A stretch of DNA of 50,038 nt. Origin: an uncultured Candidatus Saccharibacteria bacterium (GTDB taxonomy: Bacteria > Patescibacteriota > Saccharimonadia > Saccharimonadales > Saccharimonadaceae). Below are positions 1 to 50,038 of this stretch, one piece after another. Within the stretch, counting starts at the first letter, position 1, and each line of letters opens with the position of its first letter. The notes beneath the pieces are model-generated. The model saw nothing but the letters and a program-made list of their open reading frames with translations, was not told the origin of the DNA and did not search any database. The stretch spans positions 1 to 50,038 of the forward strand of contig CAMPEU010000028.1 of NCBI GenBank assembly GCA_946804195.1, written 5' to 3'. A program made the translations under genes and the position numbers.

Positions 1-463
1 TATCGGTATCCTTGCTTCGATTGTTACAGTTGCGTATACCGGTATTACAACGCAAGCAAAAAACCTCAAAACGATAGCTGCCGTAGATAGCTGGGCAAAA
101 GCAATACAACTGTATAGGATTGAAAATGGTAGTTTTCCTACTCAGCAATCATGCCTCGGCTCTACAACAACCTACCCTGATAACGGTTACTGCTGGGATG
201 GCACCTACTGGAGTGTGCAACCAACATTCCTAAGCCAGATGGCTCCATATATCAACAACAACTATCCCGAGCCCGACACAACTTCAGTTAATAGCGGTGC
301 TCCAAATAGGCGTGGCGCATTCTACTACATACCTAGTTCAACAGTACACCTAATTCGTGCATTTTTCTTGGGTACAAACACCTGTCCATCTAGCAGCGCT
401 GGAGCTCTTTACAGTACGTCGCTACAGGGTAGCAATGTTTATTGTCAGTATCAGTTGGATTAG
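1..463 (+). CDS. Type IV pilin-like protein (5' end outside window)
   Basis: The open frame runs from base 2 to a TAG at 461-463, giving 153 visible residues. It begins inside the hydrophobic N-terminal helix (IGILASIVTVAYTGI), so the leader peptide and the GF-cleavage site lie upstream of the window. The rest aligns with the next gene (560-1084): both share SCLG, a TYW block, a PEPDT segment, a RRGAF/WRGAF motif and a C-terminal Cys followed by a (Q/N)LD end. The several cysteines suggest disulphides in the globular head. It is a likely subunit or minor pilin of an extracellular type IV pilus. Family assignment is firm because of the paralogue; the role as major or minor pilin is not known. 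Confidence 0.85.
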   Translation, partial: IGILASIVTVAYTGITTQAKNLKTIAAVDSWAKAIQLYRIENGSFPTQQSCLGSTTTYPDNGYCWDGTYWSVQPTFLSQMAPYINNNYPEPDTTSVNSGAPNRRGAFYYIPSSTVHLIRAFFLGTNTCPSSSAGALYSTSLQGSNVYCQYQLD

Positions 464-547
464 AATTACCTATACACAATATTGAGCCCTATCCCACATA
501 AATGTTCGTGTTCAACGAGGCGTGATCCGATCAAATTTTTCCCGTGC

Positions 548-559
548 TACAATAAATAC
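548..559 (+). promoter_or_regulatory. Extended -10 promoter of the second pilin
   Basis: TACAAT at 548-553 is preceded by TGC (an extended -10 pattern) and is followed after 6 nt by the ATG at 560. Transcription would begin at about the start codon, so the mRNA is predicted to be leaderless. No Shine-Dalgarno sequence is seen. Confidence 0.6.
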
Positions 560-1084
560 ATGAGAAAAAGCATAAGCGGCTTTACTATCGTTGAACTTTT
601 GATTGTCGTTGTCGTTATCGGAATTTTAGCCGCGATCGTTACGGTTGCATATACAGGCATCCAGGCAAAAGCAAAAGATACAAAGACTATCTCTGCCGTG
701 AAAAGCTGGGTAAAAGCACTCCGACTCTACGAGGTAGAAAACGGTAGTTTACCCACTTCAAATTCATGCCTCGGTAAAACCACGACATACGACGGTAACG
801 GTCAGTGTTACTCAACCACTTATTGGGTAGTAAAGACTCCGCTCCTCAACTTGCTAAGTCCGTATATGACCACCCAGCCAGAGCCCGATACCTCGCAAAT
901 CGATAGCACCAATAATCCAGATTGGCGCGGCGCTTTCTACAATTATTGGTCAGCTGGCGATAAACACCAGATATACATGATGCTAACCGGCACTAGTAGT
1001 TGCCCGAGTATTGGTAGCGAGACATCCGCACCAGGCCAGTGGACGGGCCCCCAGGGTATACGTTGTGTCTATAATCTTGATTAG
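560..1084 (+). CDS. Type IV pilin-like protein
   Basis: The protein has 174 residues. The start MRKSISGFTIVELLIVV is a textbook short basic leader followed by the G|FTxxE prepilin peptidase site, with Glu at position +5 and a long hydrophobic helix. An in-frame start further upstream (482) would put 26 extra residues before this site and is rejected. The globular part is paralogous to the preceding partial gene. Conserved cysteines occur in SCLG, GQCYS, SSCPS and RCVYNLD. The protein is predicted to be exported and assembled by the PilB/PilC machinery encoded at 12709-15720. It has its own promoter (extended -10 at 548-553), so the two tandem pilins can be expressed separately. Confidence 0.92.
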   Translation: MRKSISGFTIVELLIVVVVIGILAAIVTVAYTGIQAKAKDTKTISAVKSWVKALRLYEVENGSLPTSNSCLGKTTTYDGNGQCYSTTYWVVKTPLLNLLSPYMTTQPEPDTSQIDSTNNPDWRGAFYNYWSAGDKHQIYMMLTGTSSCPSIGSETSAPGQWTGPQGIRCVYNLD

Positions 1085-1111
1085 AATGTACTCCCGCTAT
1101 GACTCTAGACA

Positions 1112-3526
1112 TTAAGCTGACGAATCGTCATCATTCAAAATTTTACGTACTTCGTCTAGTGTGATATCAATCACCGTGCCGGGTTCAACGTTACCGCCAA
1201 GCATCTGTTTGGCAACAGTATTTTCAACCGTTCGCTGCACAACGCGACGCATGGGTCGCGCACCCAAGCGAGGATCATACCCTTTTTCAACCAAAAATTC
1301 CTTTGCATCATCCGCTACGTTGATGCTGATTTTTTGTAATGCCATTTGTTTATTGATACCTACCAATATCAAATCAACGACCTGCAATAACTCTTTTTTG
1401 TCGAGTGGACGGAATATGACGATCTCGTCAAAACGATTCAAGAATTCTGGTTTAAACTGATTGCTGCTGATTAATTCGTCCGTGAACTGCTTTTCAAAAT
1501 CTTTCATTTTGTAGCCGCGTTGAATATATTCACGTATGCGGTCCGCTCCCGCATTGCTCGTTGCGATCACGATCGCATCACGAAAACTAACTTCGCGGTT
1601 TTTTATATCACGCAAAATACCTTCGTCGAGTAACTGCAATAAGGTCGTCAAAACTTGTGGATGCGCCTTTTCGATCTCGTCAAACAATACAACACTGAAT
1701 GGTTGCTTCATTGCCTGGGCAGTCAAACTATTTGGATCATCTGCACCATCTGCAATTAATCGGGCGACGTCCTCGCTTCGTACATATTCATTCATATCCA
1801 AACGAATTAGACGATCTTCGCCACCAAAATACACATCACCAAGCGCCTTTGCTAACTCGGTCTTGCCCACACCCGTTGGGCCTAGGAATAAAAAGGTACC
1901 AATCGGTCGATTCTCATTGCGAACACCCGCACGTGCCCGTCGTAATGCATCGCTCACGACCTGCACCGCACGTGTTTGATTAATCATACGCTTGTGTATT
2001 AAATCTTCCAGATTCAATAATGTATCGCGCTCTTGCTCACCATGAGCGACGCCAATTTTTACACCAACGGTTTGCTCGACTGCTTGCTGAACGGAATTAC
2101 CTGTCACCAAACCATTTTCTGCATAACCCGCCGCGCTTTCGAGTAACTTGAAGGCACGTCCCGGCATTTCGAGTTCATGAATATATCGTTCACTCAACCG
2201 ATAGGCCTCATCCAATGCCTGATACATGACAGTTACTTTGCGCTTATACTCCGTAAATAATAATTGATCCTGCATGACCGTCAATGTTTCTTCGCGAGTT
2301 GCCGGGGCAATGTTGATTCGATTCAACGCATTCATCAATCCAGCATTTCGCTGACCAATCTGCAAAAACTTTTGCTCATCCATGGTTAAAATAATACGTA
2401 GACTATCGCTTTCGAGTATCGGTAACAATACATTCGATAGATCTACCGAGCCAACTGCATCCTCGAAAAACATCTGTGCATTATCCAAACAAATAATGAT
2501 ATTTTTTGCACTCTGCGCTTCACCTAAAATATGCATTATCAAACCCTCGAGTTCGCCACGACCGGGCGCTGCCGAAATAAGAGATGATGAATCCAACATG
2601 AATACTTGGCGAAACTTTAGATTTGCCGGAACCTTTGCGTCAGCATCCATTAAACGTTCTGCGAACGCTCTAACAATCGTTGACTTACCTACACCAGCCG
2701 CACCAATCAATGCTGCGTTTTGACTTCCACCGCTCCCGAATGAATCAATCAATTGGTCGAGGGCTTTTTGGTGCGCCTCTAACTCAACATGCATGCCTCC
2801 GGTGTTTTCGGATAAATTCTGTCCAAAGCGTTTCAACATAGGGATATAACCAAAGGCAAAATCTCGAGCAATGCCGCCAGTACGTAATGGTCGCTTGGAT
2901 TTATTGATCAGAATTCGTACATGCTCATACCACCTGATACCACTTAACAAATCATCACGATCCAGCTTCATATGCGCCAACAACGAATCACGCTCGGAGT
3001 AACTATCTATAATTGCAACTACTAAAACGGCACCCGAGACAAATTCACTACCGGCTTCTTCGCGTATCTTTAAAGCACTCTGCCAAATTGGTTCGCAATC
3101 AGCGGGCTGATCGGTCGTAATGTTATCCAAAAAACCGCTCGTAATCCCAAATCGATTCGCAAAGAAAATTCCCCCATGAGATCTTGCCACAGCCTTCACA
3201 ACCGTCTTTGGTGTTGGATTTTTGCCCAGGCCACCCAAAATATCACCCGCCAATAAACCGTCAACGGAACCTTCGATTGATCGAGGACTCTTTAACTCAC
3301 CCCTATGCCACTCTGCAATCATAATAGGAATGGCGGTAAATCCAACCAATAGCCAGCCTATCGACATGTCTGTTAGTAATAAAACAGACAAACTTCCGAA
3401 TAATAATCCAATCGTTATGACGTTGAATAGTAAAATCAGCGGATTTGACAACAAAACGCCCAATCGTGACTTCGCAGCCCTCAAGCTATGAGAATTAAAC
3501 GCTACCTTATCCATTCTAGTGTCCAT
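1112..3526 (-). CDS. Membrane-anchored Clp-like double AAA+ ATPase
   Basis: An 804-residue product if translated from the ATG at 3526 (another ATG lies at 3514; the longer frame to 3580 would overlap the upstream gene by 79 nt). Two membrane helices lie at about 30-52 and 56-72. They are followed by a Clp_N-like region and two AAA+ modules. Module 1 has Walker A GAAGVGKST (275-283), but its Walker B is IIICLDNAQ, with Asn where the catalytic Glu is expected. Module 2 is intact: GPTGVGKTE at 549-557 and VVLFDE at 612-617. The C-terminal D2-small domain is present (GYDPRLGARPMRR). I see no (I/L/V)GF tripeptide at the usual ClpP-docking loop, where the sequence reads QRGYKM. It probably unfolds or remodels proteins at the membrane. 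It is co-transcribed with the small membrane protein gene at 3502-3891. Confidence 0.88.
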   Translation of the reverse strand: MDTRMDKVAFNSHSLRAAKSRLGVLLSNPLILLFNVITIGLLFGSLSVLLLTDMSIGWLLVGFTAIPIMIAEWHRGELKSPRSIEGSVDGLLAGDILGGLGKNPTPKTVVKAVARSHGGIFFANRFGITSGFLDNITTDQPADCEPIWQSALKIREEAGSEFVSGAVLVVAIIDSYSERDSLLAHMKLDRDDLLSGIRWYEHVRILINKSKRPLRTGGIARDFAFGYIPMLKRFGQNLSENTGGMHVELEAHQKALDQLIDSFGSGGSQNAALIGAAGVGKSTIVRAFAERLMDADAKVPANLKFRQVFMLDSSSLISAAPGRGELEGLIMHILGEAQSAKNIIICLDNAQMFFEDAVGSVDLSNVLLPILESDSLRIILTMDEQKFLQIGQRNAGLMNALNRINIAPATREETLTVMQDQLLFTEYKRKVTVMYQALDEAYRLSERYIHELEMPGRAFKLLESAAGYAENGLVTGNSVQQAVEQTVGVKIGVAHGEQERDTLLNLEDLIHKRMINQTRAVQVVSDALRRARAGVRNENRPIGTFLFLGPTGVGKTELAKALGDVYFGGEDRLIRLDMNEYVRSEDVARLIADGADDPNSLTAQAMKQPFSVVLFDEIEKAHPQVLTTLLQLLDEGILRDIKNREVSFRDAIVIATSNAGADRIREYIQRGYKMKDFEKQFTDELISSNQFKPEFLNRFDEIVIFRPLDKKELLQVVDLILVGINKQMALQKISINVADDAKEFLVEKGYDPRLGARPMRRVVQRTVENTVAKQMLGGNVEPGTVIDITLDEVRKILNDDDSSA

Positions 3527-3891
3527 CCCGTACCCATGAGTATCACTCCGACTATTGGCAAAATAGGCAAGATAGCCCACGTAATAATACTAACCAAACT
3601 GTACGTCACTAATACTCCTATAACAATCGCACCGACAATCAAAATCATCAAACGGATTACCATTCCTATAACGCGCGAGAATAGTTTATCTAGCATGGCA
3701 CGCATTTTTACCTCTAGTGAACCCTGCGTGGTACCTGCAGATATCTGACGATATGGTGAAAAAAGTGTCTTTAGTAAAAGGCTAAATGAAAAATAATCAA
3801 TTATATTCTCGAGACGTCCAGAGTTAATGTGTATCCGCTCACGAAAGCCGTCACCGTACCACCACTGAAAGAGACTTGTTAACAAAAGCAT
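3502..3891 (-). CDS. Small membrane protein upstream of Clp-like ATPase
   Basis: 129 residues from the ATG at 3891. That start lies 6 nt after an extended -10 (TGGTACAAT on the minus strand); an ATG six bases earlier abuts the -10 itself. The N-terminal part (SLFQWWYGDGF, IDYFSFSLLLKTLFSPYRQ) looks like an amphipathic membrane-surface segment. It is followed by two strongly hydrophobic helices at roughly 74-96 and 101-122. The gene overlaps the start of the Clp-like ATPase by 25 nt, implying coupled translation. I do not recognise a named family. The pairing with a membrane-embedded Clp suggests a partner or adaptor; that is inference. Confidence 0.75.
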   Translation of the reverse strand: MLLLTSLFQWWYGDGFRERIHINSGRLENIIDYFSFSLLLKTLFSPYRQISAGTTQGSLEVKMRAMLDKLFSRVIGMVIRLMILIVGAIVIGVLVTYSLVSIITWAILPILPIVGVILMGTGWTLEWIR

Positions 3892-3919
3892 AACCATATT
3901 GTACCACTCACGCGTGAGG

Positions 3920-3936
3920 TATAATAGGGGTTACAT
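3920..3936 (+). promoter_or_regulatory. Promoter of murT-gatD
   Basis: TATAAT at 3920-3925 lies 11 nt before the murT ATG at 3937, leaving a leader of only about 5 nt and no Shine-Dalgarno sequence. It is back to back with the minus-strand promoter of the 3502-3891 gene (TACAAT, read on the minus strand, at about 3898-3903). Confidence 0.6.
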
Positions 3937-5220
3937 ATGGTAAAAATACATAGTGTCCTGATGGGCAAAGCCGTCCAGCATGCTGCTCGACTTCGTGGCG
4001 GTAGCGGTTCAGCGCTACCCGGACTCGTCATAGAAAAGTTTGATAAATCATTTGTTGCAAATGCCCTCACGAAATTTCCGTATGGCGTAGTTTTTATCAG
4101 TGGAACAAATGGCAAAACAACAACCACTAAAATGGTAGTCGAGTTACTAGAGAGTCAAGGGTTAAAAGTTTTTACAAATCGAACGGGAAGCAATTTTTCC
4201 CGAGGCATTGCGGCGGCATTGCTTTCAGACATGAATGCACGCGGCAAGCTAAAAGCAGACATCGCAGTACTAGAAATGGACGAAGCACATGCTGTTCATC
4301 TGGCGGAAAAAGTTAAACCCCGTTACTGTCTATTGCTCAATGTGATGCGCGACCAGCTGGACCGATTTGGCGAAATAGACCACACCGCCCAATTCCTCCA
4401 TCGCATCGCAATGGCACCGACCAACAGTGTTATCGTGAATCGTGATGATCCCCGGTTGGCTAGTAGAAAATTCATTGATGATTTAACGGCAAAAGTCAGC
4501 GGCTTTGGCGTGAGTGAAAAGCTCATTCACCAATTCCCCTCCGATGACGATATGCGATCGTTGTCTATAGAAAAGCGTAAAGCTTTATTTGATCAAGATG
4601 ATACCAGCCTAGAATCACTTGATGGCAAAAGTGCAGAAATAAAGTACGCCAATAAAATAAAAAAAGTTAGCTTGAAGGTTAATGGTATATACAACGTCCT
4701 AAACGCAGTCAGCGCAATCGCACTGTGTCGTGAAATCATGGGCGAAAAACTACAAGAGGAAAAAATGCTCCATGCACTCAGCGAAGTAACTCCAGCATTC
4801 GGACGCGGCGAAGATATCATCGTCAACGGAAGCCCATGCCAACTGATCCTAGTAAAAAACCCAAGCGGTTTTCGCCTAGGGCTACAGTCGTTCGACCCGA
4901 AAGGATACGCCATTATGATTGCAATTAATGACAACTATGCCGATGGTCGCGACATGAGCTGGTTGTGGGACGTCGACTTTGACACCTTAAAGAGCGGAGG
5001 TGTATCAGAACTAAGCGGCATGCGCGCATACGATATGGCCCTACGTCTCCAATACGATGATGTACCATTTTTGCATGTTGATACCGATTTACGCCGATCA
5101 TTAAAGAACTTCCTCGAATCCGCAAACAACAAACCAAAGCGCATATATTGCACATACACCGCAATGATGTCACTACGTCACGAACTAAGCAAAATTGCCG
5201 ACGTAAAGGCCGTACGATGA
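3937..5220 (+). CDS. murT: Lipid II isoglutaminyl synthase subunit MurT
   Basis: 427-residue Mur-ligase family protein. With GatD it amidates the alpha-carboxylate of the D-Glu in lipid II, using glutamine-derived ammonia and ATP. The P-loop GTNGKTTTTK lies at 56-65. The central ligase domain has NVMRDQLDRFGEID and NRDDP. The C-terminal DUF1727 region includes NDNYADGRDMSWLWD. Its stop overlaps the gatD start (ATGA), the usual murT-gatD arrangement. Oddity: the Cys4 zinc ribbon normally inserted in the middle domain is absent, because the segment from about residue 165 to 260 contains no cysteine. The start is the first ATG after the -10 at 3920. Confidence 0.95.
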   Translation: MVKIHSVLMGKAVQHAARLRGGSGSALPGLVIEKFDKSFVANALTKFPYGVVFISGTNGKTTTTKMVVELLESQGLKVFTNRTGSNFSRGIAAALLSDMNARGKLKADIAVLEMDEAHAVHLAEKVKPRYCLLLNVMRDQLDRFGEIDHTAQFLHRIAMAPTNSVIVNRDDPRLASRKFIDDLTAKVSGFGVSEKLIHQFPSDDDMRSLSIEKRKALFDQDDTSLESLDGKSAEIKYANKIKKVSLKVNGIYNVLNAVSAIALCREIMGEKLQEEKMLHALSEVTPAFGRGEDIIVNGSPCQLILVKNPSGFRLGLQSFDPKGYAIMIAINDNYADGRDMSWLWDVDFDTLKSGGVSELSGMRAYDMALRLQYDDVPFLHVDTDLRRSLKNFLESANNKPKRIYCTYTAMMSLRHELSKIADVKAVR

Positions 5221-5945
5221 GCTCGACGAAAAGCCCGCTAAGAATCCTGCATCTATATCCACGTGATATGAATATCTACGGTGACTACGGAAATATACTT
5301 GTACTAAAACGACGTGCAGAATGGCGCGGTTACAAAGTAGAGGTCATCGACTACAATCCTGGAGATAACTTTCCAAAGGATATTGACGTCATAGTCGGCG
5401 GCGGCGGACAAGACAGCGGTCAAGATAAGGTACAGGCTGACTTGCAAAAAATAAGTCATAAATTACGAGATCTCGCCGACAATGGAACACCTATGCTTGT
5501 TATTTGCGGTCTTTACCAATTATTTGGAAAGTATTTCCAGACCCACGACAAACGTATCATTCATGGAATCGGAATCCTCGACATAGAAACCATTGCTGAA
5601 TCCGAAAGATTAATTGGAAATATCACCATTCAAAGCCAGCAATTCGGTGATATTGTTGGATACGAAAACCATAGTGGTCAAACATTTTTAGGCAAAAATG
5701 CCAAGCCCCTCGGTATGGTTATCCGTGGTGTCGGCAATAATAAAAAGGATAAATCAGAGGGCGCATGCAGTAATAATGTCATCGGAAGCTACCTTCACGG
5801 TTCACTATTACCCAAAAATCCACATATCGCCGACTGGCTGATCGAACAAGCTGCGACAAAAAAATATGGTAATTTTGAGTCAAAAAATATTGACGACCAT
5901 TTCACCTCACTTGCTCGTGAACACGCGATGAAACGTCCGCGTTAA
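5217..5945 (+). CDS. gatD: Lipid II isoglutaminyl synthase glutaminase subunit GatD
   Basis: 242-residue class I glutamine amidotransferase. It releases ammonia from glutamine for MurT. The start is the ATG at 5217 overlapping the murT stop; the longer open frame to 5148 lies inside murT. GGGGQDSGQD (61-70) and the nucleophile elbow VICGLYQLFG with Cys97 are visible. The catalytic His is His194 in GSYLHGSLLPKNP. Length and residue spacing match Gram-positive GatD proteins. Peptidoglycan with amidated glutamate is therefore likely. Its TAA overlaps the convergent Nudix gene by 4 nt. Confidence 0.95.
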   Translation: MSSTKSPLRILHLYPRDMNIYGDYGNILVLKRRAEWRGYKVEVIDYNPGDNFPKDIDVIVGGGGQDSGQDKVQADLQKISHKLRDLADNGTPMLVICGLYQLFGKYFQTHDKRIIHGIGILDIETIAESERLIGNITIQSQQFGDIVGYENHSGQTFLGKNAKPLGMVIRGVGNNKKDKSEGACSNNVIGSYLHGSLLPKNPHIADWLIEQAATKKYGNFESKNIDDHFTSLAREHAMKRPR

Positions 5946-6337
5946 CTTGGTTGATATTCACAAATAAGGCGATAGTACGATGGGACGGGTACTTTTCCGC
6001 TTCTTACATCGTCAACGTCGACCCATATTGCTTGCTGCATTTCCTCAATCTGCGGCCTCAGCTGAGTAGACGTATCGAGCGTACCTATATAGCCCAGAAT
6101 AATTTTGCCATTCTGGTGCATCATAAAATCCGCATGATTCAGCGTCTGATTGTTGAGCCCAAGCTCTTCAAAAAGCTCACGTGCCATCGCCTGATCGGGT
6201 GACTCGCCTGCATCAATATGTCCACCCGGCAAACCGTACCCCTCTTTTCCATAGTCAACAACAAGTACTTGCTTGTGGTCTGGGCTGAATAATGCGCACT
6301 TACACGTTACTCGATGCGTGTCACGATTGCCGGCCAT
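5942..6337 (-). CDS. Nudix hydrolase
   Basis: 131 residues. The complete Nudix box Gx5Ex7REUxEExGU is present as GHIDAGESPDQAMARELFEE followed by LGL. The divalent-metal-binding glutamates are intact. Such enzymes hydrolyse nucleoside diphosphates linked to another moiety (for example oxidised dNTPs), but the substrate cannot be read from the sequence. The start codon overlaps the stop of the upstream peroxiredoxin gene by one base (TAATG), so the two are one operon, and with the peroxiredoxin an oxidative-stress role is plausible. Confidence 0.9.
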   Translation of the reverse strand: MAGNRDTHRVTCKCALFSPDHKQVLVVDYGKEGYGLPGGHIDAGESPDQAMARELFEELGLNNQTLNHADFMMHQNGKIILGYIGTLDTSTQLRPQIEEMQQAIWVDVDDVRSGKVPVPSYYRLICEYQPS

Positions 6338-6798
6338 TATTTTTTTAGCTCTTTCAGATCCTTTATTACCTGATCACCATGACCCAGTGGCGTCACTCGT
6401 CCATAAACTTTTTGGACCATTCCCGTAGGATCAATAATAAATGTTTTTCGTAAAATACCTTCATTACCAAACATCTTTTTGCCCCACGCTCCGTAATCAT
6501 TAATCACGCCACCGTTCTCGTCAGTCAATAAGGTAAAGTTCAATGCATGTTTTGATTTAAATTTTTCGTGGCTCGTAGCATCGTCTTTGCTGATACCGAC
6601 TACCTCGGCGCCCATTTCTGCCAATGTGTCGCGTGCATCACGTAAGCTACATGCCTCAATCGTGCACCCTGGCGTATCATCCTTTGGATAAAAATATAGA
6701 ACAATCCACTTCCCAGCAAAGTCCTTGAGTGAAACGGATTTGCCATCTTGATTAGGCAATAAAAAATCAACAGCAGGATAAGGAATTTCGTTCTTCAT
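6337..6798 (-). CDS. bcp: Thiol peroxidase, Bcp/PrxQ-type peroxiredoxin
   Basis: 153 residues. The AhpC/TSA fold shows FYPKDDTPGCTIEACSLRD, with peroxidatic Cys45 and resolving Cys50 spaced by four residues, typical of the BCP/PrxQ group. It reduces hydroperoxides with thioredoxin-like donors in the cytoplasm. FTLLTDENG and the C-terminal GHGDQVIKDLK also fit. TATAAT (minus strand, 6805-6810) lies 6 nt before the ATG, predicting a leaderless transcript. It is the first gene of a two-gene unit with the Nudix hydrolase. Confidence 0.94.
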   Translation of the reverse strand: MKNEIPYPAVDFLLPNQDGKSVSLKDFAGKWIVLYFYPKDDTPGCTIEACSLRDARDTLAEMGAEVVGISKDDATSHEKFKSKHALNFTLLTDENGGVINDYGAWGKKMFGNEGILRKTFIIDPTGMVQKVYGRVTPLGHGDQVIKDLKELKK

Positions 6799-6822
6799 CT
6801 ACTCATTATACCCGTTAAACCT

Positions 6823-7272
6823 CTATTCCTGACTATTTGTCGGCTTGAATATTACGCGGCTATACCATAAGTAATTCCAGACAAGACTAACGGCTATCGC
6901 AATAAGCTTTGCAATAAACAACGCCGTCCCATCACCAACACCGTAGAACATCCACAGTAGCGTAGGTAGCCCCATGATGACAATACCCTGCAACACCCAT
7001 AAGCCAAATAGCGTAATTGTGACAAATGTCACAATCTGACGAATACTCTTCGCACTATTGTCACCAAAAACGGCTCGTTTATTCAAGGCATAGCTCACCG
7101 CGAGAGCAATAATTGTCGAACCCATATTCGCAACAACCGCTGGTAAACTAAAAAGTGCAATGAGCAAAAACAAAATTGAAAAGTCCACACCGGTATTGAC
7201 CAGACCCACGATGACAAAGCGTATTTTTTGTAGCTTTGCCGCCTTTGACAGAGATTTTTTTTGCTTATTCAT
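6823..7272 (-). CDS. GtrA family membrane protein
   Basis: 149 residues with four predicted membrane helices. It carries the GtrA signatures RFVIVGLVNTGVDF near the N-terminus, NKRAVFG, and the C-terminal VWNYLWYSRVIF. Family members help to move polyprenyl-linked sugars across the membrane, usually beside a glycosyltransferase. No glycosyltransferase is adjacent here. It lies upstream of the peroxiredoxin gene on the same strand (24 nt gap), but that gene has its own -10. Confidence 0.88.
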   Translation of the reverse strand: MNKQKKSLSKAAKLQKIRFVIVGLVNTGVDFSILFLLIALFSLPAVVANMGSTIIALAVSYALNKRAVFGDNSAKSIRQIVTFVTITLFGLWVLQGIVIMGLPTLLWMFYGVGDGTALFIAKLIAIAVSLVWNYLWYSRVIFKPTNSQE

Positions 7273-7305
7273 TCTAACTTTTTTACTCTATCACAGAGCT
7301 TGCCA

Positions 7306-7334
7306 TTTGCAAGTAGTACAAAATAAGGTATAAT
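7306..7334 (+). promoter_or_regulatory. Promoter of tRNA-Pro
   Basis: TTTGCA (7306-7311), a 17-nt spacer and TATAAT (7329-7334) lie 13 nt before the tRNA 5' end. Confidence 0.65.
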
Positions 7335-7347
7335 TACCCGAGTAAAT

Positions 7348-7423
7348 CGGGGTGTGGCGCAGTTGATAGCGCGCTCGGTTTGGGACCGAGAGGTCGAAGG
7401 TTTGAGTCCTTTCACCCCGACCA
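7348..7423 (+). tRNA. tRNA-Pro(TGG)
   Basis: 76 nt with an encoded CCA end. Acceptor stem CGGGGTG (7348-7354) pairs with CACCCCG (7413-7419). The D stem is GCGC/GCGC. The anticodon stem CTCGG/CCGAG encloses the loop TTTGGGA with anticodon TGG at 7381-7383. The T loop TTTGAGT is in place. The tRNA runs directly into the terminator stem, which includes its CCA. Confidence 0.96.
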
Positions 7424-7460
7424 TAGAAAACGACCGTCTACGGGCGGTCGTTTTCTATGG
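7421..7460 (+). terminator. Terminator after tRNA-Pro, bidirectional
   Basis: Perfect 16-bp inverted repeat: CCATAGAAAACGACCG (7421-7436) and its complement (7445-7460), with an 8-nt loop. The first three bases are the CCA of the tRNA, so the terminator hairpin and the mature tRNA end compete for the same bases. It also sits just after the minus-strand gene ending at 7473 and could serve that gene. Confidence 0.8.
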
Positions 7461-7472
7461 TCGATAGTTTGT

Positions 7473-8696
7473 TTAAAAGCTAAATATCTTTAATAATGAG
7501 TTCACCTCGGAATAAACTTCATTATAGGGAACTGATTCGCTAGGAGTCGTAACGCTGACGGGAGCATCAAAAATAAAACTAATTTTTATGCTCAAGTCAC
7601 TCTTTTCATCTTGGATGATGACTTTTTTTAATTGATGCGTCCATTGATCAACCCAAACCTGAATCACCATTTCCGATGTATCTTTGCCTAGATCTTCGTC
7701 CAGACCGACGACATCTTTTCCACTTTTCGAACATGCACCAAGATCTTTCGCAAACTTAGTTGCCTGAAATGCTTCATTAAATTTCTTGACTGCTTTTTGA
7801 TCTATATAAACAACGTATCCCGAGTTACCGTCAACTACACCCAAGCTTTCTTTGGAAAGAATAATACGATTTTTTTGATAGATGATACCAAGTTCAAGTA
7901 GCTGTCCCGTATCACCGCCCAGTCCCTTCATCACATCCTGCGTACATTCAAAAGCGGTTGCTTGCGCTTCGTTTGTTTTGCGTATTTCTGTAGTACCGTA
8001 TTTGATCCATTTTCCATCGAGACCATCGATAATTGGCTGAAACTGAGCCTTGTATGAATCAATTATCTCTCCAATAAGTTGATTGGACTCACTTAACGCC
8101 GAATACGGCTCGAGAAGTCCGTTCAATACCATCTCGATATTTTTTATCCGAAAATATGCATCACTATCAATTTGTCCCGCAACCTGTGCAGTCACTTTTG
8201 CCGCCCTGTCACCACTCGTATCAATTGATAATTCAACATTACCATCATACCCGTCTTTATGACTAAATTGCGTCTCGAAGTTTGCCTGCAATTGGCCACC
8301 TACTGACAACGAGCCTGATGTCATAAATGACTCCGAACTAAAGGCTTTCGCTATCGCTCCCGTCACAACATTATCAGGATTTTGGTACAGTGCGTATACC
8401 AACCAGCCCCCACCAAGCAATGTGATAAATGAGCTCACCACAAGTGATGCAATAGTAATTCGCCTGCGCTTGCCAGTGCGGGGTTTTGGTTTTGATATTT
8501 GCGAAGAGTGATTCGCGGGCTCCTCAACCGGGCCGGATAATACGCCATCTGATTCCATAAATGCCTTCTCGATCTTGTTGAGATGAAGTGATTCAGCCGG
8601 ATCATGGATCGGCGGATCTACGGTTTTACGACTCAACGAATCATTCGATGCACTTTGATCGGGAACCGAGGGCTCATTCTTGGTTTCGTTGGGCAC
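7473..8696 (-). CDS. Membrane-anchored extracytoplasmic protein of unknown function
   Basis: 407 residues from a GTG at 8696 preceded by an AAGGAAAG Shine-Dalgarno sequence. The N-terminal ~78 residues are polar and probably disordered. They end in a basic patch (KPRTGKRRR), then one membrane helix at about 80-102. The remaining ~300 residues lie outside: an N-terminal repeat-poor beta region (SGSLSVGGQLQANFETQFS) and a later part with two cysteines (FECTQD, LGACSKS) that may pair. I do not recognise a family with confidence; the layout recalls lipoprotein-like LppX/DUF6612 carriers. It is a single gene, divergent from the MFS exporter. Confidence 0.8.
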   Translation of the reverse strand: MPNETKNEPSVPDQSASNDSLSRKTVDPPIHDPAESLHLNKIEKAFMESDGVLSGPVEEPANHSSQISKPKPRTGKRRRITIASLVVSSFITLLGGGWLVYALYQNPDNVVTGAIAKAFSSESFMTSGSLSVGGQLQANFETQFSHKDGYDGNVELSIDTSGDRAAKVTAQVAGQIDSDAYFRIKNIEMVLNGLLEPYSALSESNQLIGEIIDSYKAQFQPIIDGLDGKWIKYGTTEIRKTNEAQATAFECTQDVMKGLGGDTGQLLELGIIYQKNRIILSKESLGVVDGNSGYVVYIDQKAVKKFNEAFQATKFAKDLGACSKSGKDVVGLDEDLGKDTSEMVIQVWVDQWTHQLKKVIIQDEKSDLSIKISFIFDAPVSVTTPSESVPYNEVYSEVNSLLKIFSF

Positions 8697-8771
8697 AACT
8701 TTCCTTTTTTATAACTTATGGTTACTGTACCACGATAAAGTATTGCATGTATAGAGTACTCGAGAGACTCA

Positions 8772-10145
8772 ATGGCGTATACTTATCCCATGACATCTTA
8801 TCAACGACTCGTTCTCACAATTAGTATTCTGGCGTCCTTCTTGTCATTTCTCGACGGATCAGTTGTCAATGTAGCGCTCCCTGCAATAGTCCATGAACTA
8901 GGCGGCGGACTCGCAGTTCAACAATGGGTTAGTAGTGCATATTTGATTACTCTCGGTTCACTCATCCTTTTGGCGGGCTCGTTATCGGACATCTTTGGTC
9001 GGAAACACATCCTAACCTGGGGTGTGATTGGTTTTGGCATAACGTCCATCCTTTGCGCTATCGCGCCAACCGATGTGTCACTAATAATCGCACGTGCGTT
9101 ACAGGGAGTATTTGGCGCTCTACTCGTTCCTAGCTCGCTCGCCCTCATCATCTCTACGTTCAGTGGGTCCGCTCAGAGCAGGGCAATTGGTACATGGACC
9201 GCCTGGACGGGTATCTCGTTTATAATAGGGCCTCTCGTTGGTGGAGCGCTCGTTGATTTATTGTCATGGCGCTGGATATTCCTCATCAACATCATCCCTA
9301 TCCTTGTCACACTATGGCTCATGCGACAATTACGTGCTGACAGGCCCAGTGAAAAAACCTCAATCGATATTGGCGGTGCATTGATGGCCACATTAGGAAT
9401 CGCCGGCATTGTCTATGCGTTAATTGAGCAACCGTCCCATGGCTGGAATAGTCTATTGGTTTGGCCATTACTCCTGCTAGGTATGCTCTTGATACTGATG
9501 TTTATTTGGTATGAACGACGCGTCAAACAACCGATGTTACCACTCTCACTTTTTGCAATTCGTAATTTCACCGTTGGTAATATTGCGACGACGGCAATAT
9601 ACGCTGGTCTCGCCGTTGCAACATTTTTGATAACAATTTTCATACAAGAAGTTGGTGGTTACTCCGCACTATTTGCCGGAATGAGCCTACTGCCAATTAC
9701 AATTATCATGTTTCTCTTGTCATCAAAATTCGGAGCATTGGCAGGTAAACATGGACCTCGACTCTTTATGTCCGTCGGCCCGTTAGTAGCAGCGTCAGGA
9801 TTTGCGCTTTTTCTGATGGTTGATAATCGTGTTGATTACTTGACCCAGATTTTACCTGGAGTATTACTCTTTGGGCTCGGCCTATCAATTACCGTCGCAC
9901 CACTCACCGCGGCAATTCTCGGCTGTATCGACCCGAGGCATGCGGGCATTGCATCGGCGATCAATAATGCAGTATCACGTATTGCCGGACTCATCGCGAT
10001 CGCTGTCATTGCTCTCGTTACCGGCAACTCACTGGATGTTGAAGGATTTCACCGAGGTATTTTGCTCATGATTATTCTACTCACGCTAGGCGGACTAGTG
10101 TCAGCAATCGGCATAACCAACAAGTTTACTGTGCAGAAAATCTAA
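8772..10145 (+). CDS. MFS exporter, DHA2 (EmrB/QacA) family
   Basis: 457 residues rich in membrane helices (about 14). Family motifs are visible: LDGSVVNVALPAI in helix 1, GSLSDIFGRKHIL (motif A) and GPLVGGALVDLLSWRWIFLINI (motif C-like). This is the drug:H+ antiporter-2 type, which usually exports amphiphilic compounds. An alternative ATG lies at 8790; a TATACT at 8778-8783 could make that a leaderless start, so the first six residues are uncertain. The gene ends 2 nt from the convergent rny stop. Confidence 0.92.
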   Translation: MAYTYPMTSYQRLVLTISILASFLSFLDGSVVNVALPAIVHELGGGLAVQQWVSSAYLITLGSLILLAGSLSDIFGRKHILTWGVIGFGITSILCAIAPTDVSLIIARALQGVFGALLVPSSLALIISTFSGSAQSRAIGTWTAWTGISFIIGPLVGGALVDLLSWRWIFLINIIPILVTLWLMRQLRADRPSEKTSIDIGGALMATLGIAGIVYALIEQPSHGWNSLLVWPLLLLGMLLILMFIWYERRVKQPMLPLSLFAIRNFTVGNIATTAIYAGLAVATFLITIFIQEVGGYSALFAGMSLLPITIIMFLLSSKFGALAGKHGPRLFMSVGPLVAASGFALFLMVDNRVDYLTQILPGVLLFGLGLSITVAPLTAAILGCIDPRHAGIASAINNAVSRIAGLIAIAVIALVTGNSLDVEGFHRGILLMIILLTLGGLVSAIGITNKFTVQKI

Positions 10146-10146
10146 T

Positions 10147-11637
10147 TTATTTGGCGAATTCAATCGCACGAGTTTCGCGAATAACGTTGACCTTGATCGT
10201 GCCAGGGTACTGCATAGTTGATTCAATCTTGTTCGCAATATCACGTGATAATTTGATCGCGCTCAAGTCATCAATATTTTCAGGTTTCACAATGACACGA
10301 ACTTCACGGCCCGCACTAATCGCATAAGCCTTATCGATACCCTTGAACCCAGTTGCGATATTTTCCAAATCTCTCATTCGTTCAACAAAGTTCTCGGCGC
10401 TGATATTTCGTGCACCTGGTCGAGCAGCGGATAATGCATCTACGACGCGCACACACAGTGCCTCTGGGGTGGTTGCCTCGACATCGTCATGATGTGCTTC
10501 AATCGCATGCGCGACTTCCTCTTTCATGCCATATTTGCGGGCTAGCTCTCCACCGATATGGTGATGCTTGCCCTCAATTTTGTGAGTCACGGCCTTGCCA
10601 ACATCGTGGAGCAAGGTAGCAATTTTTACCGTACGTACATCAGCGCCAATTTCCTCAGCAATCATGCCTGACAAGTGCGCCATTTCAGTACAGTGCATTA
10701 ATACATTTTGACCATATGATGTTCGAAACTTTAGTTCACCAAGTAGTTGTAGCATTTCACGAGGTATACCCGTTACGCCCACTTCGCGCGCAGCGTCTTC
10801 ACCCGCTTGCTTCGTTTCTTTTTCGATTTGCTTGTGAGCTTTCTCAACGACTTCTTCGATACGACCCGGGTGGATACGACCATCCTTCATCAACATTTCT
10901 AACGTCAATCGCGCAACCTGTCGTCGAATAGGATCGAAACTGGAAAGCACGACCATGCCGGGAGTGTCATCAACCATAATATCGACACCGGTTGCCCGTT
11001 GAAGAGATTGAATATTTCGTCCTTCTTTGCCGATGATACGGCCCTTCATTTCGTCGTCAGTCAATTTGAGTGCCGTCACAGTTCGTTCGGCTGTAACTTC
11101 AGAACTCATACGTTCCATTGCCGTCAAAATAATTGTTTGAGCACGCTCTTCGGCGTCATCCATTGCGTCTTTTTGAAGTTTCGCGACTAATCCCATCATG
11201 TCATTCTTGATATCGCGCTCAGTCATTTGCATCAACTTGTCGGCTGCATCGGTTTTCGAAAGCTTTGCAATCTTTTCTAGTTTTTCTTGCTGCTTTTTGC
11301 GAACATCACGGATATCGTCTTTGAGTTTTTCGACTTCGTCTTCTTGACCACGAAGCTTATTGGCTCTCTTATCAAGATCATCGAGTTTTTTGTCAATTGT
11401 CGTTTCACGATCAAGTAATCGAGTTTCTGTTTTCTTGAGTTCTTTGCGACGCTCATTTTCCAATTGAAGTGCTTCGTCTTTTGCCTTTAGTACGATCTGA
11501 CTTGCCTTTTCCTGAGCCTTAGCCAAAGCTTGATCGGCTTTTTGTTTACTACCATCCACCTTGTTTTTGCTATAAGCGACCGTTCCACCAGCACCCAAAC
11601 CAACACCAATAAGTGCGGCAATTATACCTTCTATCAT
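10147..11637 (-). CDS. rny: Ribonuclease Y
   Basis: 496 residues. The start is the ATG at 11637 (MIEGIIAALIGVGLGAGG), chosen because AGGAAGG lies just upstream; the open frame continues to 11682. An N-terminal membrane anchor is followed by a long charged coiled coil (about 25-190). Next comes a KH domain (GRIIGKEGRNIQSLQRATGVDIMVDDTP) and an HD domain with LLHDVGKA and the histidine-rich IEGKHHHIGGE and AIEAHHDD segments. The enzyme is a membrane-bound endoribonuclease that starts mRNA decay. Length and domain order are typical of the family. Confidence 0.97.
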   Translation of the reverse strand: MIEGIIAALIGVGLGAGGTVAYSKNKVDGSKQKADQALAKAQEKASQIVLKAKDEALQLENERRKELKKTETRLLDRETTIDKKLDDLDKRANKLRGQEDEVEKLKDDIRDVRKKQQEKLEKIAKLSKTDAADKLMQMTERDIKNDMMGLVAKLQKDAMDDAEERAQTIILTAMERMSSEVTAERTVTALKLTDDEMKGRIIGKEGRNIQSLQRATGVDIMVDDTPGMVVLSSFDPIRRQVARLTLEMLMKDGRIHPGRIEEVVEKAHKQIEKETKQAGEDAAREVGVTGIPREMLQLLGELKFRTSYGQNVLMHCTEMAHLSGMIAEEIGADVRTVKIATLLHDVGKAVTHKIEGKHHHIGGELARKYGMKEEVAHAIEAHHDDVEATTPEALCVRVVDALSAARPGARNISAENFVERMRDLENIATGFKGIDKAYAISAGREVRVIVKPENIDDLSAIKLSRDIANKIESTMQYPGTIKVNVIRETRAIEFAK

Positions 11638-11789
11638 GTTTTTTTCCTTCCTGCGTCCGCTCCCGCGGGGATCCTGATTCAACGAGTCTGGTTATTGCGG
11701 GTGGACGGCAAATAAAATTCAGTAAATTTCCAGAGCCTGTACATTACAAACTATCACTATTGTAGCCCCAAACATGTCCTGCATGCAAG

Positions 11790-12176
11790 CTATTTGCGTG
11801 GTTTTGTGATATTTGCCCCTGCGCCATATTCAGGCAAGACAACTTGATCATTTTCGCTATTTTTGAGTCGCTTGATTGCTTGCTCTTGCCAATCATCGCC
11901 CCCCGTTCCAACAATAGGCACACCTAGACTATCGGCAAGGGTATTCACCGTTACCAAGCCTATACGCAAACCCGTAAAACTTCCCGGACCCCGGAATACA
12001 CCTACCCCTGTAATATCTTGCCATGACCAGTTGTGCGCAGATAATTGCTCTTTGATAAAATTATGTAAACTTTTTGATAGTTCACGATTCGCCAACCATT
12101 CAGATTGAAAGATCTTATCGCCATCCACCAAAGCCAGCTTGCATGTCGGTGTCGAAGTGTCTATGAGTAATATCAT
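11790..12176 (-). CDS. tsaB: Short TsaB, t6A tRNA modification protein
   Basis: 128 residues, against roughly 220-230 in most bacteria. The N-terminal ASKHA half is intact: MILLIDTSTPTCKLAL, then GVGVFRGPGSFTGLRIGLVT with the conserved GPGSFTGLRIG. The second half is nearly absent, with only a short tail. That tail (LPEYGAGANITKPRK) resembles the end of full-length TsaB, so it appears internally shortened rather than frameshifted. TsaB is a non-catalytic partner of TsaD in N6-threonylcarbamoyl-adenosine synthesis. The start overlaps the tsaE stop (ATGA), so the two are co-translated. Confidence 0.88.
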   Translation of the reverse strand: MILLIDTSTPTCKLALVDGDKIFQSEWLANRELSKSLHNFIKEQLSAHNWSWQDITGVGVFRGPGSFTGLRIGLVTVNTLADSLGVPIVGTGGDDWQEQAIKRLKNSENDQVVLPEYGAGANITKPRK

Positions 12177-12625
12177 CGGATTTGCTCCTCAAGTTTTTTG
12201 CTTTTATCGCCTCCGTGGCTTAGCTGTACGTGTCGCACTACTTCACTCAACGCACTTATCGTCATCGTTAATTTATCGTCAGGCAATACACTCCGTACAG
12301 TATCAGACCATTCAATTACGGTAACGTTCTTTCCCTGCGCCAATACTTCAGCCAACTCATTGGCCATTATGCCGGGGTCATCTAGACGATAGAAATCGTA
12401 ATGCGCGAGGCACAAACCATCCCTTGCGTCATACTGACGGCTGATCGTAAAGCTAGGACTTTGCACCGTTTCATCCACGCCCATTCCCCGAGCTAAACCT
12501 CTAACGAATGTCGTTTTTCCCGCACCGACATCACCAACTAATTCAATAATTTCACCCCCACAAAGCAAGCGTCCAATACGCTCACCAAGTGCCACCATAC
12601 TTTGTTCATCTTTGACCTCTATCAT
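12173..12625 (-). CDS. tsaE: TsaE, ATPase of t6A synthesis
   Basis: 150 residues from the ATG at 12625. The frame is open to 12730, but that would run across the divergent pilB promoter. Walker A GDVGAGKTTFVRGLARGMG, QSPSFTI and HYDFYRLDD are diagnostic of TsaE. TsaE binds the TsaB-TsaD complex and drives the t6A37 modification cycle. A TATAAT (minus strand, 12635-12640) lies 9 nt before the start. It is upstream of and overlaps tsaB. Confidence 0.94.
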   Translation of the reverse strand: MIEVKDEQSMVALGERIGRLLCGGEIIELVGDVGAGKTTFVRGLARGMGVDETVQSPSFTISRQYDARDGLCLAHYDFYRLDDPGIMANELAEVLAQGKNVTVIEWSDTVRSVLPDDKLTMTISALSEVVRHVQLSHGGDKSKKLEEQIR

Positions 12626-12674
12626 TGTCCATCCATTATACCTCCGTTTATCTCTGTTAAAAAGCTCTAGCGTT

Positions 12675-12708
12675 TTGATACTGACTCCTTTACAATGTAT
12701 AAGAGAAT
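12675..12708 (+). promoter_or_regulatory. Promoter of the pilus operon
   Basis: TTGATA (12675-12680), 17-nt spacer, TATAAG (12698-12703), then only 5 nt to the pilB ATG at 12709. A leaderless mRNA is predicted. Confidence 0.7.
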
Positions 12709-14493
12709 ATGCATATATCGGATGAGACACTGGAGAAGCTGCTCGTACAGAGTAAACGTTTCACTAAAGAGGATATTTCCGCTCTCAAAAGGGAAGGGTC
12801 TCGTTTGCGTAAATCTCTACAGCAAACGGCAGTCGAGAGCAAAAAAATAGATGAACAAACGTTGACAAAATTATTTGCTGTATATGCAAATATCCCCTAT
12901 ATCGAAATTGATCCAAAACAAATTCCTAGCGACGTACTCCAAAGAATCCCCGAACACATTGCCAGGCAATACCACGCTATCCTCTTTCAAGTTGATCCTA
13001 GCGGAGTTCAGCACCTCGCTATGGAAGACCCTGATGACGTTCAAGCCATCAACTTTATCCAGAAGCAAATCGGCGAGAATTTAAAAACTTATATCGCGCC
13101 TCACAAGAATATCGAGGCCGCTCTCGAGAATTATCGTAGCAATGTTAACAAAGAGTTATCAGATGTCATCGATGTACAAAATGAACAAGAAGATGAACAG
13201 GAGCCAAGTGTTTCTGATGAAGATGTTGGCGAGAATTCACCTATCGCTCAAACTATTAATCTTCTTTTGGAATATGCCATCCGATCCAATGCGAGCGATA
13301 TCCATATCGAACCCCGCGAAGATCATGTCCAAATACGCTACCGTGTCGACGGTATACTCAATGAGGTTAATCGCCTACCTCGTAATGTTCATGCCGCCCT
13401 GATCAGTCGCATCAAAATCTTGTCCAATCTCAAAATTGACGAAAGGCGCATACCCCAGGATGGACGCTTTAAAGTCAATGTTGCAGGCAAGCAATACTCC
13501 CTTCGTATAAGCACGCTTCCTATCACTGACGGTGAAAAGGTTGTTATTCGTATTCTCGATGAGTCAAATCAAGCAGTTAGCTTAAAGGAATTGGGATTCT
13601 GGGGACACTCGATGGAAGTGGTAGCTAGCGCCATGACCGAACCTCACGGAATGATACTCGTCACGGGGCCGACCGGTAGCGGTAAATCTACTACACTGTT
13701 TAGCATGTTATCAGAGCTAAACAAACCAGACGTCAATATCAGTACAATCGAAGATCCAGTAGAGTACAAGATCAAGGGCGTCAATCAAACGCAAACAAAT
13801 GAGGGTGCGGGAATGACATTCGCAAACGGCTTGCGGGCACTTCTTCGTCAAGACCCAAACATCATGATGGTAGGTGAGATTCGAGATAGCGAAACGGCTT
13901 CCTTGGGTATTCAGGCCGCCCTAACGGGGCACTTAGTTTTTAGCACACTTCATACAAACAATGCAGCAACAAGCCTTCCCCGCCTGTTAGACATGGACAT
14001 CGAGCCATTTTTGATCGCAAGTGTCATTCGTGCCGTTGTCGGTCAGCGTCTTGTTCGCAAACTCGAGAGTAAAACGCGCGTAGCCTATACTCCTGACGAT
14101 GAAGAAAAATCAGCGGTTATGAAAATGTTCAACCTAAATAGTCCACAACATATAAAGTTCGTACATGAACTCGAAAAGATAGCCGCCTCACAAGGCATCG
14201 GAGGAGACGCGCCGCTTAGTACCAATGGAACTGGTATTATATCGCTTTACAAAGCAGGAGAATACAAGGATGAGACCGGTAAGCATGACGGCTTCAGGGG
14301 TCGAGTCGGTATCTATGAAGTACTCGGTAACACACTTCCTGTTCAGCGCCTCATCATAGCGGACGGCACAAGCGAACAGCTTCAAGCACAAGCCATTGCA
14401 GAAGGAATGCTGACAATGCAGATTGATGGACTCATAAAAGCACTCAGAGGCGTCACGACTATAGAAGAAGTATTAAGGGTCACAAAGGAATAA
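12709..14493 (+). CDS. pilB: Type IV pilus assembly ATPase PilB/GspE family
   Basis: 594 residues. An N-terminal MshEN-like region (1-150) leads to the motor. That has an acidic linker (QNEQEDEQEPS), N2 domain SDIHIEPRED, Walker A GPTGSGKSTT, Asp box STIEDPVEYKI, Walker B MMVGEIRD and the His box TGHLVFSTLHTNNA. It energises pilus extension at the inner face of the membrane. Unlike most PilB/GspE proteins it has no CxxC-CxxC zinc motif before RGRVGIYEVL. The whole protein contains no cysteine, and the region holds an unrelated insertion (about residues 453-525). It heads the operon with PilC, PilM, PilN and PilO. Confidence 0.95.
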   Translation: MHISDETLEKLLVQSKRFTKEDISALKREGSRLRKSLQQTAVESKKIDEQTLTKLFAVYANIPYIEIDPKQIPSDVLQRIPEHIARQYHAILFQVDPSGVQHLAMEDPDDVQAINFIQKQIGENLKTYIAPHKNIEAALENYRSNVNKELSDVIDVQNEQEDEQEPSVSDEDVGENSPIAQTINLLLEYAIRSNASDIHIEPREDHVQIRYRVDGILNEVNRLPRNVHAALISRIKILSNLKIDERRIPQDGRFKVNVAGKQYSLRISTLPITDGEKVVIRILDESNQAVSLKELGFWGHSMEVVASAMTEPHGMILVTGPTGSGKSTTLFSMLSELNKPDVNISTIEDPVEYKIKGVNQTQTNEGAGMTFANGLRALLRQDPNIMMVGEIRDSETASLGIQAALTGHLVFSTLHTNNAATSLPRLLDMDIEPFLIASVIRAVVGQRLVRKLESKTRVAYTPDDEEKSAVMKMFNLNSPQHIKFVHELEKIAASQGIGGDAPLSTNGTGIISLYKAGEYKDETGKHDGFRGRVGIYEVLGNTLPVQRLIIADGTSEQLQAQAIAEGMLTMQIDGLIKALRGVTTIEEVLRVTKE

Positions 14494-14496
14494 GTC

Positions 14497-15720
14497 ATGC
14501 CAATATTTGCATATGTTGCCGTATCAGACACAACCAACAAATCCACCAAGGGAACAATAAGTGCCAACAATGAATCGGATGCTATTGAGGCATTAAAAAA
14601 ACAAAAACTTCGCCCTGTTAGCGTCACCCCTAAAGACAAAAAAACGACGTCCATAAGCTTATTCAAATCCAACAAAATCAAATCAGATGATTTGGTGATC
14701 TTTACACGACAGCTAAGCGCAATGGTTGGTGCGGGCGTGCCGCTCTTGCGTTCATTGAACTCACTGGAACAACATACCGAGAGCCAAGGACTCAAAACAG
14801 TCCTCGTTGATGTCATCGCGGAAATACAAAGCGGTGCATCATTTGGTGATGCGCTCGCCAAACACCCAAGGTCCTTCAATGAAATTTACGTCAATATGGT
14901 GCGCGCGGGTGAAGCGGCGGGTATCTTGGATGATATCCTCAAACGACTCGCGCTTCAGCAAGAAAAAAGCGCAGCGATACGCAAAAAAGTTAAAAGCGCC
15001 ATGACCTATCCAATTATCTTGCTCGTCATTACAGTCGTGGCATTCTTTGGATTAATGATTTTCGTCATTCCACAAATCGGTAATATTCTCAAAGACCTCG
15101 GAGGCGAAGACGCCGAACTGCCTCTCATTACTCAAATCATGCTCGGTATTAGCAGTTTTATTATCAGTTGGTGGTTCATCCTGATACCCGTATTTGTACT
15201 CGGAGTCATGGGGATAATGAGGTATATCAGGACGCCATCTGGTCGGAAAATCTATCATCGATTAATACTCAAAATACCTGGTATAAGCCCGATTATAAAA
15301 AAAGTTGTGGTGGCACGCTTTGCTCGTACCTTCTCAGCCCTAACGGGTGCAGGCGTAACAATTATCGAATCCATGACTATTACTGCTCACGGAATGGGTA
15401 ATGTCCTCTACGAACAAGCACTACTTGATGCCGTTGACAAAGTAAAAAACGGCGAACAGCTATCTCATGTAATAGATCAGGATGACCTATTTCCAGCAAT
15501 CGTTGCACAGATGCTCTCGGTTGGTGAAGAAACGGGACAAACTGAAACCGTATTAGTAAAAGTTGCGGAATTTTATGATGACGAGGTTGACGCAGCCATC
15601 AACGGTATGAGTTCTATTATAGAACCCGTCATGATTGTTTTGATGGGTAGTATGGTCGGGCTTATTGCAATCAGCGTCATGGGACCAATATCAAGCCTCG
15701 CACAAAATATTAAATCTTAA
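14497..15720 (+). CDS. pilC: Type IV pilus platform protein PilC/GspF family
   Basis: 407 residues with the two repeated GspF domains. FTRQLSAMVGAGVPLLRSLNSL is near 70 and FARTFSALTGAGVTIIESM near 275. The domains are separated by membrane helices near 170-190 and 220-240, and a last helix sits at the C-terminus (MIVLMGSMVGLIAISVM). It is the inner-membrane platform that the PilB motor turns. The gene starts 3 nt after pilB with an AAGGA ribosome site in the end of pilB. Confidence 0.96.
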   Translation: MPIFAYVAVSDTTNKSTKGTISANNESDAIEALKKQKLRPVSVTPKDKKTTSISLFKSNKIKSDDLVIFTRQLSAMVGAGVPLLRSLNSLEQHTESQGLKTVLVDVIAEIQSGASFGDALAKHPRSFNEIYVNMVRAGEAAGILDDILKRLALQQEKSAAIRKKVKSAMTYPIILLVITVVAFFGLMIFVIPQIGNILKDLGGEDAELPLITQIMLGISSFIISWWFILIPVFVLGVMGIMRYIRTPSGRKIYHRLILKIPGISPIIKKVVVARFARTFSALTGAGVTIIESMTITAHGMGNVLYEQALLDAVDKVKNGEQLSHVIDQDDLFPAIVAQMLSVGEETGQTETVLVKVAEFYDDEVDAAINGMSSIIEPVMIVLMGSMVGLIAISVMGPISSLAQNIKS

Positions 15721-15786
15721 TCCGATAACGCCTATGGTTAAGGGCAATTCCATGATACAATAATATCGAATGTACCAGTGGGCATC

Positions 15787-16839
15787 ATGACAAATTTTTT
15801 CTACAAAGACAAACCAATTATAGGACTAGACATCGGTAGTACGGACATGAAAATCATGTCCATTGATTTGAATAAACAATGCGTAACGGGCTATGGCGTC
15901 ATCGACCTTGACCCTCTGCAGATTAGAAAGTCATTCGATGCAGACAATGAATACCTGGTCAAAAATCTCAAAAATCTACTTGAGAGAAAACTCGTCGGTA
16001 GCCTCGTCAGTAACAGGGTTGTGCTCGGAATTCCGACATCTAGAACGTTCTCTAGAACATTTACGGTACCCGTCGCATCAGAAGGCGCTCTCCAAGATGC
16101 GGTTGCTATCGAGGTTGGTCAGTACATTCCACTTCCGATAAACCTCTTATACGTTGATTACGAAGTGATCGAACGAAATAGCGAAATGCTTACCGTCATC
16201 ATGAGTGCAGTTCCCCGTAAACTCGTAGATAATACGCTGGCTGCATGTGAATCACTAGGCCTATCGGTCGTCATGATCGAACCGGCAATCAGCGCGGTCG
16301 CTCGTGTCCTCAGGACAACTGAGGAAGGCTATCTTCCAACCGTGATCGTTGATATTGGCGCAGCCAACACCGATATCGCTGTTCTAGATGGTTCGGTGCG
16401 CATTACAGGAGGTGTTGCAACTGGTGGTAATTCGTTTACCCTTGATATAGCAAAAAAACTTGGGGTTACACTAGAAAATGCACATCAGCTCAAGGTGCTC
16501 AATGGCCTTGCGCCAGGTCCGAAACAGGCAAAACTAACAACGGCGCTCCGTCCCGCACTACGAAATATCGTTACCGAAACGAGAAAAGTGATTCGTTATT
16601 ATAACGAGCGTCTCGCGAGCGATCGTCGACTAGAACAAATTCTCGTTGTAGGTAGCGGTAGTAACGTGCCAGGTATTGGTGACTTCTTCACCAATGAGCT
16701 AGTCATGCCAGCCCGAACAGCAAATCCATGGCAAGTACTGAATTTTGGTGACGTACCGCAGCCTGCAAAACAATTTAGATCACGATATATTGGAGTGTCC
16801 GGATTGGCGAGCGTATCCAAGGGAGCGATGTGGCGATGA
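15787..16839 (+). CDS. pilM: Type IV pilus assembly protein PilM
   Basis: 350 residues from the ATG at 15787 (an in-frame GTG at 15778 is an alternative). Actin-like/FtsA-like fold: IIGLDIGSTDMKIMSI (phosphate 1), VIVDIGAANTDIAVLDG (phosphate 2), TGGVATGGNSFT and ILVVGSGSNVPGIGDF. PilM sits on the cytoplasmic face and binds the N-terminus of PilN. An extended -10 (TGATACAAT) at 15753-15761 may give the pilMNO part its own transcript. The stop overlaps pilN (ATGA). Confidence 0.93.
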   Translation: MTNFFYKDKPIIGLDIGSTDMKIMSIDLNKQCVTGYGVIDLDPLQIRKSFDADNEYLVKNLKNLLERKLVGSLVSNRVVLGIPTSRTFSRTFTVPVASEGALQDAVAIEVGQYIPLPINLLYVDYEVIERNSEMLTVIMSAVPRKLVDNTLAACESLGLSVVMIEPAISAVARVLRTTEEGYLPTVIVDIGAANTDIAVLDGSVRITGGVATGGNSFTLDIAKKLGVTLENAHQLKVLNGLAPGPKQAKLTTALRPALRNIVTETRKVIRYYNERLASDRRLEQILVVGSGSNVPGIGDFFTNELVMPARTANPWQVLNFGDVPQPAKQFRSRYIGVSGLASVSKGAMWR

Positions 16840-17432
16840 TTAATTTATTACCCGATGAAGTTAAACGTGATATTCGGGCAGCGCGAATGAACGTGCTCTT
16901 GCTTCAATATAATCTATACACCTTCATTGTCATATTAATACTCGTTGGCATTAGTGCAATGTTCTTTGTCTTCCTCAATTTCACTCAATCATCAGCAGTC
17001 CAAACAAGTACCGAAAATAAGCAAAAATCCGTAAAACTTATAGATGTACAGAAAGAAGCTGATCAATATAAGAATGACCTCGCAATGGCTAAAAAAATAC
17101 TCAATGAAAGTATAAATTATACGGACGTCATACTTTCAATCACCGAATTAGTTCCTTCAGGGGTTGTCCTCGACTTTATTAACCTCAAGCCTGATGACTT
17201 TGGTAAGCCAATGCAGTTTGCAGCACACGCTACCTCGTTCGATAAAGCCTCGAAATTAAAAGATAACTTCCAGAGCTCCGAGTTATTTTCAAATGTCTTC
17301 ATACAAAATCTTGCTGATTCGGGTAGCTCAGGTTCATCGGAGGGATCATCAGAAGGTTCATCAGGACAGGCAGCGTACCCTATAGGATTTACGCTGAGTG
17401 CACAAATAAATAAGGTGGCTACTACATGGTAA
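16836..17432 (+). CDS. pilN: Type IV pilus assembly protein PilN
   Basis: 198 residues. Start MINLLPDEVKRDIR contains the conserved INLLP motif that docks into PilM. It has one membrane helix at about 27-50, a coiled coil and a small PilN fold. The ATG at 16836 overlaps the pilM stop. Near the C-terminus is a low-complexity serine/glycine insert (SGSSGSSEGSSEGSSG) inside the otherwise conserved domain. Paired with PilO, it forms the inner-membrane alignment complex. Confidence 0.9.
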   Translation: MINLLPDEVKRDIRAARMNVLLLQYNLYTFIVILILVGISAMFFVFLNFTQSSAVQTSTENKQKSVKLIDVQKEADQYKNDLAMAKKILNESINYTDVILSITELVPSGVVLDFINLKPDDFGKPMQFAAHATSFDKASKLKDNFQSSELFSNVFIQNLADSGSSGSSEGSSEGSSGQAAYPIGFTLSAQINKVATTW

Positions 17433-18007
17433 CACCACAATTAAACAATCTCTCCGCAACCAAGCTACGCGCAATTCTCGTCGCCACAATGGTGCTCCTC
17501 ATTGTTGTCGGGGGTGTATTATTCTGGTTTCTTCGAACTCAAATTATTGATGTCGCAAATCATGTACGCGAAGTAAGTACAGGGGCGGCAACCAGTAATG
17601 CGGATGTTATCCGTTTACAGAATCTGCAAAAGACTCTGGATGATGACAAGGAAGCAATCACCAGAGCAGCAAGTCTCGTTGGAGATAGCAGCACATACCA
17701 ATATCAAGAAAAAATGTTAAATGACCTGACGACATACGCTAAAAAAACAGGTATTGGTATCGTCTCTATAAACTTTGACGATATCAAAGATAGCACGGGT
17801 GCAACTGCCGGACTCAAAGAAATCGGTGTCACGCTCGCGATCGAGAGCCCTGTTGAATACACTTCAATTATGAAATTCATCCGTCTTATTGAGTACAGTT
17901 TGCCTAAGATGCAAATTGCCGATGTTTCCTTTGCGAGTGGTGCTTCTGAAGCTAGCAAGACGTCCATACAATTTTCATCAATAACCATAAAGGCATTTGC
18001 AAAATGA
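17426..18007 (+). CDS. pilO: Type IV pilus assembly protein PilO-like
   Basis: 193 residues with one N-terminal membrane helix at about 20-40, a coiled-coil stretch (RLQNLQKTLDDDKEAI) and a compact C-terminal alpha/beta domain. This is the PilO layout. Its position after pilN and the 7-nt overlap with it support the call. Sequence conservation alone is weak, as is normal for PilO. Confidence 0.78.
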   Translation: MVTPQLNNLSATKLRAILVATMVLLIVVGGVLFWFLRTQIIDVANHVREVSTGAATSNADVIRLQNLQKTLDDDKEAITRAASLVGDSSTYQYQEKMLNDLTTYAKKTGIGIVSINFDDIKDSTGATAGLKEIGVTLAIESPVEYTSIMKFIRLIEYSLPKMQIADVSFASGASEASKTSIQFSSITIKAFAK

Positions 18008-18279
18008 AAATCTCCCTACAGTCAAACCGATTTACTAGATTTATTGGTGCCTACCATGCATCAATATTCATCGTGACGGCAGCACTTATCCTAGGCGGGG
18101 TGGTATTTTCTCTGTACCAAATTATCGAGGAGACACTGGGTCAACCGATTCAGCCCAATGACAACACTACTGTTTTTGACAAAGAAGTAGTCGAGATCAT
18201 AGAAAAACTTCACGTTAGTTCAGAAAACGATGCCAAAGTTAACTACCCCTCTTCAAGATCCAATCCGTTTGTTGAGTAG
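18004..18279 (+). CDS. Small bitopic protein at the pilP position of the pilus operon
   Basis: 91 residues, start overlapping the pilO stop (ATGA). One membrane helix at about 19-38, then a short extracytoplasmic tail ending SSRSNPFVE. The tail recalls the 'NPF' segment at the start of PilP-like proteins, but there is no lipobox and no secretin-binding domain. With no outer membrane expected, a reduced PilP-like or accessory alignment protein is the best guess. It is certainly part of the pilus operon. Confidence 0.7.
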   Translation: MKISLQSNRFTRFIGAYHASIFIVTAALILGGVVFSLYQIIEETLGQPIQPNDNTTVFDKEVVEIIEKLHVSSENDAKVNYPSSRSNPFVE

Positions 18280-18290
18280 TCAAGACGCTG

Positions 18291-18302
18291 TATACTACAC
18301 AT
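18291..18302 (+). promoter_or_regulatory. -10 element of the PRC-barrel gene
   Basis: TATACT at 18291-18296 lies 6 nt before the ATG at 18303, predicting a leaderless transcript separate from the pilus operon. Confidence 0.55.
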
Positions 18303-18881
18303 ATGTTGATCAGCGGTACACAACTCATAGATATGCCCGTCATGAGCCTTCAAACGGGCAAGGAGCTTGCTCGTACTCATCTCGCGATTATCAATCCGCA
18401 CAATCTTACGATTGTTGCTTATCTAGTTACCGGTAAAACTCTGGACTACGATCCATCATATCTCAGGATTGCCGATGTCCGTGAAATTGGCAATATTGGA
18501 ATGATCATTGATAACAGTGACGAGTTTATTACTGAAGATGACATTGTCACCGAGAAAACAACGTATGAGATGGAATACGATCTCAATAACAAGCAAGTTG
18601 TTGACGAGCGCAAAAAGAAAATCGGAAAAGTCAATGACTATACTATTGATCTCGACAGTTTCGTTATTCAGCAAATATCTGTTCGCCGCCCATTACTCCA
18701 AAGCTTTAAAGATGCCGAGCTCCTCATCCATCGTAATCAAATAGTTGAAGTGACCGACGATCTCATTATCGTAAAGTCGGCAAAGAATAAAAAAAGCGCA
18801 AAAGTGAAGCATGGTAGGCACTACGCAAATCTATTTCAGCAACCAACACCACAGGCTGAATCTATCAAAATAAAAAATTAG
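18303..18881 (+). CDS. PRC-barrel domain protein
   Basis: 192 residues. Two PRC-barrel-like halves: 1-80 (GTQLIDMPVMSLQTGKEL ... VREIGNIGMIID) and 95-165 (KQVVDERKKKIGKVNDYTID). The tail is basic and polar. PRC barrels bind other proteins, as in RimM or photosynthetic reaction centres. No enzyme function is implied. It follows the pilus operon by 23 nt but has its own -10. The stop overlaps the recX stop by 4 nt on the opposite strand. Confidence 0.8.
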   Translation: MLISGTQLIDMPVMSLQTGKELARTHLAIINPHNLTIVAYLVTGKTLDYDPSYLRIADVREIGNIGMIIDNSDEFITEDDIVTEKTTYEMEYDLNNKQVVDERKKKIGKVNDYTIDLDSFVIQQISVRRPLLQSFKDAELLIHRNQIVEVTDDLIIVKSAKNKKSAKVKHGRHYANLFQQPTPQAESIKIKN

Positions 18882-19534
18882 CTTGCATCAACCGCAAGCG
18901 CTGATTTAATTGCATCATACGAAAATCCTTGACGAGCGAGATACTGCATAAGTTTTTGCTCATCAGTATATTTGTTCTGTTTTTTTGCAATAATCTTTTG
19001 AAGTTCATCTACATCATTGCGATCCGATTCATCCAGGCATCTTTCGATAATACCTTCATCAATACCCTTAGTCGCCAACTCTGCACGAAGTTTTCGAATA
19101 CTCGAGCCTTTTCGCTGATTACGATTTTCCACCCAAAACCTAGTAAACTTTTCGTCATCGATATAACCTTTTTCAGTCAGGCGTGCGTGTACCCGCTCGG
19201 TGATTTCTTTACTCACCCCTACTCTATCTTCTATTTCTCCCGTTCTACGACTACGCACTCTTCGAGTCATCGTCTTTTTATATAGATAGTCACGTACTTC
19301 ACGTGATGAATGTGGACGCATTAAACAATAGTCAAGAGACCTGGCATATAATTTTCCGAACTGACTTTCCGTTTCTAGCTCTGTCAGCTCTTTGTCGCTA
19401 TACTCCTTGCCGACCCTGATGCCTAAATCACCGACCTGAAAAACATCAAGAGAAAAACGATATTTACCATCCACCATCACATTTACTCGATTTTTATCTC
19501 TTTGCTGTATCGTGATACTGGTGATTTTCATCAT
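18878..19534 (-). CDS. recX: Regulatory protein RecX
   Basis: 218 residues. It is made of three-helix RecX repeats (SLDYCLMRPHSSREVRDYLYKK, then VHARLTEKGYIDDEKFTRFWVENRN), with a basic segment between them. RecX binds RecA filaments and limits their growth. It lies 12 nt downstream of recA on the same strand, the usual order. The start offers two adjacent ATGs (19534 and 19531). Confidence 0.93.
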   Translation of the reverse strand: MMKITSITIQQRDKNRVNVMVDGKYRFSLDVFQVGDLGIRVGKEYSDKELTELETESQFGKLYARSLDYCLMRPHSSREVRDYLYKKTMTRRVRSRRTGEIEDRVGVSKEITERVHARLTEKGYIDDEKFTRFWVENRNQRKGSSIRKLRAELATKGIDEGIIERCLDESDRNDVDELQKIIAKKQNKYTDEQKLMQYLARQGFSYDAIKSALAVDAS

Positions 19535-19546
19535 TTAATGAATTTT

Positions 19547-20587
19547 CTACGACTCTTCTTCGGCTACTTTTGCGCGAACTTTCTTTTCAATCTCTTCAAG
19601 AACTTTAGTATTATCTTTTAGATATTTCTTTACAGCTTCACGGCCTTGACCAATTTTTTCTTCCTTGTAGTCGAACCATGCGCCTGATTTACCCACAATC
19701 TCGTGCTGAACGGCAAGATCTAGGACATCACCAGTCTTGCTAATACCTTCGTTGTACATGATGTCAAACTCAGCCAGTCGAAATGGCGGTGCAATCTTGT
19801 TCTTGACCACCTTTACCTTGGTACGGTTGCCGATGATATCCTCACCACTCTTAATCTGTCCAATTCGACGAATGTCCAAGCGAACCGACGCATAAAACTT
19901 GAGTGCATTACCACCGGTTGTTGTCTCAGGGTTACCAAACATAACACCAATCTTCATACGAATCTGATTAATGAAAATAACTGTTGTCTTTGATTTACTA
20001 ATAATACCAGTCAACTTACGAAGTGCCTGGCTCATCAAACGTGCCTGGAGCCCCATGTGACTGTCGCCCATATCCCCATCAATTTCAGCCTGTGGTACGA
20101 GAGCTGCAACAGAGTCAACAACAACCAAATCAACAGCACTTGAACGGACGAGGGTTTCGGCTATTTCAAGCGCTTGTTCACCATTGTCCGGTTGTGAAAC
20201 GAGGAGGTTGTCCGTATCGACACCGAGTCTCTTGGCATACGAAGGATCAAGTGCATGCTCTGCATCGATAAATGCAGCTGTACCACCGGTCTTTTGAACC
20301 TGTGCAATCGCATGGAGTGTCAGAGTTGTCTTGCCCGAGCTCTCGGGGCCATAAACCTCGATAATGCGACCTTTTGGATAACCGCCACCAAGCGCCAAAT
20401 CCAGACTCAATGCTCCGGATGGAATCAGTTCAACGTCCACCTTTTGTGCCTCGCCCAATTTCATGATTGATCCATCACCAAATTGCTTGGTAATCTGATC
20501 CATCGCTAAGCCGAGTGCTTTAATTTTTCCTTCACTCTGACCTTTGCCTGCATCAATTGGGGTCGCTTTTTCGGTCTTTTTCGCCAC
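19547..20587 (-). CDS. recA: Recombinase RecA
   Basis: 346 residues from a GTG at 20587 preceded by GGAGG at 8 nt. Walker [10 protein letters not shown] at 80-88 and the MAW-type segment [19 protein letters not shown] are present. Loop regions ([37 protein letters not shown]) and the acidic C-terminus are intact, and there is no intein. It catalyses homologous strand exchange and, where LexA exists, its self-cleavage. It is transcribed from the palindromic divergent promoter at 20618-20651. Confidence 0.98.
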
Positions 20588-20617
20588 GTCAGTAATCCTC
20601 CGTATTAGTAATTCATT

Positions 20618-20651
20618 CTATTATACCAAAGCTACATGTTTGGTATAATAG
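20618..20651. promoter_or_regulatory. Palindromic divergent promoter of recA and a pilin-like gene
   Basis: CTATTATACCAAA (20618-20630) and its exact complement (20639-20651) flank an 8-nt spacer. Each arm is an extended -10 (TGGTATAAT) facing outwards: minus strand for recA, plus strand for the pilin at 20657. Their -35 regions must overlap the other arm, so the two promoters probably exclude each other. Confidence 0.65.
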
Positions 20652-20656
20652 CTGTA

Positions 20657-21160
20657 ATGAGTTCTCACAAAAAATCACAGCAATCCGGCTTTACCGTTAT
20701 CGAGCTTGTGTTCGTCGGCGCAGTACTGGCTGTTGCAGGTGTGCTGGCCTATATTCAAATGAATAACCTCGGCATCACCTCAGACGACCTGCAGCGAAAG
20801 ACAGCCGTTAACGCAATGTACTACGCTCTCGAGGAAGTCTACTACAAAGAGAACCAGTCATATCCCGCCACTCTAACGACAGAATCCATTCCGTCTGTTG
20901 ATCCTGCATTATTTACCGATCCCGACGGGTTTATACTGGGAAAAGAAGTACTATCCGAGAGTGAGCTAAAGAAATTACTCGAAGACGGCGACGCAGAAGA
21001 AGGCCTTCAACAACGCCTAGCCTCAGTTAGCCTCGGCAAAGGACCAAACTATCACTATGATGCAACAAATTGTGACAATAAGGGCCAATGTAAAAGCTAT
21101 GTCCTAAGAGCTGATCTCCAAAACGAAGAACAATACGTCAAAAAAAGTCGGCATAACTAA
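20657..21160 (+). CDS. Type IV pilin-like protein
   Basis: 167 residues from the ATG at 20657, 7 nt after TATAAT; an earlier in-frame ATG at 20636 lies inside the promoter. The leader MSSHKKSQQSG|FTVIELVFVG has the prepilin peptidase site and Glu+5. The hydrophobic helix is less canonical than in the other pilins of the window. The head domain is acidic, with a CDNKGQC cysteine pair near the C-terminus. It is probably a minor pilin, and its promoter is shared with recA. Confidence 0.88.
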   Translation: MSSHKKSQQSGFTVIELVFVGAVLAVAGVLAYIQMNNLGITSDDLQRKTAVNAMYYALEEVYYKENQSYPATLTTESIPSVDPALFTDPDGFILGKEVLSESELKKLLEDGDAEEGLQQRLASVSLGKGPNYHYDATNCDNKGQCKSYVLRADLQNEEQYVKKSRHN

Positions 21161-21167
21161 AATCCTG

Positions 21168-21917
21168 TTAGTCATCTTCGCCGATTGGGCGACCGTTTTT
21201 GAACGCTTCAACCGCATTGTGTAGGGTTGCTGCATGCTTTTTAGGATTCTGTACGTAGTGAAATCGGTACGTCGTTTCTTCGCCCTCGGTACTCAGTCGA
21301 ATTGAACCGTAATTTAATAACATTTGCATGATGCCATGTTGCGTATAGCTCGCATCTTCAACGTTCCCTAGGCTTACAGTCTGCTCCCTGTGTGCAAATA
21401 GTGTTTGCTGAGTTTCCTGTATGACACTCTCGTTCGTTAAAATAAATCGATTCTTGTAATAGACATACGATACTATATAAGCGCCAAGTGATATTAACCC
21501 CGTGAGCGCCAGGGCTGGTGTCAAAGATGAAGCAAAAGTCGGCTCGCCACTCGGTACAAGTATTGAGTAGTTCGCTAGTCCGATAATAACCAGAAGGACT
21601 AGAAATACAGAAAAACCTATCGGTATATAAACACCGATTGGATGTCGTTTAACAACGCTAATAACAAATTCTCCATCCGTCAGATTTAATCTTGGAAATC
21701 TTCGTACAGAATCTTTATGGCGACGAATTGCAGCATCGCTCAGCTGTGGCCTCAAGGGTTCCGCTGCGCGGGCGATGTGTATGGCATGTTTGAGCGCCAC
21801 ATCATGATGTGGCTGCTGAGAAGTCTCGTGTGGCTTGGGCGGATGGGCATATAGCGGCCTACCATTCGTATCATATGCAACGGGTTGATTATAATCGATT
21901 TCTTCATTAGCACGCAT
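21168..21917 (-). CDS. Membrane protein with bacterial PH domain
   Basis: 249 residues. The polar N-terminus (1-75) precedes LTDGEFVISVVKRHPIGVYIP. Two helices follow at about 97-118 and 133-152. A bacterial PH-like fold comes next (YYKNRFILTNESVIQETQQTLFAHREQTVSLGNVEDASY, then GSIRLSTEGEE). Proteins of this layout resemble YdbS-type membrane PH proteins; their ligand is unknown. It is the last gene of the ruv string, 17 nt after ruvB. Confidence 0.82.
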   Translation of the reverse strand: MRANEEIDYNQPVAYDTNGRPLYAHPPKPHETSQQPHHDVALKHAIHIARAAEPLRPQLSDAAIRRHKDSVRRFPRLNLTDGEFVISVVKRHPIGVYIPIGFSVFLVLLVIIGLANYSILVPSGEPTFASSLTPALALTGLISLGAYIVSYVYYKNRFILTNESVIQETQQTLFAHREQTVSLGNVEDASYTQHGIMQMLLNYGSIRLSTEGEETTYRFHYVQNPKKHAATLHNAVEAFKNGRPIGEDD

Positions 21918-21934
21918 ACGAGCTACACCAATCC

Positions 21935-22942
21935 TTATTGTTGATCTTTGCCTAAATGATTTGCACCCTTCGTCGTCACTTGTCGTCCGCGAGGCGTTCG
22001 CTCCAATAATCCAATCTGTAATAAATATGGTTCCTGGAAATCTTCAATTGTCGTCATCTCGTCACCGGTCAGCGCAGCGATCGTATTTAAACCAACCGGA
22101 CGATGACCATAGTGGTCCAAAATACTACCGAGTAATCTTCTGTCTGCAGGATCCAAACCGAGCTCGTCAACTTCTAACATCTTCAGCGCACCCGATGTCG
22201 TCACCATGTCTATAACGCCATCCCCGTTAACGTCAGCGTAATCTCTGACACGCTTGAGTAAACGATTTGCAATACGCGGCGTTAATCGTGAACGGCCCGC
22301 TAGTGTTATAGCCGCTTTTTCATCAATCTCGCTCTCGAGTAATTTTGCAGCGCGTATGATAATTTGTTTAATTTCTTTTTCACTATAAAATTCTAGACGA
22401 TGTGTCAGACCAAACCTATCACGCAAAGGAGCCGCTAATGAACCGGCACGTGTCGTTGCGCCAATAACCGTAAATTTCGGCAAATCCAAGCGTACACTAC
22501 GCGCAGCTGGACCCTTACCGATAACAATGTCTAGTTTAAAATCTTCCATCGCACTGTACAGCACCTCTTCGACAGAGCGATGAAGACGATGAATTTCATC
22601 AATAAATAAAATGTCGCCATCTGCCAAGTTCGTCAAAATACTCGCCAAATCACCAGCACGTTCAATTGCGGGACCAGACGTAACGCGGATATTTGCACCC
22701 ATCTCATTTGCGATAACAGTAGCCATCGTCGTTTTGCCCAGCCCGGGAGGGCCATACATCAAAATATGATCGACGGGTTCGCTACGTTTTTTTGCAGCAG
22801 TAATCGCCAGTTGTAGATTCTTTTTTAATCTCTCCTGGCCCACATACTCAGAAAAACGCTGCGGACGTAGCGTTACTTCGATTTGCTGTTCATCGTTATC
22901 GTCATCATGTGCCGACGTATCAACAATTCTCTCAATAGCCAT
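21935..22942 (-). CDS. ruvB: Holliday junction DNA helicase RuvB
   Basis: 335 residues. AAA+ motor with Walker [10 protein letters not shown] (from 64), Walker [11 protein letters not shown], sensor-1 GATTRAG, and the C-terminal winged helix ([17 protein letters not shown]). Hexamers pump DNA through the RuvA-bound Holliday junction. A TATACT (minus strand, 22950-22955) lies 7 nt before the ATG, so ruvB probably also has its own leaderless transcript inside the ruvC-ruvA string. Confidence 0.98.
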
Positions 22943-22961
22943 TGACTATAGTATACCTGAA

Positions 22962-23540
22962 TTACGCTTTCAATGCCTGGGTCACACGATCTGCAGTCGA
23001 TAGATCAGTCGGAATTCCTTCAAGTGCTTTCGTAGCATCCGCAAGATTGTAACCAAGCGCCATTAACGCTTCAAGTGCTTCATCACTATGATTCATCGAT
23101 TGTGACTCGCCCGTCAGTGTACTGTTATCATAACGGAGGGGTAGACCGACCTTATCTTTCAAGTCAACAATCACTCGCTCGGCTATACGCTTTCCAATAC
23201 CCCCGGCCCGTGCGACAAATGTAGCATCAGCGCTTGCAATTGCATTACGAACCACTTCACTCTCGGCAATCGATAATATTGCAATCGCCGCCTTTGGTCC
23301 AACCCCTTGAACTGTAATCAGTAACTCGAAAAGCTTCTTTGCAGCAAGTGTAGAGAATCCGAATAACTCCTGTGACTGCTCGCGCACATGATGATAGGTG
23401 TAAAGTTTTATCTCTTCCCCTAGCATAGCTTTTTCATAATCGCCAAATGCAACTACAACCTCATAACCGACCCCATTCACATCAACAATGAGCGATCCGT
23501 TAAATTTCTCTTCTACTTTGCCAAAAACATGCGCTATCAT
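22962..23540 (-). CDS. ruvA: Holliday junction protein RuvA
   Basis: 192 residues: OB fold (MIAHVFGKVEEKFNGSLIVDVNGVGYEV), two helix-hairpin-helix motifs (LLITVQGVGPKAAIAIL; VARAGGIGKRIAERVIVDLKDK) and a C-terminal RuvB-binding domain. It recognises four-way junctions. It lies 9 nt after the PBP stop with GGAGG upstream of the start, so it is read from the mRNA of the preceding genes. Confidence 0.97.
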   Translation of the reverse strand: MIAHVFGKVEEKFNGSLIVDVNGVGYEVVVAFGDYEKAMLGEEIKLYTYHHVREQSQELFGFSTLAAKKLFELLITVQGVGPKAAIAILSIAESEVVRNAIASADATFVARAGGIGKRIAERVIVDLKDKVGLPLRYDNSTLTGESQSMNHSDEALEALMALGYNLADATKALEGIPTDLSTADRVTQALKA

Positions 23541-23549
23541 CAGTGAAAA

Positions 23550-25955
23550 TTACCCTCCAATATTATCTGTAATTGTATACGAAAGTGGCAGAGAGGTTGC
23601 CTCTTTAAATTCATCAGTGTCAGGCGTATATACTGCTGTTATTACATGTTGTCCTTTGCTAAGGAGAGGTGTTATCAAGGAAGCGCTGCCGTTAATAACC
23701 TGACTACTACCCAGTTCGTCGTCATCATCATAAAATGTCACGGAACCGGTTGCCTCCAAATCTGAAAGTGTTGCCGTAAATGTCACACTCGCACCTTCAG
23801 GCGCGCTATTTTGAGGATTTGCGCTCAATGCAACAGTTAATGTCTTAGCGGGTGATGAGTCGGTTGGTTTCGGTGACGGCGTCGGCTTTGGCGTGCTCAC
23901 ACTACAGGTTTTGCCAGGTAATGCATTAGACAAAAAATACTCACTATATGTCTTGCCCGCAACAGATTTATCTGCAAGTCCATAATTACTGCGACAAATA
24001 TTGCGCTGAACAACGCCCGATGCTACTTCGAATTTTGTATTAACACCAGCCATAATTACTCCCATCGCTCGAGTAAAAATTGGGCCCGCCATAATAGAAC
24101 CACCATTATACATCGGCGAATTGTTATTGTTACCTACCCACACACCAATAGCGATGTCAGGCGTATAGCCCATAGTCCACGCATCGCGTGAGTCATTAGT
24201 TGTTCCTGTTTTTACAGCTACTTTTTTAGTTGAACCATTCGTTGCATCAAAAACGCTGAGAGTACTACCGAACACCGAAGAGCGTGAAGCATTGTCTGAT
24301 AATATATCTGAAATCAGAAATGAACCCTGTGGACTCATAACTTCTTTTGAAGATTTATCATCTGCCTTAAAGACTCGATCATTATATTTGCTATCAATAC
24401 TCTTGATAATTGATGTCTCGTACTGTTGACCCTGATTGGCGAATGCTGCATATGCATTGGTCAAATCAAGCAATCGAACCTCTGCCGCTCCTAGTGCAAG
24501 CGAGAGACCATAATTATTGCTCTCGTTTATCGAAGAAAGACCCATGCGATTCGCTGTTTGGATAGCTTCGTTCACACCTAGCTTTTGCATCACTTTAATA
24601 GCCGGAATATTCAGCGACCAGTTAAGCGCGTTACGTACGCTAACATCACCACGGAATTTTCTATCTGCATTTTGCGGCGTATATCCTCCGCCAAAATCCG
24701 TTAGTTTGTCGTCCAAAACAGTCGCGGGTGTAATGACGCCATTCGCCAATGCCTGCGCATAATAAATTGGTTTGAAGCTCGAGCCAGGCTGTCTATCTGA
24801 AAGTGCAACATTTACTTTACCGAATTTTTCATCATTCCAATCATAACTACCAATAAGTCCGCGTACTTCACCTGTCTTTGGATCAATCGCAACTGCCGCC
24901 GCATTAGAACCACCATTAGCTTGGATGGTCGGCATATTTGCAGCGGTTGCATCTTGCAATGCTTTTTGAACTTTAGCATCCAGTGTTGTAGTAACACGGT
25001 AGCCGCTACGAGTTACCGTTTCTTCGCCGTACTTTTCATACAATTCCGCTAGTACCATCTCGGCAAAGTGCGGTGCAATACTGTCATTAATTGGTGAACT
25101 AACTTTTTGATATTTGAGCTTTTTCGCAAGAACCTGATTCATTTCCTTTTCGGTAATATATTCGTTATCAACCATCCGTGACAGTACGGTTTGTTGTCTC
25201 TCGTTTGCGTACTCAGCGTTACCGCTAATAGGTGAATAAAGGCTCGGTGCCGGAAGCAAGCCGACCAGCATGGATGCCTGTGCAAGATTGAGCTTGGCGG
25301 GCGTTGTACCGAAGTAAACCTGCGCCGCCTGTTCAATACCAAAGGCATTCTCACCAAAATAAACTGAGTTGAGATACATCTCGAGAATCTGATCCTTGGA
25401 ATATGTATTCTCTATCGCTACAGCAATCGAAAACGCCTGATACTGACGCAAGAAGCTTCGATTACTCGATAGGACGGTGATCTTTGCCAATTGTTGCGTA
25501 ATAGTCGAACCGCCGAAGCTCCCACCGCCATTTAACAGATAGCCATATACTGCCCGCAGCGTACTTAACATAGAAAATCCGCTGTGTTCATAGAAATCTT
25601 TATCCTCTGCTGCAACAAGCGCCTCCTTGACTGAACTCGATATCTTGCTCAGCGGTACTAAATCTCGATGTTCTGCTCTACCGGTACTATAAACTTCCGT
25701 CTTACCGTCAGAAGCGTACAGGACAATGCCCGTATTGTTTCGGTTCATTAGCCGGTCCATATCGGCGATATCGCGCGCAAAATAAAGATACGTCAGGAGC
25801 GGAATCAGAATCATTAACGCGACTATTGGTGTTACGACAACAAAAATCCGTTTTTTCCAGCTCAACTTGCGCCACCAACGAAAACGACTCTTTGCATGCC
25901 TCTTAACCCGCTGGGCGGGCGTGACACGTCGAGTGTATTTGCCTTGACGCTTCAT
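23550..25955 (-). CDS. Class A penicillin-binding protein with C-terminal Ig-like domain
   Basis: 801 residues from the ATG at 25955, which is 7 nt after TATAAT (minus strand, 25963-25968). The longer frame to 26060 overlaps ruvC and is rejected. A basic cytoplasmic tail and a helix (35-60) lead to a GT51 transglycosylase with AAEDKDFYEH (Glu117) and GGSTITQQLAK. The transpeptidase follows, with SSFK (Ser392), SLN (447-449) and KTGT (582-585). After a proline/threonine spacer (PKPTPSPKPTDSSP) comes an Ig-like domain at about 708-795. It polymerises and crosslinks peptidoglycan outside the membrane. It interrupts the ruvC-ruvAB series. Confidence 0.95.
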   Translation of the reverse strand: MKRQGKYTRRVTPAQRVKRHAKSRFRWWRKLSWKKRIFVVVTPIVALMILIPLLTYLYFARDIADMDRLMNRNNTGIVLYASDGKTEVYSTGRAEHRDLVPLSKISSSVKEALVAAEDKDFYEHSGFSMLSTLRAVYGYLLNGGGSFGGSTITQQLAKITVLSSNRSFLRQYQAFSIAVAIENTYSKDQILEMYLNSVYFGENAFGIEQAAQVYFGTTPAKLNLAQASMLVGLLPAPSLYSPISGNAEYANERQQTVLSRMVDNEYITEKEMNQVLAKKLKYQKVSSPINDSIAPHFAEMVLAELYEKYGEETVTRSGYRVTTTLDAKVQKALQDATAANMPTIQANGGSNAAAVAIDPKTGEVRGLIGSYDWNDEKFGKVNVALSDRQPGSSFKPIYYAQALANGVITPATVLDDKLTDFGGGYTPQNADRKFRGDVSVRNALNWSLNIPAIKVMQKLGVNEAIQTANRMGLSSINESNNYGLSLALGAAEVRLLDLTNAYAAFANQGQQYETSIIKSIDSKYNDRVFKADDKSSKEVMSPQGSFLISDILSDNASRSSVFGSTLSVFDATNGSTKKVAVKTGTTNDSRDAWTMGYTPDIAIGVWVGNNNNSPMYNGGSIMAGPIFTRAMGVIMAGVNTKFEVASGVVQRNICRSNYGLADKSVAGKTYSEYFLSNALPGKTCSVSTPKPTPSPKPTDSSPAKTLTVALSANPQNSAPEGASVTFTATLSDLEATGSVTFYDDDDELGSSQVINGSASLITPLLSKGQHVITAVYTPDTDEFKEATSLPLSYTITDNIGG

Positions 25956-25998
25956 TGCATTAATTATACCAAATTTTGTGAGGTAAAGCTTATTTACA

Positions 25999-26478
25999 CT
26001 AGCGTTCTCGGCCCATATACGCGTGCGTAATCGCAGCTGCCAATGCATCAGCACAATCATCCGGTTTTGGAGCTTCGCTCAAACCGAGCTGTATACGAAC
26101 CATCTCTTGCACCTGCTTCTTGTCTGCTTTGCCGTATCCAGTGAGTGACTGCTTGATTTGCTGAGGAGTATATTCAGCAATAGGAAGTTTTGCTCTACGA
26201 CCAGTCAACATCGCAACACCACGTGCCTGCGCAACACTGATTGCAGTTGTAACATTCTGTGAAAAAAATAGTTTTTCAATCGACATAACATCCGGCTTTG
26301 TCTCTGCGATAATTTCCGTTAATCCATCAAATATTTCTTCGAGTCGTTCATCAATTGGAGTATGCGCAGGCGTCGTTATCACTCCAGCAGTCACTAATTT
26401 TGCTTTATTTTTGCTAAAATCAACAACTCCAAAACCGAGAATACCTGTGCCGGGATCAATACCAATAATTCTCATCAT
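25999..26478 (-). CDS. ruvC: Holliday junction resolvase RuvC
   Basis: 159 residues. The RNase H-like catalytic acids are visible: IIGIDPGTGILG, SIEKLFFSQNVTTA and the C-terminal DDCADALAAAITH. It cuts Holliday junctions with RuvAB. The start (ATG at 26478 or 26475) overlaps by one base the stop of the upstream oxidoreductase gene. ruvC is therefore at the end of the flavoprotein operon. Confidence 0.97.
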   Translation of the reverse strand: MMRIIGIDPGTGILGFGVVDFSKNKAKLVTAGVITTPAHTPIDERLEEIFDGLTEIIAETKPDVMSIEKLFFSQNVTTAISVAQARGVAMLTGRRAKLPIAEYTPQQIKQSLTGYGKADKKQVQEMVRIQLGLSEAPKPDDCADALAAAITHAYMGRER

Positions 26479-27968
26479 TAATACCCGCTGAAATGATCGG
26501 TACGAATGTCGGTAACATTCACTTCATCGGCCATTCGTTTTACTGACGTTACCATTACGGGCGGACCAGATATATAGATGCTGTGCTTCGGCGTAGCGTA
26601 CTTTTCCAATAATTCCTTTGTTATTCCACCCTCTTCACGCTTCCAGCTATTGACGGATAGCTTGGCTGAATCTGGCGTCACAATAATAACCTGCACGTCA
26701 TAATGTGTTAATTCCTGAGCAAATGCTAGATCTTCTACAGAATTAACCGCATATAATATAGTTATATCCCTCCCGTCCGAATTCATCGCAAAAGATACAA
26801 ATGGCGTAATACCTATTCCACCCGCAACGCATAGTAGAGGAACGGAATGATCACTCGGCATAGTAAAGTCACCTGCAACCCTCACTCCCCATACGGTTTG
26901 CCCTGGTTTGATATCCAAAAGCTCGTCTTTAAACGTACTGTGCTTTTGAGGAAAACGTGTAGCAACACTTATCTGGTCATCGCCCGGCCGTCCGATCATT
27001 GTAAATATACGGCGGGATCCACGAAAATCTTGATTTTTATGCGGAAGCGAGAGCTCGACATATTGCCCGGGATGATACGTAAACTTTGGTACATCGAATA
27101 TAAATTCATAACCGTCCCGACTTTCCTTCTTTTTTGAAACAAAGCGCATTTTTATTGCTCGTCGCGAACCAAAGTAAAATGCAAGTGCATTGCCAATAAC
27201 CAGGGCAACCGCTGGCGTCGTACTCACCCCGGCATGCTGAATAGGTAACGCAACAATCGCTGCGACTATTGCCGCAAATATCAACTGCTGTCTACGTGAT
27301 GGCGGTAAGGTTAACGGTTCGCATAACATAACGCCTGCAAAAAATACCAATGGCCAAGAGGTCAAAGACAACCACACGACCTGCATCGATAAGTCACCCT
27401 CAATGATCAACCTTCCCATAATTATAATGACGGCAATGACAAGAAATATAGATGCCATGAATATTTTTTGGGTCTTGTACAAAATTAATAATGCTACAAG
27501 CGCAGTTATGGGTAATAGCGCAGGGGATGCAACCCACCACCCGGCAAAGGCAAAGCCTGTAACGCTCGCAATAACAACGGCAATCGCGGCTGGATTAAAA
27601 ATGTGTTTACCGCGAACATTAATAATGTATTTAGATGCCATCGCGATAATTGCTACAATCGCTAGCTTTGCACCATCTAAAACAGAATCTGGTGGCGAAA
27701 ACAAAAGTGCCAAAATCAAACCAGTGATTATCGCGGAATCTGCATGTGGCCGAATACCAAACAACCATGCAAAAAAGCGATTGCTCCCATATGCCGCCGC
27801 AACAGTGGTAATTGTTCCAATAACAAAACTGACGGGTGAATAAACAAAGTAGCCCGTGAACATCAAAATTAATGCACTCACTGCAATTGCCAATAAGCCA
27901 ACAATAACTAATTTGTACATTGTCAGATAACCGAGTAAGGTATCGAGCCTTTCACGAAAATCAATCAT
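26478..27968 (-). CDS. RnfD/NqrB-like membrane domain fused to ferredoxin-NAD(P) reductase domain
   Basis: 496 residues. Residues 1-270 form 8-10 membrane helices with RnfD/NqrB signatures: IINVRGKHIFNPAA (FNPAA at 124-128) and LCEPLTLPP. I do not see the SGAT flavinylation motif of these families. Residues about 275-496 are an FNR-type reductase, with HPGQYVELSLP, RRIFTM (FAD), CVAGGIGITPFVSF (NAD(P)H) and YISGPPVMV. A cytoplasmic reductase feeding electrons into the membrane domain is the obvious reading. It overlaps apbE by ATGA, and the FMN-binding protein follows the same logic. The electron acceptor is unknown. Confidence 0.88.
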   Translation of the reverse strand: MIDFRERLDTLLGYLTMYKLVIVGLLAIAVSALILMFTGYFVYSPVSFVIGTITTVAAAYGSNRFFAWLFGIRPHADSAIITGLILALLFSPPDSVLDGAKLAIVAIIAMASKYIINVRGKHIFNPAAIAVVIASVTGFAFAGWWVASPALLPITALVALLILYKTQKIFMASIFLVIAVIIIMGRLIIEGDLSMQVVWLSLTSWPLVFFAGVMLCEPLTLPPSRRQQLIFAAIVAAIVALPIQHAGVSTTPAVALVIGNALAFYFGSRRAIKMRFVSKKKESRDGYEFIFDVPKFTYHPGQYVELSLPHKNQDFRGSRRIFTMIGRPGDDQISVATRFPQKHSTFKDELLDIKPGQTVWGVRVAGDFTMPSDHSVPLLCVAGGIGITPFVSFAMNSDGRDITILYAVNSVEDLAFAQELTHYDVQVIIVTPDSAKLSVNSWKREEGGITKELLEKYATPKHSIYISGPPVMVTSVKRMADEVNVTDIRTDHFSGY

Positions 27969-28852
27969 ATATATAATTGTCCCATAAATTGCTTGGAATG
28001 CTCAACTTTTCCATTTGCCCACAGACGAACAAATTGAAAATCTACGACACTAGCCAATTGCTGAGCATCCACAAAAAACAGCGCTGTTGCCAGGCCATCA
28101 GCAATCATCGTATCGTCGGTCATTACCCACGTCGCAATAACATCATTTGTCGGTGCACCAGTTCGCCCGTCCAATACATGATGCCAGCCGTCGCTCCATT
28201 TGCGACGATTACTAGCAGAGGCACATAAACTCGTGTCACGTAATAGGTAAGTACCAATTACCTTTGTCGGATCGTGTGGATTTTCTAATCCCACAATTTG
28301 CGTATCACTACCCTTGTGCCTCATATCTCCACTCGCATCAATAATATACTGCACAATATCAGCCAATTCCAAGATATTCGCTATTTTATCCACCAACAAG
28401 CCTTTACCGGCTGCACCGACATCCAATACGATTGGCTGCTTAATCGTTATAGTTCTATTGCGCCACATGATATCATCATCCCAAATAGGCGAGGGTAGCG
28501 GGGCAGTAGGCAATAGGGAATAATCCTTGTCATATCCTGCGGCAACCAATCCCCCGCCGATAAGCGGCGTCACTGCCCCGTCCGTCAAACCGTACATTTG
28601 TTGATAAAATTGTGCGAGCCTCGTACTGTCCTCATCTAACTCAAAAGTACCCGCCCGCCTGCTCATCTGTGCAACTATTGAATCATCACGAAAACGCGAA
28701 TAGACCCGATCAAACGAATCAATGCATGCACTCACCTCTTTTTTTAGTTCGGTCGATAACGCATCAGTGGTCTCGATAGACCACTGTGTACCAATGGCTT
28801 CAAACTGCCAGTTGCTATGCCCTAGCTTCGTCTTTGATGTCTTCGAGGGCAC
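27965..28852 (-). CDS. apbE: FAD:protein FMN transferase ApbE
   Basis: 295 residues from a GTG at 28852. ApbE motifs: DRVYSRFRDDSIVAQMSR, VLDVGAAGKGLLVDKIA, DASGDMRHKG, and the C-terminal HHVLDGRTGAPTNDVIATWVMTDDTMIADGLATALF (metal and FAD site). It attaches FMN covalently to Thr of exported flavoproteins. No clear signal peptide or lipobox is seen, so its side of the membrane is unclear. It overlaps by 38 nt the gene for its likely substrate, the FMN-binding protein, and by 4 nt the oxidoreductase. Confidence 0.93.
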   Translation of the reverse strand: MPSKTSKTKLGHSNWQFEAIGTQWSIETTDALSTELKKEVSACIDSFDRVYSRFRDDSIVAQMSRRAGTFELDEDSTRLAQFYQQMYGLTDGAVTPLIGGGLVAAGYDKDYSLLPTAPLPSPIWDDDIMWRNRTITIKQPIVLDVGAAGKGLLVDKIANILELADIVQYIIDASGDMRHKGSDTQIVGLENPHDPTKVIGTYLLRDTSLCASASNRRKWSDGWHHVLDGRTGAPTNDVIATWVMTDDTMIADGLATALFFVDAQQLASVVDFQFVRLWANGKVEHSKQFMGQLYI

Positions 28853-29294
28853 TATTAAATCCGACTGGTGTCAATGAAGATCCAGCCACGCGACTAAGAT
28901 TAACTTCGTTTATATTCTTGCCAACCACCTCTGTCTGAAAGCCAGATGCGAAACGTGATTGAAATTCTTTTGCTTCACCCGAAATAGCATTTTGCGTAAC
29001 TGACGCACTGGTTACCACATTGTCAGCAAGCGTTACTTTCACATCAATTGATTCAGTACCGCCCGGTGTCAGGTAACTACCTTTCGCACTATAATCACCA
29101 CTTTCAAAATTACTCGTCGAATTTGTATCTGACGACGAAGACTGACTCGTTATTACTGTATCTGTCGAAGCAATTGAGTCATTTCGCTCGGTATTGATTG
29201 ATGCAATAAACACGGCGGTCGCTGCAATTCCCAATAACACCACGACAATAATTCCAACAAGTGCCTTGTTATTGCCAGTAGATGATTGGTACAT
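28815..29294 (-). CDS. Membrane-anchored FMN-binding domain protein
   Basis: 159 residues. One membrane helix at 12-32, a Ser/Thr-rich linker (40-65), then an FMN_bind domain (66-155). The C-terminal block AGSSLTPVGFNSAL fits the flavinylation motif with Thr142 as the probable FMN-linked residue; it is not the canonical SGATxTS. SD GGAAGGA precedes the ATG, with TATAAT about 30 nt upstream. It is the first gene of the operon with ApbE and the RnfD/FNR fusion. It likely carries electrons on the outside of the cell membrane. Confidence 0.85.
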   Translation of the reverse strand: MYQSSTGNNKALVGIIVVVLLGIAATAVFIASINTERNDSIASTDTVITSQSSSSDTNSTSNFESGDYSAKGSYLTPGGTESIDVKVTLADNVVTSASVTQNAISGEAKEFQSRFASGFQTEVVGKNINEVNLSRVAGSSLTPVGFNSALEDIKDEARA

Positions 29295-29349
29295 ATCGAG
29301 TCCTTCCGTTTATACCATTATACTAAATAAAGTATTCGGAAAAGATATG

Positions 29350-30822
29350 TTATCTACTAAATAATCGTATTAATCGACTTCGGAGATTCATTAACTCCCT
29401 GCGCCATTCCCAGCCCGCGTAACTTCCCGCCAATGCACCAACGCCGCCCAGCGCCCACCATCCTGCAAAAACCATATCGTCATCAGCAACGCTTTGCACT
29501 TTGTAAGCCGCATTCGGCACCGAACCTACCTCTTTCTTGCGACAACGATTCGTTTCGGGACTACGGTACTGATTACTTGCACACGGTTTTAGCGACGAGC
29601 TAGTCGCAGACACCTTGCGGCACCGGTTCGTTTCTTGATTACGATATTGGCCTTCGCTACAAGGTTTTAACAATGCCTGTGTCAATATGTTACGACAACG
29701 ATTCGTTTCGAGACTTCTATATTGACCAATACTGCATGGCGTCAATATATCCACTTGTACCAAGTTGCATCTGCCTGTCTCTAGATTACGAAAATAACCA
29801 TCATCACAAGGAGGGTATGCTTCATCAATATTCTCCTCCCCCGGTGTTAATGAATATGTCTGATACCAACCCGTTTCAAAACGTGCCCATGACGTATCAG
29901 CATCCAACTCACTATATTCCATGACATCCGTTTCAACTAAACCGTCCGACGTTAAGAAATATACCGTTCCTGTCGTTGTCTTTGTAAGCGTCAGTTCGGT
30001 ATCTTCAATAAAGACGGTAACGTATGTACCGGGCGGAATACTCTCTTGAATGAATGTATACGTCTTGCTACTACGATTGGTCTGCAACTTACAGCCAGCT
30101 AGCGGTAATGCTTCATCGGTTGGATTGTATACTTCCACAAACTGGCTCGAAAGGTTAGCGCCAATCTCATTAATTATGACACCACTACAATCGGTAACTG
30201 GCTCGACCGGAACAGGAATTAAGCAATCAATACCAGCAAAAGGAGTCGAAAGATCATTTTCATAAATCAAGAAATCGAGACTTGTATCGACAGGCTCCGG
30301 CCTCCGCAACTCGCCCTCAAAAAAACAACGTTGCAATGAATTACCTACTGGTGGTATATCAGATGGCTTCACATAAAAATGATATCCAGATTCAAGTGTA
30401 ATATTGCCCCATGCAACAACGTCCAAAACTGCATCCAAGTCCATGCTATCTATTATCAATACCTCCCCTTTTGTATTATTCAGTGCAGTTGAAAAGCTAA
30501 TAACATTTTCAATGGGCTTAGTAAAATGACCAAATACTAGAAACTGTCTTGGCTCCATTATAATTGCATTCAAATCGGCAAGTGTCGCATAGCTTGCACC
30601 TCCGCCTCTATATTTAAGGAGCATTCCAGCCAGGCTAAGAGGCTCGTCGCTTGGATTATGCAATTCGACAAACTCATCGCCGTCGGCAATTTGAACTTCT
30701 GTAATTGCAGGCCTGGCACTAACTAACTCGGTCTCCCCTGTGTCATTCGCCGATGCAATAGGCACCACTAAAAACTGGCTAACAACAAAAACCAGTGCTA
30801 CAAAAAACCTCATACCTCGCAT
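29350..30822 (-). CDS. Secreted lamin-tail-domain protein with four Cys-paired repeats
   Basis: 490 residues. A signal peptide (1-25, ending ASA) is followed by two lamin-tail (LTD) domains: ITEVQIADGDEFVELHNPSDEPLSLAGMLL near 40 and VIINEIGANLSSQFVEVYNPTDEALPLAGCKL near 215. Then come four repeats of the form PCxxxxYRxxETxRC, with Cys pairs at 339/352, 363/376, 388/401 and 414/427, every pair exactly 13 apart. A membrane helix (451-471) and a basic tail end the protein. It is therefore a surface protein with C-terminal anchor and probably disulphide-locked hairpins. TATATT (minus strand) lies 9 nt before the start. Confidence 0.85.
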   Translation of the reverse strand: MRGMRFFVALVFVVSQFLVVPIASANDTGETELVSARPAITEVQIADGDEFVELHNPSDEPLSLAGMLLKYRGGGASYATLADLNAIIMEPRQFLVFGHFTKPIENVISFSTALNNTKGEVLIIDSMDLDAVLDVVAWGNITLESGYHFYVKPSDIPPVGNSLQRCFFEGELRRPEPVDTSLDFLIYENDLSTPFAGIDCLIPVPVEPVTDCSGVIINEIGANLSSQFVEVYNPTDEALPLAGCKLQTNRSSKTYTFIQESIPPGTYVTVFIEDTELTLTKTTTGTVYFLTSDGLVETDVMEYSELDADTSWARFETGWYQTYSLTPGEENIDEAYPPCDDGYFRNLETGRCNLVQVDILTPCSIGQYRSLETNRCRNILTQALLKPCSEGQYRNQETNRCRKVSATSSSLKPCASNQYRSPETNRCRKKEVGSVPNAAYKVQSVADDDMVFAGWWALGGVGALAGSYAGWEWRRELMNLRSRLIRLFSR

Positions 30823-30868
30823 AATTCTTAGAATATACAGTCACTTGGCCGTGACTGCAATCATAAGT

Positions 30869-31591
30869 TTATTCAATATCTATAGTGATGTCCGCATTCG
30901 TGTGAACATTGACTACATCGTCCAAATCATCCAGCGCATCGAGAACTTTCAAAATCTTTCTTGCAGTTTCGGCATCATCTATTTCTATCATGCTTTTCGC
31001 AACATACTGTAGCTCGGCATCTTTTACTTCTAAGCCCGCATCAACAATCGCCGTACGTACTTTCGCTAAATCTTTTTGTTCGGTGTAAACGATCAGTTCA
31101 CCGTCTTCTTCTGCAGCATCTTCTGCGCCTGCATCCAATACTGTCAACAGCGCATCTTCACCGACACTAGCAACACGAATCACGCCCTTGTGGTCGAATT
31201 GAAACATGACGCTTCCGGCGTCCGCCAAACGTCCGCCATTTTTCGTCAATGCATTCTTTACCTCGGGTAACGTGCGGTTACGATTATCTGTTGCCGTTTC
31301 GATGATAATACCGACGCCGGCTGGACCCATACCTTCATACGCAACTTCTTCGAGTACTGCGGCGTTTTTGTCATTCACACGATCAATCGCGCGCTGGATA
31401 TTTGCATTTGGCATGTTAGCTTGTTTAGCTTTTTCTATAGCCATCGCCAACGCTGAATTCATCACAGGGTCAGTGCCGCTACGTGCAGAAATGGCAATCA
31501 TGTTGCCGAGTTTTGTAAAAACAACACCACGCTTTGCGTCCTTTGCGCCTTTTTCACGTTTAATTGTTGACCATTTACTGTGTCCGGACAT
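30869..31591 (-). CDS. yebC: YebC/PmpR (TACO1) family protein
   Basis: 240 residues. The start MSGHSKWSTIKREKGAKDAKRG is the family hallmark, followed by GYEGMGPAG-like VAYEGMGPAGVGIIIE and GSVMFQFDHKG. Family members were long called transcriptional regulators; work on YebC2/TACO1-type members points to a ribosome-associated role in translating proline-rich stretches. A GAGG ribosome site and an extended -10 (TGTTACAAT) lie upstream. It stands alone between the pilin and lamin-tail genes. Confidence 0.96.
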   Translation of the reverse strand: MSGHSKWSTIKREKGAKDAKRGVVFTKLGNMIAISARSGTDPVMNSALAMAIEKAKQANMPNANIQRAIDRVNDKNAAVLEEVAYEGMGPAGVGIIIETATDNRNRTLPEVKNALTKNGGRLADAGSVMFQFDHKGVIRVASVGEDALLTVLDAGAEDAAEEDGELIVYTEQKDLAKVRTAIVDAGLEVKDAELQYVAKSMIEIDDAETARKILKVLDALDDLDDVVNVHTNADITIDIE

Positions 31592-31736
31592 GATACCTCA
31601 AAGCTTTTTATTATCTGTTATTGTAACATATCCGTCCTCTACCCTATTAGCGAGCACCCCAAAAAATCATTTCCCGCAGTCAAAATAGGACATATCTATG
31701 CCTTGTTGCATCCACAGAAAAACTACTATTGGGTCC

Positions 31737-32336
31737 TTAGCTAAGAGTAATAAGGCAGTGTTGTCGATGATCATACGTGGCATCGCCATACCAGCCCGCA
31801 CTGGTACCGCTAGGACAACCTGTTGTGCTCTGTATGATTGTTTGAAGCTGGTAAAAAGGAGTGGCACCGGGAATGAAGCGTAAATATGGACCCGTATTAT
31901 AGTTGACCGTCCACTTCGATGAATTACTTGGTGGTGTCCCGACTTTGGCAAGCTCTGTCATAATAGTTGCACCAGTGCTTTCCGCTACTCCATATGTTCC
32001 CGTTAGATTTGTCGACTGACAACTGCCGTTGGGGAAACCAGTCCCAAGGCAGTAATATTGGTTGCTTGGTCCGTCGCCGGAAACTACTGGATCTGGATAA
32101 TTACCGAACTGCGCCTTGTATATTTCAAAAAGCTTTTGCCACGCTTTTAACTCGCTTATGGTTGATGCTGTTTTTGCCTGCGTCGTAATCCCTGTATAGG
32201 CTACAGTAACGATTGCAGCCAATATACCAATGACGACTACTACGATCAAGAGTTCTACGATAGTAAAGCCTCGTAATTTTGACACAAAGTTTGTTCTGGA
32301 ATCATGAGAGTTGTTATTATGTCCTATCATGCTCAT
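31737..32336 (-). CDS. Type IV pilin-like protein
   Basis: 199 residues. The leader is long (MSMIGHNNNSHDSRTNFVSKLRG) and ends at G|FTIVELLIVV. The helix that follows is almost identical to that of the pilin at 560-1084 (IGILAAIVTVAYTGI). The head differs: YYCLGTGFPNGSCQ, a middle region PYLRFIPG, and a C-terminal CPSGTSAGWYG with a final Cys. TATACT (minus strand, 32344-32349) lies 7 nt before the ATG, which supports the long leader as real. It is a third close paralogue away from the tandem pair. Confidence 0.9.
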   Translation of the reverse strand: MSMIGHNNNSHDSRTNFVSKLRGFTIVELLIVVVVIGILAAIVTVAYTGITTQAKTASTISELKAWQKLFEIYKAQFGNYPDPVVSGDGPSNQYYCLGTGFPNGSCQSTNLTGTYGVAESTGATIMTELAKVGTPPSNSSKWTVNYNTGPYLRFIPGATPFYQLQTIIQSTTGCPSGTSAGWYGDATYDHRQHCLITLS

Positions 32337-32384
32337 GGTTATTAGTATAGCTTTGCCTTTGTTTTTTGCAACTTGTAACCCTAG

Positions 32385-33842
32385 CTATTCGATAATGTTA
32401 CTATTTCGCAAATTATATTTCGTGACACGCCATAGATAGACGCAAGCCACGATCAACACGCCATATGCAATCCATACCATCCAAGGCTGAATCGATACGA
32501 TCGATAACGCCCACGGCAAGTTCGCAAGATATTGCACAATTGTCGTCATATATGTCAGCAGTAGTTGAGCAGGTAGTCCAATGATTGTTGCGAATCCTGG
32601 CATCAAAATTGCACCAATACCAGCAACAAAAGTTAGCAGCATCGCAATTGGAACAAGCGGCAAAACCAATAAATTCGCAAAGATTGCGACATTACTAAAC
32701 TGACCAAATGCTAGTACCAGAATTGGGAGAGTCATTATGGATGCGCTGATAGTCTCACCCAGAATCTGCCTGACAATTCCCGGCTTTTTCATACCATAAA
32801 AATACCTTTGTAATAAAGGTGCGAGTATCATCACACCAGTAAATGCCGCAAAACTAAGTTGCCAACCAAGGTCACTCCATGCGTAGGTTGGATCAATGAG
32901 TACTGTCACCGCAGCTGCAAATGGTAATAGCACCAAAGGATGAAATCTCCGTCCGTAATACCATGCGGCGAGACTCAGTCCAGCAACCAAACCCGCCCTA
33001 GACATGCTAGGGCTTGCACCTGTCACCGCGATAAACCCGACAATCATTACGCTCGCAGACAGTGTTGCAAGATACTTGGATACTTTGACAAATAGTCGAC
33101 GCGCCAGGCGTACTAATATTGTTAAGTTATAGCCGCTGGCGACGACGACGTGCGTTAATCCCGCAATCACCAACGCCTGATCCAACTCGGGAGGCAATGC
33201 GCGACGCTGACCGACTAAATAACCCAGTCCCAAACTTACCTCCGGCTCTTTGATGGCAAGCCTGACATTATTACCAAACCAATCCCGTACTCGACCGGCA
33301 ATATCACCAGGTTCTGGTCGCACAATTGATACAAGCTCTGCACTCAACATAGATGCTGAAAAATTGCCAAATCCTGTATCCAGCCTTCCATCAACAACCA
33401 CAATATCACTTCTTTTTATGGAACTATCCCGATCAATGCTAACCCAAAGTTTTCCTGCAACATCATGTCCATCAATCTTGACATCACCCAGCCGAAGTAG
33501 CGTTTCGTCACGACGACCAATATCTGGATCATCATTGACGCGCGCCTCGACACGCACTGTGTGACCAATTAAATCATCATACACCACCAGCTGAGTCTGT
33601 AGTGCTGATCCTCGCCATAAACCCATAATCGCACCTGCAATAAATATCAGCGGCAATAGCCAAACGAAACGCTTCCACAAAACAAATACAAAAAGTCCCG
33701 TTCCAACCAGTAACCATACGAACGAGTTGAACATAACTTGCCCAAATGTTGGAACAAATGCCGTCCCAACGACAATCCCCACGCTCGCCATGGCTACCAA
33801 CCACGATCCATGCACTCTTTTCTTTAACCGCCAAAATTGCAT
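32385..33842 (-). CDS. comEC: ComEC/Rec2-type DNA uptake channel without metallo-beta-lactamase domain
   Basis: 485 residues from the ATG at 33842, placed 7 nt after TATGCT (minus strand); another start exists at 33854. Membrane helices (1-80) and an extracytoplasmic OB-like domain (DUF4131; RVEARVNDDPDIGRRDETLLRLG) are followed by the Competence domain with LGYLVGQRRALPPELDQALVIAGLTHVVVASGYN. The protein ends after the last helix and a short tail, so the C-terminal metallo-beta-lactamase-like domain of long ComEC proteins is missing. With the pilus machinery, natural DNA uptake is likely. Confidence 0.92.
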   Translation of the reverse strand: MQFWRLKKRVHGSWLVAMASVGIVVGTAFVPTFGQVMFNSFVWLLVGTGLFVFVLWKRFVWLLPLIFIAGAIMGLWRGSALQTQLVVYDDLIGHTVRVEARVNDDPDIGRRDETLLRLGDVKIDGHDVAGKLWVSIDRDSSIKRSDIVVVDGRLDTGFGNFSASMLSAELVSIVRPEPGDIAGRVRDWFGNNVRLAIKEPEVSLGLGYLVGQRRALPPELDQALVIAGLTHVVVASGYNLTILVRLARRLFVKVSKYLATLSASVMIVGFIAVTGASPSMSRAGLVAGLSLAAWYYGRRFHPLVLLPFAAAVTVLIDPTYAWSDLGWQLSFAAFTGVMILAPLLQRYFYGMKKPGIVRQILGETISASIMTLPILVLAFGQFSNVAIFANLLVLPLVPIAMLLTFVAGIGAILMPGFATIIGLPAQLLLTYMTTIVQYLANLPWALSIVSIQPWMVWIAYGVLIVACVYLWRVTKYNLRNSNIIE

Positions 33843-33871
33843 ACCACATAGCATACACCATTCCCATATGT

Positions 33872-33883
33872 CATACTGAATCT
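33872..33883 (+). promoter_or_regulatory. -10 element of pgl
   Basis: TGT followed by CATACT (33872-33877) lies 6 nt before the ATG at 33884; leaderless start predicted. It is divergent from comEC. Confidence 0.5.
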
Positions 33884-34600
33884 ATGGATAGTCTGTTTAT
33901 TTATGGTGGCAAAACAACCCTAGCCGAGGCCGTCGCATTACGAACCGTTTCGATATTACATCACTCGCTGAAAGTGCATGGTGATGCAGTATGGGTACTT
34001 GCGGGCGGATCAACGCCGCTACTGGCGTACGATATGATCGCAACCAAATATGCTAACAAACTAGATTGGGCAAACATTACCATTGTTATGGGCGATGAAC
34101 GTATGGGTCCAGCAAAAAGCCCTCACAATAACTGGCACACTATTAGCCAAATTCTTAGCAGTCTACCGACAAAAAAACTTCAACCCATATCAACCATAGA
34201 CGCCAAAGAATCAGCTATAGATTACGAAAAAAAGTTACTCTCACTGCCCAAAAAACGAAACGGCCTACCGCGATTAGATCTAGTGTGGCTCGGCGTTGGA
34301 CCTGACGGTCACACACTATCCCTTTTTCCCGAACATGCAGGCTTGTCTCCAACCGATAGCCTAGTCGTGCCCATTCATGATTCACCCAAACCACCCAGTG
34401 ACCGCATCGGCCTATCACTACGCGCCCTGCTTGGCGCTGATTCAGCAATGATCATCGCAACCGGTAAGGACAAAAGGGTTGCCATTACCGCGGCCCTATC
34501 CGGCAAAAGCCTACCCATCGCCCTGGCCGCATCTGTTGTCGCGACACACGGCGAGCGTGTAGAGTGGTTTATGGACGAAGCCTCATCACCTGAAAAGTAA
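33884..34600 (+). CDS. pgl: 6-phosphogluconolactonase
   Basis: 238 residues from the ATG at 33884; the open frame upstream to 33746 lies inside comEC. NagB/6PGL fold: WVLAGGSTPLLAYDM, ITIVMGDERMGP and the diagnostic LVWLGVGPDGHTLSLFPEH, which separates lactonases from glucosamine-6-phosphate deaminases. It hydrolyses 6-phosphogluconolactone in the oxidative pentose phosphate pathway, though neither of the partner enzymes is in the window. ALRALLGADSAMIIATGKDKR also fits. Confidence 0.92.
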   Translation: MDSLFIYGGKTTLAEAVALRTVSILHHSLKVHGDAVWVLAGGSTPLLAYDMIATKYANKLDWANITIVMGDERMGPAKSPHNNWHTISQILSSLPTKKLQPISTIDAKESAIDYEKKLLSLPKKRNGLPRLDLVWLGVGPDGHTLSLFPEHAGLSPTDSLVVPIHDSPKPPSDRIGLSLRALLGADSAMIIATGKDKRVAITAALSGKSLPIALAASVVATHGERVEWFMDEASSPEK

Positions 34601-34655
34601 AGGTATATATACAAATACTAGGCAATGCAGCACTATTCTTGTACGACGTATTTAA

Positions 34656-34684
34656 TTGACAATACCCCCATTAATTGTTAGAAT
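34656..34684 (+). promoter_or_regulatory. Promoter of tRNA-Lys
   Basis: TTGACA (34656-34661), 17-nt spacer, TAGAAT (34679-34684): the closest match to the sigma-70 consensus in the window. The transcript would start near 34691, run through the decayed tRNA 5' fragment at 34696 and then reach tRNA-Lys at 34756. Confidence 0.75.
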
Positions 34685-34695
34685 CACTAAAGCTC

Positions 34696-34714
34696 GAGTC
34701 CATGGCTCAGCTGT
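34696..34714 (+). pseudogene. 5' fragment of a tRNA resembling tRNA-Lys
   Basis: GAGTCCATGGCTCAGCTG differs at two positions from the first 18 bases of the tRNA-Lys that starts 60 bp downstream. After that the similarity stops, and no anticodon or T arm follows. It looks like a relic of a duplicated or disrupted tRNA gene. Confidence 0.6.
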
Positions 34715-34755
34715 GCGCGAAACACACATTCCAAAAGAAATTACCCTATATATAC

Positions 34756-34832
34756 GGGTCCATAGCTCAGCTGGTTAGAGCACCTGCCTTTTAAGCAGGG
34801 TGTCGTGAGTTCAAGTCTCACTGGACCCTCCA
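34756..34832 (+). tRNA. tRNA-Lys(TTT)
   Basis: 77 nt with encoded CCA. Acceptor stem GGGTCCA (34756-34762) pairs with TGGACCC (34822-34828). The anticodon stem CCTGC/GCAGG encloses CTTTTAA with anticodon TTT at 34790-34792. The T arm GTGAGTTCAAGTCTCAC is perfect. The discriminator base is T, unusual for tRNA-Lys. It is followed by CCATAGAAAA, as is tRNA-Pro. Confidence 0.95.
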
Positions 34833-34835
34833 TAG

Positions 34836-34867
34836 AAAATCACCCACGTCATGAGGGTGTTTTTTTA
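34836..34867 (+). terminator. Terminator after tRNA-Lys
   Basis: CACCC (34841-34845) and GGGTG (34855-34859), extended by flanking A and T bases, form a hairpin with a run of seven T after it. Confidence 0.75.
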
Positions 34868-34920
34868 TTTAGCTATTATCCCTAGCCAAATAGTTGACTA
34901 ACCTAGATAACGATAGAGAT

Positions 34921-34948
34921 TATTGTGTATTATTGTGTATTATTGTAT
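34921..34948 (+). repeat. 10-bp tandem repeat TATTGTGTAT
   Basis: Two full copies and a third partial copy of TATTGTGTAT lie 41 bases before the start of the GLUG-repeat gene. This is where a promoter is expected: a TTGACT at 34894-34899 would pair with GATTAT at 34918-34923 just before it. Copy number changes could move or alter the promoter region. Confidence 0.6.
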
Positions 34949-34988
34949 TCTTAACGTAAGTACTTTTAGGAGTTTGAGGAAAATAAAA

Positions 34989-36884
34989 ATGTTAAGAAAA
35001 AATGTGAATTTCTATGTAATTATATTAAGTACCAAAAGAGTCATCACTCATAGGATACTTCCATTCGCCGCTGCGATACTTATATCACTTCCAGGATTGG
35101 GGAGTGCATCTGTTGAGGCATATGGCGGATCGGGTTCCGGAACCATAGGTGATCCTTACCTGATTACAAATTGTACCGAACTTCAATCTATACACTATGA
35201 TGATTTTGAAGGGTTGGGCGCAACTGATTACAACTACAAATTAGTAAACGACATTGATTGTTCTGCCACCACTGGGTGGAATGATGGAGACGGGTTCTTG
35301 CCTCTAGGATATGGAGGTTATGAATATGCAGGTGATTTTGATGGTAATGATAAAACGATATCTGACTTGTACATTAATAGGCCTAGTAGTAACGGCAGTG
35401 CGTTGTTTAATGCGACATACCAAGCTAATATTCATGATTTAACACTTGAGAACGCTTATATATCTGGGGATTCAAGCGTTGGGTCAATCGTGGGTGGAAA
35501 TGATGGCACAATAGATAATATAACGGTTTCAGCTGACATACATGGTAATTTTTCTGTTGGTGGAATCGTGGGGAGCAACTACGGAGATATATCGAACGTT
35601 CATATGTCTGGTGATATGGATATTAGTGACGAGAGTGAGAATATGGGTGGGATTATAGGTACAATGCATGGCGGCAACTTGTCTGATTGCAGTTATTCTG
35701 GCGACATGATTTCGCACACCTCATCAGGGGGGCTAGTTGGTACGGTTTCTGATAGCGGCCAACACACAATTGACCGCTGTTTTTCTGAAGGTTCTATAAC
35801 GACAGATTCAGAAATAGTAGGTGGAATCGTGGGTACAGAATATACTGACGACTTAGTAATATCAAATTCATACTCTACTATGGATATTAATGCCGAGAAC
35901 GGCTGGGCCGTAGGTGGAATTGTTGGGAGCGGAGGTACAAGCCTCGTAATAACAAACTCTTATTTCAACGGTACGGTTACGGGCGATAGTGACGTGGGCG
36001 GAATCATTGGCTACCGATCACCTAACCAAGTTATAACGAACTCGTACGCTACAGGCCTAGTGACCGCAAACAGTGGTTACGGAGGTATTACGGGTAATGA
36101 TGATGATAGTGAATACAATTCGGTTTTTTGGAATAAACAAACAACAGGTCAGACGTTCAGCTGTAATGAAAGTGAAATTTGTTCTGGTACGACTGGCAAA
36201 ACAACTACTCAAATGAAATCGAGCAACACTATTGTCAGCGGTGGTTGGGACACGGCAACAATATGGGGTGTTACGTCAGCGGTAAACAACGGCTATCCAT
36301 GCCTAAGATGGCAAGATGGCTGTGTCATGCAAGCATCTACAGATGGTGACAATATAACTGACACGACCGAAAATGCTGCGCCTAATTCCGGAGACGCTAA
36401 CAATGATAGTACCCCTGACAGCGAACAACCCAGTGTATCTAGTTTCGTAAGCCCGGTAACCGGAAAATATGCTACCTTGCAATCAGACTGTACTAGCAAT
36501 GGTGATACTAGTGTCGACCCTGAATCCAATAGCGTTAAAGATGCTGGCTACGATTATCCGACTGGACTCATGAACTTTACTCTTGAATGCACCGTCGGGG
36601 CAACTGCAACGATTACTCAATACTTCTATGGTGATTTCGATGCCTCAGACTTTATTGCTCGCAAATATAACCCAGACACAAACTCCTACACTACCATTCC
36701 GGGCGCTGCGCTATCGAACGTAACCATAGGTGGTGAATCAGCTTTGAAGATTGTCTACTCAGTCACGGATGGCGGAGACCTAGATCAAGACGGAATAGCC
36801 AACGGAACCATAGTAGACCCATCAGGTCCCGGCCAGTCTGTGGTTGGCACACCGAATACGGGGCTAGGCGGACAGGTTAGGTAG
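34989..36884 (+). CDS. Secreted GLUG-repeat surface protein with truncated sorting signal
   Basis: 631 residues from the ATG at 34989, preceded by GAGGAAAA (the frame is open to 34923). A signal peptide lies near 20-45 (ILPFAAAILISLPGLGSASVEA). Residues about 50-150 match the start of GLUG proteins (GDPYLITNCTELQSI, NDIDCS, FDGNDKTISDLYI). About eight GLUG-type turns follow (GGIVGSNYGDISN, GGIIGYRSPNQVITNSYATG), a likely right-handed beta-helix. Residues about 455-615 form a domain shared with the protein at 37865 (APNSGDANNDSTPDS, YPTGLMNFT, VTDGGDLDQDGI), resembling the 'choice-of-anchor U' domain. The protein ends TPNTGLGGQVR: a sorting-like pentapeptide without membrane helix or basic tail. 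The sortase gene follows 15 nt later. Confidence 0.85.
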   Translation: MLRKNVNFYVIILSTKRVITHRILPFAAAILISLPGLGSASVEAYGGSGSGTIGDPYLITNCTELQSIHYDDFEGLGATDYNYKLVNDIDCSATTGWNDGDGFLPLGYGGYEYAGDFDGNDKTISDLYINRPSSNGSALFNATYQANIHDLTLENAYISGDSSVGSIVGGNDGTIDNITVSADIHGNFSVGGIVGSNYGDISNVHMSGDMDISDESENMGGIIGTMHGGNLSDCSYSGDMISHTSSGGLVGTVSDSGQHTIDRCFSEGSITTDSEIVGGIVGTEYTDDLVISNSYSTMDINAENGWAVGGIVGSGGTSLVITNSYFNGTVTGDSDVGGIIGYRSPNQVITNSYATGLVTANSGYGGITGNDDDSEYNSVFWNKQTTGQTFSCNESEICSGTTGKTTTQMKSSNTIVSGGWDTATIWGVTSAVNNGYPCLRWQDGCVMQASTDGDNITDTTENAAPNSGDANNDSTPDSEQPSVSSFVSPVTGKYATLQSDCTSNGDTSVDPESNSVKDAGYDYPTGLMNFTLECTVGATATITQYFYGDFDASDFIARKYNPDTNSYTTIPGAALSNVTIGGESALKIVYSVTDGGDLDQDGIANGTIVDPSGPGQSVVGTPNTGLGGQVR

Positions 36885-36899
36885 TAGGCTAGGCTTCCT

Positions 36900-37568
36900 G
36901 TGCCAAGAATTATGAAACATATCGCGCATCTAAGCAGCGGAAGAAAACTTATATTCGTATTGCTGTTGCTATTTTTCATTGTCATTGCTGTTGTCACGGT
37001 GCTTGCTGTTATTGAGCCGACTACAAAAAAACCTAATGCAGCCCTGCCGCCCACGATAACCTATTCTATCGATCAACCCGACGAGTCGAAACCCGACAAG
37101 GATACCTATGAATGGATAGGACGGGCAGATGAGCCCAAGTACATTACATTACCTTCAATCAATGGCGGTGGTTTTGTCCAAAGGGTGGGAGTAGATCAAA
37201 ATAATGAGATCGCCGTTCCCAATAATATTCATACATCTGGATGGTTTATCGAAACCGTCAAGCCGGGCGACGATGGGCTGAGTATAATAGACGGACACGT
37301 AGATGGCCGAGTAAACGGCGGCATCTTCAGAGATTTGATAAAACTAAAAATTGGTGATGAATTTAACATTGAACTAGGCGTCGGTACTATCAACAACTAC
37401 AAAGTTACAAAAATTATTCAAGTTTCAGCAAAAAATGCTACAAGCGTACTATTCTCTCAAGACCCTAAAATCAAAAGCCAACTGAATTTAATAACTTGCG
37501 GCGGCAAGTATAATTCGCAAACCAAGCAATATGACGATCGTATAATAGTTTATTCCGAACTACTATAA
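36900..37568 (+). CDS. Sortase (class E/F-like)
   Basis: 222 residues from a GTG at 36900; the ATG at 36912 is equally possible. An N-terminal membrane helix (16-38) and a spacer precede the sortase beta-barrel. The catalytic residues are visible: His133 (IIDGHVDGRVNGGIF), Cys200 (LNLITCGG) and Arg214 (YDDRIIVYSE). The compact size, the DGH...GGIF motif and lack of a C-terminal extension suit class E or F housekeeping enzymes, but the class is not certain. It cleaves sorting signals between Thr and Gly and joins the protein to the wall. Likely substrates are the neighbours ending in APDTG (37865, 39891), and perhaps the TPNTG protein before it. Confidence 0.9.
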   Translation: MPRIMKHIAHLSSGRKLIFVLLLLFFIVIAVVTVLAVIEPTTKKPNAALPPTITYSIDQPDESKPDKDTYEWIGRADEPKYITLPSINGGGFVQRVGVDQNNEIAVPNNIHTSGWFIETVKPGDDGLSIIDGHVDGRVNGGIFRDLIKLKIGDEFNIELGVGTINNYKVTKIIQVSAKNATSVLFSQDPKIKSQLNLITCGGKYNSQTKQYDDRIIVYSELL

Positions 37569-37740
37569 TTATAATACTGCAGTCAGTCTTATTATAGTGT
37601 GTGATTGCTACGGGGTATTAAAACAATCCGTCCGAACGTTACTGTATCTTATGCTGCTGAAACTGCTTGTCTAGCAATTCTCTCCATCGTATCAGTTCAT
37701 CGACATATGTATATAAATTAGTTCCTTGGTGTACCTCCAT
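37569..37740. other. Intergenic stretch with no gene found
   Basis: 172 bases after the sortase gene. No ORF, tRNA or clear hairpin is seen. The last bases (ending CCTCCAT) resemble the tRNA-Lys 3' end CCCTCCAT that precedes the other terminators, so a more decayed tRNA relic is possible. Confidence 0.4.
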
Positions 37741-37786
37741 ATAAAAAACATCGACACAAGGATCGCTACCTGTCGGTGTTTTTTAT
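37741..37786 (+). terminator. Terminator, copy 1 of duplicated cassette
   Basis: ATAAAAAACATCGACA (37741-37756) pairs with TGTCGGTGTTTTTTAT (37771-37786), with one G-T pair and a 14-nt loop. The same hairpin arms recur base for base at 39781-39824. Confidence 0.75.
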
Positions 37787-37815
37787 TGCGTTTGTATACA
37801 TCTATCCTGTATACT
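37786..37815 (+). promoter_or_regulatory. Promoter of the first propeller gene
   Basis: TTGCGT (37786-37791), 18-nt spacer, TATACT (37810-37815). The leader contains TTAACCATAAGCGTGAAC, nearly identical to that of the second propeller gene. Confidence 0.6.
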
Positions 37816-37864
37816 TTAACCATAAGCGTGAACGGAAAAGAAAAAAGAAAAAACGAAAACAAAT

Positions 37865-39601
37865 ATGAACCATGCTCTAAAACTCATTAAATGGAATATA
37901 AAGATAGTCTACTTATTAATAGTAGTCCTGTTCACTAGCCTAACTATTACACATAGCGCCATGGCTCTGGCCAGCTGGAATACTGTTGGTAGTGCTGGTT
38001 TTTCGGCTGATGATGCAACCTACACCTCCCTGGCATTCAATGGTAGTACACCGTATGTTGCATATGCGGATACTAACGACGGAGATAAAGTCACTGTCAA
38101 GAAGTTTGACGGGAGCAACTGGGTAGCTGTTGGTAGCGCTGGTTTTTCGGCTGGCGATGCATTCGACATCTCTCTAGCATTCGATAGCGGTACACCCTAT
38201 GTCGCCTACGCGGACGGTGGAAACGATTATAAAGCCACCGTTATGAAATTTAATGGCAGTAGCTGGGTAGCTGTTGGTAGTGCTGGCTTTTCGGCTGATT
38301 ATTCAGAAGGTGCCTCTCTAGCATTCGATAGCGGTACGCCATATGTCGCCTACGTAGATGGTGGAAACGATTATAAAGCCACCGTTATGAAATTTAATGG
38401 CAGTAGCTGGGTAGCTGTTGGTAGTGCTGGCTTTTCTGCCGGTGATACAGCCTACACTTCGTTAGCATTTGATAGCGGCACGCCATATGTAGCCTACTCA
38501 GACAATGGAGCCACCGTCATGAAATTTAATGGCAGTAGCTGGGTTGCTGTTGGTAGTGCTGGCTTTTCGGCCGGTGATACAGTCTACACTTCGTTAGCAT
38601 TCGATAGCGGCACGCCATATGTAGCCTACTCAGACGGTGGAAACGGAGACAAGGCCACCGTCATGAAATTTAATGGTAGTAGCTGGGTGAATGTTGGTAG
38701 TGCTGGCTTTTCGGCCGGTGATACAGCAAACACTACCACTCTAGCTTTCAATGGCGGTACGCCATATGTTGCCTACGTAGACGGTGGAAACGGAGACAAG
38801 GCCACCGTCATGAAATTTAATGGCAGTAGCTGGGTAGCTGTTGGTAGTGCTGGCTTTTCGGCCAGTTATGCATACAACACCTCGTTAGCATTTAATAGCG
38901 GTACGCCATACATCGCCTACTCAGACGGCGACAACGGATTTAAAGCCACCGTCATGAGCTTTTACGATGACAATGGCCTAGCTGCGTCTGTCGAAACTAA
39001 CGCTCCAAACAGCGGTGACGCAAACAATGATGGCACGCCAGACAGCACGCAGAACAGCGTTGCAAGTTTTGTGAATAACCAAACAAATAAATACGTATCA
39101 CTAGAAACACCGAGCGCTTGTACGCTATCTGAATTATCAACGACAGCAGGTTCAAGCCAGGCGAAAGTTGATAGCGGATACACATATCCAGCAGGACTTA
39201 TGAACTACACCGCTAGTTGCGGTACGGAAGGCTATACCGCCACTGTAAAATTTTACGTTTACGGCATCACCGATGGAAAATTAATACTCAGAAAATACAA
39301 TCCCACTACAAAGACTTACGCCACTATTACAGATGCCACTATCACTCAGACTACAATTGGCGGACAGCAAGTAACTGCCGTATCGTATCAAGTGACGGAT
39401 GGCGGCCCACTCGATACTGACGGTATTGTAAACGGCATTATTGTCGATCCAGTCGGCTTGGCATTGGCCACCGAGGCTCCTGACACCGGTTACGGTGCGG
39501 CACCGCGCGCCAGTAATTACACGCTTATCGTAATACTAGGATTCGTAGCGGTACTATTAATTGTCAGCGGCACACTCTTGGCATATCGTCATAAAAACTA
39601 A
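37865..39601 (+). CDS. Sortase-anchored surface protein with seven-repeat propeller
   Basis: 578 residues. Signal peptide 1-36 (ending AMALA). Seven repeats at 38-370 begin W(V/N)xVGSAGFSA and end KATVMKFNGSS; lengths are 48, 48, 48, 44, 48, 49 and ~48. Seven beta-rich repeats of this size predict a seven-bladed propeller. Repeat 4 lacks four residues in a loop. Residues about 371-535 form the anchor-U-like domain also found at 34989. The C-terminus is a complete sorting signal: APDTG (538-542), membrane helix (551-575) and RHKN tail. It is exported, cut by the nearby sortase and fixed to the wall; the ligand is unknown, adhesion to a host is plausible. Repeats are nearly identical at DNA level. 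Confidence 0.87.
   Translation: MNHALKLIKWNIKIVYLLIVVLFTSLTITHSAMALASWNTVGSAGFSADDATYTSLAFNGSTPYVAYADTNDGDKVTVKKFDGSNWVAVGSAGFSAGDAFDISLAFDSGTPYVAYADGGNDYKATVMKFNGSSWVAVGSAGFSADYSEGASLAFDSGTPYVAYVDGGNDYKATVMKFNGSSWVAVGSAGFSAGDTAYTSLAFDSGTPYVAYSDNGATVMKFNGSSWVAVGSAGFSAGDTVYTSLAFDSGTPYVAYSDGGNGDKATVMKFNGSSWVNVGSAGFSAGDTANTTTLAFNGGTPYVAYVDGGNGDKATVMKFNGSSWVAVGSAGFSASYAYNTSLAFNSGTPYIAYSDGDNGFKATVMSFYDDNGLAASVETNAPNSGDANNDGTPDSTQNSVASFVNNQTNKYVSLETPSACTLSELSTTAGSSQAKVDSGYTYPAGLMNYTASCGTEGYTATVKFYVYGITDGKLILRKYNPTTKTYATITDATITQTTIGGQQVTAVSYQVTDGGPLDTDGIVNGIIVDPVGLALATEAPDTGYGAAPRASNYTLIVILGFVAVLLIVSGTLLAYRHKN
37976..38974 (+). repeat. Seven tandem ~144-bp repeats in the first propeller gene
   Basis: Units begin at the Trp codon of each blade. 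Copies 2-5 are near-identical in long stretches (for example GTTGGTAGTGCTGGCTTTTC recurs), pointing to recent duplication or gene conversion. Copy 4 carries a 12-bp in-frame deletion. Confidence 0.85.
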
Positions 39602-39732
39602 GAGCAACTAGGGTCAAAAACACGACTAGTCGGCTCTTAAACTCGTTTTTACCTCTGAAACTGGGTAAACTTTCAGTGGTGCGTATATGCCTTGTTGCCG
39701 CCACGCGTAACGATAATCTCGCCACCATGAAT
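39602..39732. other. Intergenic stretch with no gene found
   Basis: 131 bases between the first propeller gene and the tRNA relic. An 8-bp palindrome GACTAGTC is present near 39625. No ORF or RNA gene is recognised. Confidence 0.4.
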
Positions 39733-39779
39733 GCCCTTTTTGACAAGGTACTGTGAATTCGAGCCTCACTAACCCTCCA
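39733..39779 (+). pseudogene. 3' half of a decayed tRNA-Lys
   Basis: From a CCCTTTTT-GACAAGG anticodon-arm remnant to GTGAATTCGAGCCTCAC (T arm) and AACCCTCCA (acceptor end with CCA), the segment aligns with the 3' half of tRNA-Lys at 34785-34832. The 3' end CCCTCCAT is identical. No 5' half is present and the acceptor stem cannot form. It sits directly before the second terminator copy, just as the true tRNA sits before its terminator. Confidence 0.65.
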
Positions 39780-39780
39780 T

Positions 39781-39824
39781 ATAAAAAACATCGACAAGAA
39801 TCGCTACCTGTCGGTGTTTTTTAT
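39781..39824 (+). terminator. Terminator, copy 2 of duplicated cassette
   Basis: ATAAAAAACATCGACA (39781-39796) and TGTCGGTGTTTTTTAT (39809-39824), loop of 12 nt. The arms are identical to copy 1. Confidence 0.75.
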
Positions 39825-39853
39825 TACACTTACATGCATCTATCATGTATAAT
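39824..39853 (+). promoter_or_regulatory. Promoter of the second propeller gene
   Basis: TTACAC (39824-39829), 18-nt spacer, TATAAT (39848-39853). The leader has GAGGGAAG before the ATG at 39891. Confidence 0.65.
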
Positions 39854-39890
39854 TTAACCATAAGTGTGAACAGTGAGGGAAGAATAGATC

Positions 39891-41162
39891 ATGAAATTTA
39901 AATTATCCTCGCTGAAGACAAAGGCAACTTACTTACTCGCAGTAACTTTATTAGCGAGTCTCACTATTGCTCCTGGCGCTATGGCGGCTACAAACTGGCA
40001 AAGCGTCGGTAGTGAGACCGGTTTATCCTCGGGCGGTACCGAATACGTCTCACTAGTATCAAACAGCGGTAATCTATACGTAGCATACCAAGATAATAAC
40101 AATAGCGATAAAGCTACTGTCATGAAATTTGACGGTAGTGACTGGGTGGCAGTTGGTAGCGCTGGCTTTTCTGCCGGTGCCGCATATAACATCTCGCTCC
40201 CATTCAGCGGCAGCACACCATATGTAGTGTATGAAGATGGTGCCAATAGCGATAAAGCTACTGTCATGAAATTTGACGGTAGTGACTGGGTGGCAGTTGG
40301 TAGCGCTGGCTTTTCTGCCGGTAGCGTCGTCAACACGCGTATCGCATTAGATGGTAGCACTCCTTACGTAGCATACGAAGACGGCCCAACTGGCAACAAA
40401 GCTACTGTCATGAAATTTGACGGTAGTGACTGGGTGGTAGTTGGTAGCGCTGGTTTTTCTACCGGAGGCGTCTACACAATCTCTCTAGCAATAAACAGTA
40501 GTACTCCGTACCTAGCATACGAAGACGGCCCAACTGGCAACAAAGCTACTGTCATGAAATTTGACGGTAGTGACTGGGTGGTAGTTGGTAGCGCTGGCTT
40601 TTCTGCCGGTGCCGTCGGCGATATCTCGATCGTATTCGATAGTAATATTCCGTACGTATCGTACCGCGACTACAGCAATAGCTATAAAGCTACCGTCATG
40701 AAATTCAATGGTAGTGGCTGGGTAGGGGTTGGTAGCGCTGGCTTTTCTGCCGGTGACGCCCTCTACACCTCTCTGGCAATAAATGGTGGCACGCCGTATG
40801 TGGCATATTCAGATGGTAGCAATAGCAGCAAAGCCACCGTCATGAAATTTGACGGTAGTGACTGGGTGGCAGTTGGTAGCGCTGGCTTTTCTGCCGGTAG
40901 CGCCCTCTACACCTCGCTGGCATTCGTTGGAAGCACACCGTACATAGCATATTCAGATGGAAGCAATAGCGATAAGACTATCGTCATGAAATTTAATAAT
41001 CCCGACACTTCGACTAATAGCACAACTACAAACCTTAATGCCCCGGACACCGGCTATAGCTCACCAAACAATGTTGTTAGTCCTATCATTGCAGGCTTAG
41101 GCGTAGTTTCTATTCTAGCTGTAGTCAGCGGCGTATTATTACTCTACCGCCAAAAAAGCTAG
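39891..41162 (+). CDS. Sortase-anchored surface protein with seven-repeat propeller (paralogue)
   Basis: 423 residues. Signal peptide 1-32 (ending GAMA). Seven repeats at 36-372 (49, then six of 48 residues) begin WVxVGSAGFSA and end KATVMKFDGSD; the first is the most diverged (WQSVGSETGLSSGG). The anchor-U domain of its neighbour is missing. A short Thr/Asn linker leads straight to APDTG (384-388), a helix (396-418) and a YRQKS tail. The predicted architecture is a seven-bladed propeller displayed close to the wall. The gene has its own promoter, with a leader copied from the first propeller gene. Confidence 0.87.
   Translation: MKFKLSSLKTKATYLLAVTLLASLTIAPGAMAATNWQSVGSETGLSSGGTEYVSLVSNSGNLYVAYQDNNNSDKATVMKFDGSDWVAVGSAGFSAGAAYNISLPFSGSTPYVVYEDGANSDKATVMKFDGSDWVAVGSAGFSAGSVVNTRIALDGSTPYVAYEDGPTGNKATVMKFDGSDWVVVGSAGFSTGGVYTISLAINSSTPYLAYEDGPTGNKATVMKFDGSDWVVVGSAGFSAGAVGDISIVFDSNIPYVSYRDYSNSYKATVMKFNGSGWVGVGSAGFSAGDALYTSLAINGGTPYVAYSDGSNSSKATVMKFDGSDWVAVGSAGFSAGSALYTSLAFVGSTPYIAYSDGSNSDKTIVMKFNNPDTSTNSTTTNLNAPDTGYSSPNNVVSPIIAGLGVVSILAVVSGVLLLYRQKS
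39996..41006 (+). repeat. Seven tandem ~144-bp repeats in the second propeller gene
   Basis: Same unit as in the first gene. Long identical blocks (for example AAAGCTACTGTCATGAAATT) occur in units 1-4, indicating recent amplification or conversion. Confidence 0.85.
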
Positions 41163-41243
41163 AAACTACTAAACCCGAGAATACCTTCCAGCCCCTAACC
41201 ACTCCCTCACTCTAACTCGCGTGCGTCACCATAAATAATGCAA

Positions 41244-41272
41244 TTGCTTATTACGCAGTGCTTATGTATAGT
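41244..41272 (+). promoter_or_regulatory. Promoter of the alpha/beta hydrolase gene
   Basis: TTGCTT (41244-41249), 17-nt spacer, TATAGT (41267-41272), 10 nt before the ATG at 41283. Confidence 0.6.
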
Positions 41273-41282
41273 ACTTCTTAAC

Positions 41283-42356
41283 ATGAAAAAAAATAAAAAT
41301 ACGCTAAAACGTTCAGTGTACAGATCAAAAAAACGAAGCCTCTCATTCTGGAGACATCTCCGTAGACTACCTTCATTCGCTCAGGTCGGATTAGGAATTT
41401 TCGTCGTCCTTGTCGGAATGGCGGTTCTCAATTTCAACCTAACAGAAGATCCGAACGCCACGGCTCAAACACCGGTGGCAATTAAAAAATTTACGACTAG
41501 CTACGCCGGATACAATACAGGAACAAGCTGGATATCATCGTTATCAATGGACAAACGATGCTCCAAGACACTCACCGTTTATGGCGCACGTCCTGTTGCA
41601 TCTGGTAATTATCCAGTGTTGGTGTACCTCCACGGAACTACCGCCGATGCAAACAGCAACAAAGAAGGTCAGCGCTTTATCGAGCTAGCGGCCGCACAAG
41701 GATTCGTCGCATTCGCACCAACCTACAAAAGTGGTGGATCGTTGAACGAAAAAGGGCTGCAGCGTCACGCGCATTGTCTATTCAATCAATCACACCCTAA
41801 GGATATGATGACTGCGGTCTGCGCCACATCGGGCACCGATTGTTCCAAGGGCGTCCTGCTCGCTGGGTTTAGCCAGGGCGGGTCTATCGCAACTATCGCA
41901 AAAAATTATAATTCAAAAATTAAAGCCGTCTGGGCTATAGGTGTTAGCGCATATATTTATCCCTCCAAGAAGATACCATCAGATGCATTTGCGCCACCAT
42001 ATGGTACAAGAACACTCGCAAACGACAACTTGGTCATCAACATGGGGCAATCATCCAATACAGCAAAGCGTAGTTTAATACCTGAAGATCTACCTTCCCT
42101 TAAAAAATTTACGGGAGTAGATTGCGGCAGTAACTACAACTGCCTTCAGGCTGATGGCTCGGGCTACTACATCGTTCAAAATTCCGAGATCAAGGATAAA
42201 GTTGCCGACCATTGCTACTGGCTCATGGTCAACAAGTGGTCTACGGGACTGAGCTGTACGACTGCGCCAAAAGAATTAGATCCTGGCTTTCAACCGCCAT
42301 CCACCTCGACATGGTCTATGATACGAAACCTCAACTGGTTACGATCACACATCTAA
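41283..42356 (+). CDS. Membrane-anchored alpha/beta hydrolase (esterase/PHB depolymerase-like)
   Basis: 357 residues from the ATG at 41283 (the open frame starts at 41238, inside the promoter). A very basic N-terminus (1-30) and one membrane helix (32-52) place the enzyme outside the cell. The fold shows VLVYLHGTTAD (oxyanion loop), GFVAFAPTYKSGG and the nucleophile elbow LAGFSQGGS with Ser197. DHCYWLM may supply the His. About eight cysteines, several in pairs (GVDCGSNYNC), fit an exported protein. Substrate unknown: ester or peptide bonds of extracellular polymers are possible. Confidence 0.82.
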   Translation: MKKNKNTLKRSVYRSKKRSLSFWRHLRRLPSFAQVGLGIFVVLVGMAVLNFNLTEDPNATAQTPVAIKKFTTSYAGYNTGTSWISSLSMDKRCSKTLTVYGARPVASGNYPVLVYLHGTTADANSNKEGQRFIELAAAQGFVAFAPTYKSGGSLNEKGLQRHAHCLFNQSHPKDMMTAVCATSGTDCSKGVLLAGFSQGGSIATIAKNYNSKIKAVWAIGVSAYIYPSKKIPSDAFAPPYGTRTLANDNLVINMGQSSNTAKRSLIPEDLPSLKKFTGVDCGSNYNCLQADGSGYYIVQNSEIKDKVADHCYWLMVNKWSTGLSCTTAPKELDPGFQPPSTSTWSMIRNLNWLRSHI

Positions 42357-42485
42357 ACTTTAGAATCGACACACCATCCTCTTCGTCCACGGCACTTGCG
42401 AGCAAAGTTAAAGCTGATTATCAGTCTGCTTTCAGATTACTTGTATACAGTCATATACATAGTAACGCAAAGGAGGGTCAAAATA

Positions 42486-42782
42486 ATGTCAAGAATATTT
42501 GAATCACAGCCACACATTCAGGAGATAACCGAACAATACAGGCTCAGGTCGCCAAAAGGAATCAGTTCTATCAATGACATGATATCAAATCTTGCGATGC
42601 AAGTTGAATACGCAGAAATGATTGAACGCATGAGCTACGACAGCCCAAGGGGAAGTTACATTCGTATGGATGCTGAAAGCTACACGAAAAGGCTTGGTCG
42701 GATGCGCGAGCAACTCACATATGCTTCCGGCCTTCTCAATAAATACAAGAGTGGAACAATAGAGCCAGGATTTGCCGCGTAA
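42486..42782 (+). CDS. Small soluble protein of unknown function
   Basis: 98 residues from the ATG at 42486, which follows a perfect GGAGG at 9 nt; the frame is open to 42396 but has no ribosome site there. The protein is helical and charged, with no membrane helix or cysteine; MISNLAMQVEYAEMIERM and YTKRLGRMREQLTYASGLLNKY look like two long helices. I do not recognise it. The strong ribosome site, rare in this window, suggests high expression. Confidence 0.7.
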   Translation: MSRIFESQPHIQEITEQYRLRSPKGISSINDMISNLAMQVEYAEMIERMSYDSPRGSYIRMDAESYTKRLGRMREQLTYASGLLNKYKSGTIEPGFAA

Positions 42783-42785
42783 TAG

Positions 42786-43262
42786 CTATCTTTTGGGCGT
42801 ACGCATTGTCAAGACATCATACAGTGCGTACGCAATACCTGCGGTAATAATAAACGTTGTGTTGTCCGAAAGGAAGATATAAATCCTAAAAGCGGTGTCG
42901 TCGATAGTGGGATCCAAATTCAACGCAATCCCCAAAGGCCCAAGTAGAAATGAGGTTGCCAAAAGTGCAAATGCTCCAGCCCCAATCAATCTGGGTATTC
43001 GCCTCGTATACGTAGGCCCACTAAACAATAGAAGTACGGCCGGTACCAATACGAGTCCTGCCGCTACCAGGCTAGAAAGCGGTGGTAATAGCAATTCAAA
43101 TCCTGCGCCGCGCACAAATGGCGTGACCTGCGCTGTCCACATTTCACTTATGAGATATCCCGCACAAAGTGCCAATCCCAAAACTCCAAAGCGTCGTCGC
43201 GTGACGTATGTCATTGCAAAAAGTAAAACGATAATTGTGATGATAACTGCAACTAGGCTCAT
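42786..43262 (-). CDS. Multi-pass membrane protein of unknown function
   Basis: 158 residues with about five membrane helices. No recognised motif. The start codon directly follows the stop of the DUF192 gene (TAAATG), so it is the last gene of the rim operon. Confidence 0.75.
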   Translation of the reverse strand: MSLVAVIITIIVLLFAMTYVTRRRFGVLGLALCAGYLISEMWTAQVTPFVRGAGFELLLPPLSSLVAAGLVLVPAVLLLFSGPTYTRRIPRLIGAGAFALLATSFLLGPLGIALNLDPTIDDTAFRIYIFLSDNTTFIITAGIAYALYDVLTMRTPKR

Positions 43263-43715
43263 TTATTCTCCTGACGGTAGCGTGATCATATCACCCATCT
43301 TTAATCCCGTCCTTTCTATTGTACCGCTAATGGTTTCGATTACATAGCGAGCTGGTGCAGTTGGTCGAAAGATTGTGTCGGGGTAGCTAGATGGCTGGGC
43401 ATCTTTCACGATATGAATAACCTTACCATCCTTGTCCGTCCAGATAATATCGATGGCGTAATTCATATCCTTCATCCAAATCCCCCATGTACCTTCATGC
43501 TCAAAATCAAATAGCATTGCTCGATTTTGCGCCAGACTCTTGGTGCCAGATAAACCACGAATTTTATCCTCTTCCGTCTGCAGTATTTCAACTTCAAAGG
43601 TAGTATTCACCAGCTGTAATTTTGGCTGCTGACTCGACATTTGCCACCACAAAAAGCCCGCAACGATAGCAATGACAGCGACAACAATCACTATCCCTGC
43701 CCACCTGCGCTTCAT
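43263..43715 (-). CDS. DUF192 family protein, membrane-anchored
   Basis: 150 residues from the ATG at 43715, one base after the rimK stop (the frame open to 43757 overlaps rimK). One membrane helix (6-25), then a DUF192 domain: EVEILQTEEDKIRGLSG, RAMLFDFEHEGTWGIWMKDMNYAIDIIWTD and PARYVIETISGTIERTGLKMGD. DUF192 proteins are small extracytoplasmic beta proteins of unknown function. Its fixed place after rimK is of interest. Confidence 0.9.
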   Translation of the reverse strand: MKRRWAGIVIVVAVIAIVAGFLWWQMSSQQPKLQLVNTTFEVEILQTEEDKIRGLSGTKSLAQNRAMLFDFEHEGTWGIWMKDMNYAIDIIWTDKDGKVIHIVKDAQPSSYPDTIFRPTAPARYVIETISGTIERTGLKMGDMITLPSGE

Positions 43716-43716
43716 C

Positions 43717-44622
43717 TTATGCTCCGACTTTGTCTTTTTTGTTCCGTCGCTTTGCATTCAACTCGATATATTCAATAATCTTGCTCGCAACATCACGACC
43801 AGTGATAAGTTCTGGGGTTTTCAGACTTGCCGAAGAGTTAACCTCTAGGACCAATGGGCCACGTGAACTACGCATCATATCGACGCCACAAATTGATAAC
43901 CCCATTGCCTTTGCTGCCTTAATTGCTGTCTTAACTTCTTCTTCTGTTAATTTCACAGCCGAACCCGCACCACCCTGATGTGTATTGCTACGGAAATCCC
44001 CGTCTAGGCTTTGACGCTTTACGCTTGCAACGACACGACCACCAACAATGAGTGCACGAATATCCTCACCCGCTGATTCTTTGACAAATTCCTGAACCAA
44101 AAAGTTTACACCTTCAACATAAAATGCCTGCATAACGGCCTTGGCGGCTTTTGGTGTTTCAGCTAAAACAACACCGTTGCCATGCGTTCCGCGTGCAACC
44201 TTTATGATTAATGGTGCACCACCGGCAAGCTCAATAACGTCTTCGAAGTTCGCCGTTTCGCGTGCAAAGACAGTTTTTGGTATTGCGACACCAGCTTTTG
44301 CGAGTACTTGATACGCTCGTAATTTATCGCGAGAGCGATTAATCGCCAGCGATGAAGCCGTCGTATATATGTCTTGACTCTCAAATTGCCGAACCATTGC
44401 CGTTCCATATTTTGTATAGCTCTGAGCAATCCTTGGAACAATTGCATCAAAATCATTGAGTGACTTGCCCCTATATCGAACAACGGGGAGATTTTTTTCT
44501 ATTGATACATAGCACTGCGCGTAATTGATGATCGAAACATCATGCCCACGAGCAAGGGCAACTTCTTTGAGTCTTTTGGTCGTATAATTCGCCGCACCTT
44601 TTGATAAAATTGCTATTCTCAT
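43717..44622 (-). CDS. rimK: RimK-family ATP-grasp ligase
   Basis: 301 residues. A RimK N-terminal domain (RIAILSKGAANYTTKRLKEVA; DFDAIVPRIAQSYTKYGTAMVRQFE) precedes ATP-grasp motifs PLIIKVARGTHGNGVVLAE, FVKESAGEDIRALIVGG and GPLVLEVNSSASLK (Mg site Glu and Asn). RimK of other bacteria adds glutamates to the end of ribosomal protein S6; the substrate here is not known. It overlaps rimB by ATGA. The TPELITG tail departs from the usual NSSPGLEGIE. Confidence 0.93.
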   Translation of the reverse strand: MRIAILSKGAANYTTKRLKEVALARGHDVSIINYAQCYVSIEKNLPVVRYRGKSLNDFDAIVPRIAQSYTKYGTAMVRQFESQDIYTTASSLAINRSRDKLRAYQVLAKAGVAIPKTVFARETANFEDVIELAGGAPLIIKVARGTHGNGVVLAETPKAAKAVMQAFYVEGVNFLVQEFVKESAGEDIRALIVGGRVVASVKRQSLDGDFRSNTHQGGAGSAVKLTEEEVKTAIKAAKAMGLSICGVDMMRSSRGPLVLEVNSSASLKTPELITGRDVASKIIEYIELNAKRRNKKDKVGA

Positions 44623-45080
44623 TTTTTATATCTTTCTTTAAATTCTTCTGCTTCTTCTGGGTATTTATATAGTTTCGCTTCACCTGGATCACCGCTGTCC
44701 ACTAAAAAGTTTCCACGTAAGGTGTTTCGTCCAATCAATATGGGGTACGTTTGTGTTGCACGATCAGACAGCGTAAACTTTGCATTCAACCGCTTTCCAT
44801 GCATTCGTATAGATAAACGTACAACGTGACGCTGCTGAACATGTCCCGTCGAACTGGTTACCTCACGAATTTCAATTGCCTTTCTACGAATAACCTTACC
44901 CGTATACCATTCAGAACTAGGACCAAATAATTTAAACGTTGCAATGCCGTCATTAATGGTTATATCCGACGCCCAAAGCGAGGATGTACGTGCGCCCGTA
45001 TCAATTCGAACCGGAATTGCTTTAAGGTTTTTGTACCCGATAAAATCAACGAGCGATGATACGCCAATAATGCTATGCAT
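44619..45080 (-). CDS. RimB-like retropepsin-type protease (RimK-associated)
   Basis: 153 residues. Pepsin-retropepsin fold signature VRIDTGARTSSLWASDI, with Asp in DTGA, then HVVRLSIRMHGKRLNAKFTLSDRATQTYPILIGRNTLRGNFLVDSG. This is the family often named 'ATP-dependent zinc protease' found beside rimK; in Pseudomonas RimB trims the glutamate tails made by RimK. No ribosome site is evident at its start. It overlaps the end of the small ORF at 45073-45153 by 8 nt, suggesting coupled translation. Confidence 0.9.
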   Translation of the reverse strand: MHSIIGVSSLVDFIGYKNLKAIPVRIDTGARTSSLWASDITINDGIATFKLFGPSSEWYTGKVIRRKAIEIREVTSSTGHVQQRHVVRLSIRMHGKRLNAKFTLSDRATQTYPILIGRNTLRGNFLVDSGDPGEAKLYKYPEEAEEFKERYKK

Positions 45081-45153
45081 ACTGCTCGCCTAACCCACGC
45101 GATATTGCTGGGTTTCTTACTAAGTATTTGTTGATTTGGACTGATTTACTCAT
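45073..45153 (-). CDS. 26-residue leader ORF heading the rimB-rimK operon
   Basis: ATG at 45153, stop TAG at 45073-45075; the peptide begins MSKSVQINKYLVRNPAISRG and ends LGEQYA. TATAAT (minus strand, 45162-45167) lies 8 nt before the ATG, matching the leaderless pattern of the window. So this ORF, not rimB, is at the mRNA 5' end. Its stop falls within codons 2-3 of rimB (T-ATG-CATAG), the geometry of coupled translation. In Pseudomonas a small protein, RimA, heads the rimABK operon. The peptide could be a RimA analogue, a substrate, or only a translation coupler. Confidence 0.55.
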   Translation of the reverse strand: MSKSVQINKYLVRNPAISRGLGEQYA

Positions 45154-45161
45154 ACCTGTGT

Positions 45162-45167
45162 ATTATA
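45162..45167 (-). promoter_or_regulatory. -10 element of the rim operon
   Basis: TATAAT on the minus strand, 8 nt before the small ORF and about 81 nt before rimB. AACCCA/TGGGTT (45092-45097 and 45109-45114) could form a weak hairpin inside the small ORF. Confidence 0.6.
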
Positions 45168-45241
45168 CGATACGTACCTTTTTATGTAACCCTTATATCT
45201 TTATATTATACACTTAAACTGTACAAAAAGCAATGTCGTAT

Positions 45242-45260
45242 CGAGGTTAAATACGCCTCG
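45242..45260 (-). terminator. Possible weak terminator after dnaJ
   Basis: CGAGG (45242-45246) and CCTCG (45256-45260) form a short stem 14 nt after the dnaJ stop. A T-rich stretch follows only later on the minus strand. Weak. Confidence 0.3.
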
Positions 45261-45273
45261 CACCCATCGGTTG

Positions 45274-46374
45274 TTACTTAAAAATTCCGTGTTTTTTTGT
45301 TGAACCGAACTTTTCCAACATATCCTTTTGTTGTTTTGAGAGTTTTGTCGGCGTATCGACAATAATAGTCACAATATGCGGACCCCGAGAATCACGTTGC
45401 AAGTGTGGAACACCGTGGTTTGATAGTTTGAAATCAGTACCACTTTGTGTACCCGCAGGAACTTTCATTGTTGCAACACCATCTACTGTTTCAATATCAA
45501 TTTCAGTACCGAGTGCTGCACCAACCATATCTACATGTTCTTCGGAAAGGATAATATCACCCTCACGTGTAAATTTCTTGTGTGCTTTGACACGGATATG
45601 AACATACAGATCACCACGCCCGCCGCCGCCGATTGCTTCACCACGATCACGCAGGCGTATTGTCGCCCCATCATCAATACCTGCAGGAATCTTTACCTTA
45701 ACATTCTGCTTTCGACGCTGAGTGCCCTTGCCGTGACAAACGCTACAAACTTTTTCCGGTACCTTGCCCCGTCCCTTGCATTGATCACATACTGCGGCCT
45801 GCTGAATCTGACCAAAGATGGTATTTACAATCTTGACCTGTTGACCACTACCCTGACACGTCGGACACGTCTTCATGTCATGTCCCGGCTCGACAGTCGT
45901 ACCCTTACAGTGCTCACATTCGTCATCCATATCCAGAGAAATTTTTTCTTCTTTGCCAAACACCGCCTCTTCAAATGTCAGTGTCGTTTGTGTTTCGATA
46001 TCACGTCCCCTGCGTGGTCCACGTGATTGTTGCTGACCAGCGCCAAAGAATTGACTAAATATATCGCCGAAGCCTCCATCACCAAAATCAAAATGAGCAT
46101 TCTGCCCCGTGAAGCCACCGTTACCAAAAGGACTACCTCCTCCACCGCTACTAGCGCCACCTACGCCAGCGTGACCAAATTGATCATATCGTTGGCGTTT
46201 TTGCTGATCTTTTAGTACTTCGTATGCCTCGTTAATTTCCTTGAATTTGGTTTCATCACCACCTTCTTTGTCGGGATGATGTTGAACAGCGGCCTTGCGA
46301 AAGGCTTTTTTTAATTCATCGGCAGACGCACTCTTACCGACACCTAAAACTTCATAATAATCTCGTTTTGTCAT
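45274..46374 (-). CDS. dnaJ: Chaperone DnaJ
   Basis: 366 residues: J domain with HPD (33-35), Gly/Phe-rich linker (GGGGSPFGNGGFTGQ), four zinc-binding repeats (CEHCKGTT, CPTCQGSG, CDQCKGRG, CSVCHGKG) and the C-terminal substrate domain. The first repeat is degenerate (TT in place of GxG) but keeps both Cys. It stimulates DnaK ATPase and delivers unfolded proteins. Its promoter carries a perfect CIRCE operator, so HrcA repression and heat induction are expected. The TATACT (46383-46388) lies 8 nt before the ATG. Confidence 0.97.
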   Translation of the reverse strand: MTKRDYYEVLGVGKSASADELKKAFRKAAVQHHPDKEGGDETKFKEINEAYEVLKDQQKRQRYDQFGHAGVGGASSGGGGSPFGNGGFTGQNAHFDFGDGGFGDIFSQFFGAGQQQSRGPRRGRDIETQTTLTFEEAVFGKEEKISLDMDDECEHCKGTTVEPGHDMKTCPTCQGSGQQVKIVNTIFGQIQQAAVCDQCKGRGKVPEKVCSVCHGKGTQRRKQNVKVKIPAGIDDGATIRLRDRGEAIGGGGRGDLYVHIRVKAHKKFTREGDIILSEEHVDMVGAALGTEIDIETVDGVATMKVPAGTQSGTDFKLSNHGVPHLQRDSRGPHIVTIIVDTPTKLSKQQKDMLEKFGSTKKHGIFK

Positions 46375-46382
46375 CTATAACC

Positions 46383-46388
46383 AGTATA
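46383..46388 (-). promoter_or_regulatory. -10 element of dnaJ
   Basis: TATACT on the minus strand, 8 nt before the start codon; leaderless transcript predicted. Confidence 0.55.
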
Positions 46389-46393
46389 ATAAA

Positions 46394-46420
46394 TTAGCAC
46401 TCAATATTCAAGAGTGCTAA
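46394..46420. promoter_or_regulatory. CIRCE operator (HrcA binding site)
   Basis: TTAGCACTC-N9-GAGTGCTAA, a perfect match to the consensus. It covers the region between -10 and -35 of the dnaJ promoter, so bound HrcA would block RNA polymerase. Confidence 0.95.
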
Positions 46421-46505
46421 TTTATGCGTAGGGGAGAGGCGTCGACTTGCAGTTCTTACGGGTAGTTTCATCTCTAAATTTTTTAGATTATCAATAGCGC
46501 ATCAA

Positions 46506-46862
46506 CTACTCAAGGTCTTCACTATGACGTGATCCTAGCGTCACCAAGGCCACTAATCCCCATGTGATAAATGCATAGACGGCGATCGCCACGAGCGCAC
46601 TCACTTCAAAAACTGCCGCTCCGTAAGTTGGTGTATAGCTAAACATGCCATGAAATGGTGCAAGAAATGCGTTGCTCGTATCGTACACAAAATCAACAAA
46701 GCCATTGCCCCGATTTGCTGCCAATAGTAGTAATAGTACTCTGAGTAAAATGATGGATACTATCACCCCAAAGACGAAATAGATTAACCGAGCAACAAAG
46801 ACGACAACTGGGACCGTGTGCGCCGGTGATTCAGTGTGTACTCGTTTTGCTTCGTTTGTCAT
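46506..46862 (-). CDS. YggT-like membrane protein
   Basis: 118 residues. Helices at about 20-48 and 82-108, with a loop FVDFVYDTSNAFLAPFHGMFSYTPT resembling the YggT family (FVxxIYxxTxPFLxPFxxIF). A short polar N-terminus and an acidic tail flank them. AAGGAGG lies 5 nt before the ATG, one of the few strong ribosome sites here. The function of YggT proteins is unclear; links to division or osmotic stress have been suggested. Confidence 0.75.
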   Translation of the reverse strand: MTNEAKRVHTESPAHTVPVVVFVARLIYFVFGVIVSIILLRVLLLLLAANRGNGFVDFVYDTSNAFLAPFHGMFSYTPTYGAAVFEVSALVAIAVYAFITWGLVALVTLGSRHSEDLE

Positions 46863-46981
46863 AACTTCCTCCTTGGCCTAGGCCATTGATATTTATAACC
46901 TCATGATACCAACCCAACCTTAAAAAGAAATTAAAGCAGTGCTTCTGGTAATTGTTGTTTCAAAGCGCTATACTGACGGCT

Positions 46982-48097
46982 ATGGAAAAGTTTACGCGAC
47001 GCCTAGGAGGGATACTTGGTACTCTTCGAGCAGAATTTTGGCAATTATTTAATCGATACGTCGCAAGATTTGAACAATTTGATGGTGACGCACGTCAAAT
47101 ATCTCAACAGGTTTTGGACAAATTATGGGAAGGTGACTTTTATCGAACCAGTTTGGGCCATTTTGATTTCTTTTGGATGCGTGATTTCGGCACAGTTGCA
47201 GGCTCATTAACCAAACTCGGTTACGAAGAAAAGGTTCATCAAACACTATCTTGGGCTTTATACCATTATCAACGTGCCGGCGAAGTAACACTATGTATCG
47301 ACAAAGCAGGTCACACATTCAATGCACCGGCAAAGAGGAGTGTTGATGCGTTACCATGGCTGCTACACAGTATTGTTGTCAGCAACTATCAGATGAACAA
47401 GATCGAACGCAAATATTTGGAACGTCAACTCCGTGGCTATTGCAGGGGACTGCTCGAACCCGCAACGGGCAATCTAAAAAGTGGAATACGTTATGCAGAA
47501 CTTCGTGATGCAGTTAACTACGATCGTAGCGCATACGCGATTACGCTCATCGCTCGCATGGCATCATGCGTAAAAAAGTTGAAGCTCGATGGCTTTCCCT
47601 ACACCGAGGCCCATTATCGAGATGTTTTGATGAATGATTACTGGAATGGTCACTTTTTCAAAGCCGATTATGTCACGAATGTCTGGAGTTCGGAGTGTGG
47701 ATTAATGCCATTTTATCTAGGCATTATCGACAACAAAGAAATGGTTTATAAAACATTTGACTACATCGATAAAGAAAAACTTGCCGAACCTTATCCAATG
47801 CAGTACTGCAAGCAGAACGATAAATTTAATTTTCGATTTGGTATGGGTAAATGGCTGATGCCAAACTATACCGGAACGTCTATCTGGACATGGCAAGGTT
47901 CATGGTATCTCCACCTACTACAACGATACAACCACCCAGATTATGACAAGCATTACGCAAAATTTAGCGAATTAATTGAACGACACGGCACCTACCCTGA
48001 AATGGTTGGACCTGAAGGTGAGTGGTATCGCTCCCCAATCTACAACGGCGATCCCGGCATGGTTTGGGCGGCTATTTTCTTGGAATTAGATTTCTAA
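46982..48097 (+). CDS. GH15-like (alpha/alpha)6-barrel protein, putative glycoside hydrolase
   Basis: 371 residues from the ATG at 46982, 7 nt after TATACT (46969-46974); the frame open to 46952 includes the promoter. Features of six-hairpin glycosidases such as glucoamylases or amylo-1,6-glucosidases: FDFFWMRDFGTVAGSLTKLG near 62-80, RSAYAITLIARM, LMPFYLGIIDNKE, GTSIWTWQGSWYLHLL and the final YNGDPGMVWAAIFLELD. There is no signal peptide, so it acts in the cytoplasm, perhaps on storage glucans or imported oligosaccharides. The catalytic acids cannot be fixed from sequence alone. Confidence 0.75.
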   Translation: MEKFTRRLGGILGTLRAEFWQLFNRYVARFEQFDGDARQISQQVLDKLWEGDFYRTSLGHFDFFWMRDFGTVAGSLTKLGYEEKVHQTLSWALYHYQRAGEVTLCIDKAGHTFNAPAKRSVDALPWLLHSIVVSNYQMNKIERKYLERQLRGYCRGLLEPATGNLKSGIRYAELRDAVNYDRSAYAITLIARMASCVKKLKLDGFPYTEAHYRDVLMNDYWNGHFFKADYVTNVWSSECGLMPFYLGIIDNKEMVYKTFDYIDKEKLAEPYPMQYCKQNDKFNFRFGMGKWLMPNYTGTSIWTWQGSWYLHLLQRYNHPDYDKHYAKFSELIERHGTYPEMVGPEGEWYRSPIYNGDPGMVWAAIFLELDF

Positions 48098-48549
48098 AAA
48101 GTATTCTCTAGGCTAGAATTATATTCAAAGCCCCACACTTTTTCAATCCTTGCTAGTCGAGCGAGGTATTGCAAAACTTTATGGGGTTTTGGGCTACTAT
48201 TTAGATTATGCTGCATATCACGAACTTTAATTTGACTGGCCTCGTAGCTCGACACTATTGCCTGTTCGTACTCTTCATCTGTCTGATCATCACTTTTTGA
48301 AAGAATCTCTACAATCCGCAATACCCGCTCGCCAATGCCCACTTGGCGCATTCTGTCTATTTTCCAATCAGTATCTTCATGTGAATCGTGCAATACTGCG
48401 GCCGTATGATACGGTTCCTCCGGAAAACCATCCCGTTCCATCATCGACATTACCCCTAGCGGATGAATGATATATGGCTGACCATCACGTCGCACTTGCC
48501 CCTCATGACCGTCAAATGCGATTTTTATTCCAAGTTCTTTTTGTGTCAT
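48094..48549 (-). CDS. HD-domain hydrolase related to the RelA/SpoT hydrolase domain
   Basis: 151 residues from the ATG at 48549, preceded by AAGGAGG at 3 nt. The longer frame to 48606 is rejected. Motifs: FDGHEGQVRRDGQPYIIHPLGVM, HTAAVLHDSHEDTDW (HDxxED) and VRDMQHNLNS. This matches the stand-alone (p)ppGpp hydrolase/MESH1-like group rather than full synthetases, as no synthetase domain is present. It may degrade alarmones or other pyrophosphates. Its stop overlaps the convergent GH15-like gene by 4 nt. Confidence 0.88.
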   Translation of the reverse strand: MTQKELGIKIAFDGHEGQVRRDGQPYIIHPLGVMSMMERDGFPEEPYHTAAVLHDSHEDTDWKIDRMRQVGIGERVLRIVEILSKSDDQTDEEYEQAIVSSYEASQIKVRDMQHNLNSSPKPHKVLQYLARLARIEKVWGFEYNSSLENTF

Positions 48550-48721
48550 ATTCCTCCTTCTGTTGTGAAGTGAAAATAAAAAAACCGGCTCTTCACTGCA
48601 CAACAACGTACTTGGTTATTATGTGTGAAGCAACCGCATGGGCGGGACTTTTCTCGGTCCCCGCTGAACCTACTTCTATCTGTAATTTATCATATTCACG
48701 ACAACTCCGCAAGCATAACTG

Positions 48722-49204
48722 CTACTCTCGACAATACAGTTGGACACCATCCTGATAGCCTAATTCCAAAGAATCATCAAGTATCAACAAGTCTTCCTCG
48801 TTCGGAATATACAAATGATTATCTAGCGTAAAATTAAATGATTGGCGTAACTCCGATTCAGTCCGCGGGTCATCGGGGTCTCCGACGGTAGCATCTAATA
48901 ATGCAATCGCATCATTCGGATAAATAAAATAGCGTTTATATAATCGTCGACCCAGGTCTGACGCAGTGGCGCTCAGCATCGCAACCTCAAAAGCTCGATT
49001 GGCAATTTTTCTTGTACGCCGATCCTCTACACTTCCAAATTCATTCATCATAAACCGCATCGGGTATTCCGCCCACGCTACAGAGCGTATGTGTGAATAT
49101 TCGCTCCCAGGACGCGAATCATGCTGCCATTCGGAATCACCAATTAATGTTGCGCATTTTTCCCAGCGTGCCAGATCACCAAACTCCGATTTTTCCACTG
49201 TCAT
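48722..49204 (-). CDS. Conserved-looking soluble protein of unknown function
   Basis: 160 residues from the ATG at 49204, which lies 6 nt after TATAGT (minus strand, 49211-49216). An in-frame TTG upstream would sit inside that promoter. The protein is charged and soluble, with one Cys near the N-terminus (WEKCATLIGDSEW) and another near the C-terminus (QLYCRE). No family recognised. Its promoter overlaps the dnaK terminator hairpin. Confidence 0.7.
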   Translation of the reverse strand: MTVEKSEFGDLARWEKCATLIGDSEWQHDSRPGSEYSHIRSVAWAEYPMRFMMNEFGSVEDRRTRKIANRAFEVAMLSATASDLGRRLYKRYFIYPNDAIALLDATVGDPDDPRTESELRQSFNFTLDNHLYIPNEEDLLILDDSLELGYQDGVQLYCRE

Positions 49205-49217
49205 GTGTATACTATAC

Positions 49218-49258
49218 AAAATCTAATGCCCCCCGCAAAGCAGGGGGCATTAGATTTT
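49218..49258. terminator. Terminator after dnaK, bidirectional
   Basis: A perfect 16-bp inverted repeat AAAATCTAATGCCCCC / GGGGGCATTAGATTTT (49218-49233 and 49243-49258), loop of 9 nt. It lies 13 nt after the dnaK stop. On the minus strand its T-run touches the -10 of the next gene. Confidence 0.85.
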
Positions 49259-49271
49259 TTAATATTTAGTT

Positions 49272-50038
49272 TTAGCTTTTCTTTTCTTCGCTCTCTTCTT
49301 CGACAACTTCACCTTCTACCGGCTCATCCTTTTTGTCATCTGATTGATCACCATCTTCACCCGTTGCTTCATTGTCTTTGGCTGCTTGCTCGTACATCTT
49401 TGCACCAATTGGCATGATTTTTTCATTCAATGCTTTGACGCCTGCTTCGATTTCATCTTTATCAGCATCGACGTTTTCCTTGACCTTCTTTGCCTCTTCA
49501 ACGGCTTCTTTGATCACCTTGACGTCATCCTCAGAAATCTTATCCTTATACTCGTCGGGCATTTTTTCTGCCTGATAAATCGCGTTTTCTAACTGATTGC
49601 GCAGATCAACAGATTCACGCTTTTTCTTATCCTCATCAGCATGCATCTCGGCTTCTTTTTGTGCCTTTTCAATGTCTTCCTTGCTCATGTTACCGCTATC
49701 CTGAATCGTCACAGAATTCTCTTTACCAGTACCCTTATCCTTGGCTGTCACATTCAAGATACCATTCGCATCGAGGCTAAATGTCACTTCGATTTGCGGT
49801 ACACCACGAGGTGCTGGCGCAATACCATCCAAAACAAAGCGTCCGAGTGATTTATTATCAGCTGACATTTCACGCTCACCTTGCAAGACATGGATTTCAA
49901 CTTGTGGCTGATTATCAGCTGCGGTGCTAAATGTTTCAGACTTTGATGTTGGGATGGTCGTATTTCGTTCGATTAATTTCGTACTGACACTACCCATTGT
50001 CTCGATACCGAGCGATAATGGTGTTACATCAAGTAGCA
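49272..50038 (-). CDS. dnaK: Chaperone DnaK, C-terminal part (5' end outside window)
   Basis: The frame is open to the window end, so the ATPase domain lies outside. Visible are the interdomain linker region ([13 protein letters not shown]), the substrate-binding beta domain ([72 protein letters not shown]) and the helical lid. The acidic C-terminal tail ends [10 protein letters not shown] and lacks the EEVD-type end. It works with DnaJ (45274) on protein folding. The terminator at 49218-49258 ends the transcript. Confidence 0.97.

Follow-up and report, generated by a model that had tools for sequence, protein, structure and literature searches.

The 26-codon ORF at the head of the rimB-rimK-DUF192 operon of an uncultured Candidatus Saccharibacteria bacterium is best explained as an upstream frame that is either incidental or feeds ribosomes to rimB, and most likely not as an overlooked small protein. 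Within the window, i.e. the whole stretch of 50,038 nucleotides from contig CAMPEU010000028.1 that was analysed, the ORF was found exactly as a first-pass annotation had described it: 26 residues, located 8 nt after a TATAAT and ending inside codons 2-3 of rimB. On the minus strand 8 nt (ACACAGGT) separate the TATAAT from the ORF, which reads ATG AGT AAA TCA ... GAG CAG TAT GCA TAG. Its ATG lies 73 nt from the rimB start. The ORF is distinct from rimB, being upstream and out of frame with an offset of one base. A rimB start farther upstream is impossible because the rimB frame has an in-frame stop at -12 and the conserved core (IIGVSS) begins at residue 4. The features of the locus are listed in Table 1.

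Table 1. Genes and sequence elements around the ORF upstream of rimB (positions in the window).
Feature	Position	Strand	Remarks
orf158	42786-43262		158 aa, without Pfam match; after the DUF192 gene
DUF192 gene	43263-43757	-	coordinates for the earliest possible start; a second ATG inside, at offset 42 (~43715), has an SD
rimK	43717-44622	-	PF08443/PF18030; 4-nt overlap with the rimB stop
rimB	44619-45080	-	retropepsin-like; PF05618, E 3.7e-16
Overlap of ORF stop and rimB start, ATGCATAG	45073-45080	-	8 nt, -8 spacing; ends in rimB codons 2-3
26-codon upstream ORF, MSKSVQINKYLVRNPAISRGLGEQYA	45073-45153	-	ATG start, TAG stop
AGGCGAG	45085-45091	-	SD-like sequence of rimB
Predicted hairpin	45092-45114	-	within the ORF, directly 5' of the SD-like sequence of rimB; RNA structure prediction
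P2 -10, TATAAT (perfect)	45162-45167	-	8 nt 5' of the ORF ATG
P2 -35-like, GTTACA	45185-45190	-	spacer 17; 10/12 consensus matches
P1, second perfect TATAAT	45205-45210	-	upstream of P2; TTGCTT at 45228-45233, spacer 17
dnaJ	45274-46374	-	native upstream neighbour

P2 was the top promoter-like site of the region. Its spacing to the ORF (TATAAT-N8-ATG) fits a putative leaderless upstream ORF (uORF) whose 5' end is predicted from the promoter. A transcript from P1 would be a leadered mRNA that carries both the ORF and rimB. The rimB start sits within a weak predicted hairpin, and the predicted RNA structure of the whole leader did not differ significantly from that of shuffled sequences (z = -0.95 to -1.67). 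A search of the region against Rfam gave no match.

The peptide was searched against 394 genomes of the family, none of the same species. Only the ORF itself was recovered; the best non-self match had an E value of 0.137. Pfam and NCBIfam gave no match to the peptide. An equivalent ORF, i.e. one that overlaps rimB and closely follows a good -10, was present at none of 50 related rimB loci, and the members of the window's genus in which the order dnaJ-rimB-rimK-DUF192 is kept (G006 and G008) have no such ORF. The locus L021 has an unrelated out-of-frame ORF of 60 codons; it begins behind a poor TATCGT, 179 nt upstream. At the DNA level the leader yielded only short matches in the 394 genomes, mostly over P1 (query positions 40-85). 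Alignments with the syntenic dnaJ-rimB leaders of G006, G008, G022 and G193 and with others gave no score above that of shuffled sequences and thus did not permit a dN/dS or RNAcode-type test.

The codon-usage score of the ORF was -0.09, which corresponds to the 56th percentile of intergenic open stretches, the 7th percentile of gene segments and the 20th percentile of gene N-termini. Codon usage of the ORF is intergenic-like and carries no coding signal. By these comparisons the peptide does not qualify as a conserved small protein. The first-pass annotation had considered the ORF an overlooked gene; the absence of homologues from the 394 genomes, the result at the 50 loci and the intergenic-like codons speak against this. 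Among the available relatives rimB and rimK are conserved and the ORF is not, which is the outcome that the annotation itself had named as refuting its proposal.

The claim that leaderless starts are common in this genome, and that the position of the ORF is typical of them, was borne out. Initiation by 70S ribosomes on leaderless mRNAs is established. In a genome sample of 765 kb, read as stretches, an exact TATAAT-N5-8-ATG was found at 57 long-ORF starts; because genes were defined as long ORFs, in place of calls by a trained gene finder, the start counts are approximate. For the 19 other permutations of the TATAAT hexamer the mean was 4.7 gene starts and the maximum 17. Gene-start spacers peaked at 6 to 9 nt, with 22, 17, 17 and 14 starts, respectively, and the 8-nt spacing of the ORF falls into this range. 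The 57 gene starts make a strong case, at the level of sequence, for widespread leaderless mRNAs and leaderless initiation in this Saccharibacterium.

The account that we favor, tentatively, is that the ORF is a lineage-specific uORF at the 5' terminus of the mRNA, which is translated and feeds ribosomes to rimB while its peptide is itself without function. According to the spacer statistics, transcription from P2 would start 0 to 2 nt before the ORF ATG. 70S ribosomes would begin at this ATG, as expected for the numerous leaderless mRNAs of the genome, would read 26 codons and would stop at the TAG within the 8-nt overlap with rimB. Some of them may re-initiate at rimB or keep the rimB start region unfolded. 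The stop/start overlap is compatible with translational coupling, and -8 is one of three overlap spacings that are enriched among coupled genes (PMC12548453). Taken alone the geometry is unremarkable and ordinary for a chance upstream ATG in this genome: out of 238 out-of-frame ATGs located 20 to 110 nt upstream of a gene, 51 led to termination within -20 to +6 of the gene start, 22 of the 238 exactly at -1, -4 or -8.

Next in rank, and a real possibility, is that the ORF arose by chance and has no role, the ATG behind the -10 being incidental; rimB would then be read via its AGGCGAG from P1 or P2 transcripts. The lack of conservation and the frequency of comparable overlaps agree with this. 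Furthermore, non-gene ATGs showed no excess at spacers of 6 to 9 nt (36 vs. 34 expected from neighbouring spacers), i.e. such ATGs at leaderless spacing are background. ORFs that look leaderless and are coupled to the start of a gene were not significantly enriched (4 vs. a mean of 1.74 for the permuted hexamers, Poisson P ~0.10), which counts against the uORF account in that the ORF may be an untranslated product of chance. The first-pass annotation had assumed that rimB translation depends on the ORF. Against such a dependence, rimB has a moderate SD of its own, the AGGCGAG at a suitable distance, and would be served by the leadered mRNA from P1. The anti-SD duplex of the 18 nt preceding rimB has a predicted energy of -4.9 kcal/mol, which is equalled or bettered by 43% of genes and 17% of random internal sites; a 16S rRNA gene for checking the anti-SD was not found in the assembly. 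On the other hand, with leaderless initiation being widespread, ribosomes are likely to be captured by an ATG 8 nt past a good promoter; at this spacer we counted 17 ATGs that start genes and 12 that do not. The ORF illustrates how plausible upstream ORFs arise by chance in genomes with leaderless starts.

The origin of the arrangement was approached by comparing rimB and its neighbors. The rimB product scored 46 bits against the NCBIfam equivalog RimB, far under the cut-off of 200; by sequence it is therefore a distant member of the family, encoded next to rimK. The five nearest rimB genes (77-82%) belong to G078 (Saccharibacteria HKST-UBA56) and to four genomes of genus g18. In G078 the homologous ATG of rimB comes immediately after a TATAAT promoter (TATAATAAAAAGTATG), with the same AGTATG start, and only MIMD precedes IIGVSS in the protein. 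Because the rimB ATG of G078 directly follows its own TATAAT, the extra segment is private to the window. In the g18 genomes rimB is preceded by another gene. Viral contigs contained no rimB, and genome contigs contained that of five relatives, at least two of which are identical to G078 and G026.

The RimB of the window has 78-83% identity to those of G026, G151 and G078, all of other genera, and only 37-51% within its own genus. In contrast, DnaJ and orf158 follow the genus with 87% and 88% identity to G008, respectively. The RimB proteins of G008 and G006 share 74% identity, so that the divergence is not simply due to fast evolution within the genus. Thus RimB of the window is apparently a xenologue between native flanks. 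The simplest reading is that rimB was swapped in place for the gene of a relative, with the ORF at the upstream junction, and we infer that the leader is unalignable for this reason. Such a replacement would be a route by which a promoter and a nearby ATG came to end 73 nt before a start that was not their own, and the uORF arrangement probably arose in this way, i.e. native rimB gave way to that of a distant relative, leaving the promoter and an ATG at leaderless distance. While the identity pattern is a direct observation, its causal connection to the ORF is probable. One may guess that the ORF is a stump of the old rimB gene; no native rimB had an N-terminus to which the ORF could be aligned. 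The locus is an example of how a gene that is exchanged horizontally can become linked to a promoter.

RimK of the window goes with one part of its own genus, with 86-91% identity to G009, G001 and G007 compared to 65-66% to G008 and G006. Within the fixed neighborhood dnaJ...rimB-rimK-DUF192-orf158, rimB and rimK seem to be exchanged separately (43717-45080, L132-L141).

A stronger version of the favored account is that the uORF is a device that loads ribosomes onto a rimB which was acquired horizontally and lacks a strong SD; the mini-ORF would have been newly captured, and rimB would be reached by re-initiation. We consider this rather unlikely. If true, it would mean that in a lineage reliant on leaderless initiation a foreign gene distant from a promoter can be expressed through a captured mini-ORF.

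It is improbable that the ORF is the split-off N-terminal extension of RimB, with the leaderless ATG as the former start and an indel near 45080 that arose by mutation or assembly error. Many relatives do start rimB leaderless just after a TATAAT, the ORF and rimB frames differ by a single base, and N-terminal tails of RimB are variable with up to ~22 residues before the conserved IIG/VIG motif (G350). Yet the fused tail would be longer (~27 residues) without a match to the tail of any relative, no slippery site was seen, and the nearest rimB, that of G078, starts at the homologous ATG with its short MIMD.

Least of all do we expect a functional small protein private to the species, although the ORF heads the operon with 26 open codons, and such a peptide is conceivable insofar as conservation was sampled above the species level only and rimB was apparently replaced: neither the 394 family genomes nor the genus provided a homologue, codon usage gave no signal and no family matched. 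For the same reasons the roles proposed for the peptide in the first-pass annotation, a regulator of RimK or a modification substrate, are unsupported, and as a small protein the ORF is of no importance.

The suggested analogy to RimA, taken to be a small protein at the head of rimABK in Pseudomonas, did not hold, RimA not being a small leader peptide. RimA of P. fluorescens is an EAL-domain cyclic-di-GMP phosphodiesterase (PMC4741518; PMC10092738), therefore a 26-residue peptide that matches nothing in Pfam or NCBIfam is not its counterpart, and the idea of a regulator akin to RimA is unfounded. In Pseudomonas rimABK, as in the window, rimB adjoins rimK, whereas nothing similar to the EAL-domain RimA is present in the window.

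Closer parallels to the favored uORF come from E. coli, where 5'-terminal uAUGs in front of SD-led genes undergo translation and in some cases influence the gene that follows (Beck, Fleming and Janssen 2016, PMC4965119). These 5'-uORFs likewise combine an AUG at the mRNA 5' end, a short ORF and a normally led gene downstream; some alter downstream expression, and their peptides have an unknown or no function. The ORF of the window differs in that its 5' end is deduced from the promoter only, its host is a Saccharibacterium and it overlaps the next start. The novel leaderless sORFs from the pervasive translation of Mycobacterium tuberculosis (PMC9094748) are similarly short, unconserved and without signs of selection on codon usage, but were seen by ribosome profiling, while the ORF of the window is known from its sequence. 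With termination-reinitiation coupling as reviewed (PMC12548453) it shares the stop/start overlap at -8, and the operon continues in tight packing, with a 4-nt overlap between rimB and rimK. Unlike there, the upstream partner in the window is an unconserved 26-codon ORF and not a conserved cistron.

Other mini-ORFs of 6 to 9 codons were noticed right after a -10, overlapping a gene start by ATGA, TAGTG or similar. They are located in L121 (minus strand, 16485 in strand coordinates), in L103 at 2063 (plus strand) and in the window at 15769 (plus strand), and are too few to beat chance. Downstream of rimBK, orf158 is present in many Saccharibacteria of the Saccharimonadaceae and appears as a conserved, uncharacterized companion of the rim operon. 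Finally, fusions of rimB to an ATP-grasp (RimK-like) domain occur in several Saccharibacteria (L008, L010, L027, L030, L035, L045 and L013). The order is mostly ATP-grasp followed by PF05618 and is reversed in L013; a separate full rimK lies downstream of the fused rimB in L008, L010, L030, L035 and L045.
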